Of a stretch of 39,710 nucleotides of DNA, positions 1 to 39,710 are shown piece after piece. Source of the DNA: Anaerolineae bacterium (GTDB lineage: Bacteria > Chloroflexota > Anaerolineae > Aggregatilineales > Ch27). Position 1 is the stretch's first letter. Each line of letters begins with the position of its first letter. The translations under genes and the position numbers were made by a program. The stretch spans positions 1 through 39,710 of the forward strand of contig JABLXG010000003.1 in the NCBI GenBank assembly GCA_013178165.1, given 5' to 3'. The notes under the pieces are model-generated. The model was not told where the DNA came from. It was given only the letters and a program-made list of their open reading frames with translations, and ran no database searches.

Positions 1-588
1 CTGTTCCGCCGGGTCCGACTGGATCCTGACCGAGTTTTCAACGCCTACCCGCACGAATTGAGCGGCGGGATGCGCCAACGCGTGCTGCTGGCGCTGGGTG
101 TTCTGCTCAACCCGCAGGTGGTCATCCTGGATGAACCCACGACCGCAGTGGACATCCTGACCCAGCGCACCATCTTGGAAGTGCTACGCGAATTACGGGC
201 GGCGATGGGTTTCAGCATCATCTTTATCAGCCACGATCTCTCCATTGCCGCCGAGATGGCAGACACCGTCGCCACGATGTACGCCGGGGAAATCGTTGAG
301 ATCGGCCCGGTGGAAGAGCTGTTCTACCGCCCCCGCCACGCCTACACGCTTGGCCTGCTGGAAGCGGTGCCCAAGCTCAGCGTGGGCGCCCAGGAACTGG
401 TCAGCATCCCCGGCAGCCCGCCCGACCTGATCGAGCCGCCGCCGGGCTGCAAGTTCCATCCCCGCTGCCCGTTTGTCACGGAACGGTGCCGGCGTGAACC
501 GCCGCCCCTGGTGGAAGCAGCGCCGGGGCACCGTGTGGCCTGTTTCGAATCGGCGCGCGTGCTGGCCCACAGCCAGCCGGTACGCTGA
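1..588 (+). CDS. Oligopeptide ABC transporter ATPase, OppD/DppD type (5' end outside window)
   Basis: The reading frame is open from base 1, so the N-terminus with the Walker A motif lies outside the window. What remains starts just before the ABC signature (LSGGMRQRV), followed by Walker B (VVILDEPTTAVD), the switch histidine (FISHDLS) and the C-terminal oligopeptide-type extension with PPGCKFHPRCPF, which is typical of OppD/DppD subunits. It would hydrolyse ATP on the cytoplasmic face to drive peptide or related import. It is followed after 42 bases by a second ATPase of the OppF type, the usual pair. The family call is firm; the substrate cannot be read from the sequence. Confidence 0.95.
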   Translation: MFRRVRLDPDRVFNAYPHELSGGMRQRVLLALGVLLNPQVVILDEPTTAVDILTQRTILEVLRELRAAMGFSIIFISHDLSIAAEMADTVATMYAGEIVEIGPVEELFYRPRHAYTLGLLEAVPKLSVGAQELVSIPGSPPDLIEPPPGCKFHPRCPFVTERCRREPPPLVEAAPGHRVACFESARVLAHSQPVR

Positions 589-630
589 GGGCAGGGAAAC
601 CTGCCCGCCTGAATCGGGAAAGCATTTGCT

Positions 631-1653
631 ATGGGCGATAATGGTTCCAGCCAACCCCTGATCGAATTGCAGAATGTGAACCGTTTCTTCCGCCAGGGGC
701 GCACGCGCGTCCAGGTGCTGCAGAACATCAACCTGGCTGTAGCCGAAAACGAAATCCTTTGCCTGGTCGGGGAAAGCGGCTGCGGCAAAACCACTACCGG
801 GCGGATCATGGTCGGCTTGCTGGAGCCGTCCTCCGGCCAAGTCCGGTACCGGGGGCGTCCGGTCAACACGCTGCGGGGTCGGGATCGGGCGGAATACCGC
901 CGCGCCCTGCAGATCATCCATCAGGACCCTTTTGCATCGCTGAATCCGGCCCATACCGTGGGCCAGATTCTGGCGTTCCCGCTGCAACGCCACCGGATGG
1001 CCGAAGGGCGCGGCGGTGTACGGCGGCGCATCTGGGAACTGCTTACCCTGGTCGACCTGACTCCGCCCGGAGATATCGTCAACAAGTATCCCCACCAGCT
1101 GAGCGGCGGGCAGCGCCAGCGCGTCAGTGTGGCCCGCGCGCTGACGGTTAACCCGCGCTTGATCGTGGCGGACGAGGCAGTGAGCATGGTCGATGTCAGC
1201 ATCCGCATCAGTCTGCTCAAGATGCTCCACCGCCTGCGCGACGAATACGGCATCGCCATCGTCTTCATCACCCACGATCTGGCGCTGGCCAAGTACTTCG
1301 CCTGGAAGGGGCGGATCGCCGTGATGTACCTGGGCCGCATCGTGGAGATCGGTCCGACACCGGACATCATCAGCCGCCCGGCCCACCCCTACACCCGCGC
1401 CCTGATTTCCGCCATCCCGGAAGCCGACCCGGAGATCACCCGCAGCAAGCAGCGCATGGTCCTGCGCAGCGAGGACATCCCCAGCCTGCTGGAGATTCCG
1501 TCCGGCTGCGCGTTTCACCCGCGCTGCCCGTTTTTCGTCGAAGGGGTATGCGATACGGGACTGCCCGCGCTGGAGAAGGTCCCCGATGGCAGCCAGTATG
1601 CCGCCTGCACACCGCTGACCCGGGGCCAGGAATTGCGACTCCATGGTTCGTGA
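631..1653 (+). CDS. Oligopeptide ABC transporter ATPase, OppF/DppF type
   Basis: A complete 340-residue ABC ATPase of usual family length. Visible motifs are Walker A (GESGCGKTT, about residue 48), the Q-loop (IIHQDPFASLNP), signature LSGGQRQRV, a Walker B region reading LIVADEAVSMVD, the switch histidine (FITHDLA) and the C-terminal oligo_HPY-type tail with IPSGCAFHPRCPF. Walker B carries ADEAVSMVD as OppF proteins do. It pairs with the ATPase just upstream. The peptide-type permeases at 10629 and 11600 have no ATPases of their own, so this pair could also serve them; that is inference. Confidence 0.95.
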   Translation: MGDNGSSQPLIELQNVNRFFRQGRTRVQVLQNINLAVAENEILCLVGESGCGKTTTGRIMVGLLEPSSGQVRYRGRPVNTLRGRDRAEYRRALQIIHQDPFASLNPAHTVGQILAFPLQRHRMAEGRGGVRRRIWELLTLVDLTPPGDIVNKYPHQLSGGQRQRVSVARALTVNPRLIVADEAVSMVDVSIRISLLKMLHRLRDEYGIAIVFITHDLALAKYFAWKGRIAVMYLGRIVEIGPTPDIISRPAHPYTRALISAIPEADPEITRSKQRMVLRSEDIPSLLEIPSGCAFHPRCPFFVEGVCDTGLPALEKVPDGSQYAACTPLTRGQELRLHGS

Positions 1654-1888
1654 TGCTCTGCAGGGTTTTCTGCGACTGGGCATGTGGGTAACCGTCTGTG
1701 GACTGGTGATGATCTTCCTGCAGCCGCCGGGCAGCGCCGGATTTGTGCTCAGCGTGTGCAGCGCCGCGATCGGCCTGGCGATCATCGTGGCGGTGATCAT
1801 TGCGCTGCGAGCCGATTTCGCCGGCTGGCTGGCCCGGCTGGCCGCCCGCCGTCCCCCTCCGCCGGGAGATGACACCAAACTGCCCTGA
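1643..1888 (+). CDS. Small two-helix membrane protein, unknown function
   Basis: An 81-residue ORF whose ATG lies 11 bases inside the end of the upstream ATPase gene, suggesting translational coupling. It has two hydrophobic segments (about residues 11-28 and 32-57), then a basic and proline-rich C-terminal tail. I do not recognise a family. Its position as the last ORF of the ATPase operon and its credible membrane pattern favour a real gene, but no conserved motif proves it. Confidence 0.6.
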   Translation: MVRDALQGFLRLGMWVTVCGLVMIFLQPPGSAGFVLSVCSAAIGLAIIVAVIIALRADFAGWLARLAARRPPPPGDDTKLP

Positions 1889-1930
1889 CAATCTGCCGGT
1901 CAAGTATTACACACACCGCCAGAACCATTT

Positions 1931-1957
1931 GCCAAGGAGCCTGCAGCTGGCATTTTT
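1931..1957 (+). terminator. Possible weak terminator after the Opp ATPase operon
   Basis: GCCA (1931-1934) can pair with TGGC (1948-1951) around an imperfect inner stem, followed by a run of five T (1953-1957). The stem is short, so this is only a suggestion. Confidence 0.3.
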
Positions 1958-1969
1958 GCCTGTATCAGC

Positions 1970-2019
1970 TTGACAAGCGGGCAATCCGGTATACCATCAG
2001 GATAGCAATGGTATAGACC
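1970..2019 (+). promoter_or_regulatory. Promoter and GntR/HutC-type operator upstream of the amino-sugar operon
   Basis: TTGACA at 1970-1975 is a perfect -35 box. Downstream are two inverted half-sites, TATACCAT (1990-1997) and ATGGTATA (2008-2015), separated by 10 bases. The second lies in TGGTATAGACC (2009-2019), which resembles the TGGTCTAGACCA-like operators known for NagR/DasR-type GntR regulators of amino-sugar uptake. No -10 at ideal spacing is clear. The site lies 18 bases before the regulator start, so autoregulation is likely. Confidence 0.6.
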
Positions 2020-2036
2020 GATCTAGTACGGTTGTC

Positions 2037-2798
2037 ATGGACTTCTCCGGCGTCGACCCACACCGGTCGGAACAGCTCTATCTGCAGATCAGGCGGCTGG
2101 TGGTAGAAGCCATTCAGAACAACGCGTTGCTGCCGGGCCAGCAAATTCCCTCTATTGCCGCCATCGCCCGCCAGGCGCGCGTCAGCCGCATGACCGTCCG
2201 CCAGGCTCTGGATGCCCTGATCCACGAAGGTTGGATCCAGACAGTGCCGGGCAAGGGGTCATTCGTAGCCCGCAAGACGCCGGTTGTGCTGGACCTGGAG
2301 CATGTTGTCGGCTGGTCTGATGAGATGAGGCGGCAAGGCATCGAGCCAAGCGCGCGATTGATCAGCGCGGAGGTCATCCCTGCCGATCCAACAGTCGCCC
2401 GTGCTCTCGATCTACCGGTCAGCACGGCGGTGTACCGCATTGTCCGGGTCCAGTATGCTGGAGAGGTACCGTTGGGGGTCGATACGACCTATCTGCCTGC
2501 CGGACGTTTTCCTGGTTTTGCCGCCCATATTGCCGCTAACCCGGCCTCGATCTCGAAGGTGATGGTTGAACAATATGGCATCCGGCTACCACATGGCATT
2601 CAGTTTGTCGAAGCGATCAGCGTTGATCGGGCTACCGCCGAGTTGATCGGCGTTCTGCCCGGCTCACCGGTGTTACTGGCGGAGCGTACCACATTCGCCG
2701 CGGACGACACGCCAGTGCAATTCGTGCAGGCTGTGCACCGCTCCGGATTGGTACGGCTGAAGATCAGGTTGACAAACACATTCTCCCCTTACAACTGA
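2037..2798 (+). CDS. GntR family regulator, HutC/NagR subfamily (UTRA domain)
   Basis: A 253-residue protein with an N-terminal winged helix (about residues 10-76, containing SRMTVRQALDALIHEGWI and PGKGSFVA) and a C-terminal UTRA ligand-binding domain (about 95-245). This is the architecture of HutC-type regulators that sense sugar phosphates or other metabolites. It heads an operon of sugar uptake and amino-sugar phosphate genes, and a NagR/DasR-like operator lies directly upstream. It probably represses its own operon until an amino-sugar phosphate binds. The start codon has no strong ribosome binding site. Family certain, effector inferred. Confidence 0.93.
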   Translation: MDFSGVDPHRSEQLYLQIRRLVVEAIQNNALLPGQQIPSIAAIARQARVSRMTVRQALDALIHEGWIQTVPGKGSFVARKTPVVLDLEHVVGWSDEMRRQGIEPSARLISAEVIPADPTVARALDLPVSTAVYRIVRVQYAGEVPLGVDTTYLPAGRFPGFAAHIAANPASISKVMVEQYGIRLPHGIQFVEAISVDRATAELIGVLPGSPVLLAERTTFAADDTPVQFVQAVHRSGLVRLKIRLTNTFSPYN

Positions 2799-2883
2799 AC
2801 ATAGCAAGGGGAGCATGTGGATGTTGGCTGTCTCACCAGGAGACACGCCTAAGAGACGTTTTTAGTTCATCAGGAGGAAAGAC

Positions 2884-4170
2884 ATGAACCTTCGCCGCAA
2901 TTTGTTCGCCGTGCTACTCGTGAGCGCCCTGCTCACGGGGTCGCTGGTCGCCGCACAGGGGGACGAGCCAGTCAAGCTGGTCTTCTGGTTCCATACCCAT
3001 CCGCCGATGGTAGCACTCAACGAAGCGCTGATCGCCGAGTACATGGAGCTGCATCCCAACGTCACTATCGAATACGAAGTCATTCCCAACAACCAGTTCT
3101 TTGAGAAGATGATCGTCTCCATGACCACCGGTGTTGGCCCGGACATCATCAACATGGGCAACTCGCAGCTGGTCTCCGACTACATCCCCAACGGGCTGGT
3201 GGATGAGGTTGACTACGCTGCGATGGGCTATGCCTCGATGGATGAACTGCTGGCCCAGTACGTGCCCGCCGGTCTCAAAGGCGCGATGGTCGACGGCAAG
3301 TACTATGGCATCCCCAGCGAGTTTAACACCGACCTGCTGGCCATTTACGTCCCCGATCTGGTCGCTGCCGGTTACCCAGAAGATTGGGCCCCGACCACCT
3401 GGGATGAACTGGGCGAAGTCGCCGGCAGCCTGAGCCAGTTTGACGCCAACGGCAACCAGACTCACCGTGGCTTCGATCTGGTCTACCTGCATGCCGGCTG
3501 GTATTCCAACCAGTTCCAGACGTTGGCCAAGCAAACGGGCTGCACCTACTACAATGAAGAAGGCACCGAGAGCACGATCAACGCTCCGGAGTGTGTGGCC
3601 GCTGCTCAGATCTGGCGGGACATGATCTTCAAGTACAAAGCCGCCAACCCCGCCCTCTCCGCCCGTGAGTCCACCGTTCCGCTGCAGGACTACATTGACG
3701 GCACCGTCTCGATGACGTTCATCCAGCCTTGGGGTATGGAACTGGTCCGGCAGGGCAATCCTGAACGCTGGGAGAACACCAAGCTGGTTCCTCTGCCTCA
3801 GTATGATCCTGAGAACCCCAAGACGAAAGTGAACGCTTACTACTGGGGCGTCAACGCCGATAGCCAGGTGCAGGAAGAAGCCTGGAAGTTCATCGCCTTC
3901 CTGGCCTCCCATCCGGGCCGCTGGCTGCTGGAAGTGAACTTCCTGCAGGCCAACGCCAACATGGATCAACTGCCAGAAGCGGCTGAATTCCCCTATGCCG
4001 AGTCGTGGATGAAAGCGCTTGAACCTGGTGAGTTCTTCCAGCTCTACCCCAATGCCAACGAAACCCACGAAGCCCTGCGTGTGGCCCTGGAAGACATCCT
4101 GTTCAACGATGCAGACATCCAGACGACGCTTGACAACCTGAAGGCTGAACTGGACTTCATTGTCCAGTAA
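2884..4170 (+). CDS. ABC transporter sugar-binding protein (family 1 extracellular solute-binding)
   Basis: A 428-residue exported binding protein. Residues 1-25 form a signal peptide (basic MNLRRN, hydrophobic core, cut near AAQG). The body begins VKLVFWFHTHPP and has the MalE/UgpB-type layout, including the region GVGPDIINMGNSQLVSDYI. A strong ribosome binding site (AGGAGG, 2872-2877) precedes the ATG. It would capture a sugar or amino sugar outside the membrane for the two permeases that follow. The operon has NanE and a sugar kinase, so a ManNAc- or GlcNAc-type ligand is plausible but not shown. No ATPase gene is present in the operon. Confidence 0.95.
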   Translation: MNLRRNLFAVLLVSALLTGSLVAAQGDEPVKLVFWFHTHPPMVALNEALIAEYMELHPNVTIEYEVIPNNQFFEKMIVSMTTGVGPDIINMGNSQLVSDYIPNGLVDEVDYAAMGYASMDELLAQYVPAGLKGAMVDGKYYGIPSEFNTDLLAIYVPDLVAAGYPEDWAPTTWDELGEVAGSLSQFDANGNQTHRGFDLVYLHAGWYSNQFQTLAKQTGCTYYNEEGTESTINAPECVAAAQIWRDMIFKYKAANPALSARESTVPLQDYIDGTVSMTFIQPWGMELVRQGNPERWENTKLVPLPQYDPENPKTKVNAYYWGVNADSQVQEEAWKFIAFLASHPGRWLLEVNFLQANANMDQLPEAAEFPYAESWMKALEPGEFFQLYPNANETHEALRVALEDILFNDADIQTTLDNLKAELDFIVQ

Positions 4171-4192
4171 ACGGTAGCTCACAGCACACTGA

Positions 4193-4229
4193 CCGGGTTG
4201 GCAGAGGCTTCGCGCCTCCGCCAGCCCGG
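4193..4229 (+). terminator. Strong intercistronic hairpin between binding protein and permease
   Basis: CCGGGTTGGC (4193-4202) pairs with GCCAGCCCGG (4220-4229) with one G-U pair, and GAGGC pairs with GCCTC inside around loop TTCGC. There is no T-run after it. Such hairpins after binding-protein genes usually protect the upstream mRNA and reduce read-through, giving more binding protein than permease; that role is inferred. Confidence 0.6.
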
Positions 4230-4309
4230 CTTGTGTGGTACTCTGGGATCAGGTGTTCCCGGCACGCTAATGTTCTCCAGCCGGGATTGTGGAGTAAGGC
4301 TGGCCCATC

Positions 4310-5188
4310 ATGCATTTCACCTGGAACTATCGCACCACAACTAACCTGTGGGGGTTTCTGTTTGCTCTACCGGCGGCGCTGCTTTTTGTGGTTTTCGCCG
4401 CCTATCCGATCCTGCAAACGTTTTACTTCAGCTTCACAGAATACAATCTAGCCCAGCCGCCCCAGTTCATCGGGCTGGAGAATTACCAGACCATCCTGAC
4501 TACTCCGATCTTCCTCGATTCCGTCGGTTTCACCTTTAAGTACGCCGTCTTCACCTATATCCCGACGCTGATCCTGGCGCTGATCCTGGCGCTAGCCCTG
4601 AATTCACGTATTCCACTCCGTGGCACTCTGCGCATGGTCAATTTCATCCCTGTCGTGATCTCGTGGGTGATCGTGGCGGTAATCTGGAAACTGCTCTTTC
4701 ACCTGCAGGGCCTGATCAATGTCGCTCTCAGCCAGATCGGAATCACGCCGTTTAACTGGCTGCTGGAACGGGAAAGCGCCCAATGGGCGATCATCATCCC
4801 CAGTATCTGGAAGGAGACCGGGTTCTACATGGTCATCTTCCTTGCCGGGCTGCAGAATATTCCCGGCGTGTACTATGAAGCCAGTATGATCGACGGCGCT
4901 TCCGCCTGGCAGCGCTTTCGCTACATCACCGTCCCCATGCTGCGGCCAACGATCGTGCTGAGCATTGTTGTCGCTATTATCAACGGCCTGAAGATCTTCA
5001 TCCCCCCGTTCGTGATGACCCAGGGCGGTCCCGCGGGAGCCACGCGGGTGATGGCTCTGATCATTTACCAGACAGCCTTCGCCTTCAACCGCATGGGACG
5101 CGCCTCGGCAATGGCGGTCGTCCTGTTCATCATCATCCTCATTCTGACCTTCACCCAGACCAGGCTGTACGGCACCAAGACAGAATAA
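4310..5188 (+). CDS. ABC transporter permease, MalF/UgpA type
   Basis: A 292-residue integral membrane protein with about six transmembrane segments, beginning near residue 13 (WGFLFALPAALLFVVFAAYPILQ). The permease EAA loop is visible as YYEASMIDGASAWQRFRYITVPML near residue 185, the site that docks the ATPase. It forms a heterodimer with the permease encoded next. Sugar ABC transporters of this class in Gram-positive-like and Chloroflexota genomes often share one multi-use ATPase (MsmK/UgpC type), which would explain the missing ATPase here. Confidence 0.95.
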   Translation: MHFTWNYRTTTNLWGFLFALPAALLFVVFAAYPILQTFYFSFTEYNLAQPPQFIGLENYQTILTTPIFLDSVGFTFKYAVFTYIPTLILALILALALNSRIPLRGTLRMVNFIPVVISWVIVAVIWKLLFHLQGLINVALSQIGITPFNWLLERESAQWAIIIPSIWKETGFYMVIFLAGLQNIPGVYYEASMIDGASAWQRFRYITVPMLRPTIVLSIVVAIINGLKIFIPPFVMTQGGPAGATRVMALIIYQTAFAFNRMGRASAMAVVLFIIILILTFTQTRLYGTKTE

Positions 5189-5243
5189 ACCGCCCGATCT
5201 GGTTAAATGCGCCGCCCTTCGCGAACAAAAAAGGGAAGCACCC

Positions 5244-6071
5244 ATGCACGACCGACGCAAGATCATTCGCAACGTTCTCTTTCTGGCGATTGTGCTACAG
5301 GCGTTTGTCCTGATGATCCCGCTGTTCTACATGCTCTCCACATCATTCAAACTGCCCTCCGAGGTCTTTGACCTGCCTATCCGCTGGATCCCGGAGCAGT
5401 TGCACTTTGAGAACTACATCCAGCCCTTGCAGGAAAAACCGTTCCTGCGCTGGATGTTCAACAGCGCTTTTGTAGCCACTATCGTGACCATTCTCAACGT
5501 CCTGACCTCCGCCCTGGCCGGCTACAGCTTCGCCAAGTTCACGTATCCGGGTCGTGATCTGCTATTTGGTTTCATCCTGGCTACTTTCATGATCCCCCTG
5601 GAAGCGATGATCGTGCCCCTCTTTGTGCTGGTCAAAGACTTGGGTTGGCTAAACTCCTATATCGGTCTGATCATCCCGGCGGGGGGTAGCGCTTTTGGCA
5701 TCTTCATGATGCGCCAGCACATGATCGCCATGCCCGATGAACTGATGGAAGCAGCGCGCATCGATGGCGCCAGCGAGTTCCGCATCTTCTGGAACGTCGT
5801 CCTGCCAATCAGCCAGTCAGCGCTGGTGTCACTGGCTATTTTCGCCTTCATGTGGAACTGGAATAGCTTCCTGTATCCACTCCTGGTCGCCAGCCAGGAT
5901 GCCTACCGCACCCTGCCCCTGGGTCTGGCCTCCTTTGAAAGCGCCTACAGCACCAACTATCCGCAGCTGATGGCCGTGTCGTTCCTGTCGATGCTGCCGG
6001 TGCTGATTCTGTTCTTTGTCTTGCAGAACCGGTTCATCGAATCGATGGCCCTTTCCGGAATCAAAGGCTAA
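5244..6071 (+). CDS. ABC transporter permease, MalG/UgpE type
   Basis: A 275-residue membrane protein with about six helices and the EAA motif (LMEAARIDGASEFRIFWNVVLPI, about residue 170). The N-terminal region (YMLSTSFKLPSEVF) and the C-terminal FIESMALSGIKG ending are characteristic of the MalG/UgpE group. It is preceded by a purine-rich ribosome binding site (GGGAAG) and lies 55 bases after its MalF-type partner. Confidence 0.95.
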   Translation: MHDRRKIIRNVLFLAIVLQAFVLMIPLFYMLSTSFKLPSEVFDLPIRWIPEQLHFENYIQPLQEKPFLRWMFNSAFVATIVTILNVLTSALAGYSFAKFTYPGRDLLFGFILATFMIPLEAMIVPLFVLVKDLGWLNSYIGLIIPAGGSAFGIFMMRQHMIAMPDELMEAARIDGASEFRIFWNVVLPISQSALVSLAIFAFMWNWNSFLYPLLVASQDAYRTLPLGLASFESAYSTNYPQLMAVSFLSMLPVLILFFVLQNRFIESMALSGIKG

Positions 6072-6126
6072 ACTGCCGCCTCGTATGAAGCGGTTTGCTG
6101 CCACGTGAAAGTGAGAGAAACCATCT

Positions 6127-6816
6127 ATGGCGGACCCGAATCTGATCCTTAGCAAACTGGAGCATGGCCTGATTGTCTCCTGCCAGTCCGCCCCACCTCT
6201 GAGCGGGCCGCAGTTCGCCGGGCCGATCGCCCAGGCCGCCGTGCTGGGCGGCGCGGTCGGTATCCGCGTTAACGGCCCGGCGGATATCGCCGCCGTGCGT
6301 GCGCTGGTTGACGTGCCGATCATCGGCATCTTCAAGCAACGCCACCCGGATTACCAGATCTACATCACCCCTACGCTGGAAGCAGCGCTGGCTGTGATCG
6401 AGGCCGGCGCGGACATTGTCGCCCTGGATGGCAGCCCTGCTCCCCGTCCGGATGGCCGCAGCCTGGCCGAAGTGATTACCGCCATTCACGACCGGGGCGT
6501 ACTGGTGATGGCCGACATCTCCACGCTGGAGGAAGGGCTGGGCGCCGTTCAGGCGGGGGCGGATATCGTCGCCTCGACACTCTCCGGCTACACACCCTAC
6601 AGCCCCAAACTCACCGGCCCGGACCTGGACCTGATCTCCGATCTGGTCCGCGAAGCGGGCCGTCCGGTCATTGCCGAGGGTCGCTACAATACGCCGGACG
6701 ACATGCGGGCGGCTTTTGAGCGCGGGGCGTTTGCCGTGGTTGTCGGGCGGGCCATCACCGAGCCGCAGCTGATCACCCGCCGGTTCGTCGAGGCTATCCC
6801 GCAAACAAAACGATGA
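6127..6816 (+). CDS. nanE: Putative N-acetylmannosamine-6-phosphate 2-epimerase
   Basis: A 229-residue TIM-barrel protein matching NanE: it starts with LEHGLIVSCQ, then has GIRVNGPADI, the active-site lysine segment IIGIFKQRHP (Lys70), ITPTLEAA, VALDGSPAPRPDG, LVMADISTLEEG, STLSGYTPYS and VIAEGRYNTPDDM. NanE converts ManNAc-6-phosphate to GlcNAc-6-phosphate in sialic acid and ManNAc catabolism. It sits between the permeases and a sugar kinase that could make its substrate, overlapping the kinase gene by four bases (ATGA). No NanA, NagA or NagB is in the window. Confidence 0.9.
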   Translation: MADPNLILSKLEHGLIVSCQSAPPLSGPQFAGPIAQAAVLGGAVGIRVNGPADIAAVRALVDVPIIGIFKQRHPDYQIYITPTLEAALAVIEAGADIVALDGSPAPRPDGRSLAEVITAIHDRGVLVMADISTLEEGLGAVQAGADIVASTLSGYTPYSPKLTGPDLDLISDLVREAGRPVIAEGRYNTPDDMRAAFERGAFAVVVGRAITEPQLITRRFVEAIPQTKR

Positions 6817-7835
6817 GCATTGCAATGAACCGGCGTCCCCGATACTTCCTCGGCGTCGATGGCGGCCAGACCTCCACGCTGACCGTCCTGGTCAACCAGG
6901 ATGGCGAAATCCTGGCCTCCGCTCTGAGCGGCCCCTGCAACCACATCCACGAACCAGGCGGGCTGGAGCGTCAGTACCGCGCCCTGCGCGAAGGCTACGA
7001 GCAGGTCATGGCTGCAGCGGGCGTGACTGATGAACTGGCCTGTGCTTACCTCGGCTTGACTGGTAGCGGTAGCCTGGAGGTCGCCACCAGCGTGTACCGC
7101 GCCGCCCGGCTGGTGCTCAAGAGCGACACCGTCACGGCACTGGCCGGGGCCATCCCGGAAATGGTCGGCGTGATCGTCATCTCCGGGACAGGCTCGGTAG
7201 CTTACGGACGCAACGCCAGCGGCGCGGAGGCGCTGGCCGGCGGCATGGGTTATTTCGCCGGGGATGAGGGCAGCGGCTACGAGATCGCCCAGCGGGGCAT
7301 TCAGGCCATCTACCAGGCGGCAGACGGCCGCGGGCCGCAAACCCTGCTGACCGACCTGATCCTGGCCGGTTTTGAGTGCCAGACGTTGCGGGAACTCCAC
7401 TACAAAATCTACAGCGGCGCCCTGAGCCGCGATCAACTGGCCCGGGCAGCCAGTATGGTTGGCCGGGCAGCATCCCGGGGCGACACGGTAGCCATTCGCA
7501 TCCTGGCCAACGCCGGAAACGAGCTGGGCCGGGCGGTAGCCGCCGTGTTGACCCGCCTGGAGATGACCGCCACGCCTGTCCCGGTAGCACCCATCGGCGG
7601 CGTGTTCAAGTCTGGCCACCTGGTCACGGATCCGCTGCTGGCGCGTGTCCACCAGACTAACCCGCAGGCTTACCTCACCCCACCCCGTTTCATCCCGGCC
7701 ATCGGCGCCGCTATCCTGGCGCTCCGGGAAGGGGGTATCATGATCGATGAACATATCCTCGCTGCACTGGAACGGACCCGGGAGCGGCTGGCAGTAGGCG
7801 CTTCCGGTGAGAAATTCACCCTGGAAAAGGATTGA
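6813..7835 (+). CDS. BadF/BadG-type ATPase, probable N-acetyl amino-sugar kinase
   Basis: A 340-residue protein of the ASKHA fold. Phosphate-binding motifs are seen as FLGVDGGQTSTLTVL (residues 11-25) and VISGTGSVAYGRNASG (about 125), followed by GGMGYFAGDEGSGYEIA, as in the GlcNAc kinase (NagK) branch of the BadF/BcrA family. The neighbour NanE suggests it phosphorylates ManNAc or GlcNAc entering through the upstream ABC importer. Its start overlaps the nanE stop, which implies coupled translation. Activation of an anhydro sugar or another hexosamine cannot be excluded. Confidence 0.85.
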   Translation: MSIAMNRRPRYFLGVDGGQTSTLTVLVNQDGEILASALSGPCNHIHEPGGLERQYRALREGYEQVMAAAGVTDELACAYLGLTGSGSLEVATSVYRAARLVLKSDTVTALAGAIPEMVGVIVISGTGSVAYGRNASGAEALAGGMGYFAGDEGSGYEIAQRGIQAIYQAADGRGPQTLLTDLILAGFECQTLRELHYKIYSGALSRDQLARAASMVGRAASRGDTVAIRILANAGNELGRAVAAVLTRLEMTATPVPVAPIGGVFKSGHLVTDPLLARVHQTNPQAYLTPPRFIPAIGAAILALREGGIMIDEHILAALERTRERLAVGASGEKFTLEKD

Positions 7836-7837
7836 GT

Positions 7838-8578
7838 ATGACTGCCACAGACGGCATCGAACAGTACTACAGCATCATCACCGAGCAGTTGCACAGCGTA
7901 CTGGCGGCACAAAAGCCGCAAATGGCCCGCGTCGCGGAGTTGTGGGCGAAGGCGATCCGGGCCGACCGCCTGGCCTACGCCTTCGGTAGCGGCCACTCAC
8001 GTTACATCGCCGGGGAACTGTACTGGCGGGCTGGCGGACTGGCCCCCGTTATGCTGATCGAGGAGCCGACTAACGGCCTGGCTGAACGGCTGGAAGGCTA
8101 CGCCGAGCTATTCATGGCAGGCTACAACATCGAGCCAGGTGACCTGCTCTTTGTGATCTCTAACTCCGGGATCAATCCGGTGCCGATCGCGGTAGCCCGC
8201 TACGGCAAACAGGCAGGGGCGACGGTGATCGCCGTGACTAACCTGGAACACTCGCGGAACACGCCATCACGCGACTCTTCCGGCCAGAAGCTGTACGAAC
8301 TGGCCGATGTCGTGCTGGATACAATGGGCATACGTGGCGACGCCGCCGTGCCCCTGCCGGGCGTGGAGTGGCGCGTGGCCCCGACTTCCACCCTGATCAG
8401 CGTGAGCATGTTGAACGCGATCGTGGCCCAGACGGCGCTCAATCTGATGGCGACGGGCATCACACCCCCGGTGCTGATCAGCGCCAATGTGCCGGAAGGT
8501 GATACGCACAACCAAGCCCTGTGTGATAAGTACTGGCCGCGCCTGACTCATTTCCCGCGTAAAAAGGCCACCAGCTGA
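7838..8578 (+). CDS. SIS-domain sugar-phosphate-binding protein, UPF0309-like
   Basis: A 246-residue SIS (sugar isomerase) fold protein. The phosphate-binding region YAFGSGHSRYIAGELYWRAGGLAPV and the motif LLFVISNSGINPVPIAVA are clear, and the overall pattern resembles the UPF0309 family. I chose ATG 7838 because AAGGA (7827-7831) is well spaced; a TTG six bases earlier is also in frame. SIS proteins isomerise or sense phosphosugars. Placed after NanE and the kinase it probably acts on an amino-sugar phosphate, but the exact reaction is unknown. MurQ is a relative that I consider less likely. Confidence 0.82.
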   Translation: MTATDGIEQYYSIITEQLHSVLAAQKPQMARVAELWAKAIRADRLAYAFGSGHSRYIAGELYWRAGGLAPVMLIEEPTNGLAERLEGYAELFMAGYNIEPGDLLFVISNSGINPVPIAVARYGKQAGATVIAVTNLEHSRNTPSRDSSGQKLYELADVVLDTMGIRGDAAVPLPGVEWRVAPTSTLISVSMLNAIVAQTALNLMATGITPPVLISANVPEGDTHNQALCDKYWPRLTHFPRKKATS

Positions 8579-8585
8579 CACGCCG

Positions 8586-8619
8586 GGCGGGCGATCGCTG
8601 GAAGCCACGATCGCCCGCC
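8586..8619 (+). terminator. Perfect 12-bp hairpin ending the amino-sugar operon
   Basis: GGCGGGCGATCG (8586-8597) pairs perfectly with CGATCGCCCGCC (8608-8619); the 10-base loop can add a further TGG/CCA pairing. It starts 8 bases after the last stop codon. The T-tract is poor, so it may act as a Rho-assisted terminator or as a 3'-end stabiliser. Confidence 0.65.
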
Positions 8620-8728
8620 TGTCTCCCGCCGCCCTCCCCCTGCGCCATCCTGCGCAGCGGGGGATCATCAGCGATCCGTGGCCCGGTCTGGTCGCTCCTG
8701 CAGCAGGCTGCTTTACCCTTCAGCAGTA

Positions 8729-8750
8729 TTATTGCAGTTTTTTGCAGTAA
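8729..8750. promoter_or_regulatory. Inverted-repeat operator, copy A
   Basis: Half-sites TTATTGCA (8729-8736) and TGCAGTAA (8743-8750) form an 8-6-8 inverted repeat with one mismatch. Read on the opposite strand, the whole 22-mer matches the site at 14623-14644 at 20 of 22 positions. Its centre is about 48 bases upstream of the inferred transcription start. The binding protein is not known; the neighbouring Fur/Zur-family protein is the leading candidate, but CRP/FNR-type proteins also use two half-sites with a 6-base spacer. Confidence 0.8.
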
Positions 8751-8770
8751 CGTTCCGTCTATTTGCTATA

Positions 8771-8786
8771 TGCCTATAATGTTACC
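8771..8786 (+). promoter_or_regulatory. Promoter (-10 TATAAT) of the peptide-type transporter operon
   Basis: A perfect TATAAT lies at 8775-8780 within TGCCTATAATGTTACC. No good -35 exists (TTCCGT at 8753-8758 with a 16-base spacer is the best), suggesting that an activator may be needed. The 12 bases TGCCTATAATGT recur exactly at the CDF exporter promoter, also 20 bases from the operator. Confidence 0.75.
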
Positions 8787-8787
8787 T

Positions 8788-8977
8788 GTCCCTTCCCCGA
8801 CTGCCAGGGTGACAGCGGATCAAGCCCCAGCGACCGACTGCTGCGGTCTGCTGGAAAACCCGGTGATACCCACAAAAGGAGGTCACAGAGTCGTTGCAGT
8901 TTGGATAGCCTGTGTAATAATCTGCCCCATCACTGTCTGACCGAAAGTTGTTCTTGTTCTAAATAAGGAGAAGGCGC
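8788..8977 (+). other. Long structured 5' leader, no gene seen
   Basis: About 190 bases separate the predicted start of transcription from the ATG at 8978. Hairpins can be drawn, for example CAGC-ACCG pairing with CGGT-GCTG (about 8828-8853), but I match no known riboswitch. A 67-residue ORF here (8763-8966) overlaps the -10 box and has no protein-like features. The only clear element is the ribosome binding site AAGGAGAAGG just before the ATG. Confidence 0.4.
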
Positions 8978-10606
8978 ATGTTGAGGAAAGCCACCCAGCG
9001 TATCCTGGCGGTAAGCCTCGTCCTCGCCCTCACGCTGCTCCTGGCCGCAACCGCTGCGGCCCAGGGCGCGCCTGTCGAACGGTTGCGTATCGGCATCCTC
9101 GGCGATGAGTCAACCCTGACCCCCTATACCTATGTTACCGGTTACCCCGGCTGGAACCTGCTGCTGCTCCAGTACGATACGCTTTACCAGCTCGATCTGG
9201 ATGGTGTGCCGCAACCCTGGCTGGCAACCGGTGCTGAAGTGAGCGAAGACGGCCTGACAGTCACCATCGACCTGCGGACGGATGTCACCTGGCACGATGG
9301 CGAACCGTTCACCGCTGCTGATGTCAAATTCACCTACGATTACTTCCGCGCTCACCCTGAAGCCGGGCGCTTCGCCCGCGACCTGCGCCCACTGAGCACC
9401 ATCGAAGTCACCGGCGACGCCCAGGTCACGCTCACCCTGAGCGCGCCCAGCCCTTCGCTGGCGCTGGGTACGCTAGCCGATGTCCCGATCCTGCCGGAGC
9501 ACATCTGGGCGGCGGTGGAAACGCCCGCAGAGCACGACTTTGGCGGGGTGAACATCGGCACCGGCCCGTACAAACTGGCGGAATACCAGGCTGGGCAGTT
9601 CTACCGCTTTGTCGCCAATGAGGACTACTTTGCTGGTGCTCCGCTGGTGAAAGAGCTGGTCGTTGTACAGTTTGCCGACGATGCCGGCAGTTTGGCCGCC
9701 TTCCGCGCCGGTGAAGTTGACATGCTGGTGCGTTCTGTCGCCCCGGAACAGATCGACCTGCTAAAAGCGCAGGAAGGCGTCACCATCGCCCAGGGGCCAC
9801 TCTTCACCACCCAGATGCTCAACTACGACCTGGGGCGGGCACCTTTCAACCGCCTGGAAGTGCGCAAGGCGATTTCACTGGCGGTAGACCGGCAGGACCT
9901 GGTGGACACGATCTACCTGGGCGCGGCAACGGTGGGCAGCGCCGGCTGGATTCACCCGGCATCGCCCTACTTCAACCCGGAGGTGGTCACGGCCTACGAT
10001 CCGGAAGCCGCCCGCAGCCTGTTGGATGAAGCGGGCATCGTAGATAGCGACGGCGACGGCATCCGCGAACTGGATGGCGAGCCGCTGACGTTTGAGCTGC
10101 TCGTCAACGGCGGCGATTCGCTGCGCCTGCGTATCGCGGAACTGGTGCACGAAATGCTGCTGCAGGTGGGGATGGACGCTCAGGTTGCCGCGGTGGAACA
10201 GGGCACCTGGGAAGAAGCTGTCTGGCCCGGCTTTGATGTGACCCAGGGCCGCGACTACGACATGGCCGTGTGGGGCTGGTCAGCCCCTGTCCAGGCTGAC
10301 CCGATCCGCATCTCGCAACTGATTCACTCCGATCCGGCGCTCGGCTCGCTCAACCTGACGGGCTTTGTCAACGAACGGGCGGATGCGCTCTCAGCGCAAC
10401 TGAACAGCGAAACCGACCCTGCCGTGCAAAAGCAGTTGCTGGACGAATTGCAGCTCATCATTGCTGACCAGCTGCCGTTTGTGCTGCTGCTGTACCCGGA
10501 TGGAGCGTACGCTTACCGCGCTTCAGTTTATGACGACTGGGCCTTTATGAACGGCCAGGGCATCTTCCACAAGCTTTCGCTGCTGCCGGAAGCAGCCCGC
10601 CCGTAA
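8978..10606 (+). CDS. Peptide/nickel-type ABC transporter substrate-binding protein (SBP family 5)
   Basis: A 542-residue exported protein. Residues 1-29 are a signal peptide ending AAATAAAQG. The body has family 5 hallmarks: LRIGILGDESTLTPYTY, VSEDGLTVTIDLRTDVTWHDGEPFTAADVKFTYDY (about 90-120), GTGPYKLAEY, and NYDLGRAPFNRLEVRKAISLAVDRQDLV. This family binds peptides, but also nickel, haem, metallophores and oligosaccharides. It opens an operon with two permeases and a PIG-L-like protein. Its promoter is nearly identical to that of the CDF metal exporter downstream, so a metal-linked ligand is worth considering. Without a lipobox it is probably a secreted or signal-anchored protein. Confidence 0.93.
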   Translation: MLRKATQRILAVSLVLALTLLLAATAAAQGAPVERLRIGILGDESTLTPYTYVTGYPGWNLLLLQYDTLYQLDLDGVPQPWLATGAEVSEDGLTVTIDLRTDVTWHDGEPFTAADVKFTYDYFRAHPEAGRFARDLRPLSTIEVTGDAQVTLTLSAPSPSLALGTLADVPILPEHIWAAVETPAEHDFGGVNIGTGPYKLAEYQAGQFYRFVANEDYFAGAPLVKELVVVQFADDAGSLAAFRAGEVDMLVRSVAPEQIDLLKAQEGVTIAQGPLFTTQMLNYDLGRAPFNRLEVRKAISLAVDRQDLVDTIYLGAATVGSAGWIHPASPYFNPEVVTAYDPEAARSLLDEAGIVDSDGDGIRELDGEPLTFELLVNGGDSLRLRIAELVHEMLLQVGMDAQVAAVEQGTWEEAVWPGFDVTQGRDYDMAVWGWSAPVQADPIRISQLIHSDPALGSLNLTGFVNERADALSAQLNSETDPAVQKQLLDELQLIIADQLPFVLLLYPDGAYAYRASVYDDWAFMNGQGIFHKLSLLPEAARP

Positions 10607-10628
10607 CCGCTGAAACCGGAGTCTGCCG

Positions 10629-11603
10629 ATGCTCAGCCAGGCTCGCGGAGGCCGCGCCGTCCAGTACCTGATCGTGCTGGTCGTGGCCATTACGCTCAAC
10701 TTCTTCCTCCCGCGGCTGATGCCCGGCAATCCGCTGGCCCTGCTGGCGGGGGTGGATGTCGGGCTGCTGAAACCGGAAGAGCGGGCGCAGATCATTGAAG
10801 GGGCCGGCCTCGACCGGCCCCTCGGCGAGCAGTATCTGCGCTACTGGGGCGACCTGCTGCAGGGCGACCTGGGCTATTCCTACCGCCAGAAGCGCCCCAT
10901 CGTCGACCTGCTGCTGGAACGGCTACCCTGGACACTGCTGCTTTCCGGCGCGGCCTTACTGCTCTCGGCGGTGGTGGGGATCACCACCGGGGCGATCTCG
11001 GCCTGGCGGCGGGCCAGGGCGATTGACCTGGGCCTGCTGTGGACGATGATCGTGGTCAACTCGCTGCCTTCCTTCTGGCTGGGGATGCTGTTGATCGCGG
11101 TGGTGGCGGTGCAACTGGGGTTATTGCCGTCATTCGGCGCGGTCACGCCAGCCTCCGGCTACAGCGGCTGGACGCACGTAGTTGATGTGCTGCGGCACGC
11201 CATTCTACCGGTGATCACCCTCTCGGTGATCAGCGTGCCCGACATCTACCTGACCATGCGCTATACCATGCTGGGCGTGCTGGGCGAAGACTTCATCCGC
11301 ACAGCCCGCGCCAAAGGGCTTAGCGAACGGCGCATCCTCTTCGCCCATGTCATCCCGAACGCCCTGGCGCCGGTGGTGACCGTGCTGACGCTGCGGCTGG
11401 GTTACGCTTTTGGTGGCGCGGCAGTGATTGAGACCGTATTCTCCTACCCCGGCCTGGGCCGCCTGATCTTCGAGGCGGTCAGCGGGCGCGACTACCCCGT
11501 GATGCAGGCCGCGTTCCTGCTGTTCACCGTAGCCGTCCTGCTGGCTAACCTGCTGGCGGACTTCCTGTATCCTTTACTTGACCCCCGGACAAAGGCCGCA
11601 TGA
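10629..11603 (+). CDS. Peptide-type ABC transporter permease, DppB/OppB
   Basis: A 324-residue membrane protein. It has the typical N-terminal helix (YLIVLVVAITLNFFLPRLMPGNPL), a periplasmic loop ending LGYSYRQKRPIVDLLLERLPWTLLL, and the conserved loop DFIRTARAKGLSERRILFAHVIPNALAPVVTVL near residue 225, which contacts the ATPase. It pairs with the DppC-type permease whose gene overlaps it by four bases. No ATPase gene follows. Confidence 0.95.
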   Translation: MLSQARGGRAVQYLIVLVVAITLNFFLPRLMPGNPLALLAGVDVGLLKPEERAQIIEGAGLDRPLGEQYLRYWGDLLQGDLGYSYRQKRPIVDLLLERLPWTLLLSGAALLLSAVVGITTGAISAWRRARAIDLGLLWTMIVVNSLPSFWLGMLLIAVVAVQLGLLPSFGAVTPASGYSGWTHVVDVLRHAILPVITLSVISVPDIYLTMRYTMLGVLGEDFIRTARAKGLSERRILFAHVIPNALAPVVTVLTLRLGYAFGGAAVIETVFSYPGLGRLIFEAVSGRDYPVMQAAFLLFTVAVLLANLLADFLYPLLDPRTKAA

Positions 11604-12508
11604 GTGCAACCGTGCCCCCGCTATCACAGCAGCGCACCGCCGGGGCTGTCCGGCTGCTGGCCCGCCCAGCGATCCGGCACTTCCGCCTGACAACCAGCCA
11701 TATCGCCGCCGCCATCGGCACGCTGCTGATCATCGGCCTGGTTCTGACGGCAGTCTTCGCTGATGTGCTCAGCCCTTACAGCCCTGCTGAGCGCGTCGGG
11801 CGCCCCTTCGCCCGGCCCAGTGCGGAACATCTGCTGGGCACTAATGACATCGGCCAGGATATCCTCAGCGAACTGATCTACGGCACGCGCATCTCGCTCA
11901 CGGTAGGCGTGACCGCCGCGCTGGTGACCATCACGATTGGGACGGCTATCGGCGTGCTGGCCGGGTACTACCGGCGGCTGGGTAGTATCCTGATGCGCCT
12001 GACCGATATCGTGCTGGTGCTGCCCTTCCTGCCGCTGCTGATCATGCTGGCCGCCTACCTGGGGCGCAGCCTGTGGAACACGGTCATCATCATCGGCCTG
12101 TTGAGCTGGGCGGGCACGGCGCGGATCATCCGTTCCCAGGTGCTGACCATTGTGCACCAGGATTACATCCTGGCAGCGCAGGGCATCGGCGCCACCCATC
12201 GCCACATCCTCTACCATCACATCCTGCCACAAGTGCTCCTGCTGGCCACCGGACAGTTCGTACAGGCCACCAACGCCGCGATCCTGCTGGAGGCGGCGCT
12301 GAGCTTCCTGGGACTGGGCGATCCGACCCAGAAAAGCTGGGGGACAGTGCTGTACTGGGCGCAGGTGCGCGGGGCCTTCCTGACCCCGGCCTGGCTGTGG
12401 TGGGTGCTGCCGCCGGGATTGCTGATCGCCCTGGCTTCGCTGGGCTTCGCCCTGATCGGCTTTGCCCTGGAGCAGGTCATCAACCCGCGCCTGCGCCACA
12501 ACCGTTGA
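11600..12508 (+). CDS. Peptide-type ABC transporter permease, DppC/OppC
   Basis: A 302-residue permease starting in an ATGA overlap with DppB. An N-terminal helix lies at about residues 35-58; then come the DppC signature HLLGTNDIGQDILSELIYGTRISLTVG (about 75-100) and the coupling loop IVHQDYILAAQGIGATHRHILYHHILPQVL (about 195-225). It completes the membrane channel. The ATPases may be those at 1-1653 or encoded elsewhere. Confidence 0.95.
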   Translation: MSATVPPLSQQRTAGAVRLLARPAIRHFRLTTSHIAAAIGTLLIIGLVLTAVFADVLSPYSPAERVGRPFARPSAEHLLGTNDIGQDILSELIYGTRISLTVGVTAALVTITIGTAIGVLAGYYRRLGSILMRLTDIVLVLPFLPLLIMLAAYLGRSLWNTVIIIGLLSWAGTARIIRSQVLTIVHQDYILAAQGIGATHRHILYHHILPQVLLLATGQFVQATNAAILLEAALSFLGLGDPTQKSWGTVLYWAQVRGAFLTPAWLWWVLPPGLLIALASLGFALIGFALEQVINPRLRHNR

Positions 12509-12556
12509 ACCCTGGCTATACCGTGCCTGTCGTGCGTCTGACGAAAGGGAAAGACT

Positions 12557-13303
12557 ATGACCCGTGTATTGATGCTGGCCAGCTTCGGCCTAGAGATCGT
12601 GGAGTGCGGCGGGGCGCTGGCCCTGCACGTCGACGCTGGCGATGAAGTCCATGCTGCTGTGCTGCTCTCCCGCCCGGAAAGCCGCCCCCAGGTGCGGGAA
12701 GCGGCGGCTATCCTAGGAATCAGGGAGGTCGAATTCCTGGACTTCCCGCTGGGAAACTGGACTCTGGATGTCCCCTGGAAGATCAGGATCGTAGAGCTGG
12801 TGCGCCGTATCCGCCCGGATATCGTGATCACCCAGGACCCGGAACACGCCCAGCACGATCTGGACCCCGACCGGCGTCAGATCGCCCTGCTCTATACTGA
12901 ATCCTTCGCCCTGGCCGGGCGCGACTGGCAGATCGACGCCTGCGGCGGCCACCCGCCCCATCTGGTGCGGACGATCTACTACATGACCCCGGAACATCCC
13001 AATTGCGTGATTGAGATCAGCCGGACATTTGCCCGCAAGCAGCAGGCACTGGCCGCACTCGGCTCCCAGATGGCCTTCAGCGCGGACATGATCGAGGCGC
13101 AGGCTGCGCCGGAATTGCTGCGCCTGGTCGTGCCGGACTATGACGCCATCCGTCAGGACAGAGTCGCCCTGGGCCTGGCGCTGCACCGTCAGTTCGACCT
13201 GGCGCTGGCGCTGGTCAACGGGCTGGCCGGTCACTCCGGCGCGGTGATGGGCGAAGCCTACCGGCGGGAAGGGCCTTTCGTGCTGGACCGGCTGCTGGGG
13301 TAA
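12557..13303 (+). CDS. PIG-L/LmbE-like protein with degenerate metal site
   Basis: A 248-residue protein with the LmbE/PIG-L deacetylase pattern: an N-terminal strand (TRVLMLAS), a nucleotide-like fold with CGGALALHVDAGDEVHAAVLLSRPE, EAAAILGIREVEFLDFPLGNW, and RPDIVITQDPEHAQHDLDPDRRQIALL corresponding to the HPDH region. The first family motif, usually AHPDDE..G(C)GG, reads ASFGLEIVECGG here, so the His and Asp zinc ligands are replaced while Glu13 and the CGG remain. Metal-dependent N-deacetylase activity is therefore doubtful. It is preceded by GGGAAAG and is the last gene of the transporter operon. Confidence 0.78.
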   Translation: MTRVLMLASFGLEIVECGGALALHVDAGDEVHAAVLLSRPESRPQVREAAAILGIREVEFLDFPLGNWTLDVPWKIRIVELVRRIRPDIVITQDPEHAQHDLDPDRRQIALLYTESFALAGRDWQIDACGGHPPHLVRTIYYMTPEHPNCVIEISRTFARKQQALAALGSQMAFSADMIEAQAAPELLRLVVPDYDAIRQDRVALGLALHRQFDLALALVNGLAGHSGAVMGEAYRREGPFVLDRLLG

Positions 13304-13338
13304 GAGCCGCAGGCTACCTCAGCCCGCACAGAAGACAA

Positions 13339-13375
13339 CAGCGTCGGCCAGCAGTGCCGACGCTGAGTCTTTTTT
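13339..13375 (+). terminator. Intrinsic terminator between converging operons
   Basis: CAGCGTCGGC (13339-13348) pairs perfectly with GCCGACGCTG (13356-13365) around a seven-base loop, followed by a T-rich stretch (13368-13375, six T in a row). A classic terminator for the peptide-type operon; the stem could also end the converging CDF gene, although no T-run faces that way. Confidence 0.9.
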
Positions 13376-13404
13376 GGGGGGGTGAAACCGGCAACGCTGC
13401 TGGC

Positions 13405-14547
13405 TCAAGCGCCCGGCACGCCCCCATTGCTCGGTGTAACTACCAGCCGCACCTCCGCCAGATTGGGAATCGCGTGCAACAACTCATGACGGATGCGGTC
13501 GGTGATGGCGGCGGCAACGGCGGTGGTGAGTTGCGGCGGCAGGGCGATGGTGGCTTCCAGGTGGAGCGCATGGCCTATCCAGCGCATCCGCAACGCTTCG
13601 ACCGCCTGGACATCGGCATCGCGGCGGATCGCTTCTTCGGCTTTGTCCACCAGCGCCGGGTCTACCGCGTCCATCAGCCGGTACCACATGGCAATCACGG
13701 CGTCGCGGGTGATGAAGACAATCGCCAGGCCAATCAGCAGGCCGATAATTGGGTCAACAATCGGGTAGCCCAGCCACGTGCCGGCCACGGCAATCAACAC
13801 AGCCAGCGAGGTCAGGCCATCAGCGCGGGCATGGCGGCCATCGGTGATCATCGCCTCAGAGCCGATCCGCCGCCCGATCTGGATTTGCAGCAGCGCCACA
13901 AACTCATTGCCCAGGAAGCCGATCAGTGCCGCCGCGGCCACCCAGCCCAGGTTCTCCAGCGGCTCAGGATGGATGAACTTCTGGATCGATTCCCACAGGA
14001 TGTACCCGGCGCTGAAGGCGATCGAGACGACGATCAGTAGCCCGGCGATGTCCTCCGCCCGGCCATAGCCGTAGGTATAGCGGCGGTTGGCGGCCCGGCG
14101 GGCCAGCACGAAGGCGATCCACAGCGGGACGGAATTGAGCGCATCCCCTAGATTATGGACGGTATCGGCCAGCAGGGCCACGCTGCCGCTGGCCAGGTAG
14201 ATCAACAATTGCAGGACCGTCGTCAGGCCCAGGGCGGCCAGCGCCAGCTTGATTGTGCGGATGCCCAGTTCGTTGGTATAGAGCGGATCGCTGTAAGCAG
14301 GCCGGGCATGTGAATGGGCATGGCCGGGCAGATGCAGCGCCCCGGCGATCAATCCCCACAGGCTATCGTCGTGATGATGGTCATGGGCGTGCTCATGGCC
14401 ATCATCATGATGATGGCCATGAGCATGGTCATGATGGTGGTCATGATCATGATGGTGATCGCCATCATGACCATGAACATGCTCATGGGACTCCACTGCC
14501 GCTGATTCTGCCTGCGTCAGCTCTGTCGCCGGTGCGCTGTCGTGCAT
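13405..14547 (-). CDS. Cation diffusion facilitator, zinc exporter type, His-rich N-terminus
   Basis: A 380-residue membrane protein of the CDF family, ZitB/CzcD-like. Residues about 20-65 form a very His/Asp-rich cytoplasmic segment with many HDH/HHHD units; a second short one follows. Six helices span about 95-300 and hold the two zinc-site motifs HNLGD (in LLADTVHNLGD) and HARAD (in DGRHARADGLTS), the HxxxD/HxxxD pattern of zinc transporters. A C-terminal dimerisation domain follows. I start at ATG 14547 because GGAGGG lies just upstream; a TTG at 14559 is in frame but poor. It exports Zn2+ (perhaps Co or Cd) by proton exchange. Confidence 0.93.
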   Translation of the reverse strand: MHDSAPATELTQAESAAVESHEHVHGHDGDHHHDHDHHHDHAHGHHHDDGHEHAHDHHHDDSLWGLIAGALHLPGHAHSHARPAYSDPLYTNELGIRTIKLALAALGLTTVLQLLIYLASGSVALLADTVHNLGDALNSVPLWIAFVLARRAANRRYTYGYGRAEDIAGLLIVVSIAFSAGYILWESIQKFIHPEPLENLGWVAAAALIGFLGNEFVALLQIQIGRRIGSEAMITDGRHARADGLTSLAVLIAVAGTWLGYPIVDPIIGLLIGLAIVFITRDAVIAMWYRLMDAVDPALVDKAEEAIRRDADVQAVEALRMRWIGHALHLEATIALPPQLTTAVAAAITDRIRHELLHAIPNLAEVRLVVTPSNGGVPGA

Positions 14548-14587
14548 ATTACCCTCCAATCCACCGCCCCACCCGGGAGAAGTGTAT

Positions 14588-14602
14588 GGTACATTATAGG
14601 CA
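14588..14602 (-). promoter_or_regulatory. Promoter of the CDF exporter gene (-10 TATAAT on minus strand)
   Basis: On the minus strand the bases read TGCCTATAATGTACC, with TATAAT at 14598-14593. The block is identical over 12 bases to the promoter of the gene at 8978 and lies the same 20 bases from the shared operator. The inferred transcript begins about 40 bases before the ATG at 14547. Confidence 0.75.
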
Positions 14603-14622
14603 CTGCAGAGCAGGCGAAAGCG

Positions 14623-14644
14623 TTATTGCAAAAAACTGCGATAA
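14623..14644. promoter_or_regulatory. Inverted-repeat operator, copy B, between CDF and Fur-family genes
   Basis: TTATTGCA (14623-14630), six bases, then TGCGATAA (14637-14644): an 8-6-8 inverted repeat with one mismatch. It lies 18 bases before the Fur-family start codon, where it would cover that gene's promoter (a GATAAT at 14640-14645 could be its -10), and about 48 bases upstream of the exporter's start point. One protein could thus repress its own gene and activate or repress the exporter from a single site. Confidence 0.8.
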
Positions 14645-14661
14645 TCGCATCAGGGCATGGA

Positions 14662-15138
14662 ATGACCCACCAGCGGATTGACTACGTTGAGATCATGCGG
14701 GCGCACGGGCTGCGAGTGACGCCACAGCGGCTGACCATCCTGGACGCTGTATGTGAAGGCGGCGGGCATACCACGCTGGGCGAGGTCTACGCGCGAGTGC
14801 GGGCCAGGGATCGGTCGATCGACCGGTCAACCGTCTACCGCGCGCTGGACGTGTTTGTAGCGCTGGGACTGGTCGTCTCGGCGGAACTGGCTTCCGGCGA
14901 AACCGTATATGAGATCGCCCATGCCGCGCCGCATCACCATCTGGTCTGCCAGGCTTGCGGGCGGGAGATGGAGGTCGAGGACACGATCCTGCGGGGGGCG
15001 TTCCAGGCGATTGCCAGGGAGTACGGCTTCGCCGTGCGCATGGATCATCTGGTGTTGTACGGACTGTGCGCCGCCTGCCAGGTGGAGGGCCGGGCAGATA
15101 CTGATCCACTCCACGCCGCCGATCAGGGAGTAGAATAG
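14662..15138 (+). CDS. Fur-family metal-responsive regulator, Zur-like
   Basis: A 158-residue Fur-family protein. The N-terminal winged helix reads MRAHGLRVTPQRLTILDAVCEGGGHTTLGEVYARVRARDRSIDRSTVYRALDVFVALGLV. The metal region APHHHLVCQACGREMEV and the final CAAC give two CxxC pairs for structural zinc. ATG 14662 gives the usual Fur length; an earlier ATG at 14542 would add 40 residues without family resemblance and would place the operator inside the gene. It is divergent from a zinc exporter with an inverted repeat between them, which favours Zur. Fe- or Mn-sensing cannot be excluded. Confidence 0.9.
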   Translation: MTHQRIDYVEIMRAHGLRVTPQRLTILDAVCEGGGHTTLGEVYARVRARDRSIDRSTVYRALDVFVALGLVVSAELASGETVYEIAHAAPHHHLVCQACGREMEVEDTILRGAFQAIAREYGFAVRMDHLVLYGLCAACQVEGRADTDPLHAADQGVE

Positions 15139-15157
15139 CGCCTGCTGAGACAGGCGC
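15138..15157 (+). terminator. Hairpin after the Fur-family gene
   Basis: GCGCCTG (15138-15144) pairs with CAGGCGC (15151-15157) around CTGAGA, starting at the stop codon. No strong T-run follows, so it may be a weak or Rho-assisted terminator. Confidence 0.5.
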
Positions 15158-15208
15158 GGTCGCTTTGCCGTAACAGCGTGCCATCGCCATTTGCACAAGG
15201 AGCCGGGT

Positions 15209-16282
15209 ATGACTCCGCCAATGACTTCACGGGAACGGGTGCTGGCAGCCTTCAACCATACCGAGCCGGATCATGTACCGGCCTGGCTGGGAACTTCGCC
15301 TGCCTTTGCTGCCAAGGCGCGGCGTTACCTGAACCTGCCGGATGACGAAAGTCTTCACCGCTATGTCGGCGACGACTTCCGGCGCGTCCTGGCAGTCTAT
15401 GCTGGCCCCGATCACGCCGCGCCCTACACCAACCTGCCCCCCGGCGCAACTTACCGCTCGCCCTTTGGCATTCTGCGTCACGGCTACGAAGGCGGTCAGC
15501 CGATGAGCCATCCCCTGGCGGCGGCCACATCCACCGCCGAGATCGACGCTTATGCCTGGCCCGACCCGGACTGGATGGATGTCTCCCACATCCGGGCGGA
15601 AGCGCTGCAGTACGGCGGGCAGTACGCCATCATGGGCGGAGAATGGGCGCCCTTCTGGCATGACGCCATCGACCTGCTGGGCATGGAAAACCTGCTGCTG
15701 AAGATGTATGACGCGCCGGCGATTGTCGATGCTGTGCTGGCACATTGCGTGGATTTCTATGCCGAGGTCAGCCGGCGCGTCTTTGAAGCGGCGGCGGATA
15801 TCATCGACATCTTCTTCATCGGCAACGACTTCGGCACGCAGCGCGGCCCCCAGATCGGCGAGGCGCAATTCCGGCGCTTTGTCCTGCCTCACCTCAAGCG
15901 TCTGATCGACCTCGGCCATCGCTACAACCTCAAGGTGCTGCTGCATTGCTGCGGCGGCTTCGCCCCTCTGATCCCGGCCATGATCGAGGCGGGTTTGGAC
16001 GGCCTGCAGGCCCTGCAACCCAACTGCCGGGGAATGGACCCCGCCGTGCTCAAGCGAGAGTTCGGCGGCGCGATCACCCTGATAGGTGCGATCAACACGC
16101 AACTGCTGATCGAGGGCACGCCTGACCAGGCCCGCGCCGAAACCCGCCGCGTCCTGGAGATCATGATGCCCGGCGGCGGTTACGTCGCCAGCCCCAGCCA
16201 CGATTACATCCTGGAAGAGACGCCGGTAGAAAACCTGCTGGCCGTTTACGAGACCATCCGCGAGTACGGCGCTTACCGCTGA
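15209..16282 (+). CDS. Uroporphyrinogen decarboxylase family protein, methyltransferase (MtaA/MtbA) type
   Basis: A 357-residue TIM-barrel protein. It opens with SRERVLAAFNHTEPDHVPAW, a common start in this family. The segment LKVLLHCCGGFAPLIPAMIEAGLDGLQALQP carries the His-x-Cys zinc pair seen in corrinoid or CoM methyltransferases rather than in haem-pathway HemE. IFFIGNDFGTQRGPQI and GGGYVASPSHDYILEETPVENLLA are also family segments. ATG 15209 is chosen over an in-frame TTG at 15191 because AAGGAG (15197-15202) precedes it. It may transfer a methyl group in O-demethylation, but no corrinoid protein gene is nearby. Confidence 0.85.
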   Translation: MTPPMTSRERVLAAFNHTEPDHVPAWLGTSPAFAAKARRYLNLPDDESLHRYVGDDFRRVLAVYAGPDHAAPYTNLPPGATYRSPFGILRHGYEGGQPMSHPLAAATSTAEIDAYAWPDPDWMDVSHIRAEALQYGGQYAIMGGEWAPFWHDAIDLLGMENLLLKMYDAPAIVDAVLAHCVDFYAEVSRRVFEAAADIIDIFFIGNDFGTQRGPQIGEAQFRRFVLPHLKRLIDLGHRYNLKVLLHCCGGFAPLIPAMIEAGLDGLQALQPNCRGMDPAVLKREFGGAITLIGAINTQLLIEGTPDQARAETRRVLEIMMPGGGYVASPSHDYILEETPVENLLAVYETIREYGAYR

Positions 16283-16366
16283 CCGCTGTCCCCGGCGGCT
16301 GTCCGGCCGTCGCCACACTAACAGGTGACCATCCCGCGCACAAACTGGTCAGGAGGGGGAACACAG

Positions 16367-18622
16367 TTGCTCACGCTTGAGGCTTTCTTCCACCTGGCGG
16401 CGGTAGACAGGCTGGTGGGGCAGATCGCTGCCGAGCGCACCGGCTGCGTGGTTGTCGCCGGGCTGGACCCGCGCCCGCTGGCCACCGGCGCCAGGCAGCA
16501 GGGCGTACTGCCCAGCGGCCGCTCCACCATCTTTCGCATCCTGGTACGCGAAGTGTTAACCACCCGCCCGGAAGCGACCTGTGTGGTCGTGGCTGAAGAA
16601 GAACTGCTGGGACGGCTGCCCCCCGACATGCGTGGGCGGGTGCGCGTCCTGCCGGTCACGGCCCCCAACACGCACGCCGATGTCATCGCCAGGACGCTGG
16701 CCGTCGGGCGTCCTGACCTGCTGGTCATCGACCGTCTGTGCGAGCAAACCGCCCTTCCCGCACTGGAAGCCGCTGCCCAGGGCGCGCTGGTGTTCTCCCA
16801 GCTGGACACGATCTTTCGCGGCAGTCAGATCGCCGGGCAACTGACGGCGCTTGGCGCGGACGAGAGTTACCTCAATCACCTGCGCTGGACGGTCACGGTG
16901 GAGCGTCTCCCGGCGCTCTGCCCGGTCTGCCGACAGCCAGTGCTACCGACAGCCCGCCAGCAGGAAATCCTGCGTCAGCTTTGCCCGGACTACGAGGCGT
17001 TGGGGCGCGCGGCGCTGGCAGAGCACTCCCCCGATGCGCCGCCCACGCCCGGCGAAAGCATGCTGTTTTACGTGCCCGGCAGTTGCGATCGTTGCGGCGG
17101 CACAGGGCGCTACGGCGATGTTCTGCTCTTTGACATCCATCATGCGCAGGAGGGCAACCTGCTGGCGATGGAGCAGTATGCCGTGCAGCTGGCCGCGCTC
17201 GGCCATCTGTCCCTGGCCGATGCCCTGCGCTTTGAGCACGGCCAGTTGCTGCACACCTACCACCTGCTCACCGCCAGCGAAACCGCGCTGGCCGACCTTA
17301 ATACCCGGTTGCAGCAAAAGCTGGCCCAGCTGGAAAGCGCCAACCGCGTCCTGGAGGAGCGCACCAAAGCCCTGATCACGCTGCAGGGCATCAGCCACAG
17401 CCTGCTTGGCTCGACCTCACTGGCCGGGCTGGGCCACCGTGTTTGCGCCTGTGTGCGCGATCTGTGCGGGGCCGACCGGACCATCCTCTATCTGCTACTG
17501 CCAGGCAACCAGGCGGAGGTGCTGGCCGTCAGCGGCTGGCAACCGGATCACGTCGGCCGGCAGATCAGCCTTGATCCGGCTGAATTCAGCGGGGCGACGC
17601 CGACCCCCTTCCACACCTGGCCGCCGGGCATCCCCCCGCGCCATCCCGATCTGGAGGGAGCACGTCTGCGGGTCGGGTTGCGCATCCCGCTGGCAGCGCA
17701 GGATCAACCGGTCGGCCTGATGATCGTGCATTCGACCTTCAAAGGGCGCTTCACACCGGGCGAGATCGCCCTGGTTCATGCCTTTGCCAACCAGGCCGCC
17801 CTGGCCATCCAGCGGGCCGGTCTGATCGAGGCGCTCCAGTCGAAGATCACCCAGCTTGAGGCGGCCCAGATCGAGCTGGCCAAAAAGGAACGCCTGGAAC
17901 ACGAACTGGCGCTGGCCCGCCAGGTGCAGCAGAGCATGTTGCCGCGCACCTTCCCGCGTATCCCCGGCTACAGCTTCGCCGCCGGTAGCGAGCCAGCCCG
18001 CCAGGTGGGCGGTGACTTTTACGACGTGATCCGGCTGGACGACAACCACTTTGCCCTGGCCATCGCGGATGTCTCCGGCAAGGGGATGCCAGCGGCGCTG
18101 TTCATGGCCCTGACGCGCAGCCTGTTGCTGGCAGAAGCCCGGCGCACGGCCTCCCCCACCGCAGTGCTGACCGCTGTCAACCGCCTGCTGCTGGAGCTTG
18201 GCGAACCGGACATGTTCGTCACGATCTTCTACGGCGTGGTGGAGCAGGCCACCGGTCGCCTGACCTATAGCCGGGCCGGGCATGACCGGCCGTTGCTGCT
18301 GCGAGGTGCGCAGGCCGTTGAACTGCAGGGAAGCGGTCTGGCCCTGGGCCTGCTGGAAGGAAACCGCCTGGCGCTCTCAGAAGAGCAGATCGATCTGCGT
18401 CCCGGCGACAGGCTGGTGCTTTATACTGACGGCCTGATCGATGTGCAGGCGGCAGATGGTCGCCTGTACGATCGTGACCGGCTCAAAAACCTGCTGCAGG
18501 CTTACAGTGCCCTGCCCCCTGACGCCCTGTGCCGGGCCGTCTTCGACCACCTGGCCGCTTACCAGGGCGACGTTGAGCAGTTCGACGATATGACCATGCT
18601 GATCCTGGGCGTGAGCGCCTAG
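16367..18622 (+). CDS. GspE-like domain fused to GAF and SpoIIE (PP2C) phosphatase
   Basis: About 751 residues in four parts. Residues 1-265 resemble the C-terminal half of GspE/PilB secretion ATPases: a Walker A-like GVLPSGRS with Lys replaced by Arg, PDLLVIDRL in place of Walker B, ALVFSQLDT like the His-box strand, and a four-cysteine zinc element (CPVC near 185, CDRCGGTGRYGD near 240). Then come a coiled coil, a GAF domain (about 350-495), a second coiled coil (LARQVQQSMLPR linker) and a SpoIIE-type PP2C domain with GGDFYDVIRL, IADVSGKGMPAALFM and LYTDGLID. TTG 16367 follows AGGAGG; GTG 16325 is an alternative. Probably a signalling phosphatase acting on an anti-anti-sigma factor; the ATPase part looks inactive. 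Confidence 0.88.
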   Translation: MLTLEAFFHLAAVDRLVGQIAAERTGCVVVAGLDPRPLATGARQQGVLPSGRSTIFRILVREVLTTRPEATCVVVAEEELLGRLPPDMRGRVRVLPVTAPNTHADVIARTLAVGRPDLLVIDRLCEQTALPALEAAAQGALVFSQLDTIFRGSQIAGQLTALGADESYLNHLRWTVTVERLPALCPVCRQPVLPTARQQEILRQLCPDYEALGRAALAEHSPDAPPTPGESMLFYVPGSCDRCGGTGRYGDVLLFDIHHAQEGNLLAMEQYAVQLAALGHLSLADALRFEHGQLLHTYHLLTASETALADLNTRLQQKLAQLESANRVLEERTKALITLQGISHSLLGSTSLAGLGHRVCACVRDLCGADRTILYLLLPGNQAEVLAVSGWQPDHVGRQISLDPAEFSGATPTPFHTWPPGIPPRHPDLEGARLRVGLRIPLAAQDQPVGLMIVHSTFKGRFTPGEIALVHAFANQAALAIQRAGLIEALQSKITQLEAAQIELAKKERLEHELALARQVQQSMLPRTFPRIPGYSFAAGSEPARQVGGDFYDVIRLDDNHFALAIADVSGKGMPAALFMALTRSLLLAEARRTASPTAVLTAVNRLLLELGEPDMFVTIFYGVVEQATGRLTYSRAGHDRPLLLRGAQAVELQGSGLALGLLEGNRLALSEEQIDLRPGDRLVLYTDGLIDVQAADGRLYDRDRLKNLLQAYSALPPDALCRAVFDHLAAYQGDVEQFDDMTMLILGVSA

Positions 18623-18644
18623 CCGCGCCCGCCGGAAAGCCAAA

Positions 18645-18669
18645 CGGGGAGCCATCAGCCGGCCCCCCG
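18645..18669. terminator. Possible hairpin between convergent genes
   Basis: CGGGG-A-GCC (18645-18653) can pair with GGC-C-CCCCG (about 18661-18669). It lies between the phosphatase stop and the GH2 stop, so it could serve both. No T-run is present. Confidence 0.4.
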
Positions 18670-18698
18670 CTGGCATGTTACGTCATCTGGGGGGAACT

Positions 18699-20534
18699 CT
18701 AGCCCCCGGAATACAGCTTCTCAATGGCCGCCTGGCGGGTCTGGATACGGCGGATGCGCTCCAGGTCAAACTTGGCCCGGCGGTCAAAAGTGTAAATCCC
18801 GTTCTGCTCCTGGTAAACATCGGTGAGCTGGGTGTAGCAGTAGCCGAACATGGCCGGGTTATCCAGCAGGGCGCTGCACAGCCCCTCAAAGCGAGCGTAG
18901 AACTCCTCCAGGCTGCGCGGTCGCTCGCCATAGCCCCACGAATCGCCCTGCGCCGCCTCAGGATTCCACCAGGTACCGCCGAATTCGCTGACAAAGAATG
19001 GCTGGCCACGATAGGCGATCGACCACTGCTTGCCAGGGAAGGGCGACAGACCGTCCCAGGCGACATACTCGTAATCTGGCGAATTGTAGAAAGGCAGTCC
19101 CTCCCCCGTCCGGGCATGACGCTCGGCAAAGCGGGCCACATCCTGGGTATAGTCGTGGTTGTCGTAGACATCCGCCTCCGGCACGCGGTGCGAGTAACCG
19201 GAAGCGTCCAGCACGGGGCGAGTCGTGTCCAGCGCCTTGGCTGCCAGGAACATCCCACGGGTGACATCATCGAGCACTGTGATCCGGTCGGTCAGAGTCT
19301 GGTAGGTCTCGTTGAGCGGGCACCAGCCAACGATGCACGGATGCGAATAGTCGCGCTCGATCACCTCCAGCCACTGGGTGATGTACGTCGCGCCCGGCTG
19401 CTGGTGATCTTCGTGCGGGCCATAGCCGGAGCAACCCCAGTCGGGGAATTCGCCCCAGACGATATAGCCCAGCCGGTCAGCATGGTACAGGAAGCGTTCC
19501 TCAAACACCTTCTGGTGGAGGCGTGCGCCGTTGAACCCGGCAGCCATGCTCAGCTCGATATCGCGAATCAGGGCCTCGTCGCTGGGCGCGGTCAGGATGC
19601 CATCCGGGTAGTAGCCCTGATCCAGCACCAGCCGCTGGAAAACCACCTGGCCGTTGATCTTGATCGCCTTGCCGTCGATGGCGATCCCGCGCAGACCGGC
19701 ATAGCTCTGCGCCTGGTCGACGGCACGCCCGTCAGCGTCCACCAGCGCGAGTTCCAGATCGTACAGATGCGGATCGCCGACCGACCACAGACGGCGACGC
19801 TCCGGCGGAACCGGCAGGTAGAGCTGGGGAGCCAGGTCGGAATCCGCCGGGACCTCGGCGCTGCTGACGACTCCGGCTGCATCCCTGAGGACAGCGCGAG
19901 CGCGCAGTCCGGGCCGGTTGCCGGTGATCGGCAGTTCCAGCCGGAACAGGCTATTGGCCACATCGGGCGTGATGCGCGGGCGCTTGAGGGCGATCTCCGG
20001 CACTGGCTCCAGCCAGACCGTCTGCCAGATGCCAGTGGTGCGGAGGTAGTGCGCCCCGCGCGGGCCGTAGTGGCGGTGGATTTGCTTGCCGCGTGGCTTG
20101 GGCGAGTGATGATCATCGCGGGCGCGGACGACGATCGTGATCGTCTCGCCGGGCTGCGCCACCCGGCTCAGGTCGCAACTGAACGGCGCAAAGCCGCCGC
20201 GGTGACGCCCGACCTCGTAGCCATTCACCCAGACGGTCGCATCATAATCGACCGCCTGAAAATGCAACAACACCCGCCGTCCGGCCCATTCCGGCGGAAT
20301 GGTCACCTGGCGGCGGTACCAGACCGCGTCCATGAAGTCCAGGTGACCGATCCCGGAGAGGGGGGATTCCGGGCAGAACGGCACCAGGATGCGGTCACTC
20401 AACTCGCGTTCCAGCATGCCGCGTTCCAGCCCGCTGTCGCCAGCATCGATCTCGAATTGCCATTCGCCATTCAGGCACAGCCAATCTGGCCGGACAAACT
20501 GCGGACGCGGATATTCAGGACGTGGAACAGTCAT
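18699..20534 (-). CDS. Glycoside hydrolase family 2 protein
   Basis: A 611-residue protein with GH2 order: sugar-binding beta-sandwich (about 20-175, with WYRRQVTIPPEWAGRRVLLHFQAVDYDATVWVNGYEVG), immunoglobulin-like domain (about 180-290), then a TIM barrel. The acid/base Glu is in WCPLNETYQ (near 408) and the nucleophile Glu in PFFVSEFGGTWW (near 518). No signal peptide is visible, so it acts in the cytoplasm. It is shorter than LacZ and closer to beta-glucuronidase- or beta-galactosidase-like GH2 enzymes. ATG 20534 is preferred to an in-frame TTG at 20552. It is a single gene with no transporter beside it. Confidence 0.92.
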   Translation of the reverse strand: MTVPRPEYPRPQFVRPDWLCLNGEWQFEIDAGDSGLERGMLERELSDRILVPFCPESPLSGIGHLDFMDAVWYRRQVTIPPEWAGRRVLLHFQAVDYDATVWVNGYEVGRHRGGFAPFSCDLSRVAQPGETITIVVRARDDHHSPKPRGKQIHRHYGPRGAHYLRTTGIWQTVWLEPVPEIALKRPRITPDVANSLFRLELPITGNRPGLRARAVLRDAAGVVSSAEVPADSDLAPQLYLPVPPERRRLWSVGDPHLYDLELALVDADGRAVDQAQSYAGLRGIAIDGKAIKINGQVVFQRLVLDQGYYPDGILTAPSDEALIRDIELSMAAGFNGARLHQKVFEERFLYHADRLGYIVWGEFPDWGCSGYGPHEDHQQPGATYITQWLEVIERDYSHPCIVGWCPLNETYQTLTDRITVLDDVTRGMFLAAKALDTTRPVLDASGYSHRVPEADVYDNHDYTQDVARFAERHARTGEGLPFYNSPDYEYVAWDGLSPFPGKQWSIAYRGQPFFVSEFGGTWWNPEAAQGDSWGYGERPRSLEEFYARFEGLCSALLDNPAMFGYCYTQLTDVYQEQNGIYTFDRRAKFDLERIRRIQTRQAAIEKLYSGG

Positions 20535-20697
20535 ACAGGTCTCTTCCCTCAAATGATTGCCTCAAAGGCCACACTATCCGGGCGGCTATGGCGCCCTCCG
20601 GCTGCACGCAGGATTGTTTATGGCATAGCTCCAGCACAAAAGCAAGGAAGAAGAATCATCGAACAGCCTCTGCCGGGCAGAGGCAAACACCTGTGTG

Positions 20698-21774
20698 CTA
20701 ACTCGCCGGTTGGACAGGTCGACGGCGGGCTTTGTTCGCTGTTGAACTGAGGGGGTTACTCAACGGCCGCCCGCGCCACAGCGGAGCGAATTGCCCGTTG
20801 ACCAGGCCAGCCAGATCGACTGTTTCCGCGAGGACGATGGCATGCTTAAAGCACACTCGCGTGCACAAGCCACAGGCCGTGCAACGGGCAGGATTGAACC
20901 AGAGCGTGACTTCATCTTCAGCCCTGGTCGTCGCCAGTGCACCGGACGGACAGAATTGGGCGCACATCTGGCAGCCAATGCATTGCGAGCTGACCTCCAC
21001 CACACCCCAGCAGCCAGTTTCCGCAGGGATGACTGCCTCCCTCACCGGGTTGACGGCTGCATAAGTCAGGCCATCCAGCAGCAGTGCCCGCCGCCAGCCG
21101 ACGCCCAGATCGAGAAAAGTATCCAGGTGATCGGGGACGCTCAGCGTGCCAGTCGGTTGCAGAATCGAGGCAAAGAAGCGTCGACGCGACAGGGCTGATG
21201 GCGCGGCTTGCGCGGCAGGCGGCACTTCGGTCGTCAGCGTCACGTCCAGCGCCATGCCCAGCTGGCTCAGAAAATCCGCCGCCAGATCGATCGCGCGCCG
21301 GGTTTGAGCAATGCACCTGCCCAGCGGGCAGGCCGCGCAATTCGCCGTATGGAGGATCAGGTGTGAAACGCCTTCCAGCACCAGGCTGATCAGGAACTCC
21401 GGCGGCAACGCGCCCACACAGGGGAGACGCACAGCAGCGTACGGACCGCCACCAACTGCCCGGCAGACCAGCGTAGCAGTCCCGTCTACGGTAGCCTTGC
21501 GTGTCTCCCGCCACAGTTCCAGGGCTGAGCGCTTCCCCTGCAATGCAGCGGAAGGGCAGGCAGCGACGCATGCCCCGCAGGCCAAACAGACCCCGGCATT
21601 GAATTCCGGCACGGGATTTAGAGTGATTGCGGCGACCGGGCAGGAATCGGCGCAAAACTGGCACTGGCCGGCCTGCCGGTGAATCACGTTCAGACAGCGC
21701 TCAGGATCGAGCTCTGGGGAAGGATCACCCAGCGCACCGATGGCATTGGCTAACTGAGCCAGGGATGGTGTCAT
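20698..21774 (-). CDS. Polyferredoxin-like 4Fe-4S electron transfer protein
   Basis: A 358-residue protein with two pairs of cluster motifs. N-terminal: cysteines at 27, 38, 41 and 45, then CLACGACVAACP (63-74). C-terminal: CIGCQMCAQFCP and CTACGLCTRVCF. Between them lies a domain with further cysteines (LPCVGALPPEFL and NCAACPLGRC), similar to regions in heterodisulfide-reductase-type (MvhD-like) proteins. No transmembrane helix or Tat signal is visible, so it is cytoplasmic. Its gene follows the NarL regulator by 12 bases, in the operon that starts with the multihaem cytochrome at 27597, so it probably carries electrons for the same respiratory module. Confidence 0.85.
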   Translation of the reverse strand: MTPSLAQLANAIGALGDPSPELDPERCLNVIHRQAGQCQFCADSCPVAAITLNPVPEFNAGVCLACGACVAACPSAALQGKRSALELWRETRKATVDGTATLVCRAVGGGPYAAVRLPCVGALPPEFLISLVLEGVSHLILHTANCAACPLGRCIAQTRRAIDLAADFLSQLGMALDVTLTTEVPPAAQAAPSALSRRRFFASILQPTGTLSVPDHLDTFLDLGVGWRRALLLDGLTYAAVNPVREAVIPAETGCWGVVEVSSQCIGCQMCAQFCPSGALATTRAEDEVTLWFNPARCTACGLCTRVCFKHAIVLAETVDLAGLVNGQFAPLWRGRPLSNPLSSTANKARRRPVQPAS

Positions 21775-21786
21775 AATAGTAGTTTC

Positions 21787-22422
21787 TCAGCGGGGCTTGA
21801 GCAACCCGTGTCGCAGAGCATAATCGACCAGGTCAGCGCGGGTATCAAGGTTCAATTTGGTCATGACCCGTCGGCGGTAAGTGTCGACCGTCTTGGGGCT
21901 AAGATGTAGTCGCTCGCCAATCTCAGCATTGGTATAGCCATGCGCTACCAGCCCAAGCACCTCCATCTCGCGTTCAGAGAGCTTATCATGCACTCCCTCG
22001 ACGGCCCCGCTATCATCCATCAGGACCGAGATAGCTTCCGCCCGCAGGAAGGAATGTCCGCTGTGCACCATGCGAATGGCATTCAGCAATTCATCGTCGG
22101 CGACCGACTTCACTACGTAGCCCGCCGCGCCAGCATCCAGCGCTGGGCGGAGCCACTCCTCTTCGGTGTGCATGGTCAGCACCAGAAACTGCGATCGGCA
22201 ATCTTCGCGCTGTCTCATCTCCCGGATGATTGTGGTCCCATCCACATCCGGCAGAGTGATATCCATCAGGACCACATCCGGCTGGAGAACCTCGATAGCG
22301 CGTCGTGCGGTCACGCCATCACTGGCTTCCCCTACGACTTGAAGATCCGGCTCGCTTTCGATCAACAGGCGCAGGCCGCTGCGGAGCACCGCATGGTCAT
22401 CAACAATCACAACCCGGATCAT
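21787..22422 (-). CDS. NarL/FixJ-type response regulator
   Basis: A 211-residue regulator: receiver domain (1-120) with DDH at 8-10, phosphoacceptor Asp54 in VVLMDITLPDVDG, and the conserved Lys near 105 (GYVVKSV); then a LuxR-type helix-turn-helix (about 148-200, LSEREMEVLGLVAHGYTNAEIGERLHLSPKTVDTY). Its start overlaps the stop of the upstream histidine kinase by four bases. It probably controls the nearby respiratory operons in response to electron acceptors, as NarL does; target sites are not proven. Confidence 0.95.
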   Translation of the reverse strand: MIRVVIVDDHAVLRSGLRLLIESEPDLQVVGEASDGVTARRAIEVLQPDVVLMDITLPDVDGTTIIREMRQREDCRSQFLVLTMHTEEEWLRPALDAGAAGYVVKSVADDELLNAIRMVHSGHSFLRAEAISVLMDDSGAVEGVHDKLSEREMEVLGLVAHGYTNAEIGERLHLSPKTVDTYRRRVMTKLNLDTRADLVDYALRHGLLKPR

Positions 22423-23105
22423 GCCGGACTCCTGGCCTTGAGGGGAACAACCACTTTTACGGACGCTCCCGCGCCTGGGGTAGGGTTGAACTCACAGTAG
22501 CCGCCCAGCGCCTCAGCCCGATGGGCCATCCGCAGGAACCCCCAGCCGTTGAGCGCCTCCGGCGAATAACCAACCCCGTTATCCTCAACCGTCAGGTATA
22601 ATTGCCCCTGCTCCTCCCAGACAGTCACTTGCGCTGCGGTGGCATACGCATGGCGCTGCACATTTTCCAGGGCCTCCTGGGTGATACGAAAGAGCGCCAG
22701 CTCGATCTCCGGCACGGGACGGATTGGCAGGATCTCCACTTCCAGCACCACCTGAATATTGGCACTCCGGGCGTAGTCTTTGACGTACACCTCCAGCGCT
22801 GCGCCAAGACCCTGGTTTTCCAGCGCGGGCGGAAACAATGTGCGCGTCAGGCGCTCAAGCTCATGCAGGGCATCGCTGACCAGACTCCGGGCGCTTGAAA
22901 TGTGAGAGCTACAACTACACTCCTGATCATCTTCACAGAGACCTTCGGCCAGGCGCAATTGCACCGCCAGGGCCACCAGCAATTGCCCGATATCTTCCTG
23001 CAATCGCCGCGTGATACAGCGCCGTTCTTCTTCGCGCGCCGCCAATGCCTGTGTCAGCAACAGCGACAGGCGCTCGCCATCCTCTCCCAGATGTTCCTTT
23101 GGCAT
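22419..23105 (-). CDS. NarL-partner histidine kinase-like protein lacking the phosphoacceptor histidine
   Basis: A 228-residue soluble protein with a short HisKA_3-type dimerisation region (about 15-90) and a HATPase domain (about 115-225). The ATP site is intact: N-box ITQEALENVQRHA, G1 box VEDNGVGYSP, then GWGFLRMAHRAEALGG. The usual ELHD phosphorylation motif reads RLQED at 34-38: the histidine position is Gln36 (codon CAG). It has no sensor domain. It overlaps the response regulator gene and follows a full GAF kinase, so it may act as a phosphatase or as a modulator of that kinase. Confidence 0.88.
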   Translation of the reverse strand: MPKEHLGEDGERLSLLLTQALAAREEERRCITRRLQEDIGQLLVALAVQLRLAEGLCEDDQECSCSSHISSARSLVSDALHELERLTRTLFPPALENQGLGAALEVYVKDYARSANIQVVLEVEILPIRPVPEIELALFRITQEALENVQRHAYATAAQVTVWEEQGQLYLTVEDNGVGYSPEALNGWGFLRMAHRAEALGGYCEFNPTPGAGASVKVVVPLKARSPA

Positions 23106-23189
23106 CGGCCACCTGCTTTATCTTAGGAATATGCCCACGTATACTATACGATGATTAAGACCTTGCCTGTGACAGAAAAGTGCCGCATG

Positions 23190-24743
23190 TCAGTCAGCAA
23201 AAGTCTGATTTTCCGGCAGCGCAACATGACGGCAGGGGACTCGAATGTGGATAACCGTCCCCTGCCCCACCACGCTTTGCACTTCCAACTGTCCATCAAT
23301 GAACCGGGCGCGCTCGCGCATACCGGTCAGGCCAAAAGAACTGCTCTGATCCACCGAGTCTGGCACGAAGCCAACCCCGTTATCGCGAATGTCCAGCCAC
23401 AACTCCTGATCATGCCTGCCAACCACTACTGTGACTTCTGTCGCGCAAGCATGGCGATAGATGTTGGTCAGCGCCTCGCCCACCAGACGGCGCAGATGAT
23501 GCCCTACCTCCTTGGAAACCAACAGGGCCTCGCCTTCGTCATCCACAATCAAGTGCGGCGTAACGCCTGACAGTTCGCTAAACAGGGTCAATTCCGGCTG
23601 AAGACAACCGATCAGATCTTCTCTACTGCTGCCCTCGCTACGCAACCTGTTGAGAGTCTCCCGGCCTTCCTGCATCGCCAGCCTACCGAGCTGCCGCGCC
23701 TCCTCGATCACGGCCCGCGCTTGTAGCCAGCGTTCATGGTGCACATGCCCCAGGGCAACCTGCAGGGTGATATTCAGAGAAACCAGGGTCTGCAACATTG
23801 TGTCGTGCATCTCGCAGGCAATGCGCTGCCTCTCCTGAGCGGCTGTGAGATTCGCCAGTCGTTCATACAACTGGGCATTGTCGATAGCCTGCGCGGCGTG
23901 GCTGGCAAAGATCTCTTGCAGTCGCAGTTGATGCAGGGTAATCGTCTGCGCCTGGTTATAGACACTGACCAGACTGCCGACCACGTGATCGCCCACACGC
24001 AGCGGCGTGCTGGCGATAGCCTGGGCTGTCGGCATGCCCAGAATGCGCCGCACAACCTGGATGGACACATCCTTGTGCTCCTGGTCGACCAGCATCAAAT
24101 CCAGAAGTTGTGGGTTGCTGATCCGGATAGGTTTGCAGGAATACCGGAGATCCCCGGCAGAGGCCTGTGGCCACAGATAATCATCCACCTTCTGGAAGAC
24201 AATGCACAAGTCGGCGTTGGTCAGCAGGCGCGCCAGGTGCGCCGAGGCCTGATACACCGAGACCGGATCCAGGGTTGCACTGAGGGCGGTTGCACAGTGA
24301 TTGAGCAGGTTCAGTTCAGCCATGCGCTGGACGATCTCGCCCTTCTGCTGAAGCAGCTGCTGGCTACGGGTCTCTGAGTAGGGCTTGATCACTGCTTCGC
24401 TCCAGTCGTCCAGCGACTCCAGGAGCGTCAGCTGTGTCTCAGTTTCATAGGTCAGCAGGGCCCTGCGAAAAGCCGCCCGCAGAGTCAGAAAAATGCGCGC
24501 TACATCGAGAAAAGCCAGCTTCTCCGGCGCAGTGCTGGTGGCAAGCAGATCGTCCAGACGAAACAGACCCGGTCTACATTTCTCATCCAGAAAGCAATAG
24601 AAGTCGGCCAGCGCGTGCAGGGCTGAGCGCTCGAATGCCTCCCGCTCCCAGATGGGATTCCTGGCGCAGAGCGCTTCCAGCCACAGGTGAACCACCTGGC
24701 GGCGCGCTGGCAGGATAAGGCGCTTGGTTGTCATCTCCTGCAT
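23190..24743 (-). CDS. GAF-domain sensor histidine kinase (NarX/LiaS-like class)
   Basis: A 517-residue cytoplasmic kinase. Residues 1-140 are a helical region of unknown type; about 155-295 form a GAF domain; AAQERQRIACEMHDTMLQTLVSL holds the phosphoacceptor His313; the HATPase domain spans about 415-510, with VGEALTNIYRHA and IRDNGVGFVPD. ATG 24743 is used because the upstream gene stops at 24761 and longer starts would run back into it. It is the only kinase here with an intact histidine and is expected to phosphorylate the NarL-type regulator at 21787. A GAF cysteine cluster is not evident, so the signal is unknown. Confidence 0.92.
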   Translation of the reverse strand: MQEMTTKRLILPARRQVVHLWLEALCARNPIWEREAFERSALHALADFYCFLDEKCRPGLFRLDDLLATSTAPEKLAFLDVARIFLTLRAAFRRALLTYETETQLTLLESLDDWSEAVIKPYSETRSQQLLQQKGEIVQRMAELNLLNHCATALSATLDPVSVYQASAHLARLLTNADLCIVFQKVDDYLWPQASAGDLRYSCKPIRISNPQLLDLMLVDQEHKDVSIQVVRRILGMPTAQAIASTPLRVGDHVVGSLVSVYNQAQTITLHQLRLQEIFASHAAQAIDNAQLYERLANLTAAQERQRIACEMHDTMLQTLVSLNITLQVALGHVHHERWLQARAVIEEARQLGRLAMQEGRETLNRLRSEGSSREDLIGCLQPELTLFSELSGVTPHLIVDDEGEALLVSKEVGHHLRRLVGEALTNIYRHACATEVTVVVGRHDQELWLDIRDNGVGFVPDSVDQSSSFGLTGMRERARFIDGQLEVQSVVGQGTVIHIRVPCRHVALPENQTFAD

Positions 24744-24760
24744 GGCTGCTCGTGCCCCTT

Positions 24761-26620
24761 CTAGCTGTCCGTCGGGTGATGGCGGTGATGGTGGCGACCA
24801 CGCAACCAGATAGCTGCGCCCCCGATCAACAACACCGGCATACCGATAAATGTAATAGCATAGGCCCCCAGCATCAGAAGCTGCGCGATACCCCTGGCAA
24901 CCTGCCAAGCGATCGTCACCAGCCGATCCATGACTGGTGGTTCCAGCTCAAAACGGGCCACGCTGCCCCCGATCGCCCGCAGGAGCGCCCCAGCTCCCGG
25001 CGCCAGAACCACCGGACGGGCCGCTCCGCCGCTCAAAATCAGCGCTTGCCCAGCAGAAATACTAACCGGCTCCCCATTCCGATGGACAGCGGTCACGATG
25101 CCCCGGCTCACATACAAGCGAGGGAGCGCCCCAACCACCGCCTCGACGGCGAAGCTTGCGCCTGTGCCAAGCAGCCGGTAATCGCCGATGCGCACGACAA
25201 AATCCTGCGTCGCCGCGCCCGTTTCTCCGCTCACCCACAACACGCCCTGCTGCAAAGTAATCTCGTCATCATGATGCGTCGCCAGAGTAGCCTCCGGCAG
25301 GTATAACCGGGAGCCACCGCGCGTGATCACCGTTGTATCTGGGCGGAGAGTGAGCGCTACCGATCCCAGGTCACCCGCTTGCACCTCCAGCCGCCGGCCA
25401 TAGCACCCCGCAGCAGCGATCTCCACCGTCACCATGCCCTCTGCCGGCACCGCTGCCAGCTCAAATGTGCCGCTAAGTGGATCTGCCTGGGCCGTTGCCA
25501 GGCCAGGAATCGTCGCCTGCGCAAAAGGCAGCGGTTGGTTGTCCAGCGTGACGGTTCCCTGTAGGGTTGCCGTCCCACCGCGTGTCAGATGGATAAGCGC
25601 CTCCTGCAAAGGTGCCTGTCGCAGGTCGCACCGCACAGGCAGATGAAAACCCTTGCTACTCCGTGCCAGCAATGCATACTCGCTGACCGCCAGATCGTCC
25701 AGCCGGAAAGCGCCATCCTCAGCGGTCATAGTACGCCGGGCGGCGCCGGTCAACAGATCAACAGCCAGAATGGTTGCGCTGGCGCCCGCCCCGGAAACAC
25801 CATCCACAACCCAACCGCTGACCGCCCCGCGCACAGGCCGGGCGGTCAGCGTCACCGGCGACAGTACAGATACACCAGCAGGCAGCACTACAGTCTGCGG
25901 TTCGGCTTCGTAACGTGTATCACCGGCAACCACCGGCGTCAGCGAAACCTGGTAAGTCAGGTCGGCATAGGATAGCCCTTCAATGTTCACCATCGCCCGG
26001 CCATCCAGGACACTGGCATAAAAGGAGCGTGGCCGCCACTCATAGATGGTTGTGCTGGCCACGACCTGCGCCCCCTGCACATCCTCTGGCAACCCCTCTA
26101 CCTGCACCATCAGGGTCCGGAAAACCCCGCGATCTAGCCTGATCTGGCGAACAGCGCTGCCGGTCAATCCATCGGGCGTCCGGGCGTGAACGAGTAGTTG
26201 CACTGTGCCGCCCGGCACTGCTATCTGGCCAAAATTGTGGCAGGTCAGACACAAATCGGCCTCATGAATTTCGATGGTCGGCAGCGAATTATGGGGGTTG
26301 ATCGTCGCCCAGATATGAAAGTAGCCATCCGCACCAACAGGAACACGGCTCTCAACTGCCGCGCCAGTCTCATCGATGAACGTCAGTGTCAACTCAACAC
26401 TCGTCAAGTCAACCGGCGCGTCATAGCTGATCACCCGACCGGAGATAGGCACGCTGGTCAGTACGCCGGTGGGAGCAGCATAGAATGTCTCCCCCTGGCC
26501 CGGGGAAGCTAGTAGAACCTCCAGGCTTCCCGATGGCCCCTGCGCGGCGGTTCCACTGGTCAACAGCGCCACACCTAACAGACTCACCAACATCAACAGC
26601 AGGGATCGTAGTGGTGTCAT
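24761..26620 (-). CDS. Exported, C-terminally anchored protein with carboxypeptidase-regulatory-like and FecR-like domains
   Basis: About 619 residues. A signal peptide (MTPLRSLLLMLVSLLGVALLTSGTAAQG) is followed by beta-sandwich repeats, with carboxypeptidase-regulatory-like segments such as ATILAVDLLTGAARRTMTAEDGAFRLDDLAVSEY, then a FecR-like region (VVRIGDYRLLGTGASFAVEAV and ISAGQALILSGG) and a C-terminal helix ending in a His-rich tail. One c-type haem motif, CLTCH, sits near residue 125. ATG 26620 lies five bases after the stop of the cytochrome gene. It could hold the cytochrome at the membrane or take part in sensing. No close functional relative is recognised. Confidence 0.75.
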   Translation of the reverse strand: MTPLRSLLLMLVSLLGVALLTSGTAAQGPSGSLEVLLASPGQGETFYAAPTGVLTSVPISGRVISYDAPVDLTSVELTLTFIDETGAAVESRVPVGADGYFHIWATINPHNSLPTIEIHEADLCLTCHNFGQIAVPGGTVQLLVHARTPDGLTGSAVRQIRLDRGVFRTLMVQVEGLPEDVQGAQVVASTTIYEWRPRSFYASVLDGRAMVNIEGLSYADLTYQVSLTPVVAGDTRYEAEPQTVVLPAGVSVLSPVTLTARPVRGAVSGWVVDGVSGAGASATILAVDLLTGAARRTMTAEDGAFRLDDLAVSEYALLARSSKGFHLPVRCDLRQAPLQEALIHLTRGGTATLQGTVTLDNQPLPFAQATIPGLATAQADPLSGTFELAAVPAEGMVTVEIAAAGCYGRRLEVQAGDLGSVALTLRPDTTVITRGGSRLYLPEATLATHHDDEITLQQGVLWVSGETGAATQDFVVRIGDYRLLGTGASFAVEAVVGALPRLYVSRGIVTAVHRNGEPVSISAGQALILSGGAARPVVLAPGAGALLRAIGGSVARFELEPPVMDRLVTIAWQVARGIAQLLMLGAYAITFIGMPVLLIGGAAIWLRGRHHHRHHPTDS

Positions 26621-26625
26621 GGCTG

Positions 26626-27597
26626 TCACCGCAGATCCGTGAAATACGGGCACCAAGCCATCACCGCCCCCTGTGGATGGCAGGCGGGATTGTCGCAGGC
26701 CACCTCCTGTGCCAGCGGTGGTCGGGTTGCATCCCTGGCGTGGTGGCAGGTACCACAGGCAACCTTGGTTTGCAAGTTATGAGATGGCCAGGAGGTAAGT
26801 GTATGGGCAAAGCGAACTGTGATCACCTGGCCGTAGAAGTTCGAGGCCGGATCGCGGTCGCGCCACAGGTTCAGGCCGCCCCGGTCGTGGCAGGCCGAAC
26901 AGTGAACCTGCGGGTAATGGTCGGCATGGACCTCAACGGCGGTTCCTTGCAAGGGATCATGGCAATCCTCACAAGCGATGTTCTCCCCGCCATGGGGATC
27001 GTGACATGCCAGGCATCCCCAGCCGGGATGAGCCTGATCAGCGCTCATTTCCTCAACTACCTGAAAGCCGTGCTGCCCCTCATGGCAGTGGGCGCATAGC
27101 GCGTCGGTGGTCTCAACCGGCTCATAAGCGCCGAGGGCCTGGTTCCAGAACATCGGGGTGATCCGGTAGGAATCGCCCACCGGTTCATGGCAGATGGGGC
27201 AACCAATATGATGCCAGTCTGCCTCCGCCACCGGCTCGCCGCCCGCGAGCACCGGGCGTGCTTCCCCTGGGATGCGCTTACAGGCAGCGCAATCGAGCGC
27301 CGCCTCGGCGGCGGGATGTTCCGGGTCCCAGTTCAGGGGGGATTTGCAGCGTGCGCAGGTCGTATCCGCGCCCAGGCCGTTGTCATAGGTCGCCGCATGG
27401 CCAGACCGTTCCCAGGCAGCAAAAGCCGCGGCTACCTGGGCAGGGCTGGCAATATCACTGCCAGATGAAGGCGTCACTGTAGCTGCCCCCCCCTGTGCCT
27501 GGACGTCAATTGGAGCGAGTCCGGCAGCAAGGAGAAGGCCAACCGCCCCCAGTAGGCCTATTCCAATCCCCATCAGCATCTGCGCCAGAAGCCGCAT
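26626..27597 (-). CDS. Multihaem c-type cytochrome with two CxxCK motifs
   Basis: A 323-residue exported protein: signal peptide or N-terminal anchor (residues 1-34), then six CxxCH haem sites at 133, 168, 195, 209, 233 and 281, one CX4CH at 301-307, and two CxxCK motifs at 81-85 (CARCK) and 103-107 (CAACK). CxxCK binds the lysine-ligated catalytic haem of nitrite reductase NrfA, but the rest does not look like NrfA. It lies divergent from the DmsA-type operon with a shared 400-base promoter region, suggesting that it carries electrons to or from that enzyme. Confidence 0.9.
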   Translation of the reverse strand: MRLLAQMLMGIGIGLLGAVGLLLAAGLAPIDVQAQGGAATVTPSSGSDIASPAQVAAAFAAWERSGHAATYDNGLGADTTCARCKSPLNWDPEHPAAEAALDCAACKRIPGEARPVLAGGEPVAEADWHHIGCPICHEPVGDSYRITPMFWNQALGAYEPVETTDALCAHCHEGQHGFQVVEEMSADQAHPGWGCLACHDPHGGENIACEDCHDPLQGTAVEVHADHYPQVHCSACHDRGGLNLWRDRDPASNFYGQVITVRFAHTLTSWPSHNLQTKVACGTCHHARDATRPPLAQEVACDNPACHPQGAVMAWCPYFTDLR

Positions 27598-27996
27598 GCC
27601 GACCTTGCCTCGTCAATTGCACGTTGCGCTACTACAACCATTATACTGACGCTGCTCACCTCTTTATGACGTCTTGTGTCAGCAATTACCTGGCACAAGA
27701 TCAGTTTCTGCGGCCGGGTTTCCCTCAGTCCTCTGAGCACTGTGTCACAGGATTGCTCATTAACCACCCAAGATCAGATTTTTTCTTACAAAAAACACGG
27801 GTTATGACTGACAGACAAAGCCAGTCGTGTTGGTTAAAGTCAAATTGATCACCACAAGTCCGGATTCAATTCACTGTTACACACAACGTTCGGCAACCGC
27901 GAGGGGAAAGGAGAACACCATCGGACGTAAATTTGTGATTCTCGCTGTTCGATTGCCGGGATTCACGCCAGATCGACAAGTCAGAAAGGCAGTTCC
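27598..27996. promoter_or_regulatory. Divergent promoter region between cytochrome and DmsA operons
   Basis: About 400 bases without a gene. Palindromes visible are CTCAG-TCCT-CTGAG (27724-27737) and CTGTG-T-CACAG (27740-27750), next to each other; a larger imperfect hairpin joins AACACG to CGTGTT near 27795-27831. GTTCGGCAACCG (27888-27899) recurs exactly upstream of the lipoprotein gene at 32385. No promoter is unambiguous. Confidence 0.45.
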
Positions 27997-30417
27997 ATGA
28001 GCAAAAACGAAAGAACAGACCTGCTCACCCAGTTGAACAGCGCAACCCTGAATCGCCGGTCCTTCCTCAAATGGTCAACGGCGGTTGGTGCAACGGCGAT
28101 GCTGGCCAGCAAGGTTGATCTGCTCGATGGCATCTACCCGCTCAGCACAGCCCTGGCGCAGGCTGAGACAAAGATCATCCCAACCGGTTGCGCACACAAT
28201 TGCGGTGGTCGTTGTGTCTTGAAGGCGCACGTCAAGGACGGCGTGGTCGTCCGCGTAACATCCGATACCGACCGTCCCGACGATCCCATGGATCCGCAAC
28301 TGCGCGCCTGTGTGCGCGGACGGTCTTACCGCCGTCGTGTCTACGCCCCGGACCGGCTGCGCTCGCCGCTGCGCCGGAAAGGGCCACGTGGCTCCGGTCT
28401 ATTCGAGGAAATCAGCTGGGAAGAGGCAATTGATACCGTTGCTGAAAACCTGATCCGCATCAAGGAGCAGTACGGCAACTCCGCTATCTACAGCCACTAC
28501 TCCACCGGTGCTTATACCAATATCTGCGGGGCCGCGCCCGTTGGGCGGATGCTGAATCTGTTCGGTGGCACGCTTGGTTATTACAACAACTATTCATGGG
28601 CCTGCGTCCAGGTCGCCACACCGACAGTCTACGGTACCCAGAATACCGGCCAGAGCCGCCTTGACTGGCTCAATACCAGGCTGATCCTGATGTGGGGTTG
28701 GAACCCGGCCGAGATGATCGACGGGACCAACACAATGTATTTCGTCAAGATGGCCCGTCAGGCTGGCGCCAAGACTATTCTGATCGATCCGCGCCACAGC
28801 ATGAGCGCTGTCGGCCTGGCCGATGAGTGGATCCCGATCCGCCCCGGCACCGATGCGGCCATGATGGCAGCCATGGCCTACGTGATGATCACCGAAGGCC
28901 TGGTCGATGAGGACTTCGTCAACCGCTATGCCCTGGGCTACGACGCGCAACACATGCCTGAAGGCTATGAGAACGCCGAGTCGTTCAAGGCTTATATCCT
29001 GGGCGAAAGCGATGGCACTCCCAAGACTCCTGAATGGGCCGAAGCCATCACCGGCGTCCCAGCGGCGACTATTGCCCGCATCGGGCGTGAGTACGCCACT
29101 ACCAAGCCTGCCATGCTCTACCAGGGCTACGGCATCCAGCGCCGTGCCTATGGTGAGCAGGTTGTACGCATGGGCTGTGTGCTACCCGTCCTGACTGGCA
29201 ATATCGGCATCTCCGGCGGCTGGGCCTCCGGTATCGCCTTCGCCATCAGCGCGGAAGGCACACCCGGCGCCGGCTTCCCCAGTGTAGCCAACCCGGTACC
29301 CTATTCGATCCCCAGCTTCCTGTTCACTGATGCGATCCTGCGTGGTAAGGAGATGGGACGTGCGGACGGCGTGCGTGGCCTGGCTGACGGCGAGGAAACG
29401 CTGCCCAACAGCATCAAGTTCCTCTACAATCCAGCGGGCAACTGCATCGTCAACCAGCACGGCAATGTCAACCGCACCATCGAAATCCTCAAGGATGAAT
29501 CGTTGGCCGAATTCATTGTCAGTCATGAGCACTTCCTGACCCCCTCGGCCCGTTACTCCGATATCGTGCTGCCGGCCTGCACCTTCTGGGAAACCTGGGG
29601 CATGGCCAGCAACTGGAAGTACAGTCCCTCCCGTATCCTGATGCCACAGGTGATCGAGCCGCTGTATGGCACCAAGAGCGACTACGCCATCTGTGCAATG
29701 ATCGCCGAGCGACTGGGCATCTACGATGAGTTCACCGAGGGCGGCAAGACCGAGCTTGACTGGTACAACCAGTGGGTCGATCAGCTTGTCAACGAATACG
29801 GGAACATCTACGGCAACCGCGAATCGTTTGAGGCGCGTGGATCCATGACCGTCCCGTACACGGAGAATCCGCCGGTGGCCTTCGCTGATTTCATCGCCGA
29901 TCCGGCCGCCAAACCGCTCAGCACGCCTTCCGGCCTGATTGAGATCTTCTCGACTGCCATGGCTGCCGTCAATAAGCCCGAGGAAGTGCCGCCCATCCCC
30001 AAGTACATCCAGGAATGGGAAAGCCCCTTCGGGCCAGAAGCTGAGGAATACCCGCTGCAGGCCATCGGTCACCACTACATGCACCGCATCCACTCCACCT
30101 TCGACAACATTGACTGGATGGAGGAAGCCTTCCCGCAGCGCGTGTTTATGAACCCGATCGACGCGGAAGCGCGTGGGATCAAAGATGGCGATCTGGTGCG
30201 AGTCTTCAACAACCGTGGCTCCATGCTGCTTCCGGCCCGCGTGACTCCGCGCATCATGCCCGGCGTGGTGAATGTTCCGCAGGGCGGCTGGTATACGCCA
30301 GATGCAAACGGCGTTGACCGGCGCGGTTGCGTCAACGTGCTCACCAGTGAGCGCCCCTCGCCATACGCATTCGGGAACACCCAGCAGACCATCATGGTGC
30401 AGGTCGAGAAAGCCTAG
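27997..30417 (+). CDS. Molybdopterin oxidoreductase catalytic subunit, DmsA type, Tat-exported
   Basis: An 806-residue Mo-bisMGD enzyme. A Tat signal NRRSFLKWS (19-27) leads to an ALAQ cleavage region. A [4Fe-4S] site is formed by Cys65, 69, 73 and 105, followed by RGRSYRRRVYAPDRLRSPLRRKGPRG, which is very DmsA-like. Ser200, in YYNNYSWACVQ, fits the serine molybdenum ligand of DMSO reductases. A C-terminal dinucleotide-binding domain holds GDLVRVFNNRGSMLLPARVTPRIMPGVV. Transcribed with DmsB and DmsC homologues, it should reduce (or oxidise) an external S- or N-oxide-like substrate outside the membrane. True substrate unknown. Confidence 0.93.
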   Translation: MSKNERTDLLTQLNSATLNRRSFLKWSTAVGATAMLASKVDLLDGIYPLSTALAQAETKIIPTGCAHNCGGRCVLKAHVKDGVVVRVTSDTDRPDDPMDPQLRACVRGRSYRRRVYAPDRLRSPLRRKGPRGSGLFEEISWEEAIDTVAENLIRIKEQYGNSAIYSHYSTGAYTNICGAAPVGRMLNLFGGTLGYYNNYSWACVQVATPTVYGTQNTGQSRLDWLNTRLILMWGWNPAEMIDGTNTMYFVKMARQAGAKTILIDPRHSMSAVGLADEWIPIRPGTDAAMMAAMAYVMITEGLVDEDFVNRYALGYDAQHMPEGYENAESFKAYILGESDGTPKTPEWAEAITGVPAATIARIGREYATTKPAMLYQGYGIQRRAYGEQVVRMGCVLPVLTGNIGISGGWASGIAFAISAEGTPGAGFPSVANPVPYSIPSFLFTDAILRGKEMGRADGVRGLADGEETLPNSIKFLYNPAGNCIVNQHGNVNRTIEILKDESLAEFIVSHEHFLTPSARYSDIVLPACTFWETWGMASNWKYSPSRILMPQVIEPLYGTKSDYAICAMIAERLGIYDEFTEGGKTELDWYNQWVDQLVNEYGNIYGNRESFEARGSMTVPYTENPPVAFADFIADPAAKPLSTPSGLIEIFSTAMAAVNKPEEVPPIPKYIQEWESPFGPEAEEYPLQAIGHHYMHRIHSTFDNIDWMEEAFPQRVFMNPIDAEARGIKDGDLVRVFNNRGSMLLPARVTPRIMPGVVNVPQGGWYTPDANGVDRRGCVNVLTSERPSPYAFGNTQQTIMVQVEKA

Positions 30418-30428
30418 GAGGTAAAATC

Positions 30429-31036
30429 ATGGCTCAGTATGGTTTCTACGTAGACCTTAACGCCTGCATCGGCTGCAAGGCATGCCAGATGGCCTGCAAA
30501 GACCGGGCCAACAACGAGGTGGGCTTCAACTGGCGCCGGGTGATCGAGTACGGCGGCGGGGAGTGGACGAAGGTCGGCAACGCCTGGCAGCCAAACATCT
30601 TCGCCTACTTTGTACCGACGGCCTGTCACCACTGCTCCAACCCGCCCTGTCTGCCCGTCTGCCCAACGGCGGCGATCAGCAAGGACGAAAACGGCATCGT
30701 CAAGATCAATGTCGACCAGTGCATCGGCTGCCACTACTGCGAGTGGGCCTGCCTGTGGGGCGCCCCGATCTTCTACGAGGACCGCGGGGTGGTGACAAGT
30801 GCGACTTCTGCAAGGACATCGTCGATGCGGGCGGTGCACCGGCCTGTGTCGAGGCCTGCCCGATGCGAGCGATGGAATGGGGGGATATTGAGGAACTCAA
30901 GGCTCGCCATCCTGAGGCGGTGTTCCCGGTGGCGCCTCTGGCGGAGCCGCAGGACTTCGGCCCCAATGCCCTGTACACGCCACACAAGCAGGTTAGCGTG
31001 CTTGCCGGGGCTATTCTGAACCAGGAAGAGATCTGA
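30429..31036 (+). pseudogene. DmsB-type iron-sulfur subunit, frameshifted at a G-run
   Basis: A four-cluster ferredoxin subunit of about 202 residues when restored. Frame 1 carries CIGCKACQMACK, CHHCSNPPCLPVCP and CIGCHYCEWACLW; after 30789 the homologous protein continues in another frame with CDFCKDIVDAGGAPACVEACP through to the stop at 31036. Adding one G to the GGGG run (30786-30789) joins the frames cleanly as DRGGGDKCDFC. The unshifted frame runs on to 31019 without family character. AGGAGG lies before the ATG, and the stop is three bases from DmsC. A sequencing error or a recent mutation are both possible. It should pass electrons between DmsA and DmsC. Confidence 0.88.
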
Positions 31037-31039
31037 CCT

Positions 31040-32047
31040 ATGCTGCACCCCAACAACGAGTGGTCGCTGATCATTTTCAATGTGTTGGGTCAGATGTCCG
31101 TTGGCGCTTTCCTGGCCCTTGGTGTGGCTCACTTCTACGCCGTGCGCAAGGCCGGCCTGCAGCAAGCAGACCTGTTGAGCACACGGGCTTTGCTGGCGCT
31201 AGGCCCGATCCTGGTGATTGGCATGGCCGCTGTTTTTGGCCATGTCGGCAACCCGGAGCGCGTGTTCAACATGCTCAGCAACCTGGATACCTCCTGGTTG
31301 GCACGTGAAGTTGCCGCTTACGGAGCATTTCTGGTTGTTGGCGGTGCGTTTGCTATTCTGCAGGCTCTGACGCTGTTCAAGCGCGATGAGGAACTTCCCC
31401 TCTCGCCCGGTTTGCGCAAAGCCTTGCCCACAATCCGCATCGTGCTGGCCTGGATCGCGGCCATCTTCGGCCTGCTGTTCGTCCTGAGCGCGGCGATGAT
31501 CTACTATGACCCGCGCCTGGCCGTCCGGCAGACCGGCTGGGCCCACTTCCACACGGTGATCATCTTCTTCACCGATATGGTCATGCTGGGAGCATTGGCC
31601 CTCGGTGTTGGCTTTGTCGGTAACACCTTGTGGCTGGAACGGCGCAGCAAGGCGGACAAAGAGACTCTACAGATCCAGCTTGGCCTGCTCCGGGACTCAA
31701 TCAAGGGGATGGCCTTCGCTGCCATCGCCGCAATCGGCGTGCTGTTTGTGAGCACCCCGATCTACCTGGTGTACCTGGGCACCATGGGCGACCGTCTGAC
31801 CAGCAGCATCCTCATGATGCTGAATACAGAGTTCGCCACGTGGTTCTTCCTGTACCTGTTCCTGACGTTCACTGGGGCGGGAATCCTGAGTGGTTTCGCC
31901 TGGTACGTCGCTACAGCTGAGGGGAAGCGTCGATCGTTGCTGTACCTGCTGGTGGTGGGAGCCTTTGTCTGCGTGCTGGTGGCAGCGTTCATCGGCCGCT
32001 ACCTGTTCTACGCACGAAACGCGGTATTGCTGGTAGGCGGACCTTAA
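31040..32047 (+). CDS. DmsC-type membrane anchor subunit
   Basis: A 335-residue membrane protein with about eight or nine helices. The start HPNNEWSLIIFNVLGQMSVGAFLALGVAHF and the segment FGHVGNPERVFNMLSNLDTSWLAREV are characteristic of DmsC anchors, which oxidise menaquinol for DmsAB. There is no haem-binding pattern. The gene follows DmsB by three bases and closes the DmsABC set; a terminator-like hairpin comes next. Confidence 0.92.
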   Translation: MLHPNNEWSLIIFNVLGQMSVGAFLALGVAHFYAVRKAGLQQADLLSTRALLALGPILVIGMAAVFGHVGNPERVFNMLSNLDTSWLAREVAAYGAFLVVGGAFAILQALTLFKRDEELPLSPGLRKALPTIRIVLAWIAAIFGLLFVLSAAMIYYDPRLAVRQTGWAHFHTVIIFFTDMVMLGALALGVGFVGNTLWLERRSKADKETLQIQLGLLRDSIKGMAFAAIAAIGVLFVSTPIYLVYLGTMGDRLTSSILMMLNTEFATWFFLYLFLTFTGAGILSGFAWYVATAEGKRRSLLYLLVVGAFVCVLVAAFIGRYLFYARNAVLLVGGP

Positions 32048-32080
32048 GCTCCACCTGACCGCGCTGAAGCGCAACGAGAT

Positions 32081-32116
32081 AAGGCGGCGCGGCGGGGATT
32101 CCCACTTCGCCGCCTT
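32081..32116 (+). terminator. Terminator-like hairpin after dmsC
   Basis: AAGGCGGCG (32081-32089) pairs with CGCCGCCTT (32108-32116); the loop can form a further GGG/CCC pairing. The trailing sequence is only moderately T-rich. The next 268 bases to the lipoprotein ATG hold no gene; they contain GTTCGGCAACCG (32324-32335), shared with the region upstream of DmsA. Confidence 0.65.
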
Positions 32117-32384
32117 ACTCTGTTGTTGTAGCGAACATCTGCAATGGTTACAATGTGATTTAGAATGAAGATCTTCTGAACCGGTCACCATCACATTTGC
32201 CGGACGCGTCAGGCAAGCTATACCCCGTTACAGCAGTCACCCATCCTGTTGCTTGACGCCATCATGAGCTGGAGCGTTCACGTTAGTCGTTGGCAGGCCC
32301 GCCGATTGGTCACGGCAAACACTGTTCGGCAACCGATCCGGGCATGCCACAAGACGACTCATTGTACAGGGAGTATCCCAGACT

Positions 32385-33107
32385 ATGCACAGGCACCACG
32401 GGTTTCCATTCGCAGTTCTGTTCCTGATCTTGCTGCTGACAGCCTGCGGCGGTGGCGCAACCCCAACCAGCACCCCGCAGCCCACCGACACACCAGCACC
32501 AACGAACACTCCGGCTCCCACCAGAACGCCGGAGCCAACGGTTGACCTTGCCGCGCTGTCTGCCCCAGAGCTTTATGCCACTGTCGAAGCCCTTCAGGAA
32601 GAACTCACCCTGGAGGAGCAGCACCTGCAGCAGGCATCCGGTTCTGAAGGGGCGTCAGTGCAGGCCAAAATTGACCAGCTTCGCGCTCAGATTCGTGAGC
32701 TAACCACCCTGGCGGAAGCAGCTGGCGGCGCTGGAGGTAGCGAGGTAACCGAAACACTGACGCTCACCGGCCTGTTTGCTGAAGCCCGTGAGTGGACCTG
32801 GGCAGAGATCGAAGCGCTTGGAATGCAGACTGTCACCGCTGCCGGGCCGAAGGAAGACGATCCGGAAGCAGAATACACCGGTGTCAGTCTGGCTGCCTTT
32901 CTGGAAGCCGCTGGCGTGGAAGATGGCGCGGCCACGCTGGTTGCCACCGCTGCGGACGACTTCACCGCCGAGATCGATCTGGCCGCAGCGAAAACCTGCG
33001 CCGATTGCCTGATCATCAGGCAGGATGAAGGCGGCCTGCGCCTGGTCATGCCCGGCTTCCCCAGCAAAAACTGGGTTCAGGACATCGTTAGCCTGGAAGC
33101 GAAATAG
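32385..33107 (+). CDS. Lipoprotein with Thr/Pro linker, coiled coil and molybdopterin-oxidoreductase-like domain
   Basis: A 240-residue lipoprotein. The lipobox LLLTAC puts the lipidated Cys at 21; a Thr/Pro-rich linker (about 26-52) follows, then a helical coiled-coil stretch (about 60-110), then a domain of about 115 residues (LTLTGLFAEAREWTWAEIEALGM, YTGVSLAAFLEAAGV, GGLRLVMPGFPSKNWVQDIVSLE) resembling the small Oxidored_molyb (sulfite-oxidase-like) fold. The sulfite oxidase Mo-ligand cysteine is not evident, but a CADC pair is present. Located between DmsC and a nine-haem cytochrome, it may be a redox or cofactor-binding accessory. A related domain occurs in the lipoprotein at 36450. Confidence 0.8.
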   Translation: MHRHHGFPFAVLFLILLLTACGGGATPTSTPQPTDTPAPTNTPAPTRTPEPTVDLAALSAPELYATVEALQEELTLEEQHLQQASGSEGASVQAKIDQLRAQIRELTTLAEAAGGAGGSEVTETLTLTGLFAEAREWTWAEIEALGMQTVTAAGPKEDDPEAEYTGVSLAAFLEAAGVEDGAATLVATAADDFTAEIDLAAAKTCADCLIIRQDEGGLRLVMPGFPSKNWVQDIVSLEAK

Positions 33108-33133
33108 GCCCCTGCCATCAGGAGCATGACCCT

Positions 33134-33988
33134 TTGACCGTCTTAGTGTCGGGCCACCGGTGCGCGTCGCCGGGCTGGCATGGTTTGTGGAACAGGCTGG
33201 CGCTGCTGGCAGTGCTGGTCATTCTGCTGTTGCCCACCGATGGATTACTGGCTCAGCAGGGGACGCGCCCGCGTTCTCCCCGTTACTGTGGCCGCTGCCA
33301 TGAAAACGCGTATGCGCACTGGGCCGAGTCCGCCCATAACGTGGAGGCGTTCCGTGGTGAACGGTTTCAGACGATCTGGGAGCGGCAGCGCCGGGCGTCG
33401 AAGTGTCTGGCCTGTCATGCCACCCGCCAGAGCGAAGAGGATGATATCCTCTACCAGGGTGTGACCTGCACCGCCTGCCATAGGCCGATCGGGGAAACGT
33501 ATGACCCGACTGTCCGCGAGCATGTCGAGATGAGCATCCCGGAATCTTCACTGTCCTGCGCTGGATGTCACGGCGGCGATCACGCCCGGACCTTTGGCGA
33601 ATGGCAGGCAAGCGCGCATAATGGTCCGCGCGAGGTGAGCTGCATGGCCTGTCATGACGCCCATACCGGCGGACTGGTTAACCCTGACCTGACCGCTCTG
33701 TGTGGGAGCTGCCACATGCAACCGGTGCCTACCGTCAGCGCCCACATGCACGTTGACAGTGGCTGCACAGATTGCCATCCGGCGCCGATCTCGACTGACA
33801 ACGTGCACATGGGCGGCGATGAGCCTGTTGCTGGCTGCACCGACTGTCACATGCTTACGGCGATGGATTCCTGGGGACTTTACCTGGCAAATGCGGGCCA
33901 TATGATGACTGTGCCACTGGCCGTCTGTGTCAACTGTCACGGCAAATTGCATACGCTGGGCAGCACCACAGGAGCAACCTCGCCCTGA
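33134..33988 (+). CDS. Nine-haem c-type cytochrome
   Basis: A 284-residue exported cytochrome with a hydrophobic N-terminal signal or anchor (about 20-40) and nine CxxCH motifs at residues 52, 91, 112, 142, 170, 190, 211, 235 and 265. Segments such as SCAGCHGGDH and SCMACHDAH resemble DmsE/MtrA-like and cytochrome c554-like multihaem proteins. The TTG start follows AGGAG at nine bases; an ATG at 33126 meets a stop at once. It lies 26 bases after the lipoprotein and likely links the quinol pool and the DmsA-type enzyme by electron transfer. Confidence 0.9.
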   Translation: MTVLVSGHRCASPGWHGLWNRLALLAVLVILLLPTDGLLAQQGTRPRSPRYCGRCHENAYAHWAESAHNVEAFRGERFQTIWERQRRASKCLACHATRQSEEDDILYQGVTCTACHRPIGETYDPTVREHVEMSIPESSLSCAGCHGGDHARTFGEWQASAHNGPREVSCMACHDAHTGGLVNPDLTALCGSCHMQPVPTVSAHMHVDSGCTDCHPAPISTDNVHMGGDEPVAGCTDCHMLTAMDSWGLYLANAGHMMTVPLAVCVNCHGKLHTLGSTTGATSP

Positions 33989-34000
33989 CAGGCGTCCCGG

Positions 34001-34029
34001 TTACTGGCCGGATGGTATGACTTTAATAA
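34001..34029 (+). promoter_or_regulatory. Candidate promoter of the riboswitch and ECF operon
   Basis: TTACTG (34001-34006) and TAATAA (34024-34029) are 17 bases apart, a fair match to -35 and -10. The start of transcription would be near 34036, exactly where the conserved riboswitch-like sequence begins. Confidence 0.45.
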
Positions 34030-34035
34030 CTGAAT

Positions 34036-34240
34036 ACACTCTCCGAGTCTGTCGATGGTTTGCAACAGCGTGATTCACGCGTGTTGCGGCCCCTAAGGCG
34101 CGCCCCACCCGCGCTATGGCGGCAGACCGACCTGCAAGGACTGTCCGGATTCCGGACAGGAGGGTATGGGTGGAAACGCCCATGCCTCCCGAGTTTGGAA
34201 AGGAGAAATGACCACTCGCTGTCTACCAGGACAGTGAGTC
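34036..34240 (+). promoter_or_regulatory. Moco-riboswitch-like RNA leader
   Basis: The leader starts with CTCTCCGAG (34039-34047). A long hairpin follows (CAACA-GCGTG...CACGC-TGTTG, 34063-34086). CCTAAG (34092-34097) and TATGG (34115-34119) flank a GCGCG stem: this is the classic 11-nt tetraloop receptor. A hairpin capped by GAAA (GGGTG-GAAA-CGCCC, 34168-34181) supplies the matching loop. CTGTCCGG pairs with CCGGACAG (34141-34159), and ATGCCTCCCG (34182-34191) and AAAGGAGAAATGAC follow. A tetraloop docked in a receptor is a known feature of the molybdenum-cofactor riboswitch, and the gene context is molybdenum. The assignment is from memory of the consensus and is not certain. Confidence 0.68.
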
Positions 34241-34274
34241 TGCCAGCTGGCAGGTTCTCCGGCTGGCATTTTTT
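34241..34274 (+). terminator. Riboswitch expression platform: terminator touching the ATG
   Basis: TGCCAGC (34241-34247) pairs with GCTGGCA (34262-34268), followed directly by six T (34269-34274) and then the ATG of the ECF ATPase at 34275. An alternative hairpin CTGCCAG/CTGGCAG (34240-34253) would block the terminator. A further stem, ACTCGCTGTC/GACAGTGAGT (34214-34239), lies just upstream. The arrangement implies ligand-controlled early termination. No clear ribosome binding site precedes the ATG. Confidence 0.75.
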
Positions 34275-35819
34275 ATGAACACCTTACCTGCCATCTCTTC
34301 ACCACCCATCACCGCCCGGATCAATGGCGCTGTCAGACCCGGCGCAATTCACGTCGATAACCTGAATGTAACGCTGCGTGGTCTGCCGGTGCTGAAGGAA
34401 ATCAGCCTGCGCGTTGAGACCGGTGAATTCGTGCTGATCAGCGGCCCTTCCGGCAGCGGCAAGAGCACGCTCGCCCGCGCTCTGACTGGCCTGTTGCGTA
34501 GCCAGGAAGGCGTATCCGTCACCGGGGCAATTGGGATTTGCGGCGGCGATGCCTTGCGTCTGCCGCCTGCACAGGTCGCCCAGCAAATCGGCATCGTCTT
34601 CCAGAACCCGCGTGCCCAGCTCTTCAACCTGACCGTGGCCGAAGAACTGGCCTGCGGCCCGCGTAACCTGGGGCTGGATGAGCAGGCTATCCACGCCCGG
34701 GTGTCCTGGGCCGCCGATGCCCTCGATCTGACTCCACTGCTGCCGCGCCGGCTGGACACCCTCTCCGGCGGGGAAATCCAGCGCGTTGCCATTGGCGCCG
34801 TCCTGACCATGGGGTCGCGCGTCCTCATCCTGGATGAGCCGACTTCCAGCCTGGATGTCCAGGCTACCCGGCAGGTCGTTCGATTGCTCAGGCATCTGCA
34901 CGAGCAGGAAGGCACAACCATCCTGTTGATCGAGCATCGGCTGGGCGAGGTAGCTCACCTGGCGACGCGGGTTGTGCTGCTGGATGAAGGGCGCCTCGCC
35001 GCTGACGGTCCGGCAGCAGACATCCTGCAAGATACGGCCCTGTTGCGGCGGCTGGGGATGCGCCGCCCGGCCCCTCAGCCGGTAGCTGACTGGCGAACCC
35101 TGCTGGAGCCTGACGGTGTTCATCCCCCCGGCAGCCAGCCGCTGCTGATCCTGGAAGGGATCGAGGCCGGTTACCGCCAGCACACCGTCCTGAAGGATGT
35201 AAACCTCATCCTCTGGCCGGGTGAGTTTGTCGCCCTGGCCGGGGATAACGGCGCGGGCAAGAGCACCCTGGCGCTGGTTGCCGCGGGCCTCAAGTCCCCC
35301 CGGCGTGGGCGGGTCATCTTCAATGGCCACCAGCGGGTGCGGATGGGGCTGGATGTCGGGCTGCTCTTCCAGAATCCGCTGGACCAGCTCTTTTGCGACA
35401 CGGTGGACGAAGAGGTCGCCTTCGGCCCGCACAACTTTGGCTGCTTCGTGCCGGATATCCACGCCCGCACGCTGGAACGCTGCGACCTGACCGCGCTGCG
35501 GCGGCGGCCCGTCCACGCCCTGTCCGCCGGGCAACAGCAACGCCTGGCGCTGGCCGCGGTACTGGCCCTGCAACCCGCCCTGCTGATCCTGGACGAACCT
35601 ACGCTCGGTCAGGACTGGCGACACCTGGAGCAACTGATGGCCTTCGTCACTGACCTCAACGCGCAGGGAACAGCCGTCCTGATGATCACCCACGACTACA
35701 AGCTCGTACACCGTTACGCCCACCGCCTGGTGTTGCTGCAGGAAGGCCGCATCGTGGCAGACGGGCGGCCCATCCACCAGAAAGAAGGAGAGATTGCACA
35801 TGCGTTTCAGCCTGCGTGA
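34275..35819 (+). CDS. ECF transporter ATPase, fused EcfA1-EcfA2
   Basis: A 514-residue protein with two complete ABC domains. Domain 1: Walker A GPSGSGKST (57-65), signature LSGGEIQRVAIG, Walker B VLILDEPTSSLD. Domain 2: Walker A GDNGAGKST (about 323-331), signature LSAGQQQRLALA, Walker B LLILDEPTLGQD. Two ABC halves in one chain are usual for some ECF (CbiO-like) vitamin or metal importers. It hydrolyses ATP to drive the T and S subunits encoded downstream. The ATG sits immediately after the terminator T-run. Its 3' end overlaps the S-component gene by 20 bases. Confidence 0.93.
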   Translation: MNTLPAISSPPITARINGAVRPGAIHVDNLNVTLRGLPVLKEISLRVETGEFVLISGPSGSGKSTLARALTGLLRSQEGVSVTGAIGICGGDALRLPPAQVAQQIGIVFQNPRAQLFNLTVAEELACGPRNLGLDEQAIHARVSWAADALDLTPLLPRRLDTLSGGEIQRVAIGAVLTMGSRVLILDEPTSSLDVQATRQVVRLLRHLHEQEGTTILLIEHRLGEVAHLATRVVLLDEGRLAADGPAADILQDTALLRRLGMRRPAPQPVADWRTLLEPDGVHPPGSQPLLILEGIEAGYRQHTVLKDVNLILWPGEFVALAGDNGAGKSTLALVAAGLKSPRRGRVIFNGHQRVRMGLDVGLLFQNPLDQLFCDTVDEEVAFGPHNFGCFVPDIHARTLERCDLTALRRRPVHALSAGQQQRLALAAVLALQPALLILDEPTLGQDWRHLEQLMAFVTDLNAQGTAVLMITHDYKLVHRYAHRLVLLQEGRIVADGRPIHQKEGEIAHAFQPA

Positions 35820-36411
35820 ACTGGTCCTGATCGGCACGTTCGGCGCCCTGTGGGGGGTTGTTGAGACAACGCTGGGATCGGTGATTCACCTGGCCAACAT
35901 CCCGTTCAAGGGCATCATTCTGGGTGGGATTGGCGTGATGATTCTGCTGATTGGTCGCCTGTTCGTGCCCCGGCGCGGGGCGACGCTGGCGATGGGTATC
36001 GTCACCGCCGTGCTTAAGATGTTCAGCCTGGGCCAGTTTGTGATCAATCCGATGCTCGCCATCCTGATCGAAGCATTGCTGGCCGAAGTAGTGCTTAGCC
36101 TGCATAGAACAGTCAGCCGAAGGGCGTTTCTGCTGGCAGGAGCGGTAGCCATCTCCTGGAACTTCTTCCACCCCTTTCTGACCTGGGGCATCCTGGCCGG
36201 GCAGGGCATCCTGACCATCTGGACAAGCACGATTGAGAACGGGGCGCGGACGCTGGGTCTTAGCCCGGACCTGGCCTGGGCCGTTGTGGCGATCCTGCTG
36301 GGCATTCACGTGGTCGGCGGCTTGCTGGCCGGTTGGCTGGGCTGGCAGGTCGGACAGCAAATCCGCCGCCGCCAGGCTGCCTCGCTGAACGATCCTGCTG
36401 CGTCCGCCTGA
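35800..36411 (+). CDS. ECF transporter substrate-binding S component, substrate unknown
   Basis: A 203-residue membrane protein with about six helices and the ECF S-component style: an N-terminal LRELVLIGTFGALWGVVETTLGSVIHL helix, then VMILLIGRLFVPRRGATLAMGIVTAVLK. ATG 35800 is preferred because AAGGAG (35785-35790) is well spaced; a TTG at 35794 is too close. It captures the transported compound. I do not recognise a specific vitamin or metal family. The riboswitch-like leader and the Mo-enzyme neighbours point to a Mo, W or pterin-related ligand (inference). Confidence 0.82.
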   Translation: MRFSLRELVLIGTFGALWGVVETTLGSVIHLANIPFKGIILGGIGVMILLIGRLFVPRRGATLAMGIVTAVLKMFSLGQFVINPMLAILIEALLAEVVLSLHRTVSRRAFLLAGAVAISWNFFHPFLTWGILAGQGILTIWTSTIENGARTLGLSPDLAWAVVAILLGIHVVGGLLAGWLGWQVGQQIRRRQAASLNDPAASA

Positions 36412-36428
36412 ACCGGACTGTTTTTTTT
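36402..36428 (+). terminator. Weak terminator-like site between S component and lipoprotein
   Basis: GTCCG (36402-36406) pairs with CGGAC (36414-36418), followed closely by eight T (36421-36428). The stem is only five base pairs, so partial termination or attenuation is more likely than full termination, because the T-component gene further downstream is needed for the transporter. Confidence 0.45.
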
Positions 36429-36449
36429 CGACGACAAGGAGCATCTTGT

Positions 36450-36935
36450 ATGCATACCAGACATCTGCCAGTAGCTTTGATCCTCTTTGCGGCGCTGCTG
36501 CTTGCCGCCTGCGGTCCTGCCGGGCAAGCCTCACCCACCCCGCCGCAGGAAGCCTCCGTGCCCGGCGTCATCCTGACCATCACCGGCGGCGAAACCGAAC
36601 GTACCTTCACGCTGGAACAGCTTCAGGCCCTGCCGGTGACCGAGGTCGAATCAGCGGACGGCCAGTTTGTCGGCGTACGGCTGGGCGATCTGCTAACCGA
36701 GGCCGGCTTTAGCCTGGAGGCCATCGCCACCGTGCAGGTGGTCGCAACCGACGGCTTCAGCAGCACCTACCCGCCAGAGCTGTTCAGCCGGGAAGATGCC
36801 GTGCTGGCCTACGCCCGCAAGGGTGGCAGCAGCCTCAACGACGACGAAGCGCCGCTGCGCATGGTCATTCCGAACGAGGGAGGCACGATGCAGCCACGGA
36901 TGGTCAATCGAATCGAGGTAAACGTACAGGGATGA
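36450..36935 (+). CDS. Small lipoprotein with molybdopterin-oxidoreductase-like domain in the ECF operon
   Basis: A 161-residue lipoprotein: lipobox LLLAAC (lipidated Cys about 20), a short Pro-rich linker, then about 120 residues with the pattern ILTITGGETERTFTLEQLQALPVTEV, FVGVRLGDLLTEAGF, VVATDGFSSTYPPEL, LRMVIPNEGG and MVNRIEVN. This resembles the small Oxidored_molyb-like fold and the C-terminal domain of the lipoprotein at 32385. ATG 36450 follows AAGGAG. Placed between the S and T components, it may be an outer-face capture protein for the ligand. No catalytic cysteine is seen. Confidence 0.8.
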   Translation: MHTRHLPVALILFAALLLAACGPAGQASPTPPQEASVPGVILTITGGETERTFTLEQLQALPVTEVESADGQFVGVRLGDLLTEAGFSLEAIATVQVVATDGFSSTYPPELFSREDAVLAYARKGGSSLNDDEAPLRMVIPNEGGTMQPRMVNRIEVNVQG

Positions 36936-37540
36936 CCACTGCTACCCCACGCCTTCGTCCCGGCCCAACTGTGCTGGCCATGACCACCGCGATGATCGTG
37001 GCGGTCACTGGCAGCGGCTGGTGGGCACTGGCCAGCCTGCTGGCCGCGCTCGGCCTGACCCTGCGCTTGGCCCCGGCGGCGCTGCGCCCGATCCTGAGTT
37101 GGCGCTGGCTGTTGCTGATCCTCATGCTGATTCTGCCCGGCGCCCTGTGGGTCGGGCAGCCGGACAGCCACCTGCTGGGCATCCCCTACTCGCGCTCCGG
37201 CCTGATTCTGGGACTGCAGATGGCCTGCCGGGCCACAACCATCTTCCTGGGTGTCAGCGTTCTAAGCCAGCGAGTATCCGTGATGCAAATGGCCCGGATG
37301 CTGGAACGAGCAGGGATACGGGACATCGGTTTTGCCATCGGTGTGGGCTTCCATGCCCTGCCCACGTTGCAGCGGCGCTTCGTCACGGCCTATGCCGCCT
37401 TCCGGTTGCGCGGTGGCTTCCGGCGGCAGCGCTGGCGCGGGTTACAACTGTTGATCGTGACGGTGATCAGCGGGGCGCTACGCTACGCTGAGGACGTGCT
37501 GATGGCGGCGCAAGCGCGCGCCTTTCCCTACGACAACTGA
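36932..37540 (+). CDS. ECF transporter T component (EcfT-like)
   Basis: A 202-residue membrane protein with about five helices, starting in an ATGA overlap with the lipoprotein gene. The pattern GLQMACRATTIFLGVSVLSQRVSVMQMARMLERAGI and the later AYAAFRLRGGFR and MAAQARAF segments correspond to the Ala-Arg-Gly coupling helices of EcfT/CbiQ proteins that bind the ATPases. It is shorter than many EcfT proteins (about 260 residues). It completes an A-S-(lipoprotein)-T operon. Confidence 0.85.
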   Translation: MTTATPRLRPGPTVLAMTTAMIVAVTGSGWWALASLLAALGLTLRLAPAALRPILSWRWLLLILMLILPGALWVGQPDSHLLGIPYSRSGLILGLQMACRATTIFLGVSVLSQRVSVMQMARMLERAGIRDIGFAIGVGFHALPTLQRRFVTAYAAFRLRGGFRRQRWRGLQLLIVTVISGALRYAEDVLMAAQARAFPYDN

Positions 37541-37551
37541 GCGGCTGTACG

Positions 37552-37581
37552 CACCGGCGGGATCGCTTAATCCCGCCGGTG
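37552..37581. terminator. Bidirectional terminator between convergent operons
   Basis: CACCGGCGGGAT (37552-37563) pairs perfectly with ATCCCGCCGGTG (37570-37581) around a six-base loop. A T-rich stretch (TTCTTTT) follows on the plus strand. It lies 12 bases after the T-component stop and 13 bases from the stop of the convergent gene. Confidence 0.88.
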
Positions 37582-37593
37582 TTGCGCTTCTTT

Positions 37594-38250
37594 TCAGTGC
37601 TGCGGCCCCGGCAACACGATCACATGCGCCGGCAGCGGGGCCAGCCGCGCCAGCAAAGCCTCCAGCAGGCCGGGCCGGATCACCACCAGCGCCCGCCGGT
37701 AGGCCGCCGCCCGTAACACATCCAGCGCAACGACCCAGCCCTGATTGCGCTGTAGCTCCAGCGGCCCGATCTCGTCGATCACCAGCAGGTCACACGCTCC
37801 GCTGGCCACCAGCAGCGCCGCCCCGCGGGCCAGCACATCCGGCGCAAACCGCCAGTGAATGGTTATCACTGATCCCGGCGCCTCGAGAGAAGCGCCCGCA
37901 TCGAGAGATGCGCCCGCATCAGAAGATGCGCCCGCATCGAGAGAAGCGCCCGCATCTTGCTCATGGCGGACGGCCAGCGGCCAGCGCTGACCCGTTGCTG
38001 GATCAAGCAGATCAATGCCGACGCGTGCGCCATCCGCCGCGTAATGTCCCGGTGTCAGCACACCGCGCACGATCAGGCCGGCGGCGCGAGCAGCCGCAAC
38101 GGCCCGCAGGCACAGCAGCGTCTTGCCGCTGCCGGATGGCCCGCTGAGCAGGGTGATGGCCGCCGGTGGGCGAAATAACCCGTCCAGCCAGTCACGATCA
38201 GGGTGCACGACGCCATCCTCACTCATCTGTCGGGAATGCGCCAGGAACAT
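37594..38250 (-). CDS. THEP1-like P-loop NTPase with an inserted repeat
   Basis: A 218-residue protein. The P-loop SGPSGSGKT (about residues 36-44), LIVRGVLTPGH, LLVIDEIGPLELQ (Walker B with E) and RALVVIRPGLLEALL match the NTPase_1/THEP1 group of nucleoside triphosphatases. In the middle is a low-complexity run of DAGAS units encoded by an 18-bp tandem repeat. Start uncertain: M1 at 38250 or M9 at 38226, neither with a clear ribosome binding site. It ends near the shared terminator. Function unknown in this setting. Confidence 0.78.
   Translation of the reverse strand: MFLAHSRQMSEDGVVHPDRDWLDGLFRPPAAITLLSGPSGSGKTLLCLRAVAAARAAGLIVRGVLTPGHYAADGARVGIDLLDPATGQRWPLAVRHEQDAGASLDAGASSDAGASLDAGASLEAPGSVITIHWRFAPDVLARGAALLVASGACDLLVIDEIGPLELQRNQGWVVALDVLRAAAYRRALVVIRPGLLEALLARLAPLPAHVIVLPGPQH
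37883..37954. repeat. Minisatellite: four 18-bp units inside the NTPase gene
   Basis: Four consecutive units (37883, 37901, 37919, 37937) of a sequence like TCGAGAGAAGCGCCCGCA; units 1 and 4 are identical, unit 2 differs by one base, unit 3 by a few. Because 18 is divisible by three, unit number can change without breaking the frame; each unit adds six residues (DAGASL or DAGASS). Confidence 0.93.
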
Positions 38251-38285
38251 GCCCGTGCGGCAGCCCAGAGAACGTCCCCCCGACG

Positions 38286-39437
38286 CTACAATGCCTGCGC
38301 CAGGATGGCCGTCAGTTCCTCCGTCGTCAGCGCGATCGGATTGCCCTTCATCGAACTGGCGCGGTTGGCGCCTTCCACCACCGCCGGGAAGTCGGCCTCG
38401 GTCAGCCCATAGTCAGATAGCGGCGGGACATCCAGGTCGCGGCACAGGTCATGCACCCAGGCCACGCCATCAGCGGCGGTAGCGGTCAACCAGCCGGTCA
38501 GCAGGTGAGCGGCCTCGTCATAGCGCCGCAGAGCCGGGTTGCCCGGATCGCGAGTCTGCAGGGCGCGGACATTGGCCTCCATCACGAAGGGGAGCAAGCG
38601 GGCACAGATGGCCCCGTGCGGCGCGTCAAACATGCCGCCCAGCACGCCAGCGAAACCATGTACGGCCCCCAGCGCGGCGTTGGCCAGAGCCAGCCCGCCG
38701 AACAGGCTGGCCAGCGCCATGTCCTCGCGGGCGGCGGGATCAGGCGCCTGAACTGCCCGGCGCAGCGAACGGGCGGCGCGCCCCAGCCCTTCCCGGCACA
38801 GCGCATCCGTCAGCGGGTTGGCCCGGTGAGAAACGAATGGTTCTACTAGCTGGGTCAGCGCGTCCAGACCGGTGCTGGCGGTGACCTCCGGAGGCAGGCT
38901 GTAGGTCAGTTCCGGGTCAACGATGGCCAGCCGCGGCAGCATCAGCGGGCTGCGCAGGCTGACCTTGACCCGATGCTCCGGGGAGAGCAACACCGCGTTA
39001 CGGGTGACCTCCGCGCCGGTGCCCGCTGTGGTCGGGATGGCGATGCATGGTGCAGCAGGGCGAGTCAACGGACGCCCGCCCCCGATCACCTCCAGGTAAT
39101 CGAGCACATCGCCGTCGTTGGTCAGCAGGGCGGCGATGGCTTTGGCTGTGTCCAGGGCGCTACCCCCACCAAAGCCAATCACCAGATCGCAGTCGTTGGC
39201 GCGGGCAGCAGCGCAACCCTGCTGCACCAGGATCGTCGTCGGCTCCCCTTCAACCCGGAACAGTGTCGCCGCCAGACTATGCGCCGCCAGGTCATCCAGC
39301 AGGGGTTCGGCGTGCTCGACGGCGAGGCCGATCACCACCAGCGGTCGCTGACCCAGTTCGGCGGCCAGCGGGGCCGCCTCCCGGAGGGTTCCCGGCCCAA
39401 AGAGGATACGCGTGGCGGTGGCGAATTCGAAGCGCAT
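38286..39437 (-). CDS. Iron-containing alcohol dehydrogenase
   Basis: A 383-residue group III dehydrogenase. The NAD-binding segment DLVIGFGGGSALDTAKAIA (about 84-102) and IPTTAGTGAEVTRNAVL (about 133-149) are followed by metal-binding positions in STGLDALTQLVEPFVSH and AVHGFAGVLGGMFDAPHGAIC (Asp and three His). It would interconvert an alcohol and an aldehyde or ketone with NAD(P)H. The gene lies four bases after an ABM-domain gene, a pairing common in catabolic clusters. Physiological substrate not evident. Confidence 0.94.
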   Translation of the reverse strand: MRFEFATATRILFGPGTLREAAPLAAELGQRPLVVIGLAVEHAEPLLDDLAAHSLAATLFRVEGEPTTILVQQGCAAARANDCDLVIGFGGGSALDTAKAIAALLTNDGDVLDYLEVIGGGRPLTRPAAPCIAIPTTAGTGAEVTRNAVLLSPEHRVKVSLRSPLMLPRLAIVDPELTYSLPPEVTASTGLDALTQLVEPFVSHRANPLTDALCREGLGRAARSLRRAVQAPDPAAREDMALASLFGGLALANAALGAVHGFAGVLGGMFDAPHGAICARLLPFVMEANVRALQTRDPGNPALRRYDEAAHLLTGWLTATAADGVAWVHDLCRDLDVPPLSDYGLTEADFPAVVEGANRASSMKGNPIALTTEELTAILAQAL

Positions 39438-39441
39438 CAGC

Positions 39442-39710
39442 CTATTCCCAGCCCGCGTCGTCAGGATGGACGTTGTGGTATACGACGCTATAACGCGGCT
39501 CGGCCAGCAGGTCCGGCACAGCCTCCCGCCACTTCAGGTAGTGGGCAGTTTCCCGATGCCGGGCAACATCTTCCTCGGTACGGTAGACCTCTACCAGTAC
39601 AAAGCGGGTGGGGTCATCCTTCTGCTGGATGACATCGAACCGGACAATACCCGGCTCCTGGATACTGTGCCTGGCGTTCTCGACGGCCACGGCTTTGAAG
39701 TCCTCGATCG
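39442..39710 (-). CDS. Antibiotic biosynthesis monooxygenase (ABM) domain protein, 5' end outside window
   Basis: The reading frame is open to the right edge: the last bases encode [26 protein letters not shown] before the annotated-looking GTG at 39690, matching the interior of ABM-fold proteins. So the start lies beyond the window, and at least 89 residues are present. [33 protein letters not shown] is also typical. Small ABM proteins are quinol monooxygenases or LsrG-like isomerases. It is upstream of the Fe-dependent dehydrogenase. Confidence 0.88.

Follow-up and report, generated by a model that had tools for sequence, protein, structure and literature searches.

The window, a 39,710-nucleotide stretch of DNA from an Anaerolineae bacterium, carries an RNA leader followed by four tightly packed genes on the forward strand. 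These encode an ECF double ATPase (A-A; 34275–35819, 514 aa, exact start uncertain), which exceeds the cut-offs of both TIGR04521 (359.8 bits) and TIGR04520 (356.1 bits); an ECF substrate-specific (S) component (35800–36411, 203 aa; PF09819, 28.8 bits, cut-off 25.2); a PruR-like lipoprotein with a predicted SUOX fold (36450–36935, 161 aa; PF00174, 43.2 bits, cut-off 24); and an ECF T component (36932–37540, 202 aa; PF02361, 40.9 bits, cut-off 25). The S gene starts inside the end of the A-A gene and the T gene inside the stop of the lipoprotein gene, and the four genes form one operon. Two ATPase domains, a T component and a dedicated S component are encoded together, as in group I ECF transporters. 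The profile matches confirm the A-A, S and T genes with an embedded lipoprotein proposed in a first-pass annotation, which had also placed this block directly after a Moco-enzyme operon; a DmsABC-type Mo enzyme operon indeed lies just upstream of the leader.

Convergent to the ECF operon, on the reverse strand at 37594–38250, lies a gene for an NTPase_1 P-loop protein (PF03266, 48.9 bits). Because a PF03266 NTPase gene opens the riboswitch-controlled ECF operon in three other species (L045, L046 and L047), this protein appears to belong with the importer system. A Pfam scan of the window operon reveals no SBP_bac_11 or PBP_like_2 binding protein.

A Moco riboswitch with an adjoining terminator precedes the ECF genes

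Searched alone with cmscan, the leader matches the Moco riboswitch family RF01055 across the full model (1–135) at 34029–34220, on the same strand as the genes that follow, with 52.1 bits and an E value of 6.6e-12 against a curated cut-off of 36 bits. In an Rfam scan of the whole window the match spans 34032–34219 with 46.2 bits, and RF01055 is the sole family over its cut-off in the 39.7 kb. This is also the only RF01055 site detected in the source genome. The covariance search thus substantiates the Moco riboswitch that had been suspected from the letters of the leader. The cmscan alignment, the fold and the motif positions agree on a P3-containing aptamer with P1–P5 architecture, a GNRA tetraloop on P4 and its receptor in P2. 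The receptor, GAAA hairpin and conserved segments named earlier are all present: CTCTCCGAG of P1 at 34039, the receptor in P2 as CCTAAG at 34092 and TATGG at 34115, GTCCGGATTCCGGAC of P3 at 34143, the GAAA loop of P4 within GGAAAC at 34172, and the motifs GGAGAAATGA at 34202 and TTTTTTATG at 34269. The leader folds far better than shuffled sequences (z -5.7).

The sole terminator-like site in the region is an intrinsic terminator (34241–34274) whose hairpin occupies 34241–34268 and whose T-run abuts the ATG of the A-A gene at 34275, as originally described. Its UUCUCC segment (34255–34260) is the exact complement of GGAGAA (34202–34207), the 3' strand of P1 and the proposed 5' half of an antiterminator; the computed energy of this duplex is -9.2 kcal/mol versus -8.6 kcal/mol for P1. 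Both proposed antiterminator halves, the terminator hairpin and the T-run are kept in the related species L003. From this pairing and its conservation, a transcription-termination OFF switch is plausible. Moco is unstable. When plentiful, it would hold the aptamer with P1 closed, allowing the terminator to form and turning the importer off; when Moco is scarce, GGAGAA would pair with the UUCUCC segment of the terminator, so that transcription could continue into the operon.

The S component is a distant YkoE relative and the lipoprotein resembles PruR

The window S component has hydrophobic segments in addition to its PF09819 match; its AlphaFold model is poor (pLDDT 52) and was left unused. 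A profile of window-type S sequences that includes one sequence from g15, a genus of the same class treated below, matches the thiamine-binding YkoE (5edl) with E 6.8e-4, whereas the profile without that sequence does not reach YkoE; a profile of the g15 S components themselves matches 5edl with E 3.6e-7. These profile comparisons place the window S component as a distant relative within the superfamily of the thiamine protein YkoE. YkoE contacts thiamine through Trp49, Glu77 and Gln95 (PMC5037267). In a weak alignment made by eye, these positions fall on Gly, an invariant Lys73 and an invariant Glu91 of the window-type family, so that the thiamine contacts appear not to be conserved, with some uncertainty owing to the weakness of the alignment. 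The first-pass annotation had set its reading against an S component from a known vitamin family; distant superfamily membership goes part of the way towards such a family, but the thiamine contacts appear not to be retained and a separate ThiB-type thiamine-binding protein, over the cut-off for TIGR01254, is encoded elsewhere in the source genome. No THI-box or TPP riboswitch was found in the window. A thiamine importer was rejected, given the altered pocket residues and the separate ThiB-type system.

The only cysteine of the lipoprotein is Cys21 of its lipobox, and no cysteine beyond the lipobox occurs in the corresponding proteins of L003, L047 and L048. The protein thus lacks the cysteine that ligates Mo in sulfite oxidase and MsrP. 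The sulfite-oxidase-like domain first ascribed to it therefore stands as a PF00174 match, but not as an enzyme-type domain; the likeness is instead to PruR. Against the PDB, the family profile retrieves sulfite dehydrogenases and PruR pterin-binding proteins (7kos, 1.8e-6). A structural model of the lipoprotein, its core well predicted, finds PruR 7kos as best Foldseek match (E 2.3e-6), and in structure comparison PruR and sulfite oxidase tie near Z 14. The lipoprotein accordingly combines two PruR-like features, the absence of a Mo-ligating cysteine and, as modeled, an exported SUOX fold of about 150 residues. PruR binds reduced pterins in the periplasm without a Mo-ligating cysteine and prefers tetrahydromonapterin (PMC13259868). 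According to the same source, Moco would not fit into its small binding site (PMC13259868), an observation that counts against Moco as ligand.

Proteins with PF00174 domains occur in other Mo/W contexts of the phylum. A PF00174 lipoprotein is encoded directly before WtpA in G377 (L115) and in G090 (L127), the latter under a Moco riboswitch, and in L117 a TupA-like binding protein carries a fused PF00174 domain. The SUOX-type fold therefore repeatedly accompanies Mo/W uptake in the phylum.

The riboswitch-ECF pairing recurs in Chloroflexota

A survey of 400 genomes of the phylum Chloroflexota yielded close relatives of the S component (40–52% identity) in five other genomes, and a contig scan with the window S protein returned one near relative only. 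The search for the same leader and ECF order in other genomes, which the first-pass annotation had suggested, was positive: a Moco riboswitch lies directly upstream of the same ECF type in G005, G089, G361 and L003, and at least four Chloroflexota species besides the source organism thus share the RNA-ECF pairing. In L003 the leader is about 93% identical to that of the window, and the ECF proteins and lipoprotein are 87–92% identical. In G377, the riboswitch and NTPase gene end one contig and the ECF genes begin another, and the two ends would join; the ECF genes of G192 have no riboswitch that was detected in front of them. The lipoprotein gene is carried by only some of the relatives (L003, L047 and L048).

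The source organism encodes MoaA, MoaC, MoaE and MoeA, and an imported cofactor is therefore not needed there. No ModA, WtpA or TupA was recognized among the matches inspected in its genome, where the PF13531 and PF12849 matches are of phosphonate/iron, thiamine or phosphate type; the PBP_like_2 protein G000:C7 was rejected as a TupA, its best match being PstS-like with no permease beside it. A lack of such proteins would be expected if the importer carried molybdate. Five of the six genomes with the window-type ECF, however, appear also to have ModA, WtpA or TupA candidates, several of them assigned from profile scores and neighbors alone, and such candidates besides the ECF system are as predicted if the ECF substrate is a different one. 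The gene content of the source genome fits molybdate/tungstate import as well as cofactor salvage.

In a second lineage the importer and cofactor biosynthesis exclude each other

Elsewhere in the phylum, RF01055 sites in G168, G200 and G343 precede another ECF operon. These genomes belong to g15, one genus of the Anaerolineae represented by 16 genomes. The first gene of the g15 operon encodes a PF09819 S domain (71.9 bits) fused through an extra hydrophobic helix to SUOX-type domains, whose homology to the family of the window lipoprotein is supported by hhalign (96%, E 1.5e-9). The order of fused S, A-A, T, a haem-motif/SUOX-like protein, a PF01663 lipoprotein of the exported phosphodiesterase/nucleotide pyrophosphatase type, and two PF00174 lipoproteins is kept on every contig long enough to show it. 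Between the two systems the S components are 22% identical (hhalign 69%), and because they are only distantly alike, their substrates may differ. The g15 riboswitch that was aligned is without P3, and the other riboswitches of the genus have the same short length; the motif paper associates the P3-less form with the tungsten cofactor (PMC2408646). An AOR-family tungsto/molybdopterin enzyme is encoded some 12–15 kb downstream.

The fused S component is present in 10 of the 16 g15 genomes, none of which has MoaA, MoaC, MogA or MoeA in a combined query. Biosynthesis genes occur in two genomes (G453 and G482), both lacking the fused S, and the remaining four, of 69–81% completeness, have neither importer nor biosynthesis. 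Genomes at least 90% complete comprise seven with the importer only, all of which encode AOR, and one with biosynthesis only. Independent family searches likewise found no MoeA_N in G168, G200 or G343 and no MoaA in G168. The riboswitch lies upstream of the importer in all ten importer genomes; in G453 and G482 it instead adjoins a tupA-like gene that closes the moa cluster. The chance value of this exclusion is 1/66 = 0.015, ignoring kinship, and the pattern is correlative, drawn from 12 genomes that are related to one another. Since G453 sits between importer-bearing genomes on the AOR tree, the pattern does not reduce to one deep split, although the species tree may differ. The simplest reading is that g15 bacteria take up finished cofactor; importing molybdate would not make up for the loss of MoaA and MoaC.

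Several other g15 genes were assessed. The binding proteins inspected in G168 are, by their neighbors, of sulfate, iron and phosphate type and not ModA, WtpA or TupA. A PF00384 match was rejected as a molybdopterin enzyme, its neighbors marking it as hydrogenase-linked and NuoG-like, which leaves AOR as the relevant enzyme. A second ECF system beside AOR was rejected as a Moco importer; a cobalamin riboswitch lies upstream of it in G479–G481, and it is also present in the Moco prototroph G453.

The substrate is probably a pterin

That the window encodes a riboswitch-controlled ECF importer for a substrate related to the Mo/W cofactor is well supported and, in our judgment, very probably correct. 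The Mo/W/pterin uptake first proposed for the locus is still the best class of explanation, within which the comparative evidence favors a pterin cofactor. On balance we incline toward a pterin substrate, most likely Moco/Tuco or molybdopterin. More tentatively, and with somewhat less than even confidence, the system may be a dedicated bacterial importer of the finished Mo/W pterin cofactor with a surface capture domain and Moco riboswitch control. In such an importer, the SUOX-fold, cysteine-free surface lipoprotein would capture a pterin-type ligand, most likely molybdopterin with Mo or W, or its pterin part, and hand it to the YkoE-like S component, with A-A and T driving entry. In g15, where the capture domain is fused to S via the extra transmembrane helix, the exported nucleotide pyrophosphatase may act beforehand on dinucleotide forms of the cofactor and remove their nucleotide.

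The main rival, a serious one for the window although we consider it rather unlikely, is that the window ECF imports molybdate or tungstate in place of ModABC, TupABC or WtpABC, the lipoprotein being an oxyanion-binding protein. A source genome with cofactor biosynthesis yet no recognized ModA, WtpA or TupA among the inspected matches would suit this explanation, as would the PF00174 lipoproteins before WtpA (L115 and L127) and the PF00174-TupA-like fusion (L117). It accords poorly with the apparent presence of the usual Mo/W binding proteins in five of the six window-type genomes and with the PruR-like fold, a pterin-binding fold, and in g15 the importer replaces biosynthesis, which is impossible for molybdate import. 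Moreover, no ECF S component is known to import oxyanions.

Two further rivals concern organic substrates. Import of another pterin, such as one of monapterin or neopterin type or a breakdown product of Moco, in which case Moco would serve only as a regulatory proxy, seems improbable: the ligand preference of PruR and its supposedly small pocket (PMC13259868) would agree with it, but a Moco/Tuco sensor is an odd regulator for other pterins, and g15 has lost the late MogA and MoeA along with MoaA and MoaC, which argues that a late or finished form is imported. Least credible, and in our view very improbable, is that a YkoEDC-like importer of thiamine or HMP has acquired control by a Moco riboswitch. 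The PF09819 assignment and the YkoE matches fit such an origin; the replaced contact residues (as aligned by eye), the lack of a TPP riboswitch in the window, the thiamine-binding protein encoded elsewhere and the failure of the window-type profile to reach YkoE without the g15 sequence all speak against it.

If import of the finished cofactor is correct, whole species can abandon cofactor biosynthesis and keep a tungsto- or molybdoenzyme, and the importer may be the first known bacterial uptake route for ready-made Moco. As of 2022, uptake of exogenous Moco had been neither examined nor observed outside C. elegans, and how it crosses membranes was being asked (PMC9793310); a 2026 review describes how pterins cross the bacterial membrane as unknown (PMC13259868). 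No paper on ECF uptake of Mo, W or Moco came up in our literature search. The operons name testable genes, namely the riboswitch, capture protein and S component, together with natural cofactor auxotrophs.

Comparison with known systems

The window RNA shares with the Moco/Tuco riboswitch (RF01055) the full consensus with P3, the GAAA tetraloop and receptor, a Mo-metabolism gene context, and a terminator-type expression platform, which is described for some members (PMC2408646). It differs in controlling an ECF importer; the targets named in the available part of the motif paper are molybdate ABC transporters, cofactor biosynthesis and Moco enzymes, with no ECF system mentioned in that part (PMC2408646). 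The transporter resembles YkoEDC, which takes up thiamine in Bacillus subtilis and is likewise a group I ECF system, in its PF09819 S component, fused double ATPase, dedicated T component and single riboswitch-controlled operon, but a Moco riboswitch replaces the THI-box, the thiamine contacts appear not to be conserved, and a SUOX-fold lipoprotein or fused domain is present.

That lipoprotein shares with PruR, its best structural match, an exported SUOX fold of about 160 residues without a Mo-ligating cysteine; PruR, however, partners the signaling enzyme DcpA, whereas here the protein is encoded in an importer operon or fused to S. ModABC, WtpABC and TupABC systems are likewise under Moco riboswitches in the phylum, some accompanied by PF00174 lipoproteins or bearing a PF00174 domain as a fusion, but have another transporter architecture and a binding protein of the periplasmic type. 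Finally, the cobalamin ECF system beside the g15 AOR cluster parallels the g15 importer in having a cofactor riboswitch (RF00174) upstream, an importer operon and an exported toroid-domain protein, but it serves B12 rather than Moco and is kept also in the Moco prototroph.

Genes accompanying the riboswitch-ECF operons

In two further Chloroflexota genomes, G005 and G377, the riboswitch-ECF operon contains a gene for a SAM-dependent methyltransferase between those for A-A and S (L047 5959-6564, minus strand, and L048 1464-2045, respectively), and at L047 an FmdE-like protein (PF02663) is also encoded after T. The first gene 3' of Moco riboswitches is itself repeatedly FmdE-like (RDHSHLCPRQILGVR), as seen at loci L175, L181, L184, L187, L193 and L200.

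Within the DmsABC-type operon of the window, a second PF00174 lipoprotein (32385-33104) carries a CADC motif and is followed by a DmsE-like multihaem cytochrome (33134-33988). PF00174 domains, which have a SUOX-type fold, also occur as part of a TupA-like fusion protein at L117 (2530-3567, minus strand) and immediately 5' of WtpA at L115 in G377 (2610-4052) and L127 in G090 (4375-5385, minus strand). The L127 locus is controlled by a Moco riboswitch.

Related transporters and molybdopterin enzymes

At three loci of genus g15 (L271, L272 and L273), the AOR cluster has a further ECF system as its neighbour; this system includes a squalene-cyclase-like toroid protein and is preceded by a cobalamin riboswitch (RF00174). 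Immediately 3' of a large molybdopterin oxidoreductase gene, two Dehalococcoidia loci encode a distant S-like membrane protein paired with a PF03266 NTPase (L050 5858-7054; L053 4751-5998); neither of the two S-like proteins passes Pfam.

A molybdopterin oxidoreductase gene elsewhere in the window's genome (L216, G000:C3:114413-115687) contains one in-frame TGA and possibly encodes a selenocysteine formate dehydrogenase. Downstream of Moco riboswitches in G106 (L156, L174) lie genes resembling [NiFe] hydrogenase operons. Finally, a Moco riboswitch of G377 (L182, a locus terminating at the contig end) precedes a lipoprotein gene that perhaps marks another Mo-related importer, its product resembling BtuF/MolA-type binding proteins.
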